Shown here one piece after another: positions 1 to 48,881 of a DNA stretch of 48,881 nt. The notes under the pieces were generated by a model. That model searched no databases, had not been told where the DNA came from, and worked only from the letters and a program-made list of their open reading frames with translations. The stretch's first letter is position 1; each line of letters opens with the position of its first letter. Source of the DNA: a virus; the IMG/VR virus record IMGVR_UViG_3300035698_035402, positions 1 through 48,881 of that record. One strand, given 5' to 3'. The translations under genes were made by a program, and so were the position numbers.

Positions 1-360
1 ATGTTTAAACGTAAGAAAAAAGACTTAACACTGAGGTATCTATTATTTAGAGATGCTAGTAGACCAAACAAATATTCTCAAGGAGAAATAGATTGGCAAA
101 AATTAGAAGAAACCATCCATAATCAAACAAAAGAATGGATTGTATATAATATTGATACTAATAGATATGAAAGTAAGAATTATCATTTTGAAATATTAGA
201 GAAGAAAATTTTGGATGAGTTTGTAGCACAACAGAGATTTGATTTAAGTTATCATGTCAGGGGGGTTGCTTTTCCAGATTATGCTAAATTAGCACAAACG
301 CAGGGGATAACACAATTGCAATATAATGGAATACCTGTAATAACATACCCTAGGAGGTAA
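1..360 (+). CDS. hypothetical protein, 119 aa
   Basis: I do not recognise this protein. It opens with a very basic N-terminus (KRKKKD) and is otherwise a soluble mix of charged and aromatic residues, with no membrane segment or clear motif. The ATG is the first base of the window, so the true start could lie upstream and the ribosome binding site cannot be seen. Its last codons contain an AGGAGG (352-357) that serves the next gene, so the two are probably on one transcript. Confidence 0.55.
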   Translation: MFKRKKKDLTLRYLLFRDASRPNKYSQGEIDWQKLEETIHNQTKEWIVYNIDTNRYESKNYHFEILEKKILDEFVAQQRFDLSYHVRGVAFPDYAKLAQTQGITQLQYNGIPVITYPRR

Positions 361-362
361 AT

Positions 363-890
363 ATGAAGAGATGGCATCTAGTAGTTAGTATGTGTTGTAT
401 TATAGCAATAACCTTAATAGCATGTGCAAAAGTACAATCTAAAATTTCACAAGATCAGATTGCTGCCCAAATAATTGAGGAAGAATCTTGGAGTTACGAT
501 AATTCTAGTTGGTATGCTTATGAAGCACCTAATAATACCACTGCTAATGGAGAGAAATGGATTGCTGATAATATTTCTACTGCTCATAAAACTATGAAAT
601 TTGGTACTATATTAGAGATCGAGAATCCAGAAACAGATCAAATGCTTGATGTACGAGTTACAGATCGTGGCCCATTCTGTGGGGATCGTGTACTCGACTT
701 ATCCCGTGGGGCCGCCAAAAGACTTGGGACATATAAATCGGGTGTTGGTATTCTTAAATATAGAATTATAGGTAATTTGTCGTATAAACAGTGGGTAATA
801 TATAATAAACAAATAAACGATATAACTAAAACCAAGGAGGAACGAAATGTCATACGAAACAAACGGTTCGGGGACAGCATCGACCAGTAG
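363..890 (+). CDS. RlpA-like double-psi beta-barrel lipoprotein
   Basis: Residues 1-21 form a lipoprotein signal: a short basic start, a hydrophobic run, then a lipobox LIAC with the acylated Cys at 21. Residues about 47-138 match the RlpA double-psi beta-barrel: TANGE at 60-64, AHKTMKFGT with His75, and VTDRGPF with Asp101, followed by RVLDLSRGAAKRLG. His and Asp at these places are catalytic in lytic-transglycosylase RlpA proteins. It probably acts on peptidoglycan from the host envelope, perhaps in lysis or envelope modification; the role in the phage is inferred. A tail of about 35 charged residues follows the barrel. The gene starts just after AGGAGG and its 3' end overlaps the next gene by 44 bases. 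Confidence 0.85.
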   Translation: MKRWHLVVSMCCIIAITLIACAKVQSKISQDQIAAQIIEEESWSYDNSSWYAYEAPNNTTANGEKWIADNISTAHKTMKFGTILEIENPETDQMLDVRVTDRGPFCGDRVLDLSRGAAKRLGTYKSGVGILKYRIIGNLSYKQWVIYNKQINDITKTKEERNVIRNKRFGDSIDQ

Positions 891-1620
891 TACATATATG
901 GCGACTAATTCTGCACATTATCTTACTGTAACTAGTGCGCTGGATTATCGTAATGATAATATATCTGTTGGTGCTACAGAAATTAAAGATCAACATGGTA
1001 TTCATCCAATGTTGTACTTTAAATATATAAAGAAAAATTTTGGGATAATTGAACGAGCAAAACTTGATAGACGTTTGAAAATGCTTGAAAATGCTTGTAA
1101 TAAAGCGATGGAATCGGGACAAGTACGTTTAAGTGAAAAAATCTTTGCAGATATGGTAAGGTCTGCTCGTGAAAGTGCTATGTATGCTAAAGGTATTAAA
1201 CATTTTGTAGAGCATAACGTTTTAAATAAGTATAAATATAACATACGTGGTGGTCATATTTCTGATACAATGTTTAAAGAATTTACACGCGTTATCCCAG
1301 AGAAGGTACTAAAACGTAAAAAAGAAGTTGAATGCGTGTTTGATGATTTTGTAATTTATCATTATTATAATCCAAATGCTGAAAGCACTAAAAAGATGAG
1401 CAGAGCAGAGAAATTTAAAATGGAAGATCCAGTACTTTTTGGCATCATCACTGAAACTGATAGGCTGTATTATATAGCAGATTGGGTTGATGAATTTTGT
1501 GATTTATCTTTTGACGAAATGGTTAGTAAGATTGGTAAGAAAAGAGTACAAAAATTTAATGGAAGAACAATAGATATTAATCTCAAAGGAGAGAAAAATG
1601 GCAAATGTAAAAAGAATTAG
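847..1620 (+). CDS. conserved phage hypothetical protein, 257 aa
   Basis: The start is set by a strong AAGGAGG (834-840) six bases upstream, inside the end of the RlpA-like gene. The first about 20 residues are Ser/Thr-rich and likely flexible. A helical charged middle follows, then a C-terminal part containing DPVLFGIITETDRLYYIADW and EFCDLSFDEMV. I recall this 'DPVLFG..LYYIADWVDEFCDL' pattern from uncharacterised proteins of other tailed phages, but no function is attached to it. No membrane segment or catalytic motif is visible. Confidence 0.65.
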   Translation: MSYETNGSGTASTSSTYMATNSAHYLTVTSALDYRNDNISVGATEIKDQHGIHPMLYFKYIKKNFGIIERAKLDRRLKMLENACNKAMESGQVRLSEKIFADMVRSARESAMYAKGIKHFVEHNVLNKYKYNIRGGHISDTMFKEFTRVIPEKVLKRKKEVECVFDDFVIYHYYNPNAESTKKMSRAEKFKMEDPVLFGIITETDRLYYIADWVDEFCDLSFDEMVSKIGKKRVQKFNGRTIDINLKGEKNGKCKKN

Positions 1621-1834
1621 TGAGAATCTTTATCAGATCACTGATAAGAACGGCAATGATTGTACGGTCAACAAGGACCAGCTTAGTGTCATGGTCCCCA
1701 CTACAACCAAAGATGGAACTTATAATATCTTCCAAAAGGGTCTAGCTAGCGAGCCTGTGAACGTGACCAAAGAGACCTATCGTGAGTTTGTTAAAGACCT
1801 ACACGACAAGGAAGACGAAAAGTTGCAGAAATGA
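1598..1834 (+). CDS. small hypothetical protein with biased base composition, 78 aa
   Basis: The gene overlaps the previous one by 23 bases and has its own AAAGGAGAG site seven bases upstream. The product is hydrophilic, rich in Lys, Asp, Thr and Asn, with a helical charged C-terminus (KDLHDKEDEKLQK). The coding sequence is clearly richer in G+C than its neighbours (25 of 60 bases at 1681-1740) and resembles the scaffold and capsid genes in that respect, which suggests selection for high expression. Function unknown; an abundant virion or early protein is possible. Confidence 0.6.
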   Translation: MANVKRISENLYQITDKNGNDCTVNKDQLSVMVPTTTKDGTYNIFQKGLASEPVNVTKETYREFVKDLHDKEDEKLQK

Positions 1835-2046
1835 CTTTTGAAGAACTAGGCATACTAGTATTAGAAGATGATAAAGCCATACCAGCCCTTGTGGTGCAGC
1901 ATGTGATCGATCATGGTGATTATGAAAAGAATTTTAAAGATATTATATGGTATAATAAATCTAAACGAACAATACAGATATTAATAAACAAAAAGATAGT
2001 TACGCTACCCCGTAACATCGTATATAATAAGTTAAAGGAAACATAA
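1831..2046 (+). CDS. small hypothetical protein, 71 aa
   Basis: Starts at an ATGA overlap with the stop of the previous gene, so translation is probably coupled. The sequence is a mix of short strands and helices (FEELGILVLEDDKAIPALVV, then basic residues with IQILINKKIVTLP). No motif is recognised. It belongs to the run of small genes between the RlpA-like lipoprotein and the ribonucleotide reductase, a typical place for phage accessory genes. Confidence 0.55.
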   Translation: MTFEELGILVLEDDKAIPALVVQHVIDHGDYEKNFKDIIWYNKSKRTIQILINKKIVTLPRNIVYNKLKET

Positions 2047-2286
2047 ATGGCAAGTATAAAACAAGAATTAATAGAAACAACTGACTGGCTTCATACAAGT
2101 GAACCTTATAATATTATGACAAATGATAATTTATATTTAGATCCATCCACTATGTCAATGAATAATGTTAAAATGGCATTAGAGTCAGCTAATATGCAGA
2201 TAACTTCATTGACACATACCGTAATACAAATGCATAGACATTTAAAGGCTTTATTAAAGATACAAGATTTAATGAACATAGATTAG
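2047..2286 (+). CDS. small hypothetical protein, 79 aa
   Basis: The ATG follows directly on the previous stop codon, with AAAGGAA about ten bases upstream. The protein is predicted to be mostly helical from about residue 35 onward (MNNVKMALESANMQITSLTH), ending in a Leu/Ile-rich stretch with coiled-coil character. No family is recognised. Confidence 0.55.
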   Translation: MASIKQELIETTDWLHTSEPYNIMTNDNLYLDPSTMSMNNVKMALESANMQITSLTHTVIQMHRHLKALLKIQDLMNID

Positions 2287-2294
2287 GAGACACT

Positions 2295-2486
2295 ATGACT
2301 AAGGTTGGATGGCAGATATATTACCAACAGAAAGTAGAACGAGAAACTGGTATTAAAATTCCAAATGAAAGTGAAATCCTAATAAAAATTGTAGAAAAAG
2401 CTTTAAATTTTTTGCGTAAAATTGAATTACCTAGAAGTCCTAATCTAGCTTCAGGTTATTGGAAATGGGAGAATCCCATTCCATAA
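2295..2486 (+). CDS. small hypothetical protein, 63 aa
   Basis: Preceded by TAGGAG seven bases before the ATG. It has a basic helical N-terminal half and a C-terminus ending SGYWKWENPIP, rich in aromatic residues and proline. No domain recognised. Short spacing (8 bases) to the previous gene supports membership in the same operon. Confidence 0.5.
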   Translation: MTKVGWQIYYQQKVERETGIKIPNESEILIKIVEKALNFLRKIELPRSPNLASGYWKWENPIP

Positions 2487-2499
2487 AAAGGTATATAAT

Positions 2500-2670
2500 A
2501 TGACTGAAGAGACGAAAAAGAGCCCCTATAAAAAAGTTAAAATTTCTAAAGAAGAACTTCTAAAAAGGATGAGAAATAGAGCTGATAATGGTCGTAAGAT
2601 TAAAATTGATGAAAATGAATATATGACGGTACCCCGTCGTTCAAGAGCGCGTCCTATCGGAAGGAAATAA
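2500..2670 (+). CDS. small basic hypothetical protein, 56 aa
   Basis: An open frame with ATG at 2500 and TAA at 2668 fills the gap between two genes exactly, ending one base before the next start. The product is strongly basic: a Lys/Glu-rich N-terminal half (KKVKISKEELLKRMRNRAD) and an Arg-rich end (VPRRSRARPIGRK). This could suit nucleic-acid or capsid binding, but that is only inferred from charge. The upstream region has only a weak AAAAGG site. Confidence 0.5.
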   Translation: MTEETKKSPYKKVKISKEELLKRMRNRADNGRKIKIDENEYMTVPRRSRARPIGRK

Positions 2671-2671
2671 T

Positions 2672-3220
2672 ATGGAGAGTCAAACATTATCATTGTTAGG
2701 AGTATTGCAACTTATACTTGGTTACGAAGGAAGAGTAGTATCACAATCTAAATCATGCGGTCCTCCAATGGCTGTATATAATTCAAATTTAGTTGTTGAA
2801 CATTTTGGTAATCCAGAACAATACTCTGTTGTTTGGTATGGTGATATTAACTTAACAAAACAAACAACAGAATTACTTACTTCTGTTGCTGATGCATTTC
2901 AATGTACTTTATATGTTTTTAGAGAGCATCCAATACGAACTTTTATTTTTAATAAAAGAGATCAAGATAAAATTTTATATCGGCAACAACGCGACATTAA
3001 AAATCGTATTGGATTAGTATGGACATCAAAAGAACCTGAAATTTTTGATAATAAATCTTATAATGAAATGTTTAAGGTCATGTCTGATGTTCGTAATACA
3101 GCAATTCGTCAAAAAATGATAACACATGAAGAGGTTACACCACGTGGTACAGAATGGACATGGTACAATGAATGGTTTTATAAAAGCATCTATAAAGCAT
3201 ACATTTTATTGCATTTATAG
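2672..3220 (+). CDS. hypothetical protein, 182 aa
   Basis: Starts one base after the preceding stop, with AAGGAA about five bases upstream. The protein looks like a soluble alpha/beta protein: YSVVWYGDINLTKQTTELL and FQCTLYVFREHPIRTFIFNK suggest alternating strands and helices. No catalytic signature was recognised. The last codons and stop lie within a 13-base perfect inverted repeat (3184-3226), so the gene's end doubles as a hairpin. Confidence 0.6.
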   Translation: MESQTLSLLGVLQLILGYEGRVVSQSKSCGPPMAVYNSNLVVEHFGNPEQYSVVWYGDINLTKQTTELLTSVADAFQCTLYVFREHPIRTFIFNKRDQDKILYRQQRDIKNRIGLVWTSKEPEIFDNKSYNEMFKVMSDVRNTAIRQKMITHEEVTPRGTEWTWYNEWFYKSIYKAYILLHL

Positions 3221-3226
3221 ATGCTT
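3184..3226 (+). terminator. large AT-rich hairpin at the end of the small-gene cluster
   Basis: AAGCATCTATAAA (3184-3196) is the perfect reverse complement of TTTATAGATGCTT (3214-3226). Three more base pairs (GCA/TGC) can form after a one-base bulge. It spans the stop codon of the 182-residue gene and is followed by AAATTTAAAATAT rather than a clean T-run. It may end or protect the upstream transcript before the ribonucleotide reductase gene; a protein-binding dyad is an alternative. Confidence 0.45.
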
Positions 3227-3292
3227 AAATTTAAAATATCTTCGTAAGACTATTACAACAATTTTATAAGTACGAAACATAAGGAGGAACAC

Positions 3293-5020
3293 ATGCCCCA
3301 TGTCTTAAATGATTTTGCCCAATCCATCTTTTCTGATCGTTATACACTATACCCTGGGGAGACATGGGAAGAAGCTTGTAAACGACTCGCTACTCATATG
3401 GCCATAGCTGAACGAAGCGAAGATATTAAACAAACTAAAGATGATTTTTATGACATCTTAGTAGACAATCTATTTATGCCAGCTGGACGCATCTGGGCTG
3501 GTGCTGGTCGCCCTCGTGCAAATCTTCTTAATTGTTTTGTATTACCAACTACCAATGATTCTCGAGAAGGTTGGGGGCAAGCAATTAAAGAAACAATTAT
3601 TATTGCTGGTATGGGTGGTGGTGTGGGCATTAATTGTTCAGCTATTCGTCCTCATGGTGATCCGATTAAAGGTACTGGTGGTAAAGCTGGTGGACCTTTA
3701 GCTTTTATGGAAATTCTTAATTCTATGGGACAAGTTATTAGGGCTTCTGGGGGCCGCCGCATGGCTTTATTGTTAGGAATGAGTTTAAATCATCCCAATA
3801 TTGAAGATTTTATTAAAGCCAAAGCAGATGAAAATAAATTAAATAACGCTAATGTATCTGTAATTATCCCTCCTAATGGTGGCGGCCTTGAATTCTATAA
3901 AGCTCTTAAAAAAGATAAAGACTATGATTTAGTTTGGGGCGATAGAACACGTAAAACTGTTAAGGCTCGTGAACTCTGGAATATGATTGTTCATAATGCT
4001 ATTACTATGGCAGAGCCTGGTATTCTTAATCTTCATCATATGAATGAAATGAATAATACTTATTATCATAAACCCATTGTATGTACTAACCCTTGTGGAG
4101 AGCAAGCTTTAGAAGCATACGGTGCATGCGACCTTGGATCTTTAGTGTTACCTAGATTTGTTGAGAATGGTGTGTTTAACTATAATAAATTTGCAGCAAT
4201 CATTAAAGTAGCAGTGCGTTTTTTAGATAATGTTATCGATGTAACCAACTACCCGCTTCCAGAGATTGAACAAAACGTTAAACAATTACGTCGTATTGGT
4301 TTGGGTATTACTGGTTTACATGATTGTCTTCTTCTAATGGGCCATGAATATGATGATAAAGGTGTGGAAATAATAGATAGTATTATGCGGTTCCTACGTG
4401 ATGAAGCTTATAAAGCGTCATGTGATTTGGCTATGCAAAAAGGTGTATTCCCTGTTTATCATCATGATAAATTCATAGCATCTAATTTTATTAAAGCTTT
4501 ACCGCCTCATATTAAAGGGATTATTACACAAAAAGGCATTAGAAATTCTACTCTTTTAACAATTGCTCCTACTGGCACTACTTCTATTGTATGTGGTACT
4601 TCTTCTGGTATTGAACCTATTTTTTCTCTTGGGTTTAAACGTATTATTAGGGATGATGATGGAGACCAAGAGCGTTTGGTAGTGCATCCACTTGTAGAAC
4701 GTCTAGCTTCAGAAAGTTATGATATTAAAAAGATTAAAACCACTTATGATGTAGATGTACGGTTACATCTAGAGATTCAAAAGACTTGTCAAAAATATGT
4801 AGATTCTAGTATTTCTAAAACGATTAATCTTCCTGCTAGTATTTTAAAGAATAAAACAGAACAAAATAAAATTTCCAATATGCTTTTAGATTATATCCCC
4901 CATTTAAAAGGAGTAACTCTATATACTGACAGTAGCAGAGGTAATGCTCCTATACAGGCTTTATCGATTGAAGATATAATGAAAATGAATGGTTGTAAGT
5001 CTGGATCGTGTTCAATCTAA
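3293..5020 (+). CDS. nrdJ: ribonucleoside-diphosphate/triphosphate reductase, class II (adenosylcobalamin-dependent)
   Basis: Reduces ribonucleotides to deoxyribonucleotides for phage DNA synthesis. Visible features: first redox Cys81 in LLNCFVLP; radical-site loop NPCGE at 266-270 (Asn266, Cys268, Glu270); second redox Cys279 in GACDLGSL; phosphate-binding APTGTTS at 425-431; GVTLYTDSSRGNAPIQ near the end, typical of the NrdJ type; and a C-terminal CKSGSC pair (Cys568, Cys573) that would reload the active-site disulfide. At 575 residues it is a compact form without an ATP-cone at the N-terminus. No small-subunit (nrdB) or NrdG-like activase gene is in the window, which fits class II. A strong AAGGAGG sets the start. 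Cobalamin would have to come from the host. Confidence 0.92.
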   Translation: MPHVLNDFAQSIFSDRYTLYPGETWEEACKRLATHMAIAERSEDIKQTKDDFYDILVDNLFMPAGRIWAGAGRPRANLLNCFVLPTTNDSREGWGQAIKETIIIAGMGGGVGINCSAIRPHGDPIKGTGGKAGGPLAFMEILNSMGQVIRASGGRRMALLLGMSLNHPNIEDFIKAKADENKLNNANVSVIIPPNGGGLEFYKALKKDKDYDLVWGDRTRKTVKARELWNMIVHNAITMAEPGILNLHHMNEMNNTYYHKPIVCTNPCGEQALEAYGACDLGSLVLPRFVENGVFNYNKFAAIIKVAVRFLDNVIDVTNYPLPEIEQNVKQLRRIGLGITGLHDCLLLMGHEYDDKGVEIIDSIMRFLRDEAYKASCDLAMQKGVFPVYHHDKFIASNFIKALPPHIKGIITQKGIRNSTLLTIAPTGTTSIVCGTSSGIEPIFSLGFKRIIRDDDGDQERLVVHPLVERLASESYDIKKIKTTYDVDVRLHLEIQKTCQKYVDSSISKTINLPASILKNKTEQNKISNMLLDYIPHLKGVTLYTDSSRGNAPIQALSIEDIMKMNGCKSGSCSI

Positions 5021-5424
5021 TGTCTACTTCTTTTGCACAAAAAGAATGGGGAACCTTTAATATATATGATATGTTTAATCCCTATATATGTGAGAGAGAC
5101 GACTCTTCTAAAGATCCAACCGAAGTGCAATTAAAAATAGAACGATGGGAAATAGAACAGATTATTAAAGGATTAAAACCAGCGTTTATTAGCGCGTATG
5201 ATCGTCATCATCATTCAGTGTTGTCAGAACGGCAGATGCACCGTTATATAAAAAAATACAATTTAGAGATAAGAGAATATATTAATACCTTCAATGGTAG
5301 TGTTACTAAACAATGGATAGTGGGTAAAGATAGGGAAGCAGTAGACAAAGTAATTAATGCGCACCGAACGGGCGATTGTAGAGCTTTGGGTCTTGCTTTA
5401 GGTTACATTGATCTTAGGAAATAG
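5020..5424 (+). CDS. hypothetical protein coupled to the reductase gene, 134 aa
   Basis: I chose the ATG at 5020 that overlaps the reductase stop (TAATG); an in-frame GTG at 5008 would add four residues. Translation is probably coupled to the reductase. The protein is helical and charged (VQLKIERWEIEQIIKGLKPA), contains YDRHHHSVLSERQMHRYIKK, and ends with DREAVDKVINA, then GDCRALGLALGYIDLRK. The 'GD..ALG.ALGY' end resembles a short motif in some uncharacterised proteins, too weakly to assign a function. Confidence 0.6.
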   Translation: MSTSFAQKEWGTFNIYDMFNPYICERDDSSKDPTEVQLKIERWEIEQIIKGLKPAFISAYDRHHHSVLSERQMHRYIKKYNLEIREYINTFNGSVTKQWIVGKDREAVDKVINAHRTGDCRALGLALGYIDLRK

Positions 5425-5433
5425 ATATATACT

Positions 5434-5462
5434 TATCTAGTGGACGTAGTGTAGTATATAAT
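5434..5462 (+). promoter_or_regulatory. recurrent phage promoter-like motif, copy 1
   Basis: TATCTAGT (5434-5441), 15 bases, then TATAAT (5457-5462) preceded directly by GTAGTA. The 12-base GTAGTATATAAT is identical at 17369-17380 and 35480-35491, each time in an intergenic gap before a new gene block. The -10 ends only six bases before the next ATG (5469). Confidence 0.6.
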
Positions 5463-5468
5463 AGTTGT

Positions 5469-5759
5469 ATGTCTACTGATAATTTTATAATGTCCCCTCA
5501 TTGTTGTCGTAAACTCAAATCACATCCAAATAAACCATGCCCATGGGCCCTTGCTAGATTACGTGGTGAAGGCAGCAATATTTGTGAATGGTACATTAAT
5601 GATGGTGAAGCTTACTACTGTTTCTGGTATTATCTATGGATAAATAGACGTGAGCATACCGTAACTGAAATAGCTCATTTATGGAATACTTCTGTTAATA
5701 ATGTATCTATTGCTGAACGAAGCGCTTATAATAAAGTCATTAAGACTATTATTGAGTAG
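5469..5759 (+). CDS. Cys-rich protein with sigma-region-4-like helix-turn-helix
   Basis: The C-terminal third (residues about 63-93) reads HTVTEIAHLWNTSVNNVS, then IAERSAYNKVIKTI. This follows the pattern of sigma70 region 4 ('lTl.EIa..l.vs...V..ie..Al.kl'), which contacts -35 DNA. The N-terminal part has five Cys (12, 13, 24, 39, 51) and one His (11) in a compact aromatic segment that could bind a metal. It may be a phage transcription regulator or minimal sigma-like factor; this is inferred from pattern alone. There is no ribosome binding site before the ATG, and the upstream -10 would place the transcript start at or next to the ATG, so the mRNA may be leaderless. Met8 is an alternative start, also without a site. 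Confidence 0.55.
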   Translation: MSTDNFIMSPHCCRKLKSHPNKPCPWALARLRGEGSNICEWYINDGEAYYCFWYYLWINRREHTVTEIAHLWNTSVNNVSIAERSAYNKVIKTIIE

Positions 5760-5780
5760 TTTAATACTTCATACTATACT
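5752..5780 (+). promoter_or_regulatory. sigma70-like promoter before the prohead protease gene
   Basis: TTGAGT (5752-5757), 17 bases, TATACT (5775-5780). The -35 overlaps the end of the helix-turn-helix gene. Predicted transcription starts near 5787, giving a leader of about 50 bases to the protease ATG. Confidence 0.45.
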
Positions 5781-5806
5781 ATTAATGAATACTATTTACG
5801 TATAGT
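5773..5806. promoter_or_regulatory. inverted repeat overlapping the protease promoter
   Basis: ACTATAC (5773-5779) and GTATAGT (5800-5806) are perfect inverted copies 20 bases apart (27 bases centre to centre). The left arm covers the putative -10. An operator for a dimeric DNA-binding protein is possible, but the repeat is short and AT-rich and could be chance. Confidence 0.3.
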
Positions 5807-5836
5807 TTGTGTTATTGACATATTAGAGGAGCTCTT

Positions 5837-6673
5837 ATGGATGATAATAATTTATGGAGTCGTTTTTCTTTTGATATTCCCATCGAATTAATCAAAGCAG
5901 AAGAAACTGACAATGGTTGGAAGATTAAAGGACTGGCATCTACTGAAGATGTTGATATGCAAGGTGAAGTTGTTAAACAGCATGGACTTGATGTTACTCC
6001 CATTAAAAAAGGTCATGGGTGGATTAATTATAATCATAGTAATGAACCCGAGGATATCATAGGTAAGCTTGATGATGCTGAAATTACTACTGATGGTTTA
6101 ATGGTTGAAGGTTATCTTTTTAAAAAGCATAATCGTGCTAAGGCTGTTTATCAAATTATGAAATCATTAGACGATAAAGATCGTCGTGCGGTGAAACTAT
6201 CCATTGAAGGTAAAATTCAAAAGCGCTCTGGTAAAGAGAGTAAAGTTATTGCTGCCGCAAAAGTTGACAAGGTAGCCATTACTTTGGATCCAATTAACGT
6301 CAACACTTACGTGGAGCTAATGAAAGCCATGACAGACAAAACTAAAGAATGGGAAATGGAAGATCTTAAATCGCCGCAGGATGATGCTTCTCCACAGAAT
6401 GACCCTGCTAATGCTACTGGAGAATCTACTGGCGTAGAAACGCGACAAGAGAATGATGGTATGAGTCCGTCAGAACCAAATCTTGAAAATTCTAAGAACA
6501 TTACACCTGATGTTCATGAATTGCTTACAGAGATTGCAGGCACCCTTAAGCAACTCGTTGATGCCTTGGTTCTTAAACCGGAAGAAGCACGTAAAGCACA
6601 AGAATTTAAGAATGATATTGCTAAAGGTTTAAGTAATATCCTTCGTAAGAAGCTTAATATTACAGAGGAGTAA
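5837..6673 (+). CDS. prohead maturation protease (HK97-type serine protease)
   Basis: Cleaves scaffold and capsid precursors inside the assembling prohead. The N-terminal about 165 residues show the expected pattern: WKIKGLASTEDVDMQGEVV, then INYNHS with the likely catalytic His67, DGLMVEGYL, and VKLSIEGKI with the likely nucleophile Ser122, ending VAITLDPINVNTYVELMKA. The C-terminal about 110 residues are low-complexity and acidic (many Pro, Asp, Asn), followed by a helical end (LLTEIAGTLKQLVDALVLK and DIAKGLSNILRKKLN); such tails often act as a scaffold or targeting region. The start follows AGAGGAG. Unusually, scaffold and capsid genes are not next door but about 18 kb downstream. Confidence 0.85.
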   Translation: MDDNNLWSRFSFDIPIELIKAEETDNGWKIKGLASTEDVDMQGEVVKQHGLDVTPIKKGHGWINYNHSNEPEDIIGKLDDAEITTDGLMVEGYLFKKHNRAKAVYQIMKSLDDKDRRAVKLSIEGKIQKRSGKESKVIAAAKVDKVAITLDPINVNTYVELMKAMTDKTKEWEMEDLKSPQDDASPQNDPANATGESTGVETRQENDGMSPSEPNLENSKNITPDVHELLTEIAGTLKQLVDALVLKPEEARKAQEFKNDIAKGLSNILRKKLNITEE

Positions 6674-6676
6674 TAC

Positions 6677-9604
6677 ATGCATTCGAATCGAACTTTATTT
6701 AATAGTCTATTCAAAAGCACTGTGGCATTTTGGCCAGAAGCTTCTATACATGATAATAGTGCGCGTCTTTTAGTTTTAGAACGTGTATTACAACGTGCGA
6801 CTGCTGATAGAAATTTAGCAAAAGCTTTAAAACTTCCTAAAATTTCAATAGAGCAAAAACAAACATCACGTGAACGTACAAAAACTTCTGGTGCAGCAAC
6901 TCCTGGTAGTGTTAAACTTCCAGATACACAAGGTCAAACGCATAATTTAAAGTACGATGTTCAACGAACTAATCCAGAAGGTGAAGAATATAGTCATCCT
7001 GCACGTATGCATTGGAAACCAGTACACGTTACAGGGCAAGGTAAAGGTCCTGCTATTCATATGGGTACCGCATCAGAACTTGACATTGAAGGGGCGTCTA
7101 AACAAAATAAAGACCGTGCTGTTGTAGCTGGACACGCTAAGAAATTAGGTATTGAAAATCCAGATCTTCCAAAATTTACACCTGAATTTAAACAAACTGG
7201 GTCAGCCGCTTTACATCATCCAAAAGCAGCCCAGCAATTATTTTCACAAAAACATAAAGAATTAACTCCTGAGCATCATATTGAGGGGGCTGATTTTCAT
7301 TATATTAGTGGATTAGAATCTTTACGCAATGAAGGTCCCAATCCAATGACTAAGAGAGAAGGCCAGCGATCTTCTGTAAAACATGAGATTCAAGCTCAAC
7401 ATAAAGATCCATCATATAAACAAAAACGTTCTGCTAGTGGTCAGCCTACTGAATCACGTACATTAGAATCTGGTCGCCCTAGTGCTCATGTACATTTACA
7501 GCATCTTGATTGGCATATTGATGAAGCTTCTAAAAAACATCGTGCAGGCCATGAAGGAGATCCAAAAAGCTATAAACCATCAGATAGTATAATCTCGGCT
7601 ATGAGAGCACGTGATGATTTGGCCCATCAAATGAAACGGCCTTCTAAATTAGAAGAAGGGCGTTTGACGAGTCAAGTTAAACAATATGGTTCTGATCTTG
7701 GATCTCCTAAAATTACTGGTAGAGGAGTTGACAATAGCTCAGAGACGGCGCTAAGGCCGTTACGTCAAGATTCTCCAACTGTAGAAAAGAAACCGGGTAC
7801 TGCGAAGCCTGGAACAGTTACGGTTCCCAAAGATAAAGTAAAAATTATTGGTACTAGAACTAAACAAGGTCATTTAGCATCAGATCCAGAAGCTTTAGAA
7901 AGTCATTTAAATGAAGCCCATGCATCTCATATGAGTGAATATGTTAAGCGCAACACTCCTGCTGGTGCAAGTAAAAGACATTCTTCACAAATTCAAGAGC
8001 AAGCTGGTAGGGCTGCTGATGAACATGTTGATCGTTTACGATCTAATCTTACTCAGCCTCGTAAAGTACAGGATATAAAAACTTCATCTAAAGATGTACA
8101 AGTTTCTGATCCTAAAGATTATCGTACTGATATGGGCCATCCGCTATCACGTAAGCGTGCGCAAGAAGGTATGGGTCCATATAAAAGCCCCGTTGAGGCA
8201 GTAGCAGAACGGATTGGTACTGGGTCTCCTCAAAGTGCTTCTGCACGTAAAGAAACGACGATTTCAGAATCTAAACATGGATATGATCCATCAAAAGCTA
8301 GTACATTTCCTAGTTATAATCCATCTGCTAAGCCAGCTGAGACTGAACGTTCTAAAAGAACTAAACAAGCTAAAGATATTAATCGTAAATTAGAATCACA
8401 GAAACTTCATTATGTTCCAGATATTGAACATTGGGAAGAAGGCGAAGCACAAAAACATTCTGAAATGGAATCTCTTAGTGATGTTGTTAGTATGAAACCA
8501 GCAAAAGAAGCTGCAGCTCAAGCAAAATATGAAAGAACTGGTAAAGTGCCGTCTTCACATAAAGATGTTGTGTCTATGTTTGAGCATGCTGATCCAGAGA
8601 TCGCGACAGAGGCCGCTCAGAGGCACATACAGAAACCAACAGACTCTACTGCTGCAATACGAGAATCTGGTGTTTTTAATGCGGATCGCGGACTTGGACA
8701 ATCCCCCTTAGATATGATGATTGCTCGAGAAGATGCTGCTGCGAAACCAAGAGCTTCCATTCCATCTCAAACTAGACAATCGATTGATCGTGAAGTGACA
8801 AAACCAAAACATGGTCGTGGACAGACAACTAAGCAAAATGAAAATGTTGAGACTCAAACTGTTGGTGGTAAACGTGGGCGTAAACGCATTATTGTTAGGC
8901 AGAATAAGAGTTTTACAGAGGCTCTGAAGAATGCATTATATGAGCAATTAAAGAAAGCTCTAACTGCTGGTACTGGATATGCTGGCGCGCCTGGTGATAT
9001 GGCTGGTGGTAGTATATTAATGACTGAAGAATTAGATAAAAAACCTAAATCTACTACTTTAGATCTTAAGCATTGTGACAAATGTAATAAAGATACTTTT
9101 CATTTTAATGATAATTGTATGGATTGTACTTTAGAAAAAGAATGGATGCCAAATGATTGGGAGAAGCTTAAAAAAGAGTCCTCAAAAGTCGCTCTTAAAT
9201 CATTTATGAAGCGAAGCCTAAAAAGAGGCTATACTGGACAAGGTGATTATCTTCTTGACATCTTTAAAGAGAAGATCCTTCCGCATATTAGGAAGGCTGC
9301 ACCCGATGCTCCAATTCATGTTTATAATGTTGGTGGAGATGATGTTAAAGTTTATGTATCTAAGAATAAGGATCGCGCTAATAGTTTTACTGCTTATCAT
9401 AAAGCTTTTTCAGAAGAACAACATCTTGAGGCTGGCGCGTATCATGTACACAAAGCTGCTGAATACAATGCATCGGAAACACTCGGATTACGTGACACGC
9501 ATGTTATGCATGCCTTAGAGCATTTATCAAGGGCTTCCGAGGCTGCGAATGACAGTGAAATTGGTGAATTGCTTATTGATAATCTTGGAGACTGGTACGT
9601 ATGA
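6677..9604 (+). CDS. large disordered basic protein with a capsid-like segment and zinc-ribbon motif, 975 aa
   Basis: Residues about 50-740 are low-complexity, rich in Lys, Arg, His, Ser, Gln and Pro, with no predicted globular fold. Residues 756-787 align without gaps to residues 22-53 of the major capsid protein: 23 of 32 are identical, sharing EQL.KAL.AG.GYAGAPG and GGS.LM.E.L. A CxxC-X10-CxxC motif (Cys800, 803, 814, 817) follows, then a globular-looking end with PIHVYNVGGDDVKVYVSK and a His-rich helix. It sits directly after the protease, 3 bases away, with AGAGGAG before its ATG. An internal head or assembly protein that binds DNA or capsid is plausible; no function is recognised. Confidence 0.6.
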   Translation: MHSNRTLFNSLFKSTVAFWPEASIHDNSARLLVLERVLQRATADRNLAKALKLPKISIEQKQTSRERTKTSGAATPGSVKLPDTQGQTHNLKYDVQRTNPEGEEYSHPARMHWKPVHVTGQGKGPAIHMGTASELDIEGASKQNKDRAVVAGHAKKLGIENPDLPKFTPEFKQTGSAALHHPKAAQQLFSQKHKELTPEHHIEGADFHYISGLESLRNEGPNPMTKREGQRSSVKHEIQAQHKDPSYKQKRSASGQPTESRTLESGRPSAHVHLQHLDWHIDEASKKHRAGHEGDPKSYKPSDSIISAMRARDDLAHQMKRPSKLEEGRLTSQVKQYGSDLGSPKITGRGVDNSSETALRPLRQDSPTVEKKPGTAKPGTVTVPKDKVKIIGTRTKQGHLASDPEALESHLNEAHASHMSEYVKRNTPAGASKRHSSQIQEQAGRAADEHVDRLRSNLTQPRKVQDIKTSSKDVQVSDPKDYRTDMGHPLSRKRAQEGMGPYKSPVEAVAERIGTGSPQSASARKETTISESKHGYDPSKASTFPSYNPSAKPAETERSKRTKQAKDINRKLESQKLHYVPDIEHWEEGEAQKHSEMESLSDVVSMKPAKEAAAQAKYERTGKVPSSHKDVVSMFEHADPEIATEAAQRHIQKPTDSTAAIRESGVFNADRGLGQSPLDMMIAREDAAAKPRASIPSQTRQSIDREVTKPKHGRGQTTKQNENVETQTVGGKRGRKRIIVRQNKSFTEALKNALYEQLKKALTAGTGYAGAPGDMAGGSILMTEELDKKPKSTTLDLKHCDKCNKDTFHFNDNCMDCTLEKEWMPNDWEKLKKESSKVALKSFMKRSLKRGYTGQGDYLLDIFKEKILPHIRKAAPDAPIHVYNVGGDDVKVYVSKNKDRANSFTAYHKAFSEEQHLEAGAYHVHKAAEYNASETLGLRDTHVMHALEHLSRASEAANDSEIGELLIDNLGDWYV
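8942..9037 (+). repeat. segment homologous to the major capsid protein N-terminus (copy A)
   Basis: Encodes residues 756-787 of the 975-residue protein. It matches capsid protein residues 22-53 (25635-25730) at 23 of 32 positions with no gap. Codon choices differ throughout, so the likeness is at protein level and not a recent DNA duplication. Confidence 0.8.
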
Positions 9605-9819
9605 TTATTAGCGGCGTTTTAATTACCAATGATAATATCGAGATGGTAGATCTTATACCAACTGGTTTATATTATTTAGAACCACCTCGGATTAATACAG
9701 CACAAAGAAATGCCATGATTAGTACATGGGAATTAGCTGAAATGGGTCGAATGTGGTTTAATGTTGATAGTATTAGTTGGGAATTATGGGATGGTACTAG
9801 TATTGTATTAATGGGTTAA
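9601..9819 (+). CDS. small tail-fiber-type domain protein, 72 aa
   Basis: Overlaps the previous stop as ATGA. The C-terminal half reads TAQRNAMISTWELAEMGRMW, then FNVDSISWELWDGTSIVLMG. This is the small 'RN...G..FN......W.WDGT.w' module found repeatedly in phage fiber and appendage proteins, here standing alone. A paralogue follows immediately, and related modules end or begin larger fiber proteins nearby (14903 and 19178). Role: likely a virion appendage component, inferred from domain and location. Confidence 0.6.
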   Translation: MIISGVLITNDNIEMVDLIPTGLYYLEPPRINTAQRNAMISTWELAEMGRMWFNVDSISWELWDGTSIVLMG

Positions 9820-9821
9820 TT

Positions 9822-10037
9822 ATGATTCTTAATGAAAGTTTAAAAATTGACGGCATTCTTTCAATGACTGGTAATGGAGGTCATTGGTTTAAAGTAACCC
9901 CCAAAACTACTGCACAAAGAAACACTCAAATCGCTATAGAGGCATGGGGTGTTAATGAAAAAGGACGTACATAATTTAACACAACCACTTTACAGTGGGA
10001 AGGTTGGGATGGTACTCAAGTAGTATTATTAGGTTAA
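9822..10037 (+). pseudogene. paralogue of the 72-aa fiber module, interrupted by an in-frame TAA
   Basis: From ATG 9822 the frame reads 50 codons (including TAQRNTQIAIEAWGVNEKGRT), then TAA at 9972-9974, and continues in the same frame for 20 more codons (FNTTTLQWEGWDGTQVVLLG) to TAA at 10035. Reading through gives 71 codons against 72 residues in the upstream paralogue, with TAQRN, GR, FN and WDGT all aligned. The stop falls where the paralogue has Trp before FN. A single substitution (for instance TAT to TAA) in a recent pseudogene is the simplest view; programmed readthrough is possible. Confidence 0.7.
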
Positions 10038-10047
10038 GGAGATTAAT

Positions 10048-11799
10048 GTGGGCAATAACTGGACAGTAGATGCAGCTGGCAATCTAACATTAAATGGTAG
10101 TGTTGCTGCTTTAGGAACGATTACTGGTGTTGCATTGGCCACTAATCTTACTGGTGCTGCGCAATACATTAATATGTCTAGTGTTTCTCTTGTCGCTACT
10201 GGTACTAATCCTAATATTGATATAAATATTACACCAAGGGGTGCTGGTAATGTAGTAATGTCTTCAGTTGATATTAATGGTGGCACTATTGATGGTACTA
10301 TTATTGGCGCCACTTCTGCAGCTAACGGTACTTTTGCTGTATTAAGTTCTACTTCTTTGGCTGTCTCTGGTTCTGCAAGTTTTGGAGACGTATCGTTACT
10401 TGATACAGATTCTTCAAATTCTTTACGACTTGTTTGGAATGAAAATGATATAGCCGATAGAATACTTAATTTCTTAGTTAATGCTGGTAATAGAACATTA
10501 TCTATGACTGGGAACGCCATACTTAATCAGGACGTCTCTACAGTTGCGTCACCAGAATTTGCTGGGTTGGTACTTACTGGACTTACTGGAGTATTAATAG
10601 TTACAGCTGGTGTAGTAGCAGCTGGTACGCTTGATGATATTACTGATAATACATATGCAAAGGTCTTAGCCACTTCTTTAACTGTTGGTGAAGTTACTAA
10701 ATTAACAGATATTGTTGGTGATGATCTTACAATAGCTCTTGGGGGTGCTGATAGGGTTTTAACTCTTGGTGGAGATACTAGTCTTAATCAAGATTTACAA
10801 ACTACTGATGCTCCTACTTTTGCAACTTTAACAGCAATGACTGCATTGATTGCTCCTGTAGCTACACTTACTGCGGCTGACATTAATGCTAATATAATTA
10901 CACTTACTGGGGTCGCCTCAGTTTCTACTCCAGTTTATACACAAGGTGGGGGCGCCGCGCATGACGATATGACAGCTGGTATTGTTTTTACTGGTACAAT
11001 AATTACAAATTATCAAATTATTATTGATGGTGTTGTGGGTCCAGACACATTTACTTGGACTGATGATGGTGGAGGATCATGGACTGCTGGCGTTACTATT
11101 ACTGGGGCAGCGCAAACTCTTAGTGATGGTGTTGAAATTACATTTGCTGCGACTACTGGTCATGAAATTGGTGATCAATGGGATTTTTTAGCGTCGCCTT
11201 ATACCGGACGATATATAACTTGTATTGATAATGTAGCAGCTACAGTATTTAATGTTAATGCTATAGGAAATGTATCATGTTCTTCAATTAATGCAACGGC
11301 CATTACTGCGACTTCATTAATTCTTAGTGGTGCACTTGCTGCACAGACAATTGCTGCTACTCTTTCGGCTGCTGTTGGGACAACGCTTGTAGTTTCTGGT
11401 GCTTCTACTATTGGAGCTGGAGCTGTTTATGGTGGTGGTAGAGTATCATCTGTTGTTACAGTCCAAACTACTGATACTACAATTACTCCGATTATATCAT
11501 TGGCGGTCATTGAAGATGAAACTTGGTTAGTAAAGGTTCATGTTATTGGACAAGAAGATTCTACTCCATCTACAAATCGTGCCGCCTATTATTTAGAAGG
11601 ATTATTTTATCGAGTAGATGGTGGTGGTCTTACGCAGCAGGGATCTACTTCAGTAGTAATCGAAGAAGAGTCTGACGCCACGTGGGATTGTGATTTTGGA
11701 ATTGATGCAGTTAATGATGAAATCGATGTGGATGTTACTGGTGTAGCTGCCACTACAATTAATTGGAAATGCTGGTATGAATATATAAAGGTAACTTAA
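10048..11799 (+). CDS. tail fiber / appendage protein, 583 aa
   Basis: Starts with GTG, chosen because TAAGGAGAT lies just upstream; no in-frame ATG is near. The protein is Gly/Ala/Thr/Ser-rich with almost no Cys and is beta-rich. Two copies of a fiber repeat are visible: GNRTLSMTGNAILNQDVST and DRVLTLGGDTSLNQDLQTTD, each followed by (S/A)P.FA. A middle module holds ITNYQIIIDGVVGPDTFTW. The last about 110 residues (from VQTTDTTITPIISLAVIEDE to TTINWKCWYEYIKVT) match a C-terminal beta-domain common at the tips of phage structural proteins. Likely an elongated trimeric appendage. Confidence 0.7.
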   Translation: MGNNWTVDAAGNLTLNGSVAALGTITGVALATNLTGAAQYINMSSVSLVATGTNPNIDINITPRGAGNVVMSSVDINGGTIDGTIIGATSAANGTFAVLSSTSLAVSGSASFGDVSLLDTDSSNSLRLVWNENDIADRILNFLVNAGNRTLSMTGNAILNQDVSTVASPEFAGLVLTGLTGVLIVTAGVVAAGTLDDITDNTYAKVLATSLTVGEVTKLTDIVGDDLTIALGGADRVLTLGGDTSLNQDLQTTDAPTFATLTAMTALIAPVATLTAADINANIITLTGVASVSTPVYTQGGGAAHDDMTAGIVFTGTIITNYQIIIDGVVGPDTFTWTDDGGGSWTAGVTITGAAQTLSDGVEITFAATTGHEIGDQWDFLASPYTGRYITCIDNVAATVFNVNAIGNVSCSSINATAITATSLILSGALAAQTIAATLSAAVGTTLVVSGASTIGAGAVYGGGRVSSVVTVQTTDTTITPIISLAVIEDETWLVKVHVIGQEDSTPSTNRAAYYLEGLFYRVDGGGLTQQGSTSVVIEEESDATWDCDFGIDAVNDEIDVDVTGVAATTINWKCWYEYIKVT

Positions 11800-11800
11800 T

Positions 11801-12169
11801 ATGACTACTAAGGTTGGAATTATAAATGGAAAAATTAGTGGTTTAATTACTATAACCGGAAGATTTCAAACCATTCAAGGTGTAGATGTCGTTTCTGCTA
11901 ATGACATTACTTTAGGTAATGGAAATTATTTTGATCTTACTGGAGTAGTTGATATACAAAGAATTTTAGGAACGAATTGGACGGCTGGTTCTGTTATTAC
12001 TTTACAGACAGATGGTGCTCCAACTATTAAAGCAGATATTGCTGCAGGTGGTGGGTATTATGGATTTAAATTAGCTGGCGGAGCAGACTTTTTAATGAGT
12101 GCTGGTGCAACTCTTATAATTGTATTTGATGGTGTTTGGTTCCGTGAAATTTCAAGGACAGTAGTCTAA
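11801..12169 (+). CDS. small fiber-associated structural protein, 122 aa
   Basis: Begins one base after the preceding stop. It is beta-rich, with ANDITLGNGNYFDLTGVVDI and SAGATLIIVFDGVWFREISR. The pattern (a value-like central sheet ending in 'FDG.WFRE.SR') resembles the end domain of many fiber proteins, so it may be a stand-alone tip or cap. No catalytic features are seen. Confidence 0.55.
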   Translation: MTTKVGIINGKISGLITITGRFQTIQGVDVVSANDITLGNGNYFDLTGVVDIQRILGTNWTAGSVITLQTDGAPTIKADIAAGGGYYGFKLAGGADFLMSAGATLIIVFDGVWFREISRTVV

Positions 12170-12179
12170 GGGGACATAC

Positions 12180-13253
12180 ATGGCTTATAAAGGTTATGCA
12201 TTATTAGATTCGGTTACTGGATTGGTATCTAATGAGTTTTTACCAACATCACAATTCACAACTATTACTACTACTCCATATAATGTATTATTAAAAGATA
12301 ATATGGTTTGTTGTTCTGGATCAGCGGCAAGCGTTGTATTGCCAAGTGCAGTTACTGCTGGCATTGGTTCTAGATTCATTGTTAAGAATTGTGATACGTC
12401 AATAATTACCATTACATCTACTTCTGGAACGATGGATGGAGAAGCCATTATATATCTTGCAGTTCAATATCAATCTATTGCTTTTGAAAGTGATGGAACA
12501 AACTGGCAGGTTCCGTATGCTTATAAAACTGCTCCTGAATCTATAGCTGCGTATTCAGATAGTACGACACAACAACATCTTCATATTGGTGGGGCAGACG
12601 ATGCCTATTCAGTTCAGTTCAATCATACAGAAAATGAGCATGGTTTTTCAAGAGATAATGGAGGCGTAGGAACTACAGTAACCATTTCAAATGCTGATCC
12701 AGCAGTGATTACTTGGGCCGCTCATGGAATGGCCATTGGTGATACAGTTTATTTTACTACAGACGGTACGTTGCCGACTGGTATAACAGTAGATACAAAA
12801 TATTATATTATCACTGCAGGATTCGCTGCTGGAGAATTTGAAATAGCGACATATCCAGAAGGTATGGCAATTGCTACATCATCTGCTGGTGCTGGAACCC
12901 ATAAGGGCCACGATTCATCGAGGATATTTTTTACTACTACAGGTGACTATTTAATAGCGGTTTCAGCTATTGCTGATTCAGATACAATAAATAAAAAAAT
13001 GGATTTGTGGGCTTCTATAGATGGAACGAATGTAGAACGATCTAATACGATTACAAACATTCCAAATGCAAATTCTGAATTAATAGTTGCGGTTGCGTTT
13101 ATTGTTTCTATTACAACTGCTGGATCTTATTTTCAATTAAAGACTACAGCAAATGACGATGGAGTTCAAATGAAAGCTACAGTTGCAGGCACAAATCCAA
13201 CAAGACCTGCGTGTCCAAGTATTATTGTAGCAATACACAAGGTCAGTAAATAA
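12180..13253 (+). CDS. tail fiber / receptor-binding candidate with C1q-like end, 357 aa
   Basis: Three parts are visible. Residues 1-115 are a beta domain ending in a 'FESDGTNWQ' cap. Residues about 160-240 hold the module ITWAAHGMAIGDTVYFTTDG, then LPTGITVDTKYYI, which is widespread in phage virion proteins. The last about 110 residues (from IFFTTTGDYLIAVSAIADSD through SIDGTNVERSNTI to the C-terminus) resemble a C1q/TNF-like jelly roll, a fold used for receptor binding. Preceded by AAGGGGAC, nine bases before the ATG. Receptor binding is inference from fold pattern. Confidence 0.6.
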   Translation: MAYKGYALLDSVTGLVSNEFLPTSQFTTITTTPYNVLLKDNMVCCSGSAASVVLPSAVTAGIGSRFIVKNCDTSIITITSTSGTMDGEAIIYLAVQYQSIAFESDGTNWQVPYAYKTAPESIAAYSDSTTQQHLHIGGADDAYSVQFNHTENEHGFSRDNGGVGTTVTISNADPAVITWAAHGMAIGDTVYFTTDGTLPTGITVDTKYYIITAGFAAGEFEIATYPEGMAIATSSAGAGTHKGHDSSRIFFTTTGDYLIAVSAIADSDTINKKMDLWASIDGTNVERSNTITNIPNANSELIVAVAFIVSITTAGSYFQLKTTANDDGVQMKATVAGTNPTRPACPSIIVAIHKVSK

Positions 13254-13264
13254 GGAGATTTAAA

Positions 13265-13432
13265 ATGACTACACCAAAAAAAGGAAGTTGTGGCGGAACC
13301 CCCAGAGTTGGTAGTAGGGGGGATGTAAAACCGAGTGGAAACAGATCAAGACAAGGTGGTGGGGGAAATAGACCTAGACAAGGTGGTGGGCGTAGTGGTG
13401 GTACTGGTGGCAGTAGAGGAAGAGGCAAATAG
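13265..13432 (+). CDS. small Gly/Arg-rich (RGG-like) protein, 55 aa
   Basis: Preceded by TAAGGAG, so translation is likely. After MTTPKKGSCGGTP the protein is nearly all Gly, Arg, Ser, Pro and Gln, with repeats such as RQGGGGNRPRQGGGRSGG and an RGRGK end. Such tracts bind RNA or act as flexible linkers in other systems. No homologue is recognised. Its location amid fiber genes makes either a nucleic-acid-binding accessory protein or a virion linker possible. Confidence 0.55.
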   Translation: MTTPKKGSCGGTPRVGSRGDVKPSGNRSRQGGGGNRPRQGGGRSGGTGGSRGRGK

Positions 13433-13433
13433 A

Positions 13434-13462
13434 TTGGACGACATAGTATATGATACTATAAT
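13434..13462 (+). promoter_or_regulatory. sigma70-like promoter
   Basis: TTGGAC (13434-13439), 17 bases, TATAAT (13457-13462), directly after the stop of the Gly/Arg-rich gene. It would start transcription near 13469, almost at the ribosome binding site AAAGGAG of the next gene, leaving a leader of only about ten bases. Confidence 0.55.
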
Positions 13463-13477
13463 TATTTAAAGGAGTTT

Positions 13478-14038
13478 ATGATGGGCGATAAATTGGTAGG
13501 TTCATTTCCACATGGTAATCCAGATAATAGTTTAAATCTTATCCAGATGGCTATGCAAATTCATGGGTATGCATTTCATACTAGGATGCAGCCAGCTCGC
13601 GCCTTCTTACAGAATGAAGACGAAGAGCAGCGCTTTTTAGCAATTGGTGGTCGATATATGGCTGCTGCGCCTTCGTTAGCTGATGGTCAAGCAGCTGTAT
13701 TGAGATTTGATGCTGCAGGGCGGCTTATTGTAGCTGCTACGGTTATCGCAACTTTGACGTCACCTACATGGACCCAGCGATATTATAAAGAAATAACAGT
13801 TACAGCCGTTGATCAAACAGTAACCTTTGGATTTGATGCTGATCAAGTAATTGTCGCTAATGATGATACCGCTAACGCAGTATATATAGATTATAGTGAT
13901 CCAGCTATAGCTGATGTTAATCATGATAAAATTCTTGCAGGAGAGGCATTTACTGATCAATTTAAGGATGGAAATATTCATCTTATCTGTGGTGCAGGTT
14001 TAACTGCTTTAGTAAGGGTTTGGGCGAGGGCTGAATAA
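13478..14038 (+). CDS. virion structural protein candidate, 186 aa
   Basis: Two tandem ATGs follow AAAGGAGTTT; the second (13481) has the better spacing of six bases and is the likely start. The N-terminal half is mixed helical (NSLNLIQMAMQIHGYAFHTR), then RYMAAAPSLADGQAAVLRFD. The C-terminal half is a beta domain: TVTAVDQTVTFGFDADQVIV, NAVYIDYSDPA and LTALVRVWARAE. This layout is typical of small phage structural proteins with an end beta-sandwich. No enzyme motif was seen. Confidence 0.55.
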   Translation: MMGDKLVGSFPHGNPDNSLNLIQMAMQIHGYAFHTRMQPARAFLQNEDEEQRFLAIGGRYMAAAPSLADGQAAVLRFDAAGRLIVAATVIATLTSPTWTQRYYKEITVTAVDQTVTFGFDADQVIVANDDTANAVYIDYSDPAIADVNHDKILAGEAFTDQFKDGNIHLICGAGLTALVRVWARAE

Positions 14039-14892
14039 TGACACAAATTATAAAATCAGGTGGTGGTATAACATTTGATGGAACGCCATCTTCTGGTGAT
14101 CTATTAGAGAAAGCTGGTACTAAAATAGTTGGTAAGGGTGTATATACTAATACTACGCCAGTGCCAGTTACTTTAGGTGGTATCTCTGCTGGTGAGACTT
14201 TTGCTAATGAACCTATAAAAGATTTACTTACTAATCTTTTATATCCATACATATCGCCTTCAGTTACATTAGCTTCTGTACCTACTCAAGGACTTCGTGA
14301 AAAAGGTGATGATGTTAATAATGTTATTTTAACAGCTACTACTACTAAAAATACTGATAATATTACTCTAGCGGTCTTTCAAAAACCAGCTGGTGTAACA
14401 TTACATAATGTAGCAGTTCCCATACCAGGTGGTGGTGCGGAGCTTTACGTTGATGGTGTAGGAATTGCTTCATCTAATATGACATACAGAGCTATGGTTG
14501 GTGATGGTACTACAACTACTAATTCAAATACTTTGTCCTTTACATTTACTTATCCATTCTTTTATGGAGTGGGTGCAGCTGGTTTAAATGGAGCTCAAAT
14601 TTATGCTGCATTTAATCAGGCCGATCCCAATGTTACTGGAGCTAAAATTATTCAAGGGCAATCCAATACTACTAGGACGATGAGTCCTACGGGACAATAT
14701 TATTACTTTTGTTATCCTTCAACGTTACCAAATTTAAGTGTTATTTATGATGGTAATGGTTTTGATGTGACTGCAGATTTCACTTTAAGAAACGTTTCAA
14801 TAACTGGACTAGATGGTAGTACTCAAACCTATAAAGTTTATGAATATGATAATCTTACGTCGCTATCTCAAGCGATAACGTTCGAATTTTAA
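14038..14892 (+). CDS. virion structural (fiber-associated) protein, 284 aa
   Basis: Overlaps the previous stop as TAATG. The sequence has GGISAGETFANEPIKDLLTN followed by LLYPYISPSVTLASVP. I recall this 'G..I..GTt...IL..LLYPY..P' layout from appendage proteins of other phages. The remainder is Ig-like and beta-rich with many Thr, Asn and Tyr residues. No signal peptide or catalytic residues were recognised. It probably belongs to the same appendage as its neighbours. Confidence 0.55.
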   Translation: MTQIIKSGGGITFDGTPSSGDLLEKAGTKIVGKGVYTNTTPVPVTLGGISAGETFANEPIKDLLTNLLYPYISPSVTLASVPTQGLREKGDDVNNVILTATTTKNTDNITLAVFQKPAGVTLHNVAVPIPGGGAELYVDGVGIASSNMTYRAMVGDGTTTTNSNTLSFTFTYPFFYGVGAAGLNGAQIYAAFNQADPNVTGAKIIQGQSNTTRTMSPTGQYYYFCYPSTLPNLSVIYDGNGFDVTADFTLRNVSITGLDGSTQTYKVYEYDNLTSLSQAITFEF

Positions 14893-14902
14893 AGGATAGC
14901 AT

Positions 14903-17347
14903 ATGTCAATTAATATAGCTTCAAATTTTAATCTTTTTGCTGGTCTACCACTAGATGCTCGTGGTGTGGTTGCTGACATAACTGCTAGGAATGCCATTGC
15001 TGCTGGTCAACGTTATGATGGTATGATAGTTTATGTTGTGGCAAGCAATGATACATATCAATTACAAGGTGGTATTACCAATACTGACTGGGTTGTATGG
15101 GGTGGTGGAACCATTTATGCATTTTTAAATGGTCTTACTGATACAGCTGGTACAGTTAGACTTGGTGGTGCATTAACTGGTAGTACAACAATTACAACTA
15201 GTGGTAATGAATTGTGGATCAATTCTAGTATAGCTATTGGTAGTAATACAGATGCCGATAACACTCTTATTACAATTAAAAATGGTGCTGTTGGTACTGT
15301 ACCGGCGCTTCAATGGAAAGCTAATTATATTGGCACTACACAAGATGCATTGGTTATGAGTGGTCCTTTAAATGTAGGTATGAATTTATCAGTTTACTCT
15401 GAAGGTAGAGAAGCTAATTTAGAGGCTATGAATGATACACTTAATTATGGTTGTGGTTTAACTCTTGGATTACGTGGTGGAAGTGTAGCAACATCAGTAT
15501 GGTGGAGACTTTTTAGAGACACTACTGTTAATAATAATCAATTTATAATGAGTTTTCATAATGGACCATCTAGTATAGATAATAATGTATATGTCTTTCA
15601 AGTAGAAGGCGACTCAATTCAGACTGTATCTAAAGACATTGGTAGTTTAACCGCCCACCATTTATCGGTTACTTCAAATGCTTTAATTGCAGGTAGTGGT
15701 ACATTAATAGGACAAAAAATAACTTTAGATGTTCCTACAACTTGTCATGATTATGTTACTGGGTTAGATATTGATATTCAGATGCAAGCTACCCATGCTG
15801 GGGCATTAAATGATATTTATGGTGTTCATGTACATAATCAAGACAGTGCCGCTTATTATCATGGTGGACGAGCGTTCTCTGCTGAAGGTGCATGGCAATA
15901 CGGTATTTATCTCAAATCTTCAGTAGAAGAGAATGGGGCTCGTATTTTTGATGGTGATTTTACTCAAGAAAAAGATGATTCTAGTATATACGGTACTGAT
16001 ATTTCTTTAACTGATGCCACTACTGGTACTGGCGTCAGTTTTATGATGGGTCACAATTTAAATTTTACTATGCGAGCTGGTGCTACACAAACAGTACGAG
16101 CTATTGCTATTAATAATAATAATGTTGCTGCCGCCACAACATCAGCTGTTTTTTATGTAAATGGTACTTGGGATTATGCATTTCAATTGGTTGGTACATT
16201 TGGAAGCATTTTTAACATTGGTATTAATGCTGTGCCTGCTGGTTATGCATTAGAAGCATTAGCTACGACTGGTGGTGGAATAAAACTTTGGAACACTGCT
16301 TCAGCAAGTGGTAATTATTATGGTCTGTGGGTTAAGAATGGATCGGCCTTTAATGCCGCTTCTCTTGATGGTAGTGGTGGCGCTATTTATGCAAATGCGT
16401 CTAGTGCTAATGGGGTTGCATTAATATTAGAAACTGATTCTGGCGCTGGTGATTCTTATTTAGTATATGGTAAGGCAGCGATGCACGGAATGTACATTAA
16501 ATCTTGGAAATCTTATGCGTCACAATTTGAAGCAACTGGTACCATACTTACAGATCAATATGTCTCAAAAATAGTGACAGATTATACTGCTGGTATTAAT
16601 AATGTTCGTGGTGATGGTCTAATTATTGAACATAGTTTTGATCATGATGTATATAGTGGAACTAACGCTGCAGCATTAGTTGTTAATTTAACGGCCTTTT
16701 CAGATTCATCACATCATATATTATTAAAAGGTAATCTTGTTTCTGGAACTTATCGTACTGGATTAATGACTCTTGAGTCTTATGATAATGTAAATGATCA
16801 ACCATTCTGTATATTTAGAGGCTTTGTAACTGCCACTCAAAATATATTATATTTTGGTGGAGGTATTACTGGGAATGCAGACGTTGCTACCGATATTATA
16901 TATACTTTAGCCCCAGCAGTTGGTACTTCTGAAATTTCTGGTACGATAAAACAAATGGCTTCTATTACTAGTGCTACTTTTAATCATGATAGGGCCATGT
17001 CATTAGGATCTGAATGGACTCAATCTGTAGTGTCTACTGGCGATACTTTACCTCATGAATATTCTTATATAAGGGTCGGTGGTAATGGAGCGGCTGCAAC
17101 ATTAGGAAATGGCTCATTAGCTATCGCAACTGTTAGTGCTACACGTGGTCAGATTTTAGTGATTTGCGGTACGGATGATACATATCCAGTTACCATTAAA
17201 GATACTAGCGCTGGTAGTGGGGTTTCATTGGCTGGCGGTACAGATGCGGTATTAAGTGCTGGTGATACTCTTGTTGTAATATATTCAGATGTTTTAGATA
17301 CTCCAATAAGTTATGGATGGGTTGAATTATCTAGGTCTAACAATTAA
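14903..17347 (+). CDS. large tail fiber / appendage protein, 814 aa
   Basis: The N-terminal about 75 residues carry the small fiber module (ITARNAIAAGQRYDGMIVYV, then YQLQGGITNTDWVVWGG), as in the 72-residue gene at 9601. The rest is a long Gly/Ala/Thr/Asn-rich beta-structured shaft with regularly spaced 'G..Y..' and 'G.GI' elements. The last about 85 residues (GNGAAATLGNGSLAIATVSA, then DTLVVIYSDVL) form a probable end cap. Probably a trimeric shaft fiber. Start follows AAAGGATAG. Confidence 0.65.
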   Translation: MSINIASNFNLFAGLPLDARGVVADITARNAIAAGQRYDGMIVYVVASNDTYQLQGGITNTDWVVWGGGTIYAFLNGLTDTAGTVRLGGALTGSTTITTSGNELWINSSIAIGSNTDADNTLITIKNGAVGTVPALQWKANYIGTTQDALVMSGPLNVGMNLSVYSEGREANLEAMNDTLNYGCGLTLGLRGGSVATSVWWRLFRDTTVNNNQFIMSFHNGPSSIDNNVYVFQVEGDSIQTVSKDIGSLTAHHLSVTSNALIAGSGTLIGQKITLDVPTTCHDYVTGLDIDIQMQATHAGALNDIYGVHVHNQDSAAYYHGGRAFSAEGAWQYGIYLKSSVEENGARIFDGDFTQEKDDSSIYGTDISLTDATTGTGVSFMMGHNLNFTMRAGATQTVRAIAINNNNVAAATTSAVFYVNGTWDYAFQLVGTFGSIFNIGINAVPAGYALEALATTGGGIKLWNTASASGNYYGLWVKNGSAFNAASLDGSGGAIYANASSANGVALILETDSGAGDSYLVYGKAAMHGMYIKSWKSYASQFEATGTILTDQYVSKIVTDYTAGINNVRGDGLIIEHSFDHDVYSGTNAAALVVNLTAFSDSSHHILLKGNLVSGTYRTGLMTLESYDNVNDQPFCIFRGFVTATQNILYFGGGITGNADVATDIIYTLAPAVGTSEISGTIKQMASITSATFNHDRAMSLGSEWTQSVVSTGDTLPHEYSYIRVGGNGAAATLGNGSLAIATVSATRGQILVICGTDDTYPVTIKDTSAGSGVSLAGGTDAVLSAGDTLVVIYSDVLDTPISYGWVELSRSNN

Positions 17348-17351
17348 TAAT

Positions 17352-17380
17352 TATATAGGTGAATGATTGTAGTATATAAT
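17352..17380 (+). promoter_or_regulatory. recurrent phage promoter-like motif, copy 2
   Basis: TATATAGG (17352-17359), 15 bases, then TATAAT (17375-17380) preceded by GTAGTA. It sits in a 68-base gap after the 814-residue fiber gene and before a strong AGGAGG and the 113-residue gene. Confidence 0.6.
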
Positions 17381-17415
17381 ATAACAAACATTAACACTTA
17401 CACTAGGAGGCAGTA

Positions 17416-17757
17416 ATGAAAAAGATTGATGCAACATTAGTTTTAAAAACGCTTGATGATACCCCAATCGTTTTAGATCCCAACAATAGTGATCCAGCCT
17501 TATTAGGCAAGGTAGTCGCTTGGATTCTACAAGGTTATAAAGGCGCTGCATTTGGTAATGATTTAATTAAAACAATTGAATTAGCTAGAGCTTTTTATAA
17601 ACAAGAGTTTGTTGAGATGGACAAAGCAGACATCACTAAGTTAGAAAAAGCGATTAAAGAAGACAAGATCTTCTCTCCGTTAGCATTAGCTCAAATTCTA
17701 GAAGTTTTAAAAGACGCTCCAGATGTACCAGAAAAGCCCCTTACAGTAGTTAAATAA
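17416..17757 (+). CDS. hypothetical protein, 113 aa
   Basis: Preceded by the recurrent promoter motif and a strong TAGGAGG. The pattern 'MKKIDATLVLKTLDDTPIVL' then 'ELARAFYKQ..VEMDKADITKLEKAI' and 'FSPLALAQILEVL' resembles small helical proteins found near tail genes in other phages and prophages, whose function is not known to me. It is soluble and mostly helical. Possession of its own promoter suggests it is needed separately from the fibers. Confidence 0.6.
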   Translation: MKKIDATLVLKTLDDTPIVLDPNNSDPALLGKVVAWILQGYKGAAFGNDLIKTIELARAFYKQEFVEMDKADITKLEKAIKEDKIFSPLALAQILEVLKDAPDVPEKPLTVVK

Positions 17758-17834
17758 TGCCATCTATTATATAAGATGATTAAGAAGTAAGCTACAATAA
17801 AAGTAATAGATAATTATGTCACTTAGGAGGATAC

Positions 17835-19154
17835 ATGAGTAAAGTATTAGACAAAATATGGCCTGGAGCTTATGCTCAATATAATGAAATGCTTAGAATA
17901 TTATCTGCTAATAATGATTTTGGTTCTGATGATGCTCCAATTGATTTTACAGAAATAGCTAAACTTATTGATAAATATGATCCTGGTGCTGACAAAATTC
18001 CATTGTCTTTCTTTATTTTATTCTCATTATTTGGTGCTATGGGTAGTTTTTATGACACTAAACGCAACGCCATCTGGGTTGATTATAATTGGGATAATAA
18101 CGATATTGGTTGGGGACCTATAGGCGCTGATTCTGATGATGGTAGTTTCTTTACTCCATATACTACTGTCAATGAAGCCAATGCGTCTGCTACTCCAGGT
18201 GATATTATTATTGTTTTACCTGCTAGAACTAAAACTGCTTATGGTTCTATTGGTGGTAGCACAGGTGGTGATGCTGATTTCTCTATTAAAGCTGGCGTTG
18301 ATTATATTATTTATCCAGGAATAACAATCGTTGGTCCAATTAATGTTTATTATTCTGGTGGAGGTGCCGGACCTTTACTTTCTAGTCGCATTGAAATTAT
18401 GGACAATGTAATATCTTATGATACTCTTACTGCTGCAATTGAGATCTTTTTAATGCCAGACGGGAACGATATCGCTATAGATTTTGTGAATAGTAAGATT
18501 GATTTCTCTGTTGGAGCGCTTGATATTTTTAGCGCAGCCGCTGCGCACACCAATTTATGTACGTTGTCTTTTAATAATTCTATGTTAGTGTCTGCATCTT
18601 CGAGTAATATAATTACTTGTGGTGCTGGCGCCAATTTTGCGTGTACATTACTTGGTGGAACAAATATGATAACCGCAGATGCTTCGGCGATTGAAGCACA
18701 GGGCGGGTTCTTTACGTTCTCATCTGAATGCGCAATTATTAATCAATCTGCTACCTTACCAACACTTCGTTTTGCTGATGTAGCTCTTGTAAATTCTGCA
18801 AAGATTATTAACCGTGGTGCTGCATATGCTGCTTCTTTTACAAATGGCACTGTAGTTATGTATTCAGGCAGTTGGTTTGAATCTGTTGGCGCTAAAGCAA
18901 TGCTTATAGATGGTTCTTTAGCCATGGAAGCGATTCCATGTAGTAAACAAAGTATAGAAGCCAGTGGTACATATGCTGGTACTATTACATTAGGTAGGGG
19001 CGTTGGTTATAGCTACGCTGCTGGTGACCCCACCGCACTTGGTATATCTGGATTAGCTGGTCAAATTGTTTATGATACGACCGCTGGCCCTCCAGCAACG
19101 CTTCATTTTCTTGCAGACCCAGATCCAACTGGACCAACATGGATTGCATTGTAA
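17835..19154 (+). CDS. beta-helix tail spike / fiber protein, 439 aa
   Basis: Start follows TTAGGAGG. Residues 1-75 are helical and may anchor the protein to the virion. From about residue 98, SDDGSFFTPYTTVNEANASA followed by TPGDIIIVLPART is the start pattern of right-handed parallel beta-helix proteins (pectate-lyase-like). Short strands with Asn and Ser at the turns continue to about residue 380. The C-terminus (GLAGQIVYDTTAG, then GPTWIAL) is a fiber end module. Glycan-degrading activity is possible for such spikes, but no catalytic residues are assigned. Confidence 0.65.
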   Translation: MSKVLDKIWPGAYAQYNEMLRILSANNDFGSDDAPIDFTEIAKLIDKYDPGADKIPLSFFILFSLFGAMGSFYDTKRNAIWVDYNWDNNDIGWGPIGADSDDGSFFTPYTTVNEANASATPGDIIIVLPARTKTAYGSIGGSTGGDADFSIKAGVDYIIYPGITIVGPINVYYSGGGAGPLLSSRIEIMDNVISYDTLTAAIEIFLMPDGNDIAIDFVNSKIDFSVGALDIFSAAAAHTNLCTLSFNNSMLVSASSSNIITCGAGANFACTLLGGTNMITADASAIEAQGGFFTFSSECAIINQSATLPTLRFADVALVNSAKIINRGAAYAASFTNGTVVMYSGSWFESVGAKAMLIDGSLAMEAIPCSKQSIEASGTYAGTITLGRGVGYSYAAGDPTALGISGLAGQIVYDTTAGPPATLHFLADPDPTGPTWIAL

Positions 19155-19177
19155 TTTATAGATAAGGAGATGGTATT

Positions 19178-19612
19178 ATGGCAGTTTTAACCACAAAACA
19201 GGAAAGATTACTAGATAAGTATACTCCCTGGGCACAAAAAGTTGGACTCGCATCTTTATTAGAAGAAGCTTTGTCTGCTTCTCGTTTAGGTATTTTTACT
19301 TCTTTAACTACTACATTGGATATTACTAGTGGTCGCGATCTTACGGTTACACGTAATGCTAATGTATTAGGCACCATGCAAGTTGGTGGTGGTTATGGAT
19401 CAACGGGTTGGACATGTGATGCTGCAGGTAATACAACTCAGGACGGTGTTATGGACGCCAGAATTTCTGGGGTTCGTACCTATGAACATGTTCCATCAGC
19501 CCCCGGAGCTACAGGTGTTAAAGGAACAATTAGTTATGGTGACATTGCTGGTGTTCGTTACTTATTTATCTGTACTGATACAGATACTTGGGAGAGCGTA
19601 GCATTGAGCTAA
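19178..19612 (+). CDS. small tail fiber protein, 144 aa
   Basis: Preceded by TAAGGAGATGG. An N-terminal helical segment (KQERLLDKYTPWAQKVGLAS) is followed by beta repeats (GRDLTVTRNANVLGTMQVGG) and the end module APGATGVKGTISYGDIAGVR, then YLFICTDTDTWESVALS, as seen in the C-termini of many phage fibers. It is the last fiber gene before the glycan cassette. Confidence 0.65.
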   Translation: MAVLTTKQERLLDKYTPWAQKVGLASLLEEALSASRLGIFTSLTTTLDITSGRDLTVTRNANVLGTMQVGGGYGSTGWTCDAAGNTTQDGVMDARISGVRTYEHVPSAPGATGVKGTISYGDIAGVRYLFICTDTDTWESVALS

Positions 19613-19655
19613 TATAATATTAAACTAATAGAATAGATAACGGCATAAAAACGTT

Positions 19656-20876
19656 ATGACAACAAAGAAAACTAAAAAAATACCAAGAAATCATTGGAGT
19701 AAAATTTTAGAAAGAGAACGTAAAGCAAGAGAAAATAAAGTTAGAATAGTTTCTCGTGGTTTATTATTTATTCAATCTGGCTTCGGAGAAGCCTTAAGAA
19801 ACATTATATTGGGGTTGGATTCGCACGGTTGCCTTATTAAAGCTGTTTCTGCGGCACCTTGGGACGTTGACAATGTAGGAGTCAATGCCGATGATAAAAT
19901 TAATAGAGTTTTAGAATTACAAAACTCAAATATACCACAATCAGATTGTCCAATCCACCTTACAATGCTTGACCCTCCTGGAATTCGAGACCACCCTGGT
20001 CATTATAATATTGCATATATTATGTTTGAGACAGAAAAATTTCCTAAAGATTTTGTACATCATTTACGAAACCAAGACGAAATTTGGACTCCATCTAAAT
20101 TTTGTAAAAAAACAATGATTAAAGCTGGACTTAAAAATGTTCATATTATGCCTCTTGGTGTTGACATTGAAAGATTTAATCCAGATATAGTTACTCCAAT
20201 GGAACGTCCTGATGATCTTAAAGACAAATTCATGTTTTTAATTGTATGTGGCTGGAGCGAGCGAAAAGGCATTGACGTATTAATGCGTGCTTTCGCTGAA
20301 GAGTTTGATAAAGATGAAGATGTGTGCTTATATATGAAAGGCGGCTGGTACGATAAAAAGAAAGCAGAGGCTAGCGTTCAAAAATATATCGGTGATATTA
20401 TCCATACAGCCCCCCCAATTAAATTAGATTTTAAAATTTATTCTTGTCAAGATCTTCCTCGCATTTATAAAATGGCTGATTGTTATACAATGCCAACACG
20501 AGGAGAAGGTTGGGGATTAGAATTTAGTGAAGCTATGGCGATGGAAATGCCAATTATCGGTACTAATTGGAGTGGTAATACAGAATTTATGAATGAAGAT
20601 AATAGTTATCTTCTAGATTATGATGGTTTAAAAACTTGTCCAGAGATTGATTGGATTATTCCGCATTATATAGATGCAAAATTTGCAAACCCTGATAAAG
20701 AGCATCTTAAAAAATTGATGAGACATGTATTTGAAAATCAAAAAGAAGCAAAGGCTAAGGGTGAATATGCTCGTAAATTTATTAGTGAGAAATATACATG
20801 GAAAAAGTCTACTAAGAAAGCATTTAATAGATTGAAAAAAATTCATAAAATGTTAAAAGAGAAGGGGTCAAAATGA
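19656..20876 (+). CDS. GT4-like glycosyltransferase, 406 aa
   Basis: A retaining GT-B fold transferase moving a sugar from a nucleotide-sugar donor. The donor-binding C-terminal half shows GWSERKGIDVL (199-209) and the EX7E motif E284-GWGLEFS-E292, followed by AMAMEMPIIGTNWSGNTEFM. The N-terminal half contains IMPLGVDIERFNP before the linker. A basic N-terminus of about 30 residues precedes the fold. No ribosome binding site is visible before the ATG. It opens a six-gene cassette and overlaps the next gene as ATGA. The acceptor is unknown: virion protein or host surface glycan. Confidence 0.85.
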   Translation: MTTKKTKKIPRNHWSKILERERKARENKVRIVSRGLLFIQSGFGEALRNIILGLDSHGCLIKAVSAAPWDVDNVGVNADDKINRVLELQNSNIPQSDCPIHLTMLDPPGIRDHPGHYNIAYIMFETEKFPKDFVHHLRNQDEIWTPSKFCKKTMIKAGLKNVHIMPLGVDIERFNPDIVTPMERPDDLKDKFMFLIVCGWSERKGIDVLMRAFAEEFDKDEDVCLYMKGGWYDKKKAEASVQKYIGDIIHTAPPIKLDFKIYSCQDLPRIYKMADCYTMPTRGEGWGLEFSEAMAMEMPIIGTNWSGNTEFMNEDNSYLLDYDGLKTCPEIDWIIPHYIDAKFANPDKEHLKKLMRHVFENQKEAKAKGEYARKFISEKYTWKKSTKKAFNRLKKIHKMLKEKGSK

Positions 20877-21850
20877 AGAAAAAAGCATTTATTACAGGTA
20901 TTACTGGCCAAGATGGAGCCTACCTTGCAAAATTTCTTCTAGACAAAGATTATGAAGTTTATGGACTTATACGTCGTATTGTTAATCGTAGTATGAGTAA
21001 TTTAGATTATCTTGGTATTACAAAAAGAATACATTTTATTGATGGTGATATGACTGATGAATGCTCTCTTTTAAATGCCATTAAAACAATTCAACCAGAT
21101 GAAGTTTATAATCTTGCTGCTCAATCATTTGTAAAAACTTCTTGGGACTGCCCAGTATCTACTACAGATATTAATGCTAATGGCCCTCTCCGTTTATTAA
21201 ATGCCATTAAATTGTGGCATCCAGAAGCAAAATTTTATCAAGCATCTACTAGTGAAATGTTTGGTAATAATAGTGATAATGGAGTACAGACCGAAGAGAC
21301 TGCTTTTAAACCATGTAGTCCTTATGCTATCGCTAAGTTATTTGCACATTGGATGACGATTAATTTTAAAGAGAGTTATGGTATATTTGCATGCTGTGGT
21401 ATTTTATTTAATCATGAATCTCCTCTTAGAGGATTAGAATTTGTTACTCGTAAAATTACAGATGGTGTAGCTCAAATTAAGATGGGATTGGCAGATTCAA
21501 TTTCTTTGGGTAATTTAGATTCTACACGTGATTGGGGATTCGCTGGTGATTATGTTAAAGCCATGTGGATGATGTTACAACATGACGACCCTGATACATT
21601 TATTATTTCTACTAATGAAAGTCATAGTATTAGAGATTTATTAACAATAGCATTTGATCATGTAGGCATAAAAGATTGGCAAAAATATGTTAAAGTTGAT
21701 CCTAGATTTATGAGACCAAAAGATTTGATTGATTTACATGGTCGTAATTGTAAGGCCAAGAATATTCTTGGTTGGGAACCTGATTGTAACTTTGAAAAAT
21801 TAGTACAGATTATGATGGATGCAGATTTAAAAAGATATGAAAGGAGATAG
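20873..21850 (+). CDS. gmd: GDP-mannose 4,6-dehydratase-like sugar-nucleotide enzyme
   Basis: Would convert GDP-mannose to GDP-4-keto-6-deoxymannose, the first step to GDP-fucose or GDP-rhamnose. Visible: NAD(P)-binding GITGQDG (9-15), NLAAQSFVKTSW, ASTSEMFG (124-131, supplying the catalytic Thr and Glu), and Tyr151/Lys155 in SPYAIAKL. NHESPLRG and TRKITDGVAQIKMG also match this enzyme family. No reductase or epimerase completing a 6-deoxysugar is in the window, so the host may supply it. Overlaps both neighbours' boundaries closely, so co-translated with the glycosyltransferase. Other short-chain sugar dehydratases are a less likely identity. Confidence 0.87.
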   Translation: MKKKAFITGITGQDGAYLAKFLLDKDYEVYGLIRRIVNRSMSNLDYLGITKRIHFIDGDMTDECSLLNAIKTIQPDEVYNLAAQSFVKTSWDCPVSTTDINANGPLRLLNAIKLWHPEAKFYQASTSEMFGNNSDNGVQTEETAFKPCSPYAIAKLFAHWMTINFKESYGIFACCGILFNHESPLRGLEFVTRKITDGVAQIKMGLADSISLGNLDSTRDWGFAGDYVKAMWMMLQHDDPDTFIISTNESHSIRDLLTIAFDHVGIKDWQKYVKVDPRFMRPKDLIDLHGRNCKAKNILGWEPDCNFEKLVQIMMDADLKRYERR

Positions 21851-21852
21851 GT

Positions 21853-22509
21853 ATGAAAGTAGATCCTAAAATTATTGCTAAGCTATTAAAAGGATGGGAA
21901 TGGAGTGAGCGTACTCATGAAATACCATTTTTTTTTGAACATTTACCAGAGCCACCTATTAAAATTCTTGATGTGGGATGTTGTGATAGTCAAGTAATAA
22001 CTGAGTTAGATAAATTAGGTTATGATGCTTGGGGCATTGATATGCATCAATATAATTGGCCATATCATAAATTTATGATAGCTGATGGTCGTAATATGCC
22101 ATTTGAAGACAATAGTTTTGATATGGTATACTCTATTAGTGTTATTGAACATGCTGGATTAGTAAGAACTCCATATGATACTGATACAAAACTTGACGTT
22201 CTTGCTGACGTAAAAATTTTTAATGAAATGTTAAGAGTTGTAAAGCCAGATGGAAAGATTGTTATTACATTGCCCTATGGTTTTGGCCATCCTAATTTAG
22301 ATTTTTGGATAAAATTTTTCAATCAAGAAAGACTAGAACATTTAATAGATAATGATTTATTTGTAATGGATAAAATTGAATATACCTATTGTATTGATAG
22401 AGTTAATTTTAAATGGGCCCCATGTGATGAATATACTGCCCGCATGCAAGTATCAATGAAAGATAAAGTTATGGCAAATATGTGTTTTGTAGGACATAAA
22501 AAAATATGA
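21853..22509 (+). CDS. class I SAM-dependent methyltransferase, 218 aa
   Basis: Binds S-adenosylmethionine: motif I ILDVGCCDS (38-46), post-I acidic GID (61-63), an ADGRNMPFED segment, and FDMVYSISVIEH (89-100), typical of the UbiE/COQ5-like Methyltransf_11 group. The SAM-binding loop is 'DVGCCDS' and lacks the usual second glycine. It sits between a sugar dehydratase and two sulfotransferase-like genes, so a sugar or glycan is a likely methyl acceptor (inference). AAGGAGAT precedes the ATG. Confidence 0.82.
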   Translation: MKVDPKIIAKLLKGWEWSERTHEIPFFFEHLPEPPIKILDVGCCDSQVITELDKLGYDAWGIDMHQYNWPYHKFMIADGRNMPFEDNSFDMVYSISVIEHAGLVRTPYDTDTKLDVLADVKIFNEMLRVVKPDGKIVITLPYGFGHPNLDFWIKFFNQERLEHLIDNDLFVMDKIEYTYCIDRVNFKWAPCDEYTARMQVSMKDKVMANMCFVGHKKI

Positions 22510-23186
22510 TGAATTTAGAAGATTATAAATTAACTCAAGTTAATTTTACTTATAATTATTATTTTCCAAAATTAAAAGTAATTTTTTGTCATATGCCTGG
22601 GTCTGGTGGCTCATTTATATCTAGATTTTTATATATGAGAGAACATAATCTTTCTGAGAATGAAACTTCTAGAGATTATAAAATTTGTAATCGTCTAACT
22701 AGATTTATTAAAATTCGTGTAACTGATCTTCATATATATAAAGATCAAGGTATATATATATTTAGTTTAGTAAGAGATCCAATATCTAGAATGTTATCAT
22801 TATATAAACGATTTAGATTACAATTACCATTAGAAGAAAAAAATTGGCGATTAGCCATTCCAGATGAAGGACCAGAAACTTTTAAACGATTTGTTGATTG
22901 TTTAATTAAACAAACTGATAATAATAATGATGTACATTGGGTATCACAACACGATTTATTATCTCATAATGGTAAATTACAACAAGATCATATCGGTAGA
23001 TTTGAACATTTTCAACATGAAATATTAAATATATGTAATGTTTTAAAAGTTAAAGTACCTTCATTTCAAAAAGTTAATTATTCTAAAGATATTGACATTG
23101 AAATACTACCAGAATCAATAGAAAAAATACGATGTCGATATTATAAAGATTATGAATTATTAAAATTTTTAGAGGATAAATGCTAG
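22506..23186 (+). CDS. sulfotransferase-like protein A, 226 aa
   Basis: Sulfotransferases move sulfate from PAPS to sugars or other acceptors. The first PAPS-binding loop is visible as CHMPGSGGSFISRFL (28-42) and the second as YIFSLVRDPISRMLSLYKRF (84-103), giving Arg90 and Ser94 for the 3'-phosphate. The usual Lys in the first loop is missing (PGSGG where many members have K.gGT/S), which questions activity. The gene overlaps its neighbours as ATGA at the start and by seven bases at the end. Base composition is extremely AT-rich (12 of 60 G+C at 23041-23100). Confidence 0.72.
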   Translation: MMNLEDYKLTQVNFTYNYYFPKLKVIFCHMPGSGGSFISRFLYMREHNLSENETSRDYKICNRLTRFIKIRVTDLHIYKDQGIYIFSLVRDPISRMLSLYKRFRLQLPLEEKNWRLAIPDEGPETFKRFVDCLIKQTDNNNDVHWVSQHDLLSHNGKLQQDHIGRFEHFQHEILNICNVLKVKVPSFQKVNYSKDIDIEILPESIEKIRCRYYKDYELLKFLEDKC

Positions 23187-23854
23187 TATCTCATCAGTAT
23201 AAATTTATTTTTCTTAAGACTATGAAAGTGGCTGGAACATCTGTAGAAGCAGTAATGGACAAATATTGCTTACCACCTAATAAAGATTGGAAAATTCAAC
23301 TTAGTCGTAAAGAGTCAATAACTAAATATGGTATTAGTACAGTACGGGGATTGCCGCATGGTGCTGACGTTAAATGGCAAGATCATTTAGGAGCCTTTCG
23401 TACTAAACAATATGTAAATGAAATAGATCCTAAAATTTTTGAAACATATATAAAATTTTCTATAATTAGAAATCCATGGGACAAAGTAGTATCATGGTAT
23501 CATTGGAATCATCCTAGTCTTAAAATACCATTTGATAAATTTGTATTAGAAACAGTAAATGATCCATTAGATCGACATGTTTATTGTATTAACAATAGAT
23601 CCATCTGTGATTTTCATATTAAATATGAAAACTTACTTGGTGATATGAAAGAATTATATAATAAATTAAATATTTCAGGCGCTGACCAATTAGAGTTTCT
23701 TATGCCAAATTATTTAAATCATGTACGTACTTTATATGGAAAAAATTTAAAAAAACATTATTCTACTTATTATACAAATCAAGCGACAATAGATAAAGTA
23801 GCTAAAGTTTATGACAAAGAAATAGAATGGTTTAATTATAAATTTAAAAACTAG
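23180..23854 (+). CDS. sulfotransferase-like protein B, 224 aa
   Basis: The first PAPS loop reads FLKTMKVAGTSVEAVM (11-26), with the classic 'K...AGTS' pattern. The second reads FSIIRNPWDKVVSWY (93-107), with Arg97 and Ser105 for the 3'-phosphate. This matches the family of carbohydrate-type sulfotransferases found in bacteria and some phages. Its two loops are more canonical than those of the preceding paralogue, so it is the better candidate for an active enzyme. It overlaps that gene by seven bases. Confidence 0.78.
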   Translation: MLVSHQYKFIFLKTMKVAGTSVEAVMDKYCLPPNKDWKIQLSRKESITKYGISTVRGLPHGADVKWQDHLGAFRTKQYVNEIDPKIFETYIKFSIIRNPWDKVVSWYHWNHPSLKIPFDKFVLETVNDPLDRHVYCINNRSICDFHIKYENLLGDMKELYNKLNISGADQLEFLMPNYLNHVRTLYGKNLKKHYSTYYTNQATIDKVAKVYDKEIEWFNYKFKN

Positions 23855-23868
23855 AAGGAGTAACTAAC

Positions 23869-24798
23869 ATGGAAATTCAATTTTTTAAAAGAGAAGATGG
23901 GTCGTCTTTAAATATAGTAGGTGATGCTCTTATAAAACTCTTAAAACGCGGCAATAAATTTCAAGTAAATGTAAAGAGTGTTAATAAATATGTATCTGGA
24001 CAAACCATTGAGATTGCTGATGTAGGCATAGCATGCGGTCTCATTACAGATTTATATTTATTACAGCACTATTCGCGTCGTATTGCTAGTCTTGTATGTG
24101 AGAAACCATTAACTTTAAAAGAAATAGAATTACTTCAAGAAGCTAAACTTGACAATATTTGGGTACCATCACAGTATGTTAAACAACAGTTTCAAAATGC
24201 AGGATTTAAAAAATTATCTTATATACCTTATGGTATTGATCGTCTATTACCTTCTCCAATTAATCCTGGTAAGCGATTGAGAGTGGGTATGGTTTTTACA
24301 TCACATCAGCACGCAAATTTTCATGTTGTTAGAAAAGGTATTTTTGAGACGTTACAAGCCATTGGTAGTATGGAAAATAATGTAACATTAGTATTACGTA
24401 CTGATAATAAATCATATTATAGTAAGTATATAAAAGATCTTAAAAATGTTGAGTTTGTATCTTATGTAAGAAATATGAAAGATTTTTATGATGATGTAGA
24501 TATAATATTAACACCTTCTAAAAGTGAAGGATTTGGATTAATAGGTATGGAAGCATTGGCGTACGGTATACCTTTAATATCTACTAAAACTGGTAATGAT
24601 TATCTTGATGAAGATACATCTTATTATCATTTAGACAAAGTTACAGCAGACAATATACATGATGCTATCTTAAATGTAATAAATCATTATCCTTCCTATG
24701 CACATAAAGCTACCAATCAAAGAGAATGTTTTATAGAAAAAAACGCATGGGAATTTAAATATCAACAATTAGATAGATCTATTCGTAGTATTTTTTAG
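23869..24798 (+). CDS. GT4-like glycosyltransferase, 309 aa
   Basis: The C-terminal half carries the EX7E motif: E220-GFGLIGM-E228, followed by ALAYGIPLISTKTGNDYL. The linker region shows YIPYGIDRLLPSP. At 309 residues it is short for the family, with a reduced N-terminal acceptor domain. AGAAGGAG precedes the start. It closes the glycan cassette; downstream is a 109-base gap and then the head genes. Acceptor and donor cannot be told from sequence. Confidence 0.82.
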   Translation: MEIQFFKREDGSSLNIVGDALIKLLKRGNKFQVNVKSVNKYVSGQTIEIADVGIACGLITDLYLLQHYSRRIASLVCEKPLTLKEIELLQEAKLDNIWVPSQYVKQQFQNAGFKKLSYIPYGIDRLLPSPINPGKRLRVGMVFTSHQHANFHVVRKGIFETLQAIGSMENNVTLVLRTDNKSYYSKYIKDLKNVEFVSYVRNMKDFYDDVDIILTPSKSEGFGLIGMEALAYGIPLISTKTGNDYLDEDTSYYHLDKVTADNIHDAILNVINHYPSYAHKATNQRECFIEKNAWEFKYQQLDRSIRSIF

Positions 24799-24907
24799 TA
24801 ACATATTATATTTAAAATTATTTAAACGATAATAAAATTATAGTAAGTAATGCACGATTTAACATAGTATTAACATAAGTAACTAATTTATTGAAAGGAG
24901 CTGTACC

Positions 24908-25531
24908 ATGGAGATGAATTTAGACAAAGCCTCCCTCGACGAAATTTTAGAGGATGCTGTGGAGAAGGCGATTGGTTCCCTTGCTAAAGGTGATCCAGAT
25001 CACGACGCCCCTGGTCTTAATGATGACTTTGCTGAATCTGATGCAGTCGCAGCTAGCGAAGGCGCAGCAGTAAAGGCAGAAGAGGACGACGACGACGAGG
25101 ATGAGGATAAGGATAAGAAGCCAGCATTTTTAGATAAGAAAGCAGATACGGAGAAAGCAGACACTGAAAAGTCGAATGCAGTTTCACCGACTCTGGTTAA
25201 ATCAATGGCTAAAGGTATCATAGGTATGACAGAAGCAATTAGTACTCTTACTGAGAAGGTTAACACCATCTCTAAGGGTCGTGCTCGTGGTATTAAATCA
25301 GCCACCAAGGAGGAAAACGTGGAGTATATTGAGAAGGGTGGGGCTGGTGATACTGCTGCAGACGACATTATAAAAGCAAATTCTCATCGGGTCGGCCAAT
25401 CGTTGTTAAAGATGCATACTGAAGGTAAGATTCCTGGTCGTACGCTTACAGAATTCGAGCTTTTTGGCGTCGAAAAATTGTCTGATGGTCTCAAAAAGGC
25501 TGTTATGACAGAGTGCGATTTAGTGAAATAA
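24908..25531 (+). CDS. capsid scaffold-like protein, 207 aa
   Basis: Directly upstream of the major capsid gene. It has the character of a scaffold: a helical acidic start, a long acidic low-complexity region (an EEDDDDEDEDKDKK tract near residue 60), then a helical coiled-coil-like middle (SMAKGIIGMTEAISTLTEKV) and a conserved-looking end. It would guide capsid shell assembly and be removed by the protease. Base composition is richer in G+C than its surroundings, as for the capsid gene. AAAGGAG sets the start. Scaffold identity rests on position and composition, not on recognised homology. Confidence 0.6.
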   Translation: MEMNLDKASLDEILEDAVEKAIGSLAKGDPDHDAPGLNDDFAESDAVAASEGAAVKAEEDDDDEDEDKDKKPAFLDKKADTEKADTEKSNAVSPTLVKSMAKGIIGMTEAISTLTEKVNTISKGRARGIKSATKEENVEYIEKGGAGDTAADDIIKANSHRVGQSLLKMHTEGKIPGRTLTEFELFGVEKLSDGLKKAVMTECDLVK

Positions 25532-25539
25532 TAACAGGA

Positions 25540-25557
25540 CTCTATCTATTAATAGAG
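25540..25557 (+). promoter_or_regulatory. small hairpin in the capsid gene leader
   Basis: CTCTAT (25540-25545) pairs with ATAGAG (25552-25557) across a six-base loop, just before AAAGGAG of the capsid gene. It might stabilise the mRNA 5' end or tune translation. The stem is short, so chance is possible. Confidence 0.3.
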
Positions 25558-25571
25558 AAAGGAGTTTTACA

Positions 25572-27065
25572 ATGTTTGATCAAATTCAAAATGGCTTCGG
25601 AGCACAGGGGCTTTCCCTTGATGGTCGTGAAGTTGAGCAGTTAGCTAAGGCACTCCAGGCTGGTTATGGATATGCTGGTGCTCCCGGCTCTATGTCAGGC
25701 GGTAGTGTCCTGATGGTTGAGTCGCTAGAATATACGTTGCATTCAGTTACGTGGGATGAGAAACATCTCCGCATCTGGCCGTTAATTCCTAAAATGGAAG
25801 TTTGGAATACCGTCCATGAATTCAACCGTTATACTGGCCATGGTGAGCAGTACGAATCGGGTGGTTTCTTTGATGCGGATGCGCAGGTTCTTCCAATTGA
25901 AACGAATGCCCAGTTTAATCGCCAGATTTCAAGGGTTCGTTACATTGGTTGTACGAAGGTTGTAACTCATCCGATGACGTTGGTTCGTACGTCAGTTGAA
26001 TCGGCAGTAGCCGTTGAATCCCGTGCAGGAACGAAGTGGATTCTCGAGCAGCAGGAACGCCAGTTATTTATGGCGAATGACGACTTTTTAAATTCTGCTG
26101 ATGGTACCTTTACTGGTGCAGTGGCAGCAATTCCTACTAATGTTTTAAAATACCATGGTGTCTCCCAGCAGATTCTTTCTGGTAACTCAGACTCTAGTGC
26201 GCAGTACCTAGGTTTTGATGGTTACGGCGGAAATCTTACGTCGGTTTATAATCTTCAAGGAGCAATCCCTGATGAGGAAGACATGGAAGCAGCGCCACGT
26301 GTACAGGCTGAAAATTTTGGTATGCCAACACATTTCTTCTGTGATTTTAAAACGCATTCCGATATTAACCGTCAGTTTCAACCCAAGGAACGTATTACTC
26401 CTATGGGCGTTGTAAATGGTCAGGCTGGATTCGTCCTTACAGATTTCTTCAGTGCTGCGGGCCCATTTAAAATGGTTCCGTCACGTTTCTTAAGTCCTAA
26501 ACAGGGTTTCTTAACCATTGCTCAGGGTATTGCAGGTAGTGGAAATGTTGCTCCAGCCACTCCAACTGTTACTAGTATCGCTGCCGCAGCCAATGTAAAT
26601 TCTGTTCTTACCGCTGGTGATTACAGTTATCGCGTTTCAGCATTAAATAACGTTGGTGAGTCAGTTCCTGCAGTACAGCAGGTAGTCACCCTCGCTGGCA
26701 GTGAAGATGCTGCTATTACAATCGCTGCAGGTACAGCTGGCGCGCTTTATTACGCCATCTATCGTGCTCCGGTTGATACGACCGTTAGTCATTTGTTCGT
26801 CGGTTTTGTTACCGATAGTTTGGCTGCTGGTGGTGGTGGAGTAGTTGCCCACGAAGCAGGGGGAAAATACCCTGGCCTCGCGAAGGCTTTCTTTCTCCAG
26901 TTAGACCCCTCTGAAATTCAGTGGGCGCAGTTAGCACCGCTCATGAAGATGAACCTTGCAGTCTTAAGCCCGGCGATCCGTTTTATGGTCTTATTATACG
27001 GTATGGTTCTCGTCTATGCTCCAAAGCATCACGTTTTAATGACGAATATTGGCCGTATGGGTTAA
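25572..27065 (+). CDS. major capsid protein (HK97 fold), 497 aa
   Basis: Residues 22-53 form an N-terminal arm (EQLAKALQAGYGYAGAPG then GGSVLMVESLE), followed by HLRIWPLIPKMEVWNTVHEF and a long Asn/Gln-rich core. This pattern of 'AL.AGYG...GG..L..ESLE' followed by a W/K-rich strand is that of large-phage HK97-type capsid proteins. Residues about 325-430 form an inserted Ig/fibronectin-like domain (TAGDYSYRVSALNNVGESVP, ALYYAIYRAPVDTT) that probably projects from the capsomer. The C-terminus (AVLSPAIRFMVLLYGMVLVY) completes the shell domain. Strong AAAGGAG; composition is 27 of 60 G+C at 25861-25920, far above neighbouring genes. Followed by a strong terminator. Confidence 0.88.
   Translation: MFDQIQNGFGAQGLSLDGREVEQLAKALQAGYGYAGAPGSMSGGSVLMVESLEYTLHSVTWDEKHLRIWPLIPKMEVWNTVHEFNRYTGHGEQYESGGFFDADAQVLPIETNAQFNRQISRVRYIGCTKVVTHPMTLVRTSVESAVAVESRAGTKWILEQQERQLFMANDDFLNSADGTFTGAVAAIPTNVLKYHGVSQQILSGNSDSSAQYLGFDGYGGNLTSVYNLQGAIPDEEDMEAAPRVQAENFGMPTHFFCDFKTHSDINRQFQPKERITPMGVVNGQAGFVLTDFFSAAGPFKMVPSRFLSPKQGFLTIAQGIAGSGNVAPATPTVTSIAAAANVNSVLTAGDYSYRVSALNNVGESVPAVQQVVTLAGSEDAAITIAAGTAGALYYAIYRAPVDTTVSHLFVGFVTDSLAAGGGGVVAHEAGGKYPGLAKAFFLQLDPSEIQWAQLAPLMKMNLAVLSPAIRFMVLLYGMVLVYAPKHHVLMTNIGRMG
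25635..25730 (+). repeat. capsid N-terminal segment shared with the 975-aa protein (copy B)
   Basis: Encodes capsid residues 22-53, matching residues 756-787 of the protein at 6677-9604 at 23 of 32 positions. See copy A at 8942-9037. Confidence 0.8.
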
Positions 27066-27087
27066 TATAGGCGGTTCTTAAAATTTA

Positions 27088-27129
27088 AAATACTTATTTG
27101 GGGGCCCCTAGGGCCCCCAATTTGTATTT
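27088..27129 (+). terminator. strong intrinsic terminator after the capsid gene
   Basis: A ten-base-pair perfect stem: TTGGGGGCCC (27098-27107), loop CTA, GGGCCCCCAA (27111-27120), followed by TTTGTATTT. The flanks AAATAC (27088-27093) and GTATTT (27124-27129) can extend the stem. Its GC content stands out sharply from the AT-rich surroundings. Confidence 0.9.
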
Positions 27130-27143
27130 CTGTTAAATCGTCC

Positions 27144-27155
27144 TCAATATATAAT
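27144..27155 (+). promoter_or_regulatory. weak copy of the recurrent promoter -10 region
   Basis: TCAATATATAAT matches nine of twelve bases of GTAGTATATAAT, with TATAAT at 27150-27155. It comes 24 bases after the capsid terminator and before the head completion genes. The upstream TATMTARK part is not present. The leader that follows (ACACTAACACTAAGGAG) resembles the leader after copy 2. Confidence 0.4.
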
Positions 27156-27197
27156 TAAATATAGAAGTATTTATAACACTAACACTAAGGAGAGAAT

Positions 27198-27470
27198 ATG
27201 TCAGAAGATATAAATAATAATATTGTTGAGACAGATAATCTTAATTTTATGGCATATTTTAAAATGAATGGATTAAAATGCATTGGAGCTCGTGTTGAAT
27301 GTTTTCATAATAAAGAAAAAGTAATACTATTATTTAATGATCCTGAAGAAAAAGCAACAAATTTAGAATTTCAATGGTATGAATCAGAATCTAGACAATT
27401 CCAAGATTTACGGTCGTTCTTCCGTAATGAGATTGATAAACAATTGAGAGGGTATCGTGATGGCAAGTAA
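27198..27470 (+). CDS. small head-region protein, DUF5659-like, 90 aa
   Basis: From residue 14: NLNFMAYFKMNGLKCIGARV, then KVILLFNDPEEKATNLEFQW and a charged helical end. This is the pattern of small DUF5659 proteins ('d..laaYLk..G.k......f.f.d'), found in head gene clusters of several phages. Function unknown. It lies first in the transcript after the capsid terminator, with AAGGAGAG before the ATG. Confidence 0.55.
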   Translation: MSEDINNNIVETDNLNFMAYFKMNGLKCIGARVECFHNKEKVILLFNDPEEKATNLEFQWYESESRQFQDLRSFFRNEIDKQLRGYRDGK

Positions 27471-27831
27471 CTTATCTGTACGATTATTAGGGGATTGTGA
27501 TCAAGGGCAAATTGATGAATTTCAATTTTATGCTGGAGAGAATCGTACATTAAAATTACAAGTTTATGATACAGAGAATGATCAAAAATACTGTCTTCCA
27601 ACTACTGTATCTTTAACTATATATTTACCATCTACAAGTGGTACAGATATTGAGATTACCAATGCTGACATTACTATAGATACTGATAGATCTATCATTT
27701 CTGCTGAATTGTCTACGACACAAACTACTGCAATGATGACTGGATGGATAAAATTACAGATCGACGACAGCGGCGCAATTAGATGGGCTATTGTAGAATT
27801 TGGTACAACTAAATTGTCGTCACATACATAA
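27460..27831 (+). CDS. beta-sandwich virion protein candidate, 123 aa
   Basis: I chose ATG 27460 (behind GAGAGG) over the GTG at 27457; it overlaps the previous gene by 11 bases. The protein is beta-rich: QIDEFQFYAGENRTLKLQVY, TVSLTIYLPSTSGTDIEI and TGWIKLQIDDSGAIRWAIVE. The pattern of '.G...tlkl.v.d......l....v.l...l' resembles small phage structural domains that sit on heads, necks or baseplates. No catalytic motif. Confidence 0.55.
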   Translation: MASNLSVRLLGDCDQGQIDEFQFYAGENRTLKLQVYDTENDQKYCLPTTVSLTIYLPSTSGTDIEITNADITIDTDRSIISAELSTTQTTAMMTGWIKLQIDDSGAIRWAIVEFGTTKLSSHT

Positions 27832-27847
27832 GCATGGAGGACGCTAA

Positions 27848-28216
27848 ATGAGTTCACCGCATAATGTATTATTAGATCCTACTATTGATGATAAAACGTG
27901 GCGCGTAGCTGTTGGTATGACTCTTGTTGATCTCGTTAAACAAGTAAACCATAATCATAAAGAATCTAATGTAGAATTTAGAACCCTAAAAGATGAAATT
28001 AAGAATGAGATAAAAGAGTCATTCGCTTCGTGTGGCATCGACGTTATTAAAAAAGTTTTATTTGGTAATGGTGATCCAGAAGCTGGTTTAGTTACAAAGC
28101 ATGCAACTTTAAAACGTGAAGTAAAAATTAGAGGTAGTTTATGGGGTATTGTTGGTGGAAGCGGAATTGGCAGCATAATAGTTGCCCTTTACTTTTTGCT
28201 TAGAGGACACGTATAA
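27848..28216 (+). CDS. small protein with a C-terminal membrane helix, 122 aa
   Basis: Preceded by ATGGAGGACG. The N-terminal about 90 residues are soluble and helical (KQVNHNHKESNVEFRTLKDE, then IKNEIKESF). Residues about 98-120 (SLWGIVGGSGIGSIIVALYF) form one hydrophobic segment with a basic residue before it and RGH after it. This layout (soluble coiled coil plus one C-terminal helix) occurs in some phage holin-like or XhlA-like proteins, but its position amid head genes makes a virion or membrane anchor role equally possible. Confidence 0.5.
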   Translation: MSSPHNVLLDPTIDDKTWRVAVGMTLVDLVKQVNHNHKESNVEFRTLKDEIKNEIKESFASCGIDVIKKVLFGNGDPEAGLVTKHATLKREVKIRGSLWGIVGGSGIGSIIVALYFLLRGHV

Positions 28217-29013
28217 TGAGTGAAGATACTATCATTTTTCCACAAAATGCTGAATCAAATCCTGGGTTTAAGCGTGTAGACTCGATTATTTCTCCTAAGG
28301 AATTGAAAAAGCGTTTTTTATTTGGTATTCCTTTAAAAGCTGCCGATGGTTCAGAATTAGACCACGATGATTTAGCTTATTATATTACTTCTGCAATTTC
28401 AATCATTGAGCATCAACTCAATGTTACTATTACACCAACTATTTATAAAGAGGAACCACATGATTATCGTGCAGAAGATTATGATGCGTGGTTCTGGCTT
28501 AAATTACGTCATAGACCAATGTTTCCTGACCCAGAACTTGTAACAGTTAACATGCAATATATTAATGGACAAACATTAATTTCTTTACCTAAAAAATGGT
28601 ATCGTATTTATGCTAACGCTGCACAAGTTCAGATGACACCAACCTCTGGTACGATGGGTCAATTTTATATTTCACAATCTGGTGCCATTCTACCAGGTGT
28701 ATGGGGGTCTAAAAAAGATTATCCACAGCTCATTAAAGTTACTTATACAGCTGGATTTGAAGAGGGTAAGGTACCGATCGTTTTTAACCATTTAATTGGT
28801 TATAGAGCTGCGATTGATGTTTTGGAAATTATGCGTGATGCAATTTTAGGTATTCCTGGAGTTGGAAGTTATTCAATTGGATTAGATGGTTTAAATCAAT
28901 CTCTTAGTAAAGATGGATTTGAAGCACGTATTGCTTCTTATAAAGATAAAGTATTAGAACTGTCAAGCATTGTAAAAAGTTACTATTCAAGTTTTACATT
29001 CGCTACGACTTAA
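28216..29013 (+). CDS. head-tail connector (adaptor) protein, 265 aa
   Basis: Overlaps the previous stop as TAATG. The helical pattern SELDHDDLAYYITSAISIIE, followed by HQLNVTITPTIYKEEPHDYR, is that of gp6/gp15-type adaptors, which form a ring beneath the portal. A beta segment follows (RPMFPDPELVTVNMQYINGQ, KKWYRIYA), then a helical end. Position two genes after the capsid region fits. The protein is about twice the length of the minimal HK97 gp6 type. Confidence 0.65.
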   Translation: MSEDTIIFPQNAESNPGFKRVDSIISPKELKKRFLFGIPLKAADGSELDHDDLAYYITSAISIIEHQLNVTITPTIYKEEPHDYRAEDYDAWFWLKLRHRPMFPDPELVTVNMQYINGQTLISLPKKWYRIYANAAQVQMTPTSGTMGQFYISQSGAILPGVWGSKKDYPQLIKVTYTAGFEEGKVPIVFNHLIGYRAAIDVLEIMRDAILGIPGVGSYSIGLDGLNQSLSKDGFEARIASYKDKVLELSSIVKSYYSSFTFATT

Positions 29014-29026
29014 AAAGGAGAATAGA

Positions 29027-29329
29027 ATGCCTTTATATGATGGTACTGGGCCACAAGGTGAAGGACCAAAAACTGGTAGAGGTGCGGGGCCTTGTGATGA
29101 TGGCGAATTTATAGAACCTCGTACTAAGGAGGATGACGATATGCCATTTCAAAGTGAAGCACAACGTAAACATATGTATGCTAATGATCCAGCTATGGCG
29201 AGAGAATGGGAGAATAAAACTCCTAAGAATAAAAAATTACCAGAAAAAGTCACGCGTAAATCATATCAAGATATGACAGAAGAAGCGATTAAAGCTCAAA
29301 TCGCAGCCATACCAAAAGCTGAATATTAG
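29027..29329 (+). CDS. two-part small protein: DUF5320-like start and 'QRKHMYA' end, 100 aa
   Basis: Residues 1-23 (MPLYDGTGPQGEGPKTGRG, AGPC) match the 'DGTGP.G.GP.TGRG.G.C' start of DUF5320-like proteins, known mainly from anaerobic bacteria and archaea. Residues 39-75 (MPFQSEAQRKHMYANDPAMA, then REWENKTPKNKKLPEKV) match a small module common in phage genomes. The two usually occur apart. A full ribosome binding site AAGGAGG lies between them, before Met39, so the second part may also be made alone. Function of both parts is unknown. Confidence 0.65.
   Translation: MPLYDGTGPQGEGPKTGRGAGPCDDGEFIEPRTKEDDDMPFQSEAQRKHMYANDPAMAREWENKTPKNKKLPEKVTRKSYQDMTEEAIKAQIAAIPKAEY
29126..29143 (+). promoter_or_regulatory. 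internal ribosome binding site and second start
   Basis: AAGGAGG (29126-29132) stands eight bases before an in-frame ATG at 29141, inside the 100-residue gene. Starting there gives a 62-residue protein equal to the widespread 'MPF.S.AQR..MYA' phage module, whose usual start is exactly this Met. So two products from one gene are likely. Confidence 0.6.
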
Positions 29330-29344
29330 AGAATATAAAACACA

Positions 29345-30535
29345 ATGAATTTAAAAAACAAAACACCAACATTTACAGGGTATAAACTCGACAAACAATA
29401 TTCTTTTCAAGGCTTACAGCTTTCAATTGAAAATAAAAAGGGCACTACTAGGGAATGGAAGAATAGAAATGGCAAAACTGGTAAGACCAAAATGCAATAT
29501 GACTATGGATATATACGACGCACTCTTGGAAATGACAAAGATCATATAGATTGTTATGTTGGTCCAAATAAAGAAGCCAAACAAGTTTATGTTATCCATC
29601 AGAATGTTAATGGTAAATTTGATGAAGACAAAGTAATGTTAGGATTTAATTCAACCAAAGAGGCAAAAGTCGCTTATTTAAAACACTATGACGACCCAAG
29701 TTTTTTTGGCAGTATGGATACAATACCAATGGATAAATTTAAAGACAAAGTTATTGGAAAGCGAGTTAATAGAATTAAGAAAGCTACTGGATCAAAAGTA
29801 CATACTTTTACTATTGAAGATGCAAAAGATCTTGGTATGAAGATTGGGATTAATTGGGAGCATGTTCATTTTGGTGCTGATGATTTTTTAAGAGGCATAG
29901 ATGTAGAGACAGAACATGAGGGAGATCCACAAACAGATGTAATATCTTCCACTTCTGATCTTGGTAAAATTGCTTTGGCTCATTTAAAAGAAGATCCTAA
30001 ATATTATACCAAGTTAGCTGTTATGGAAAGTAAAAAATCAATGATAAGTATGTTATTTCAGTATCTTATTAAAGCTAGAATCCTTGAAGAGAAGCAGAAA
30101 ACAGGCGTACAAAAACGACACAAAACTGCAGTAGAACAAGAAAGTACAGAAGCCAAAGGGAAGCCACAAGCCAAAGGCCATGTAAGTTCAGCAACACCAG
30201 CAACAATGCGGCCATCTAGTATAGGACGTACTATTCCGTGGCGTCCCGAAACTCGATTTGTTGAACATCCTGAGCGCAGACGCCCTCCGTCAGTAACGCC
30301 ACGACGCGGTTCTAAAAAATATTCTGCTGTACAAGACAGTCGAGCCACTAGGACTGATAAACAATATACAATTGCACAAAGTCATTCAATTTATTCTGGC
30401 AAACGTTCTAGTCTTGGTAAAGATGCAGTGGCTATGCATATTAGAGGTGTTAAAAAATATCGTAAATCAGAATTAAAAGAAAGTTTAATTAATATATTAA
30501 AAAAAGCTTTTGAAGGAAACAATGGCACAAAATAA
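29345..30535 (+). CDS. InPase-like plus DUF5661-like fusion with basic disordered tail, 396 aa
   Basis: Three parts. Residues about 10-145 match the phage inorganic-pyrophosphatase-like (InPase) domain: QYDYGYIRRTLGNDKDHIDC, YVGP, then GKFDEDKVMLGF, with candidate metal-binding Asp64, Asp66 and Asp69. Residues about 155-230 match DUF5661: AKDLGMKIGINWEHVHFGAD, a V-E-TEHEGD stretch, KIALAHLKEDPKYYTKL. Residues about 235-370 are basic and disordered, ending in an amphipathic helix (KSELKESLINILKKAFEG). Activity is not demonstrated; pyrophosphate or nucleotide chemistry is inferred. Lies in the head block with a poor ribosome site (AGAGAA). Confidence 0.65.
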   Translation: MNLKNKTPTFTGYKLDKQYSFQGLQLSIENKKGTTREWKNRNGKTGKTKMQYDYGYIRRTLGNDKDHIDCYVGPNKEAKQVYVIHQNVNGKFDEDKVMLGFNSTKEAKVAYLKHYDDPSFFGSMDTIPMDKFKDKVIGKRVNRIKKATGSKVHTFTIEDAKDLGMKIGINWEHVHFGADDFLRGIDVETEHEGDPQTDVISSTSDLGKIALAHLKEDPKYYTKLAVMESKKSMISMLFQYLIKARILEEKQKTGVQKRHKTAVEQESTEAKGKPQAKGHVSSATPATMRPSSIGRTIPWRPETRFVEHPERRRPPSVTPRRGSKKYSAVQDSRATRTDKQYTIAQSHSIYSGKRSSLGKDAVAMHIRGVKKYRKSELKESLINILKKAFEGNNGTK

Positions 30536-31346
30536 ATACTCACCAGATAATCCTTATGGATTAGACGCGGGAATTCATTTAGATCCCAATAATTTTAATA
30601 AACTTATAGCACAGCACGGTATTCGTGTGCGTATTGAGAAAGCAAATATTTGTCCTAACTGGCGTGGTAGTGTTAAAAGAATGCAGCATGATACAAATTG
30701 TGAACTCTGTGAGAATGGTTTTGTTCATTACGACCCAATAGAATGTTGGGCATTCTTTCAACAAAATCAACTAGTTAAAATGTATTTACGTGAAGGTGTA
30801 TTTAGTCCTGGTGAAGCATTATTGTCCGTCCCTACACATGATGACAATGGTAAAAACATCTTATTAAGTATGTTTGATAAAATTACATTACTTGATCAAA
30901 AAGAAAGATTTGATGAACTTCTTAATAAATCACAAGGTAATGTTGATTTATTAAGATATGAAGCACTTAGTATAGATCATTTAATAGATGGTAAGGGCAT
31001 TGTTTATAGTCCAGAATCACATTTTACTATTGATAAAAATCATAATTTATTATGGTTAACTGACAAGCGTCCGCATTGGGATGAAAGAACTGGTAGTGGA
31101 GAACCATTCTCTGTTACTTATATCTATCGACCAGTTTATAGAGTAATGAATTTATTACATGAAGGAAGATATTCTAATACTATCTTAAATAATTTTAAAC
31201 AAACTGTAAAATTTCCACAATTATTACTTATGAAAAAAGATTTTTATGTTACTAAAACAGATTTAGAAAGTGGTCAAATACTTAAACCTCCTATTACTAG
31301 TGAGGAATGGGACTATGATTTTGATGTTCCAGATACTAATATTTAA
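30522..31346 (+). CDS. neck/head completion protein candidate, 274 aa
   Basis: I chose ATG 30522 behind GAAGGAAAC, which overlaps the previous gene by 14 bases. An N-terminal segment has several Cys and His residues: ICPNWRGSVKRMQHDTNCEL followed by CENGFVHYDP, a possible metal site. The middle (CWAFFQQNQLVKMYLREGVF, SPGEALLSVP) is beta-structured. I do not recognise a family with certainty; neighbours (connector upstream, sheath downstream) point to a head completion or neck role. Confidence 0.55.
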   Translation: MAQNKYSPDNPYGLDAGIHLDPNNFNKLIAQHGIRVRIEKANICPNWRGSVKRMQHDTNCELCENGFVHYDPIECWAFFQQNQLVKMYLREGVFSPGEALLSVPTHDDNGKNILLSMFDKITLLDQKERFDELLNKSQGNVDLLRYEALSIDHLIDGKGIVYSPESHFTIDKNHNLLWLTDKRPHWDERTGSGEPFSVTYIYRPVYRVMNLLHEGRYSNTILNNFKQTVKFPQLLLMKKDFYVTKTDLESGQILKPPITSEEWDYDFDVPDTNI

Positions 31347-31348
31347 TT

Positions 31349-32284
31349 ATGGCTATTATTATTCCAGAGCTTGTTTTAGAAGCGTCATTCCGAGATGGAT
31401 TGGCTCTTCTGCGCAAATATCCAGAAAAGTTGAATGATTTGCTCGCTATGTATAAAGAAGAGTGGATGGCAAAACAATATGGACAAAAAACCATTAATAC
31501 TCTTAAAACATGGATAAAAGATAATGGTATTACTATGTTACTTGGATGGAGTGATATTCCTAATAACATTCCTTGCGTCACCATTACAACATTATCTAGT
31601 ACTGAATTAGAAAGTGAAGCTTATCTTGGTGATTATGGATTTACTGAAACTACTGAAACAGAACCAGAGATTGTTTTAGAAAGTATAATTCCAGTATCAT
31701 TGGATACTACTACTGGGTGGATGGAGTTTGACCCTTCATCAACAAATTTTGGTACTGTTACTAATTTATATATGTATCGAGATGTGGCTGGAGCATCATT
31801 TAGTATTAAGAGTATTATAGATACTGATACTCGTAGAGCATTAAATATGGGGGTCGGAGTAGAGGCGGACATCACTGGTGTTGGAGATATAATTAGTAGT
31901 GTGGATTACTATCGTGATAGATATATGGAAGTACAATTACAGCATCAAATAGTAGTAAGTATTCATACTGAAGATCCGTTCCTTACAAAGAATTTAACTT
32001 ATATTATGTTATATATGTTATTATCTGAAAAACATCGTTTAGTAGAAAGAGGACTAAGATTATCTACATTTGGGACTACAGAATTTACTAGAGATATACA
32101 AAAATTACCAGAGCATATTTATACTCAATCTATAAATGTTTATGGGCGTACTATGTTCAATTGGCTCGATGCTCGAGACAACCTCGCGTCTACTACTAAT
32201 TATAAAGTTAGAGTACCTAAAGATATTTATGAGAGGGAAGATGGTGATATATTTACTGTGGATACTATAAATGATGATGAGTAA
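31349..32284 (+). CDS. neck / tail terminator candidate, 311 aa
   Basis: Starts two bases after the previous stop without a good ribosome site, so it is probably coupled. An N-terminal helical part (FRDGLALLRKYPEKLNDLLA) is followed by a beta domain. A C-terminal part (EVQLQHQIVVSIHTEDPFLT, then LTYIMLYMLLSEKHRLVERG) has the helix-strand pattern seen in tail completion proteins that join tail to neck. Assignment is by position and pattern only. Confidence 0.5.
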   Translation: MAIIIPELVLEASFRDGLALLRKYPEKLNDLLAMYKEEWMAKQYGQKTINTLKTWIKDNGITMLLGWSDIPNNIPCVTITTLSSTELESEAYLGDYGFTETTETEPEIVLESIIPVSLDTTTGWMEFDPSSTNFGTVTNLYMYRDVAGASFSIKSIIDTDTRRALNMGVGVEADITGVGDIISSVDYYRDRYMEVQLQHQIVVSIHTEDPFLTKNLTYIMLYMLLSEKHRLVERGLRLSTFGTTEFTRDIQKLPEHIYTQSINVYGRTMFNWLDARDNLASTTNYKVRVPKDIYEREDGDIFTVDTINDDE

Positions 32285-32305
32285 TAAGTAATTGAGGAGT
32301 AAGGC

Positions 32306-32635
32306 ATGGCCAATGATACGAAGCAAAAAATCAATAAGCTTGAGCCGAGCATCAAGGCTGGCAAAATCAAGAATGAACCTAAGAAAATCACGCCAAAACC
32401 AGAGATTAAAGCAAACGCCCCTAAAAGGACCACTTCAAAAGGTAAAGCAGTGGTTGTTAGACCGCTTGCCGAAAAGCAAGTAACTTCTCCATTGTATACA
32501 TTTGAATCATGGTTTATGCTTAAGAAATTGAAAGTTACATGGTTTAAACCACTACAGGTTTATATCTCAAAACATTATCCTGAATGTCAAGAAGTTCCAT
32601 TAGCTCAATGGGATAAAATTTTGAAGAAATTTTAA
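32306..32635 (+). CDS. Lys-rich small protein, 109 aa
   Basis: Preceded by TTGAGGAG. The first about 55 residues are very basic and probably disordered (KQKINKLEPSIKAGKIKNEP, KKITPKPEIK). The C-terminal about 50 residues (PLYTFESWFMLKKLKVTWFK, then PLQVYISKHYPECQEVPL) look like a small folded domain. It stands immediately before the sheath gene. Base composition of its first half is raised, like the scaffold gene. Function unknown; a sheath-associated or DNA-binding virion protein is possible. Confidence 0.5.
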   Translation: MANDTKQKINKLEPSIKAGKIKNEPKKITPKPEIKANAPKRTTSKGKAVVVRPLAEKQVTSPLYTFESWFMLKKLKVTWFKPLQVYISKHYPECQEVPLAQWDKILKKF

Positions 32636-32646
32636 AGGAGTAATAT

Positions 32647-34932
32647 ATGTCCATTAAGTATAATTACAATGGTGCTACTATTTTACAACCTGGAGCCTAT
32701 AGTAAGTCTTCAGTTAATGTTATTGGTGGATTCCCATTGTCTGATACAGGTATTGTTGGAATCATTGGTGAAGCTATCGCTGGACCTCCAGGAGATACTA
32801 CTGGTATTGGTGTTCAAACTTTTACATGTGAACAAATGTCTTCATTAATAGAGACATACGTATCTGGTCCGATTGTTGACGTAGCTAGGGCACTTGTTCA
32901 ACCAGCTCGTGATAACCGTGTAACCAATGGAGCACAATTAATTAGAATATGGAAAACAAATAGTTCTTTAGCTGGAAATAATACCATTAGTAATATTGAT
33001 ACAGTACAAGATACTCTTTATGACATTGATTCTCAGAATTATGGTGATGCAGAAAATCTAATTAATTTTTATATTAGTTCTGGTTCTTCACCTGACGCAG
33101 CAGCAGTGGTATTATCAGATTCAAATATCACTTTTCCATTAACTGTTACTTCTAACGACACACTTTTAATTGATGTTAATGGTACAACTTATACTCTTAC
33201 AGTTACTACAGCTTCTGGTGGATCTATTGATGTAACTCAAGCACAATTAATTACATTACTTAATGGAGTTGCAGTCACAGTCGGTGCAGACACAGCAACT
33301 CCAGTTTGGGCGCCCTCTAAGCCAGTTATTGCTGCAGCTTCAGGATTATTAAAGGTTACGCTAACTATTGATCCGTCAATATTAACAGCATTTAATCAGA
33401 TTCATGAATATGGTCTTTTAAGCATTGACACTTCAAATATTGCTACTTTACTTAATCTTACAGTAGCTTCCACAATTAGTGCGACAACTTTAGTCGTTAC
33501 AGCTGGTGGGATTGGACCAGTTCGTGGATCTCGCGGTACTCGTATTATTACAATTAATCGTAATGATTATACTGAAACACTTGATGAAAATACAGGATTA
33601 GAGATATTTAAGATTTATTATACTGGTGCTGGTACGGTAGCTACAATGGACGTTAAGATGGTAAGCGGCAAAAAACGTCTTCAAACAACATGTACAGGTG
33701 CTACTGCTGATGACCTTAATCTTGCTTTAGAAGATTATACTGTTACTGAACTTGTTGCTTTTATTAATAACATAGGCGGCGGTGGGAAATACACATGTGT
33801 TACATCTTATTACAACGCCCCTGCGCGGTCCGCTGCAGATATTGATTGGTATGATGATATTGACATTCTTACTCTTCCAGTTGGTATTAAAGCTAATATG
33901 ATTGATATTGAATCTAATGTTAATGAACAATCTCAGCTTGTTACTTTAGATCTTAAAGAAGATGTCTATGGTCAGATGGAATTAGTTACGGTTACTAATA
34001 AGACATATCTTACTGGCGCTGCACTCGGTGCGACATCTAATACTGACTTTTTAGATGGATTCGATGCATTGTTAAATACTCGTTGTAATACGGTTCTTCC
34101 GTGCATCTCACGTGACGCTACAGCTGATATTACTGCTGGATTAACCGATCCTAGTTCTACATATGATATTGATTCGGTTATTGCTGGTGCAGATACACAT
34201 TGTCGTACCGCTTCTAATACTAAAAACCGTTCAGAACGTAACTGTTATGTTGGTTATCTTAATACATTTGAAGCTAGTCGAATAGCGGCTCGCGGTATGA
34301 ACTCAGAGTTTACGTCAATGGCGATTCAAAATGTTGATGTTATTGGTACAGATGGTACGACTGCAACCCGACAGCCTCACGTTTTAGCGGCGCTTTGTGC
34401 TGGTATTCAAGCTGGACTGCCCATTGGTGAAGATATTACATTTAAATATATTAATGGATATGGGCTAAGTCACGCTACGTATGATGCCATTCAAGATGTT
34501 GATACTGCCATTAATGATGGTTTATTGGTAGTAAAAGAACCTGATTCAGGTGGGTACCGCATCGTGGTTGGTAATACAACTTACGGTAGAGATGCTAATT
34601 TTGTCTTTAATCGTATCGCTGTACTGGCGACCTCTCATTACATTGTATATAATTTACGTAATCAATTAGAGGCTATATTTATTGGTACAGCAAGACAATC
34701 AGCTTCAACTACAGCCAAATCAGTTTATAATATGGCTGCTTCTATTCTTAATAATTTCCGTGATCAGGGGCTTTTAGTTCCTGACGCCAATAATGGTTAT
34801 ACGGGCTACAAAGACTTAATCGTGAGACTTGATGGCGCAGCGATCTATTTAGATGTTAAAATTACTCCGGTTCAAGCAATTGGTTTTGTCTTTATTAATC
34901 TTACGCTCGATAACATTCGTGATGTAGCATAA
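32647..34932 (+). CDS. tail sheath protein, 761 aa
   Basis: Forms the contractile sheath around the tube. N-terminus: ILQPGAYSKSSVNVIGGFPL and a GIVGIIGEAIAGPPGD stretch, typical of Phage_sheath_1 proteins. The C-terminal about 230 residues hold the conserved core: RQPHVLAALCAGIQAGLPIG, DITFKYINGYGLSHATYD, and an end of alternating strands (VRLDGAAIYLDVKITPVQAI). An insertion at residues about 155-270 (NDTLLIDVNGTTYTLTVTTA and TQAQLITLLNGVAVTV) is a surface beta domain that also occurs in tandem in the J-like baseplate protein. AAAGGAG start. Confidence 0.85.
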   Translation: MSIKYNYNGATILQPGAYSKSSVNVIGGFPLSDTGIVGIIGEAIAGPPGDTTGIGVQTFTCEQMSSLIETYVSGPIVDVARALVQPARDNRVTNGAQLIRIWKTNSSLAGNNTISNIDTVQDTLYDIDSQNYGDAENLINFYISSGSSPDAAAVVLSDSNITFPLTVTSNDTLLIDVNGTTYTLTVTTASGGSIDVTQAQLITLLNGVAVTVGADTATPVWAPSKPVIAAASGLLKVTLTIDPSILTAFNQIHEYGLLSIDTSNIATLLNLTVASTISATTLVVTAGGIGPVRGSRGTRIITINRNDYTETLDENTGLEIFKIYYTGAGTVATMDVKMVSGKKRLQTTCTGATADDLNLALEDYTVTELVAFINNIGGGGKYTCVTSYYNAPARSAADIDWYDDIDILTLPVGIKANMIDIESNVNEQSQLVTLDLKEDVYGQMELVTVTNKTYLTGAALGATSNTDFLDGFDALLNTRCNTVLPCISRDATADITAGLTDPSSTYDIDSVIAGADTHCRTASNTKNRSERNCYVGYLNTFEASRIAARGMNSEFTSMAIQNVDVIGTDGTTATRQPHVLAALCAGIQAGLPIGEDITFKYINGYGLSHATYDAIQDVDTAINDGLLVVKEPDSGGYRIVVGNTTYGRDANFVFNRIAVLATSHYIVYNLRNQLEAIFIGTARQSASTTAKSVYNMAASILNNFRDQGLLVPDANNGYTGYKDLIVRLDGAAIYLDVKITPVQAIGFVFINLTLDNIRDVA

Positions 34933-34943
34933 GGAGGACTTAG

Positions 34944-35399
34944 ATGTCTACATATACCGTATCAGGTGCCAGAGTTATTTTTAAAATTGATGGACAGAAA
35001 GTGGCTTTTGCTACTAGCTGTAATTATACAGTAACTCATGAGCATCTTCCGGTCAACGTTCTTGACCAATTAGAACCTGTAGAATACTCTGAAACTGCTT
35101 ACTATGTTACATTTAGTGCGGCTGGCTTTAAAGTTCCTGGGTACTCTCCTTTAACTAAAGGTTTTATGCCAAAGCTTCAAGACATTCTTACACAGTCAGA
35201 ATTAACTGCTGAAATAATCCGTCGCGAAGATGAGTCTCTTTTATTAAAGGTTGAACGAGTTAAAGCTATTGAACGATCCGGTTCTTTTGCTGCTCGTGAT
35301 TTAGCGACCGAAGCTCTCAATTTCGTTGGTATTCGAGCAACTGATGAAGCTAACGTTCTTGGACCAAGCACTAGTGGTGCTTTGGGTTATACAGACTAA
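34944..35399 (+). CDS. tail tube protein, 151 aa
   Basis: Length and pattern fit a myovirus tube subunit: SGARVIFKIDGQKVAFATSC, then VNVLDQLEPVEYSETAYYVT, with a beta-sandwich core and SELTAEIIRREDESLLLKVE. Its place directly after the sheath and before the chaperone/tape-measure block supports this. AAGGAGG start. The gene is followed by a terminator-like hairpin, as expected for a highly expressed structural unit. Confidence 0.82.
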   Translation: MSTYTVSGARVIFKIDGQKVAFATSCNYTVTHEHLPVNVLDQLEPVEYSETAYYVTFSAAGFKVPGYSPLTKGFMPKLQDILTQSELTAEIIRREDESLLLKVERVKAIERSGSFAARDLATEALNFVGIRATDEANVLGPSTSGALGYTD

Positions 35400-35410
35400 T
35401 TTTTCATTTC

Positions 35411-35463
35411 ACCCCCCCCTTTATTTAGGGCTCTGCTGGGTAGTTCCGGTGGGGCCCCAAATT
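35411..35463 (+). terminator. terminator-like hairpin after the tube gene
   Basis: TTTAGGGCTCT (35424-35434) can pair with GGGGCCCCAAA (35451-35461) with one mismatch and two G-T pairs, across a 16-base loop; TTTATATAAG follows. An eight-C run (35412-35419) just before it is unusual in this AT-rich genome and may pair into an alternative structure. Confidence 0.55.
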
Positions 35464-35491
35464 TATATAAGTAACTATCGTAGTATATAAT
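35464..35491 (+). promoter_or_regulatory. recurrent phage promoter-like motif, copy 3
   Basis: TATATAAG (35464-35471), 14 bases, then TATAAT (35486-35491) preceded by GTAGTA. It follows the tube terminator and precedes AAAGGAGG and the first tail chaperone gene, the expected place to restart transcription at a lower level. Confidence 0.6.
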
Positions 35492-35527
35492 AAATATAAG
35501 TACTATAACCAATAAAAGGAGGAATAT

Positions 35528-35920
35528 ATGTTACCACTGATGGAACACACGTTTACAATGTCTTTAAAGGGTGCAGATTCACAGAGAACATTTACTGGTG
35601 AATTTATTTATAAACGTCTTAATGTTAAGAATCGTCTAGAATGTCAGAAATGGTATGCCCAACAGATTGAAAACATCGATGATGACTCATTAATGGCTGT
35701 ATATAATATGTTAGCTGTATTGCGATTCGGTATTACTAAAGGTCCAGATTGGTGGGATGGTTCAGACAAAGGATTAGAATTATATGATATGAATGTTATT
35801 AGTTATATATTTGAAGAAGTCATGAAATTTGAACAAAAATGGATTGACAAGATAAAAGAAGACAGTAAAGATGTAGAAGTCCGTCCATTAGAAGAAGATA
35901 ATGAGGACGAGAATGCCTAA
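35528..35920 (+). CDS. tail assembly chaperone (G-like), 130 aa
   Basis: Sits between tube and tape measure, where myoviruses and siphoviruses encode the chaperone pair. Sequence: FTMSLKGADSQRTFTGEFIY, then KRLNVKNRLECQKWYAQQIE and LAVLRFGITKGPDWWDGSDK. The YKRL...E...W and 'P.WW' features are typical of such chaperones. The acidic C-terminal tail (VRPLEEDNEDENA) overlaps the next gene. AAGGAGG start. Confidence 0.7.
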   Translation: MLPLMEHTFTMSLKGADSQRTFTGEFIYKRLNVKNRLECQKWYAQQIENIDDDSLMAVYNMLAVLRFGITKGPDWWDGSDKGLELYDMNVISYIFEEVMKFEQKWIDKIKEDSKDVEVRPLEEDNEDENA

Positions 35921-36305
35921 GGATATTGATGAGATCCATATATCATTACAAGCTATTGCCTATAAATTAACTTTTAATAGGCTAGACACCGCCCTACAAA
36001 TATGGTGGTCTCATTTTTATAAGAGGCCGATATTCCATGAAACGATTGGTGAATACACCATGGAAGAGATGTTACTTGAATGGAATATCCATAAGATGTT
36101 TGCAGACGATAACTTTAGACGTGAATGCGAGTCTCGCATAACGCAAGGCAAAGATTTTGATGACGAAGAATGGATTAAACAAGAGCTGGGCATTGATTAT
36201 TTTAAAGATGTCCTAAATATAGATGATGAAACGGCTATTAAAAAACTAGCAAACGAAATTAATAAAGATGGAGGAGAAATACACGAAAGTTTTAGTAAAG
36301 GGTAA
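35901..36305 (+). CDS. tail assembly chaperone second frame (T-like), 134 aa
   Basis: Overlaps the previous gene by 20 bases in the +1 (equal to -2) frame; the first ATG is at 35901, and ATG 35913 with GAGGACGAG before it is the better independent start. The protein is helical: DIDEIHISLQAIAYKLTFNR, then LDTALQIWWSHFYKRPIFHE, which fits the second component of a chaperone pair needed to load the tape measure. A frame-shifted fusion is common at this place; here the shared open stretch is only 35892-35920, so any shift must happen there. Confidence 0.65.
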   Translation: MRTRMPKDIDEIHISLQAIAYKLTFNRLDTALQIWWSHFYKRPIFHETIGEYTMEEMLLEWNIHKMFADDNFRRECESRITQGKDFDDEEWIKQELGIDYFKDVLNIDDETAIKKLANEINKDGGEIHESFSKG

Positions 36306-36310
36306 TTATT

Positions 36311-38743
36311 ATGGCTGATAAAACTTTAGAGCGAACAAAGTTAAGTGCTCAACAAGTAAATGACATCGCGGCTGCCGCCAAAATGTCTGGTGGTCTTGAT
36401 CCCATGCTCGGTGATGAGCTTATTAAGATCATGTCTAACTTAATTACTTCTATCGAAGAATTACGCACTACTTATGATAAGCAAAGTAGTAAGATTGGGC
36501 GTTCTTCAACTGTACAGGGCAAGATGGACGCAGCTGGCAGTGCTGAAACCACTCGCTTAGTAATGAAACAGGGCAGTGCTTCCCTAAAAAGAGCTTTAGA
36601 TTTATTATATGATGGTCCCAATAACGCGGCAGACCGTGCAGCTGCTAGTTGGCAAAAATTAATGCCGCAGAGCCGTTCATTGGGTGGAATAGCTGCTGAA
36701 ATGGCAGGGCGAGCTGGACGCTCTTTAGGTAATTCTATTAGTGCAGGTACAAGAGGTACGGGAGGCGGTGGTGGGTCCGGCGCATCTATAGGAATGGCAG
36801 CAGGTGGTCCAATAGGAGCGGCGATCGGTACCGCTGCAGAGATGACTGTTGGTTGGGCCCTCAATTATTACAAACAATCTAAAAATGAAAGAGAAGCGCA
36901 GATCCCTGCAAGATTGCAGATTAGAGCACGAACTGGCAAACATGATCGTCAATTATATCCTTATTTTTCTGAAGGTGCAGAAATGGGGTATATGCCCAAT
37001 GAAACTCTAGGCACTATGAATGCGATGTCCGGATTGGGCAGGGGAGCAATGGGGCTTACTGGTACGGCCCAAAAATTTAGTAGAGCAACTGGTAGTGATA
37101 TTAGTGATGTTATTGGTCAGACAGCAGCTCTTAGAAGTACTGGTCAGACTGGTATGGGGTTACAAGAATCTGTTAAACGTTCATTGGCTGATGCTATGGC
37201 TGCAGGGTTTGATAAGGCCGACACATCACGATATATTAAACAACAAACCCATTTAATGTCTAGTATGACTGGCGGAGCTGGTAGTCCGTCAGCCATAAGT
37301 AGCTTTTTATCACAAATTTCTAATGTTACTGGATATATGAGCAGCCCAGAGCGCGCTGGTAAGACAGCCGCCGCATGGGGTAGATTTGGAAGTGGTGGCA
37401 TATTTAACGCTCCAGAACACCTCGCCATGCGAGGGGCATTTAAATCTGCTGGAGTAAAACCACCCAGTTTAATGCAGATGGAAATGATTCGTGGTAATTT
37501 TTCTACATCCATAGGTAAGGGCGCATCATCCATATCAGATCCGGGTTTAAGAGACACGATGGGTCAATTAACTCCATATGATTTGGCACAAGGTATTACT
37601 GATATAACAGGTTCTGCTGGACCAGAAGCCGAATTTTTAATGGCCCAAAAATTCTTACCTCAGTTCCAAGGTATGAAAGGTATGGAAGTACATGAAGCTT
37701 TAAAAGCCGTTAAAAGATTGGGGCGTGGAGCGACCAGCGAGCAAGTTAAAGAGGCCACTGGCGGTAAGTGGGACATGGATTTTGAAAATGAACTAGATAT
37801 GACAGTGTCACGCAACAGATCTCGATTTGCCAACACTAGAATGGCTGTTGGTGAAATGGGATTAGCAGCAGAGGCTCCGATACGAAGTGCAGCTTCATTT
37901 GCGGCAGCCACAGCAGCTGGTATTAATCAATCTAATATAGGCAAAGCATTCGGCCACGCAGTAAATGTAATTGATCAAGTTAGATCTGTAGGACAGGCAA
38001 CTAGCGTTGGACAGATGGCACATTATCTTAGCCCCGAAAAGATTAAAGATCAATTTGCTGTACTTAATATGTCTAAGAAAGAAAGACTTGGTCATTATGA
38101 AAGAAAGCTTGCAGAAATGGAAGGTGATCGTTCTATGCTTGGTCAATTAGATAAGATGGGGTATCGAGGACAAATTAGTTCTTTACAACGGGATCTGGGC
38201 ATTACTAATGGCGGTGACAAGAAATTTACAGATCGTATTGGTGGTGGTGGTGGTAAAAGCGGCGTACCCAACATGCGATTGGGACCAGGGGGCAGATCAG
38301 TTAGAGAGGATTGGGCTCCATACTTATATAAAAATGCTAGAAACATGGGGGTTGATCCGTACTTGGCCGATTCTACTATTTTAAATGAGTCTTCTTGGAA
38401 TACTAATGCTGTTAGTCCGACTGGTGCCACTGGATTGGGACAATTTACACAAGGAACTTGGGGGGATCATAGTAAAACCTCTCTAAATATGCGTACTGAT
38501 CCCAAAGCAAACATTGATGCATTGTTGAGCTATCTAAAAGATTTAAAACAACGCTATAAAGGCAATATGGTAGAAGGTATGGTTGAGTATACAGGCGTCA
38601 AAAAGGGTGGTGCTACTATGGGACACGTTAGTAAAATCTTTAATGACGCAGCGGCCTTACAAAATATGGATAAAAATATAGATACCATAGCAAATAGACC
38701 CCACAATATTGCTGGGGAAAAGAACAATTGGAGGCCACAATAA
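36311..38743 (+). CDS. tape measure protein with lytic transglycosylase domain, 810 aa
   Basis: Sets tail length and enters the host envelope. Residues 1-70 are helical; residues about 145-190 form a Gly/Ala-rich hydrophobic segment (ASIGMAAGGPIGAAIGTAAE) like a membrane-crossing glycine zipper; long helices follow. Residues about 670-780 are an SLT (lysozyme-like) domain: APYLYKNARNMGVDPYLADS, ILNESSWNTNAVSPTGATG with catalytic Glu693, then LGQFTQGTWGDH. It would locally cut peptidoglycan during DNA injection. At 810 residues a tail of about 100-120 nm would be expected from the usual 0.15 nm per residue (inference). Confidence 0.82.
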   Translation: MADKTLERTKLSAQQVNDIAAAAKMSGGLDPMLGDELIKIMSNLITSIEELRTTYDKQSSKIGRSSTVQGKMDAAGSAETTRLVMKQGSASLKRALDLLYDGPNNAADRAAASWQKLMPQSRSLGGIAAEMAGRAGRSLGNSISAGTRGTGGGGGSGASIGMAAGGPIGAAIGTAAEMTVGWALNYYKQSKNEREAQIPARLQIRARTGKHDRQLYPYFSEGAEMGYMPNETLGTMNAMSGLGRGAMGLTGTAQKFSRATGSDISDVIGQTAALRSTGQTGMGLQESVKRSLADAMAAGFDKADTSRYIKQQTHLMSSMTGGAGSPSAISSFLSQISNVTGYMSSPERAGKTAAAWGRFGSGGIFNAPEHLAMRGAFKSAGVKPPSLMQMEMIRGNFSTSIGKGASSISDPGLRDTMGQLTPYDLAQGITDITGSAGPEAEFLMAQKFLPQFQGMKGMEVHEALKAVKRLGRGATSEQVKEATGGKWDMDFENELDMTVSRNRSRFANTRMAVGEMGLAAEAPIRSAASFAAATAAGINQSNIGKAFGHAVNVIDQVRSVGQATSVGQMAHYLSPEKIKDQFAVLNMSKKERLGHYERKLAEMEGDRSMLGQLDKMGYRGQISSLQRDLGITNGGDKKFTDRIGGGGGKSGVPNMRLGPGGRSVREDWAPYLYKNARNMGVDPYLADSTILNESSWNTNAVSPTGATGLGQFTQGTWGDHSKTSLNMRTDPKANIDALLSYLKDLKQRYKGNMVEGMVEYTGVKKGGATMGHVSKIFNDAAALQNMDKNIDTIANRPHNIAGEKNNWRPQ

Positions 38744-40716
38744 TGCCAGTTCGTGACCCTACAATAAATGATTGTGTTAGTAGATGTAAAATTGTTGTAT
38801 GGCACTATGATAAACAAGATACCATTGATAGTGGGTCTGGACCATATGATAGTGTAAGCGCTGGTAATAGTGGTGGTTATACTCCTCCCACTAATATCTC
38901 TGAAGGAATGAGCGGTGAGGGGATTACTGTTGAAGGTGCCATTAATCCAGTTGCAGACGTAGGCGTGGGTATGTTTTTAGAAGATCCTCTAGATGAATTG
39001 GCAGCTGGGGGGATTGGTATACCAATAGCAGGGCCTGGTGTCCCCATAATTTATTCTGGGGGGCCAGCGTATACAGATGGTAAAGAAGGTCTTGGTGGAG
39101 AGGGCATACCATCCTCTTATGCATCTTTAGGAGAGGATACGATTACTACTACTACTACTGAATCAGATTTTGAATTTGGTGGAGGTTCTTCTGGTGGTGC
39201 TGGAGCTTCAATAGGTCCCGAGACATGGACTGGTGGAATTGCAGACACACCAGAAGCCAAAAAAGAAAAAGAAAAGAAAAAACCAACTTATAGTGATGAT
39301 TCTGATAGTGATTATATGAAAGTTACTGAATATACTTTTGATTCTGAAGATTTAGAAAATCCTATAATTGGTTTTAATTATACAAAAGCTCGTATGAATG
39401 CTCTTGGTGAATTTAATTTGCATTTAGCTGGATTATATAATATCCATCAATGTATCGCTCCTGGGGACTGGGTTGGAATTTATCTTACTCAAGGTAATCA
39501 TAAATGGTCATTGCGTTGTTTAGGTAATGTTAATAGAGTAGAAAAGATTGATCATGTTGCAAAATATGATGGCTCTAGACGCATAACATTTAGTGTTAGT
39601 GGATATGATTTTGGTAAAGTTTTTCATCGTGCCATTATTTATATTAATAATTATATAGGTGAGGGCGTTACATCATTTGGTAGTTTCTTTAAAAAATTAA
39701 TGAATACTAATGATGTGATCTCTCCTCCAGATGCTGCAATCTCTGCCTTCTTAGAACTTATTATTGGTACTAATAGTACAGCAGATAGTATGGAGATGGG
39801 TGTTGATCGTATCTCACAATGGAAAGTACCAGATAAAATGGCCCAAAAATTTGGTGGGGCCAGCAATCAACGTTTTAATGATATTTTGGCTAAAAAATTT
39901 GGTAAGATGCCACCAGCCGATACAATCGTCTCAGCAAATTTAATGAGTACAACTAGTCTATGGCAATTAATGCAATATTATGCTAATCTTCCAATTAATG
40001 AATTGTATGCTGAATTAGACGGCCCCATAGGACAAGAAAAACCCACATTATTTTTACGGAATAAACCATACACATTTAAATCTTATAAAGATCCAATGAA
40101 ATTAATGGATGATTATTTAGAATATTTTTTAGATTTAGATGAAGTGGCAATAGACCGTAGTAATGTTTATTCTTCTAGACTTGGAGTAGCAGACCATGAA
40201 CGTTTTAATGTATTTATGATGGATTGCGCTTTAGAAAATTTTGGTCTTGAGAGTACAGCTATGATAATAGCAAAATGGGGCTTCCCTAAATCATTTAATA
40301 AATCAATTGAACGTTATGGTACTTTTCCATTACTTAATACTACTAAATTTGGATTCATTAGTGATGTAGAAGAAGTAAAATGGGAATATATTGGTGCATG
40401 GAATTTTCTTAGTGCTAATTGGCATGCCAATCAACACAGACTTTATAATGGTACTATACAAATGATTGGTGATCCAAATTTAAGAGTAGGTAAGCGCTTA
40501 ACATTAAAAGCTGATGGAGATTTTTGGAAATACGATCAATCATTTTATGTAGAGCAATATTCTGATGAATGGAGATTTCCTGGATTTTGGACACAAATGG
40601 CTATGGTTACTAGAGGAATTGCGATTGTTAATAATAAAGAAACTTATATTGATGATTCTGAAAGTCTTTATGATATGCACATAGGTTCAAATCATATTGG
40701 AGGATTGAAGCAATGA
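38743..40716 (+). CDS. baseplate hub protein, 657 aa
   Basis: I start it at ATG 38743, which overlaps the tape-measure stop (TAATG) behind TTGGAGGCC; an upstream TTG in the same frame has no support. Residues about 20-190 are Gly/Pro/Ser-rich and low-complexity. The rest resembles hub proteins of the gp27/gpD type: CIAPGDWVGIYLTQGNHKWS, LRCLGNVNRVEKIDH, RRITFSVSGYDFGKVFHRAI, and near the end IQMIGDPNLRVGKRLTL. It joins the tube to the spike. The long flexible start is unusual and may contact the tape measure. Confidence 0.72.
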   Translation: MPVRDPTINDCVSRCKIVVWHYDKQDTIDSGSGPYDSVSAGNSGGYTPPTNISEGMSGEGITVEGAINPVADVGVGMFLEDPLDELAAGGIGIPIAGPGVPIIYSGGPAYTDGKEGLGGEGIPSSYASLGEDTITTTTTESDFEFGGGSSGGAGASIGPETWTGGIADTPEAKKEKEKKKPTYSDDSDSDYMKVTEYTFDSEDLENPIIGFNYTKARMNALGEFNLHLAGLYNIHQCIAPGDWVGIYLTQGNHKWSLRCLGNVNRVEKIDHVAKYDGSRRITFSVSGYDFGKVFHRAIIYINNYIGEGVTSFGSFFKKLMNTNDVISPPDAAISAFLELIIGTNSTADSMEMGVDRISQWKVPDKMAQKFGGASNQRFNDILAKKFGKMPPADTIVSANLMSTTSLWQLMQYYANLPINELYAELDGPIGQEKPTLFLRNKPYTFKSYKDPMKLMDDYLEYFLDLDEVAIDRSNVYSSRLGVADHERFNVFMMDCALENFGLESTAMIIAKWGFPKSFNKSIERYGTFPLLNTTKFGFISDVEEVKWEYIGAWNFLSANWHANQHRLYNGTIQMIGDPNLRVGKRLTLKADGDFWKYDQSFYVEQYSDEWRFPGFWTQMAMVTRGIAIVNNKETYIDDSESLYDMHIGSNHIGGLKQ

Positions 40717-41618
40717 TATTAGAAGATGGAACAATAGTAGAAGATCTTAAAGCTATGCAGGTCGTATCTACAGTAACACAAATGAGTTCACAAATTAATG
40801 GTATATATATGGCTAAGATTGATGGGGTCTTATATGTAGATAATATAAAAAATTCTACTAATAATTCTGACATTAAACAAGTTGAATATAATTGTACTAT
40901 AGTTATGGGGCCATTAACTGGTCGACGTGTTTATAATGTACGCGATACAGCACCATTAGGTGGTAAGTATAATACTGCAGAAATTATTAGGTCAGCTGAC
41001 ACTCAATCAAATATTAATGATAGTCCTGAAAAAAGAGGTATAAAAAAAACTAATGGCTCCATGGTATATTTAATGTTTATAGATGGTCAGCCTAGTAATC
41101 CCGTTATTATTGGAGAAGCTAAATCTCCAACTTCATCTGCTGCAGCTACTACTGAGGATGGCGAAAGAGCATTCTTTGAATTTAATGGTATACAATTTAA
41201 TATTAACAAAGAAGGTGGTCTAACCATTTCCAATACAGGGGGGCCCAAAGATGCAGAAGGCATTTCTTCTAATTCTTCTGCCGCTGGTAGCTCTATTAGT
41301 ATTGGTACTGATGGTACAATGGCTATGTCTAGGGGTGATCAAAAAGTAGAGCTAGACAAGGATGGTCAGATAGCTATGACTGGACCAGGTGGCACCGAAG
41401 TCAATTTAAAGACTGGTGGGGCTACCGAAATGAAGGGATCTACTACGGATATAGATAGTACACAGGCTGTGAATATTAAGAGCGCCATGACTAAGATTGG
41501 TAACAGTGGAATACCTTCCGCACGCGTCGGAGATATATGCGTTGGTACTGGCAATCAAGGCGCTCCAGTAATTTCTAAAATTTCTAATGGTAGTTATATA
41601 ACTATGGTGGGGTCATAA
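40713..41618 (+). CDS. baseplate central spike (gpV/gp5-like), 301 aa
   Basis: Overlaps the hub gene as ATGA. A short N-terminal part is followed by an OB-fold domain (NCTIVMGPLTGRRVYNVRDT, then MVYLMFIDGQPSNPVIIG). The C-terminal half is a beta-helix needle with short repeats: SISIGTDGTMAMSRGDQKVE, LDKDGQIAMTGPGG, TEVNLKTGG, TEMKGSTTDI, followed by a tip (GIPSARVGDICVGTGNQG) similar to PAAR-like ends. It would puncture the outer membrane during contraction. Confidence 0.8.
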   Translation: MILEDGTIVEDLKAMQVVSTVTQMSSQINGIYMAKIDGVLYVDNIKNSTNNSDIKQVEYNCTIVMGPLTGRRVYNVRDTAPLGGKYNTAEIIRSADTQSNINDSPEKRGIKKTNGSMVYLMFIDGQPSNPVIIGEAKSPTSSAAATTEDGERAFFEFNGIQFNINKEGGLTISNTGGPKDAEGISSNSSAAGSSISIGTDGTMAMSRGDQKVELDKDGQIAMTGPGGTEVNLKTGGATEMKGSTTDIDSTQAVNIKSAMTKIGNSGIPSARVGDICVGTGNQGAPVISKISNGSYITMVGS

Positions 41619-43132
41619 TGGCAATAGTATTAGGACCAACAGAACGTAAGGCCATATCAAGAAGATTGATTAAGTTACCGTCCGAGATTAATGTATTAAC
41701 TGAAACTTCTACCAATTTAAACGATGCGGCTACCGCGTATACAGATGTAGACACTACTAATGAACAATTCTTATCTTTTTGGATTGATAATGCAGACGCC
41801 TATTTAGGTGAACGAGAAGAATTAATTGGTAGTACATATGAGACTTTTACTTTTTTAGAAGCTCAAGCTCTACCACCATATCCAGATTCTAGTACTCCAG
41901 ATTCAACTAATAAGTTCTTCCCATGGACTGATCCTATAGATATTCTTAATGATAATTTTTATATGTTTCCAAAGATTCATTCTTATACTAATGGTACAGT
42001 AACAGGTACTACTATTCCAAGTGAACAGGCCCATGCTAATTCACACAATAAAATTATTAAAGCTCTTCAAAGTGGACTGGGGGGCGGGGGTGGGCTTTTA
42101 ACAATAACTGGTGGGCCTTATGCACCTGGTGGTACTATGCCCATTGCTGACGCTACTAATGTGGCTAATGGATCTATTATATTTGTATATGATGCTGTAC
42201 CAGCAACTACAGGATATTATTTATTATATGTAATTTCTGGTGGTGGAGTCGTTGGAGCATCAACTCTAACAGTGTATAATATTGGTGGTAGTGGAACGAT
42301 TGATGCCGCTTCGATAGTTTATATTACTAGTGCTGGTATTATATGGACTGATGGTGATAGAGATACTTTTCCAAACGCTGGTTCTGGTCCTGGCGCATTT
42401 GCTGGTAGTAATAATATGGCAACAGTAATAGATACTTATTGTCGTACGTCTGGATTATGGTCAACTAATTTAATTGCTGAAGATGGATATTTAGTAACAA
42501 ATGAAGATCCAAATTACGCAATAGAGATCGCCACTGCCATTACAGACATTGGCATTATAAATGCTGGCATTACCGCATGGTTGACTGCTGGAGCAGCGGG
42601 CCCCAATGGCATGTGGAATGATTCACAGTTAAATATTTTTGGTCCATTGGTAATTCAAAGAGTAGCAGATATTATTATTAGAATCACTGAATTGGTTGCG
42701 GCTATGGGGTCTGTTACAGATAATGTAGATGGAACTTATAGTATAGTGGTAGGAGCGTTAGCCTCTCGATATCAGAACTTAGATCGCAAAATTAATAAAA
42801 GTTATGGTTCTGGTGCACAGGCTCTTAATATGGGTAGTACAAAGACTATTATAGATCAACAAAAAAGCAATTCTGAAGGAGCTCTAGCTGATTATTCACT
42901 AGTAATGGCAGCCGTCGCCCTAACGATAGATGGTACTGGAGGAAAGACCATACAAATAGATGATATTACTGGATTCGTAGCTGGAGATTCCGTCTATGTA
43001 GTTGATGAAGTACAAGCCGAATTATCAGGAATAGTATTGTGGACCTATGATGATGGACGAGTAGATTTAGATTTTGAAGTTTCTATAAACTATACCAAAG
43101 ATAACTTAGCTAGATTGTATAAAGTATTGTAA
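41618..43132 (+). CDS. baseplate structural protein candidate, 504 aa
   Basis: Overlaps the spike stop as TAATG. Residues 1-140 are helical with Pro-rich turns (ERKAISRRLIKLPSEINVLT). A Gly-rich linker (LQSGLGGGGGLLTI) leads to a beta domain (GSIIFVYDAVPATTGYYLLY). A second helical part follows (YQNLDRKINKSYGSGAQALN), then an end domain with IDDITGFVAGDSVYVVDEVQ. No enzyme motif. Position between spike and wedge proteins points to the baseplate; I do not recognise a specific family. Confidence 0.55.
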   Translation: MAIVLGPTERKAISRRLIKLPSEINVLTETSTNLNDAATAYTDVDTTNEQFLSFWIDNADAYLGEREELIGSTYETFTFLEAQALPPYPDSSTPDSTNKFFPWTDPIDILNDNFYMFPKIHSYTNGTVTGTTIPSEQAHANSHNKIIKALQSGLGGGGGLLTITGGPYAPGGTMPIADATNVANGSIIFVYDAVPATTGYYLLYVISGGGVVGASTLTVYNIGGSGTIDAASIVYITSAGIIWTDGDRDTFPNAGSGPGAFAGSNNMATVIDTYCRTSGLWSTNLIAEDGYLVTNEDPNYAIEIATAITDIGIINAGITAWLTAGAAGPNGMWNDSQLNIFGPLVIQRVADIIIRITELVAAMGSVTDNVDGTYSIVVGALASRYQNLDRKINKSYGSGAQALNMGSTKTIIDQQKSNSEGALADYSLVMAAVALTIDGTGGKTIQIDDITGFVAGDSVYVVDEVQAELSGIVLWTYDDGRVDLDFEVSINYTKDNLARLYKVL

Positions 43133-43156
43133 TTATATATGGTTACATATTATACT
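43127..43156 (+). promoter_or_regulatory. possible sigma70-like promoter within the baseplate block
   Basis: TTGTAA (43127-43132), 18 bases, TATACT (43151-43156), in the 45-base gap before the 675-residue gene. The match is moderate and in an AT-rich gap, so it is tentative. Confidence 0.3.
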
Positions 43157-43177
43157 TGAATAGAGGTAACATAATAT

Positions 43178-45205
43178 ATGGCATCTATAACTAAAGCATT
43201 AGATAATATTGCAGGGGGCGTTACTAATTATTTTACGGGGCGTTCTAATGATGCGACTTATCCTTGGGTTAAATATCTTGGAGCATTTCTATCTGAACAA
43301 ACCTCTATTATTAATGGACAACATAGATGGCGTCTAAATTTAGGATATAGTTTTACAGTACGTAATGGACCACCTCCAGGTAATTCCTATACTGATGCAG
43401 CCACATCATGGCTAACTACTGAAGAAGAAAAAAATGATATGCCTGGTGGTAATTTTAATGAATTTAGGTTTAATATTAATCCACAAAACATTACTATGAA
43501 GGAACCATTTGCTATTGATATTTTACCAACACAAACTGGTTATGCAATACAACATTCTGGTTGTGTTACACGTGAGATTACTATTAATGGTACTACTGGT
43601 GTGCATCCAGAGCGTGGTTCTGGCGGAGTAGTAAAAGGCAATGCATCTGCAGCTTTAGGTGCCATAGGTGTTAATAATGCTCCAGCTATGTTTTCTAGTG
43701 GCACTGGCATTTTTACTGGTGGTCGTCCTGGATATGTTCATTTTCATTTATTAAAGAATTATATCAAAGCGTATGTTCAATTAAAAGCCATGCCAGACTA
43801 TAAGAACATGCAATTAATATGGAACAATAAAAAAGATAATGAATCGTGGATTGTTGAACCCATGGATTTTACAATGGTTCGCACAGATGCACAGCCAATA
43901 TCTTATCAATATTATATTTCATTAAGAGCATTAAAAAAGACTGATTATATTGGTGATGATGCTGCAAATCAGCTTGGTGTTTTCGGTGATTTTTTAGATG
44001 GATTACGTACAATAGAAACAGTTATTGTAGGCGCTACTGAAGCCATTACTATAGGTGCTGGTATTATTAATCAAGGTACTGAATATTTAAGACAAATTTA
44101 TGAAGGTGTTGAAAGTTTAATAATTGAACCAATTAATCAAGTAGCAAATTTATTAGGAGCTGTAGCTAATGGTGTAAATACCGTTTCAGCAATGCCTCGT
44201 CAATTCTATACTAATTTACAGATATCAATTAAGAATGTAGAAGATCGTCTTAATGATATAGCTGGCGAGGGTTCTGCTTCTTATAATACACGCTATAGAC
44301 GTCTAGACAGTGGTAGTGATCGTACTGATACTGGATTTAATTACACAGAACGAGATTTGTTAAGGGCTTTGACTAATGTGCGACGCGGTATTAACATGGT
44401 TACTTCTACCGATTTATTGTTTAGTGGTACTACTACAGAGCCAGTTATTACGTCTATTGATATTTTTAATACAGACAACTCTATTGCTTTATCTAATGAA
44501 GATAAATTGGCATTACGCAAAACTACTAATGCTGGTATTGAAAAAATGTTTAATGATCGTATGACTATAGCAACTCCACCATCAGTTAAAACTACAATTA
44601 TTAGGCGTGATGAAACATTAGAGGATATCGCTCGTCGAACTCTTAGTGATATAGGCAGGTGGACTGATTTAGTTATTTTAAATCAATTAAAAGCTCCATA
44701 TATAGAAACTCCAGCTTCAGCATCTCGTGGAACACTGGCTCCTGGTGATAGAGTATTAATTCCATCTAATAATTTGCCAAAGACCAATCTAACTAGTAAA
44801 GCTCGTCGATCTTATATTACTATTGATATGACTGAAACTGAAAAGAATCTTGGAGTAGATATAGAATTAAATAGAGATAATGATTTGCGAGTGTCTAATA
44901 CTGGAGATTTAGATTTAATCGCAGGGGCTAGCAATGCAGCTCAAGCTATTAACATTATATTATTTTTAGAGAGAGGCGCTTTAAAGTATCATCCATATAA
45001 AGGAATTGGATTATATCCTGGTGTTACAAGTTGGGTTGGAGTGGAAAAAGCTTTAGAAGATGTACGTACCGCTATTACCAGTGATGGACGTTTTGAACAA
45101 GTTAAAAATCTTTCTATTACACGTAACGGATCTGCAATATACGCTACTATGTCTGTATCAGTTACAGATTATGATGAATCAATACCATTACAATTCGCTT
45201 TGTAA
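43178..45205 (+). CDS. baseplate wedge protein with LysM and gp25-like domains, 675 aa
   Basis: Three parts. Residues about 20-270: a structural domain with FRFNINPQNITMKEPF, PTQTGYAIQHSGCVTREITI and GRPGYVHFHLLKNYIKAYVQ, as in large-phage 'LysM baseplate' proteins. Residues about 465-535: a LysM-like module, TIIRRDETLEDIARRTLSDI, GRWTDLVILNQLKAPYI, RGTLAPGDRVLIP. Residues about 550-675: a gp25-like wedge domain (NLGVDIELNRDNDLRVS, then LERGALKYHPYKGIGL). The LysM could bind peptidoglycan or act only in assembly. gp25-like domains normally lie before the J-like gene, as here. The fusion into one chain is notable. The GAGGT site is eleven bases before the ATG. Confidence 0.75.
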   Translation: MASITKALDNIAGGVTNYFTGRSNDATYPWVKYLGAFLSEQTSIINGQHRWRLNLGYSFTVRNGPPPGNSYTDAATSWLTTEEEKNDMPGGNFNEFRFNINPQNITMKEPFAIDILPTQTGYAIQHSGCVTREITINGTTGVHPERGSGGVVKGNASAALGAIGVNNAPAMFSSGTGIFTGGRPGYVHFHLLKNYIKAYVQLKAMPDYKNMQLIWNNKKDNESWIVEPMDFTMVRTDAQPISYQYYISLRALKKTDYIGDDAANQLGVFGDFLDGLRTIETVIVGATEAITIGAGIINQGTEYLRQIYEGVESLIIEPINQVANLLGAVANGVNTVSAMPRQFYTNLQISIKNVEDRLNDIAGEGSASYNTRYRRLDSGSDRTDTGFNYTERDLLRALTNVRRGINMVTSTDLLFSGTTTEPVITSIDIFNTDNSIALSNEDKLALRKTTNAGIEKMFNDRMTIATPPSVKTTIIRRDETLEDIARRTLSDIGRWTDLVILNQLKAPYIETPASASRGTLAPGDRVLIPSNNLPKTNLTSKARRSYITIDMTETEKNLGVDIELNRDNDLRVSNTGDLDLIAGASNAAQAINIILFLERGALKYHPYKGIGLYPGVTSWVGVEKALEDVRTAITSDGRFEQVKNLSITRNGSAIYATMSVSVTDYDESIPLQFAL

Positions 45206-45219
45206 TGTAGGAGAGAATT

Positions 45220-48200
45220 ATGACGATTGCACTTAAATCATTTCCACAAGTTTTAGAAGATCTTGTGGCTTATGTAACTACCAATACATCAATTACTGAT
45301 ATGAATCCTGGTTCAGTCGCCTTAACAATGCTTGAAGCGACAGCTCACGAAGATTCTCAACAATACATGTCTATGGTAGATATCATACGTACATTCAATC
45401 TTGATACCACTTATGGTGAAGATTTAGATGAAAGAGCATTAGAATATGGATTAACAAGATTATTACCAATTACTGGAAGTGGTTATGTTGTTTTTTCTGA
45501 TTCTGCTTTTAATAAAGTATCGTCTAAATTATATTCTGGTGTACCAGGTCCAATCGCAGGGCAATCATACATTTATATAGAGTCAGCACTCAAATATACA
45601 CCCACTGGTACGGTAATAATAGGCCGTGGAACCAATAGAACAGAAACGATTACATATAATAATATTGCTGTAATTGGTGGGGGTGTTTATTATCGTCTTG
45701 ATCTTTCTGTCGGTCTTAGTAATGATCATGGAACAGAAGAGACTGTTATTCTTTCACAGGGTGGTGATCGATTAATTCCTGCTGGTACTGAAGTTTATGT
45801 TGAAGCATCTGATGTTAACCCACAAATTACGTTTGTATCTATTGATGATGCAACTATTTTAGACGGTGAAATAAAAATTACTGATATATTGGTACGTTGT
45901 ATTGCATCGGGCAGTCAAGGTAATGTTTCTGTTGGGGCCATTCGTAATATGACGTCACCTCCGATTGCTACTATTTCAGTATCTAATGAAGAAAGTTTTG
46001 TTAATGGTGCTGACTTAGAGGACGACGCTAGTTTACGTGATCGTATTAAAGTTAATATTCAATCATTGTCTCGAGCAACTAAAGCTACTCTACTTGGTAA
46101 GATTGTTGGTATTGAAGATGATATACAGCAAGCTACGGTTAAATCTGCGAGTTTTATTGAAGCTACTGTTCTTGATCAACCATCTTATCTTTATATTGAT
46201 GATGGTACTGGACTTGAACCTACTTATGATAATAGAGGATATGAAGTTATTTTAGAAGAAGCTACAGGAGGCGAACGACATTTACAGTTTGACTATTATC
46301 CTTTAGTTAAGGCGTCATTAATCACAGTAAATGAAGAACCCTATGAATTAGATGGTGGTATGACCCTTCAGATAAAAGTTAATGATGAGACTGAAAATAT
46401 TACTTTACAAGATACTGCATTCTTAGACATTACTGCGGCGACCGCTGAAGAAGTAGCGGCTCATATTAATGAACTATCTGCATTAGCTGAAGCAAGAACA
46501 ACTGGTGGTCGTAAAAAAGTAATTATTCAAGCTAGAGATATTATAAATGAACGTATTCAAATAGTCTCTGCCACACCACCAGCATCTACAGACGCTAATA
46601 GTATACTTGGATTTAGAGCCAATGTGTGGATTGAGACAGCTAACATTTATAAAAATGACACATTACTTAATAAAGATGGTACAACGGCAAGTATGGTTAC
46701 TACCATTGCTGAGCCTTATAATATTACTTCTGGTCAAGTCCTTGAAGTAATTGTAGATGGTAAAGTTTCTAACGTTCAGACTATTACTTTTACTCCTGGT
46801 GGGTTTTTGTCTGCTCAAAATGTAGTAGATATTTATTTAAATGTTCAAATGGCTGGCGCTACCGCAGAAGTTACAGCTGCTGGTGGGGTTCGAATCACTT
46901 CAAATACTGTTGGATCTTCAGATTCTTCTATTGTAGCTAATGCTGGTGGCGCTAATATTGTTTTGGGGTTTCCTACTATTGCAGTTACTGGACAAAACGC
47001 AGATTATGAAATGAATAAATATAATGGTCAGCTTAGACTTAATACAGCTCTAGTACCATACGATAAAATCACTGCTGGAGATTCTAATGTAAGGGCATGG
47101 GTTAGATGTACAACTGCTGAACCTTATGGAATTACAGCTGGGCAAACACTTATTATAAATGTTGATTCAGTATCTGGTGTTGGTGATCAAACATATACAT
47201 TCGGTAGCACTGGTAGTTATACTGCAGCACAAATCGTTGCAACTGTTAATGCTGCATTAGATCCAGCCAATCGTATTCAAGGTATCACTCTTTTTGAGCA
47301 TACTATCGGTACAGATACTTATTTAGCTGTTCGTACAAATACTTGGGATGAAACTAATGGTGATATTACATATTCTACGACTAGTACAGCAGTAAATTTA
47401 GATTTTAGTACTACTCCAGCTTCTAATCAGACTCCTACTCATGCATATTCTGAAAGTGCTAATACAGAAGATTATACAATGGGGCGTGACCAGAATTTGA
47501 TTGTCGTACTAGATAATGATGTTGTTGATAGAACATTTAATACAACAATGCATGTGGCTGGTACAGTTAGTACAGATGTTAATATTACCAGTTTTGAAGC
47601 CACTGGGTTGTCTACTGATTATGCTAACAATGACATTTTTATTGATTGTGATATTCAATTTGCAACAAATACTACTACCATTTTATTGCGTGATACTGTG
47701 GGTACCATTACTGATTGGGATGCTCCATCAGGTACCATTACTGTAGGAATTGCATTGGCAGCGATCCCGCAAATTGGAGATACATTTACTATCATTCCAC
47801 GCACTGCAGCTAATGTAATTGATTTATTTAATAATACAAATTTTTCTACTTTAAGTGTTTTCGCAAATATTGATTTATCATATAGTGGTACTAAAGTACA
47901 AGTTTCTGCAGTTGATCCGGGGAGTGATAAATCAGTATGGGTAACTGGGGGGACGGCTAATAATTTTTCTATTGCACTTGTTAGTGATGGTACCATTGCA
48001 GGTACATGTACAACTGATTCTATCGCTGGTTTGGCTATAGGAGAGTTGGTTACTCTTACTAATAACGTTCCTACATCTACAGCTGAATATGTTGTAGCCA
48101 TTGCTGGATCTGGACCGTATACTATTACATTTGATGATACGTGGCCAGCGAGCGTTACACCTGATTTATCTGCATATACTATAGCAACTAATTCAGTTAT

Positions 48201-48642
48201 TTCTGATAATAACAATTTAGATTTTGATACTTCGCTGGTAGAGGGAGTAGATGGCTATAAGTATTACACAGGATTGCTTCGTGAAGTTCAATGGCAATTA
48301 GATGGTCTTGATACTGACTTAGTGACCTACCCTGGATGGAAAGCTGCTGGTGTGCAAATTGAAGTGGCCACCCCAGTTATTAAACCTTTAGCATTTACAT
48401 TAGACATAACAACTAAATCTGGATATACACTAGGTCAAGTTACGAATGCTGTTAAGGGTGTAGTATCAATGTATGTTAATTCATTAAAAATTGGTGAAGA
48501 TGTTATTCTTATTGAGATTGCTACTAGAATTCAACCAATTACTGGAATTGCTGATATAGAAATTATGTATCCAGCAGATAATGTCGTGATTACTGATAAT
48601 GAATTAGCTAGAACACGTGAGACATATATAGATGTAGGATAA
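45220..48642 (+). CDS. baseplate J-like (gp47/gp6-type) wedge protein with tandem insert domains, 1140 aa
   Basis: Forms the baseplate rim. N-terminus: PQVLEDLVAYVTTNTSITDM, NPGSVALTMLEATAHED, GEDLDERALEYGLTRL, followed by the J core with SQGNVSVGAIRNM and GADLEDDASLRDRIKVNIQS. At 1140 residues it is more than twice the usual J length. Residues about 365-730 hold three tandem copies of a beta domain, each 'PY.I..GQ.L.I.VD' then 'TAA.V.A..N' and 'LGF'. Residues about 770-1010 are further beta modules. The C-terminus (PLAFTLDITTKSGYTLGQVT, RIQPITGIADIEIMYP) is the conserved J end. TAGGAGAG start. Confidence 0.82.
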   Translation: MTIALKSFPQVLEDLVAYVTTNTSITDMNPGSVALTMLEATAHEDSQQYMSMVDIIRTFNLDTTYGEDLDERALEYGLTRLLPITGSGYVVFSDSAFNKVSSKLYSGVPGPIAGQSYIYIESALKYTPTGTVIIGRGTNRTETITYNNIAVIGGGVYYRLDLSVGLSNDHGTEETVILSQGGDRLIPAGTEVYVEASDVNPQITFVSIDDATILDGEIKITDILVRCIASGSQGNVSVGAIRNMTSPPIATISVSNEESFVNGADLEDDASLRDRIKVNIQSLSRATKATLLGKIVGIEDDIQQATVKSASFIEATVLDQPSYLYIDDGTGLEPTYDNRGYEVILEEATGGERHLQFDYYPLVKASLITVNEEPYELDGGMTLQIKVNDETENITLQDTAFLDITAATAEEVAAHINELSALAEARTTGGRKKVIIQARDIINERIQIVSATPPASTDANSILGFRANVWIETANIYKNDTLLNKDGTTASMVTTIAEPYNITSGQVLEVIVDGKVSNVQTITFTPGGFLSAQNVVDIYLNVQMAGATAEVTAAGGVRITSNTVGSSDSSIVANAGGANIVLGFPTIAVTGQNADYEMNKYNGQLRLNTALVPYDKITAGDSNVRAWVRCTTAEPYGITAGQTLIINVDSVSGVGDQTYTFGSTGSYTAAQIVATVNAALDPANRIQGITLFEHTIGTDTYLAVRTNTWDETNGDITYSTTSTAVNLDFSTTPASNQTPTHAYSESANTEDYTMGRDQNLIVVLDNDVVDRTFNTTMHVAGTVSTDVNITSFEATGLSTDYANNDIFIDCDIQFATNTTTILLRDTVGTITDWDAPSGTITVGIALAAIPQIGDTFTIIPRTAANVIDLFNNTNFSTLSVFANIDLSYSGTKVQVSAVDPGSDKSVWVTGGTANNFSIALVSDGTIAGTCTTDSIAGLAIGELVTLTNNVPTSTAEYVVAIAGSGPYTITFDDTWPASVTPDLSAYTIATNSVISDNNNLDFDTSLVEGVDGYKYYTGLLREVQWQLDGLDTDLVTYPGWKAAGVQIEVATPVIKPLAFTLDITTKSGYTLGQVTNAVKGVVSMYVNSLKIGEDVILIEIATRIQPITGIADIEIMYPADNVVITDNELARTRETYIDVG
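46315..47415 (+). repeat. three diverged tandem domains in the J-like protein
   Basis: Copies begin near 46318 (EEPYELDGGMTLQIKVND), 46701 (AEPYNITSGQVLEVIVDG) and 47107 (AEPYGITAGQTLIINVDS). Each continues with an ITF/YTF strand, a 'TAA.V' helix and an end of type 'LGF' or 'LDF'. Copies are separated by about 400 bases. The likeness is at protein level. Confidence 0.65.
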
Positions 48643-48647
48643 TTAAT

Positions 48648-48881
48648 ATGGCAAACTTATCAAAATTTCAACGCATGCAACGATTTTTCCCTAATTTTTA
48701 TGCATTAGGACAAAATCAAGTATTAACTGGCTTTATGGGTGCAGTTTGTGAGGCTGATGAGAATATTGTTGTACAGATTGAAGAGACAAAAAATCAATTA
48801 TTTGTAAATTTTGCAGATGGTAAATATTTAGATTTATTAGGATCTAGTTATGGAGTATATCGTCCAAGCGTCGTATCAGTA
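48648..48881 (+). CDS. baseplate/tail protein, 5' part only
   Basis: Opens five bases after the J-like gene and runs 78 codons to the window edge without a stop. Residues: MANLSKFQRMQRFFPNFYAL, then an acidic helical stretch and NQLFVNFADGKYLDLLGSSY. The 'F...P.FY' start and 'a.GkyLDllG..yGv.Rp' pattern is known from the gene after J in many myoviruses (tail protein I-like). Start has only a weak AGGAT site. Confidence 0.55.
   Translation, partial: MANLSKFQRMQRFFPNFYALGQNQVLTGFMGAVCEADENIVVQIEETKNQLFVNFADGKYLDLLGSSYGVYRPSVVSV

What the first reader, a model, noticed from the sequence alone, without database searches (positions are those of the whole stretch)
8942..9037. A 975-residue disordered protein carries a copy of the capsid protein N-terminal segment
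Residues 756-787 match capsid residues 22-53 at 23 of 32 positions with no gap, including GYAGAPG and GGS.LM. Everything else in the two proteins differs, and codons differ. The segment may be a shell-docking or assembly tag, a shared protease-processing region, or a decoy for capsid subunits. A head-internal protein that joins the shell by copying the coat protein's own arm would be a new packaging principle.
Basis: partly seen in the sequence, partly recalled or inferred. Interest (0 to 1): 0.85.

Follow-up and report, generated by a model that had tools for sequence, protein, structure and literature searches.

The report
Capsid-arm copy in head maturation proteins
A short stretch that starts the mature coat protein of a large group of tailed phages is also carried, in a lineage-matched form, by the enzyme that trims the coat or, in this phage, by the large protein encoded next to that enzyme, which suggests that head proteins are cut and possibly docked through a borrowed piece of the coat itself.

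Summary
Residues 756-787 of the 975-aa protein match capsid residues 22-53 at 23 of 32 positions without a gap, far above shuffled sequence. It is not unique to this protein. The capsid is of the SPO1/A511 (Herelleviridae) type, and in most sampled phages with that capsid the head maturation protease carries a copy of the same segment behind its catalytic domain (38 of 63 non-redundant loci by profile). Each copy resembles its own phage's capsid arm more than chance pairing or shared ancestry explains. Codons show no recent duplication. The segment begins at the known capsid cut site (Lys|Ser/Ala), so it is "cut site plus mature N-terminal arm". In this window and two relatives the protease lacks it; the next gene, the 975-aa protein, has it, and it is that protein's best-conserved part. 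In a fourth phage it starts a separate 264-aa protein. Most likely the phage protease cuts the 975-aa protein at K760|A761, leaving a C-terminal domain whose new N-terminus mimics the mature capsid arm and docks on the shell lining. Cutting and docking are inferred. An extended protease-recognition element is the main rival. I found no published description in the open-access library searched.

The parts
8942..9037 (+). Copy of the capsid N-terminal arm module, residues 756-787 of the 975-aa protein
   Evidence: 23 of 32 identical to capsid 22-53; SW 134 against shuffle maximum 69; the longest invariant stretch among three homologues
8954..8959 (+). Predicted cut K760|A761, equivalent to the capsid cut K26|A27
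   Evidence: Aligned with A511 K23|S24 (annotated mature peptide) and with PDB 9row, whose chain starts at SFQTGYG; K-[AST] conserved in nearly all copies; cleavage of the copy is inferred
6677..9604 (+). 975-aa protein that carries the module
   Evidence: Ribosome-binding site GAGGAG at 6665-6670, ATG 3 nt behind the protease stop codon; homologues of 951 and 918 aa in the same place in two relatives
6677..8941 (+). Basic, poorly conserved N-terminal region of the 975-aa protein
   Evidence: pI 9.7, net +28; few conserved columns among three homologues
9074..9127 (+). CxxC...CxxC putative zinc ribbon directly behind the module
   Evidence: C800, C803, C814, C817 invariant in the three homologues
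5837..6673 (+). Head maturation protease, lacking the module in this lineage
   Evidence: phrog_1028 E=7.6e-28; no arm match above shuffles
25572..27065 (+). Major capsid protein of SPO1/A511 type
   Evidence: phrog_752 E=1e-61; model matches the SPO1 capsid 9vel, Z 32.5
25635..25730 (+). Capsid arm (residues 22-53) with cut site K26|A27
   Evidence: Aligned with the A511, SPO1 and Staphylococcus phage capsids
24908..25531 (+). Acidic putative scaffold protein, without the module
   Evidence: pI 4.6, gene directly before the capsid gene as in SPO1/A511; no module in the six-frame scan

Best explanation
The segment is a maturation module: the protease cut site (Lys|Ala/Ser) followed by the mature N-terminal arm of an SPO1/A511-type capsid protein. 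Most phages of this capsid clade carry it twice, in the capsid protein and in the C-terminal extension of the maturation protease. In this phage the second copy has left the protease and lies in the next gene's product. Most likely (inferred) the 975-aa protein enters the prohead; the protease cuts it at K760|A761 as it cuts the capsid protein at K26|A27; the long basic N-terminal part is freed; and the C-terminal 215 residues, now beginning with a capsid-like arm, dock on the inner shell where a capsid arm would sit. In other phages the protease would autocleave at the same module and release its own C-terminal tail. Shown: the match, its spread, lineage matching, the capsid cut position, the relocation. 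Inferred: cutting of the copies, head location, docking.
For: Match far above chance. Proteases of SPO1 (gp3.2), A511 (gp84), Touem01, Dolphis, a Thermus phage and many IMG/VR phages carry the module: 38 of 63 non-redundant loci by profile, 41 of 63 against 200 shuffles. Independent libraries agree: PHROG 'major head protein' hits A511 gp84 residues 156-204 (E=1.2e-7) and SPO1 gp3.2 (4.4e-5); a protease profile finds only the SPO1 capsid in the PDB (E=4.9e-5, residues 15-66). Own-phage pairing mean 74.0 against 46.3 permuted (maximum 53.7), while capsid residues 101-180 give 29.1 against 28.3. Partial correlation of arm and copy distances after removing capsid-core and protease-core distances 0.28, p=0.0006. 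Codon identity at expectation, 345 against 335.0, so selection, not recent copying. The module starts at the capsid cut: A511 S24, 9row. Among three 975-type homologues the module is the most conserved stretch. Relocated a second time in G006, where a 264-aa protein begins MEKALTVGH... and keeps the protease's helical tail (E about 1e-5). The arm is low-confidence in both AlphaFold models, as expected of a segment that orders only on a partner.
Against: No proteomics or structure shows the 975-aa protein, or any cut protease tail, in a head. About a third of sampled phages show no second copy, including the complete Bacteroides phage DAC19 record, so the module is dispensable in some lineages. 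Short-range tracking is imperfect: in G001 the copy matches the window capsid better than its own. Homology of the 975-aa C-terminus to the protease tail beyond the module is not significant (E about 0.1). Docking on the shell is not distinguished here from recognition by the protease.
Confidence: 0.5

Rival explanations
1. Extended protease-recognition element. The protease binds about 30 residues on the far side of the cut, so every protein that must be cut there, including its own C-terminal propeptide, must carry the same sequence. Copies track the capsid because both co-evolve with one protease groove; in the protease the copy may act as a built-in pseudosubstrate.
For: The module starts at the cut and lies just behind the catalytic domain in most proteases; T4 gp21 and SPN3US gp245 remove a C-terminal propeptide by autocleavage.
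Against: The putative scaffold proteins, probably also substrates, lack the module; related proteases recognise very short motifs (LXE, AXE); relocated modules act without being in cis; the AlphaFold model does not place the module in the active site, though at low confidence.
Confidence: 0.33
2. Signal for bringing cargo or the protease into the prohead before cutting: the uncut helix plus arm co-assembles with capsid arms or the scaffold, and cutting only releases it afterwards.
For: Location in the protease and in a large hydrophilic protein next to it; capsid targeting sequences exist in T4 and P1; the predicted helix spans the cut in both proteins.
Against: Known targeting sequences lie upstream of the cut and are removed, whereas here the conserved part lies downstream of it; in G006 the module starts the protein with almost nothing upstream.
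Confidence: 0.1
3. Relic of an old domain duplication without present function, or a decoy that sequesters capsid subunits.
For: Absent in some lineages.
Against: Conservation exceeds the rest of the 975-aa protein, lineage matching beyond phylogeny and no nucleotide memory all require selection; nothing points to inhibition of assembly.
Confidence: 0.05
4. Chance or low-complexity similarity.
For: Gly/Ala-rich segment.
Against: Score 134 against a shuffle maximum of 69; recurrence across dozens of phages.
Confidence: 0.01

Closest known systems
Head maturation proteases of Herelleviridae (SPO1 gp3.2, A511 gp84; PHROG 1028)
   Same: Gene next to the module carrier; their C-terminal part carries the same module
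   Different: In the window the catalytic protein lacks the module and a separate 975-aa protein carries it
T4 gp21 and SPN3US gp245 prohead proteases
   Same: C-terminal propeptide removed by self-cleavage during head maturation
   Different: Published substrates share only a 3-residue cut motif; no capsid-arm copy is described in the papers read
T4 capsid targeting sequence of internal proteins; P1 DarB targeting
   Same: A short sequence thought to bring a protein into the head, linked to protease cutting in T4
   Different: T4's is N-terminal and lost on cutting; here the conserved part would stay on the C-terminal product and copies the capsid protein
Herpesvirus protease-scaffold fusions (UL26 type)
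   Same: Protease fold (Foldseek best hits are herpes proteases); from general knowledge, the protease is fused to a tail that binds the capsid protein and is cut off
   Different: From general knowledge, the herpes tail binds the capsid protein but is not a copy of its N-terminal arm

Membership tests
SPO1/A511-type (Herelleviridae-like) major capsid protein, PHROG 752 | Sequence and HK97-type fold of the SPO1 capsid protein | tested here: met
   phrog_752 E=1e-61; tblastn to 207 phage records; VIA-align Z 32.5, 3.4 A over 390 residues to 9vel
SPO1/A511-type (Herelleviridae-like) major capsid protein, PHROG 752 | N-terminal maturation cut after Lys | not testable with these tools
   K26|A27 aligns with A511 K23|S24 and the start of 9row, but cutting in this phage needs protein data
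Head maturation protease, PHROG 1028 (window 5837-6673) | Catalytic-domain sequence | tested here: met
   phrog_1028 E=7.6e-28; 57% identical over residues 3-265 to the protease of relative G002
Head maturation protease, PHROG 1028 (window 5837-6673) | C-terminal capsid-arm module as in SPO1/A511 | tested here: not met
   No match above shuffles in the window, G001 and G002 proteases; the module is in the next gene
T4-type internal protein with capsid targeting sequence (the 975-aa protein) | N-terminal targeting peptide removed by the prohead protease | tested here: inconclusive
   The module lies at residue 756 and its conserved part is downstream of the predicted cut; packaging not tested
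T4-type internal protein with capsid targeting sequence (the 975-aa protein) | Presence inside the virion head | not testable with these tools
   Needs virion proteomics

The most novel reading that the evidence does not exclude
Arm mimicry as a general principle of head assembly in SPO1/A511-type phages: ancillary proteins (the protease, or a large internal protein that took over its tail) carry a copy of the capsid protein's own maturation arm, are cut at the same bond, and are fixed to the shell as if they were capsid arms.
Probability: 0.35. Interest if true: 0.88.

Novelty: new variant of a known kind. Interest (0 to 1): 0.72.

Why it matters
How prohead proteases are targeted into the head, and why they cut off their own C-terminus, is called one of the major gaps even for T4 (PMC9026906). 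A protease tail that is a lineage-matched copy of the capsid's mature arm gives a direct, testable answer in well-studied phages (SPO1, A511, phage K), and the natural relocation of the module in this window suggests it can work apart from the protease. If it docks, it is a ready-made tag for loading proteins into these capsids.

Tried and rejected
Homologues of the 975-aa C-terminus in GenBank phages, bacterial and archaeal genomes and by single-sequence search of viral contigs: none beyond G001 and G002. Pfam and PHROG domains in the 975-aa protein: none. Enrichment of K-[AST] sites in the 975-aa protein, which would suggest multiple cutting as in a scaffold: not enriched (15 against 23.0 expected). 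Recent gene conversion between capsid and copy: rejected by codon identity. Assigning the 975-aa copy to the 'protease-copy' or 'capsid-arm' subtype by profile score: about equal (30.6 against 28.0 bits), no verdict. Homology of the rest of the 975-aa C-terminus to the protease tail: not significant. First protease C-terminal test cut some proteases too late and was replaced by whole-protein comparison; one of its 41 positives (L010, DAC19) matches inside the catalytic domain and is spurious. Literature searches for a published description of the shared module found none in the open-access library; subscription papers were not searchable.

Full report
OBSERVATION. The 975-aa ORF (6677-9604) and the capsid ORF (25572-27065) contain the reported match: residues 756-787 against 22-53, 23 of 32 identical, no gap. 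The full local alignment covers 44 columns with score 134, against a maximum of 69 in 2000 shuffles, and no other frame of the window comes close.

WHAT THE CAPSID IS. The capsid belongs to the SPO1/A511 group: PHROG 752 'major head protein', 207 phage records, mostly Herelleviridae, and an AlphaFold model matching the SPO1 capsid 9vel at Z 32.5. In A511 the record annotates the mature capsid from Ser24, and a solved Staphylococcus-phage capsid chain (9row) begins at the equivalent Ser (SFQTGYGITPD...). The shared segment therefore begins at the maturation cut and covers the mature N-terminal arm. It is low-confidence in the capsid model (residues 22-47 under pLDDT 50).

THE COPY IS WIDESPREAD. 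The segment query hit, weakly, the SPO1L4 gene for the maturation protease and the Touem01 capsid. Reading the proteases showed why: SPO1 gp3.2, A511 gp84 and the Touem01 protease each contain a copy of their own capsid's arm behind the catalytic domain, for example A511 capsid KSFTTGYGITPDTQTDAGALRRE against protease KSWTTGHGTTPDTQVNAGALRRE. I collected 97 loci with this capsid from IMG/VR and GenBank. By profile, 38 of 63 non-redundant proteases carry the module; 41 of 63 beat 200 shuffles (one of them spurious). Independent libraries agree: the PHROG capsid profile hits the protease tails, and a profile of protease sequences finds exactly one PDB protein, the SPO1 capsid, at residues 15-66. 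The Lys before the cut and a small residue after it (Ala, Ser or Thr) are conserved in nearly all copies.

LINEAGE MATCHING. Pairing each protease with its own capsid arm gives mean score 74.0, against 46.3 for permuted pairs (maximum of 10,000: 53.7). A control capsid region (101-180) shows no effect. The two segments' distances still correlate after removing capsid-core and protease-core distances (partial r 0.28, p=0.0006), and among distant phages a copy is closer to its own capsid arm than to the orthologous copy in 98% of comparisons. Codons at identical residues agree only as often as codon usage predicts (345 against 335.0 of 846). The likeness is kept by selection on the protein, not by recent copying.

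RELOCATION IN THIS WINDOW. The window protease (5837-6673) lacks the module. The next gene starts 3 nt after its stop codon with a good ribosome-binding site and encodes the 975-aa carrier. Two relatives, G001 and G002, have the same arrangement with carriers of 951 and 918 aa. Across the three, roughly the first 740 residues are barely alignable, whereas the module is the longest invariant stretch, followed by an invariant CxxC...CxxC. A fourth, more distant phage (G006) has again no module in the protease, and carries it at the very N-terminus of a separate 264-aa protein (MEKALTVGH...), followed by a helical tail like that of the proteases. Other proteases carry long insertions between catalytic domain and module (L017, 505 aa, with an inorganic-pyrophosphatase-like region recognised by eye; L063, 748 aa). 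The simplest history is that the protease's C-terminal module-plus-tail became a separate, enlarged protein. For the window carrier, homology beyond the module itself is not significant, so this history is an inference.

MECHANISM. Favoured: the module is cut at K|A/S like the capsid, and the downstream arm then docks on the shell; applied here, the protease would split the 975-aa protein into a basic 760-residue part and a 215-residue domain with a capsid-like N-terminus. The main rival is that the module is an extended recognition element for the protease. Against the rival: the neighbouring putative scaffold proteins lack the module, and related proteases need only short motifs (T4 LXE, SPN3US AXE). 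For the rival: the position at the cut and precedent for C-terminal self-cleavage in the same two systems. The computations here cannot separate the two. No evidence places the 975-aa protein in the head.

LIMITS. About a third of sampled phages show no second copy, including the complete Bacteroides phage DAC19 record. Many contigs are fragments. Locally the matching is imperfect (G001).

LITERATURE. T4 reviewers call the autocleavage of gp21 one of the major gaps and suggest its propeptides may target it to the prohead (PMC9026906). Virion proteomics of Herelleviridae detect the protease (Bc431v3, PMC3601020; CKA15, PMC12282133), which offers an immediate test. No paper in the searched library describes the shared module; absence from an open-access library is not proof of novelty.

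Noticed in passing
window 29345-30535; L017 protease ORF 1771-3285; L149 1967-2761: An inorganic-pyrophosphatase-like domain plus DUF5661 form a separate 396-aa protein in the window; a similar pyrophosphatase-like region (by eye) sits inside the L017 protease between catalytic domain and module, and DUF5661 ends the G006 module protein. These domains seem to be shuffled among head-associated proteins.
   Followed up: partly
L137, L138, L139, L072, L079 (protease ORFs of about 500-530 aa): Proteases fused to a long acidic scaffold-like C-terminal half directly before the capsid gene, reminiscent of herpesvirus protease-scaffold fusions; they keep at most the second half of the module.
   Followed up: no
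window 6200-6673: The window protease C-terminus has a faint echo of the module (NDGMSPSEPNLENSKNIT aligned with the protease-copy region), possibly a relic left after relocation.
   Followed up: no
window 19656-24798: A block of glycosyltransferase-, sugar-nucleotide dehydratase-, methyltransferase- and sulfotransferase-like genes (by eye) lies between tail-fibre-like genes and the scaffold/capsid genes, separating capsid and protease by 19 kb.
   Followed up: no
window 26556-26819 (capsid residues 329-416): Capsid insertion region that also matches phrog_19622 'esterase/lipase' (E=5.5e-9), probably a shared surface domain.
   Followed up: no
L063 3831-6074, residues about 610-645: A cysteine-rich CxxC-type stretch lies directly before the module in this protease, whereas in the 975-aa protein a CxxC...CxxC ribbon lies directly behind it.
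   Followed up: no
window 1621-2671: About 1 kb without an ORF of 80 aa or more and without tRNA.
   Followed up: no
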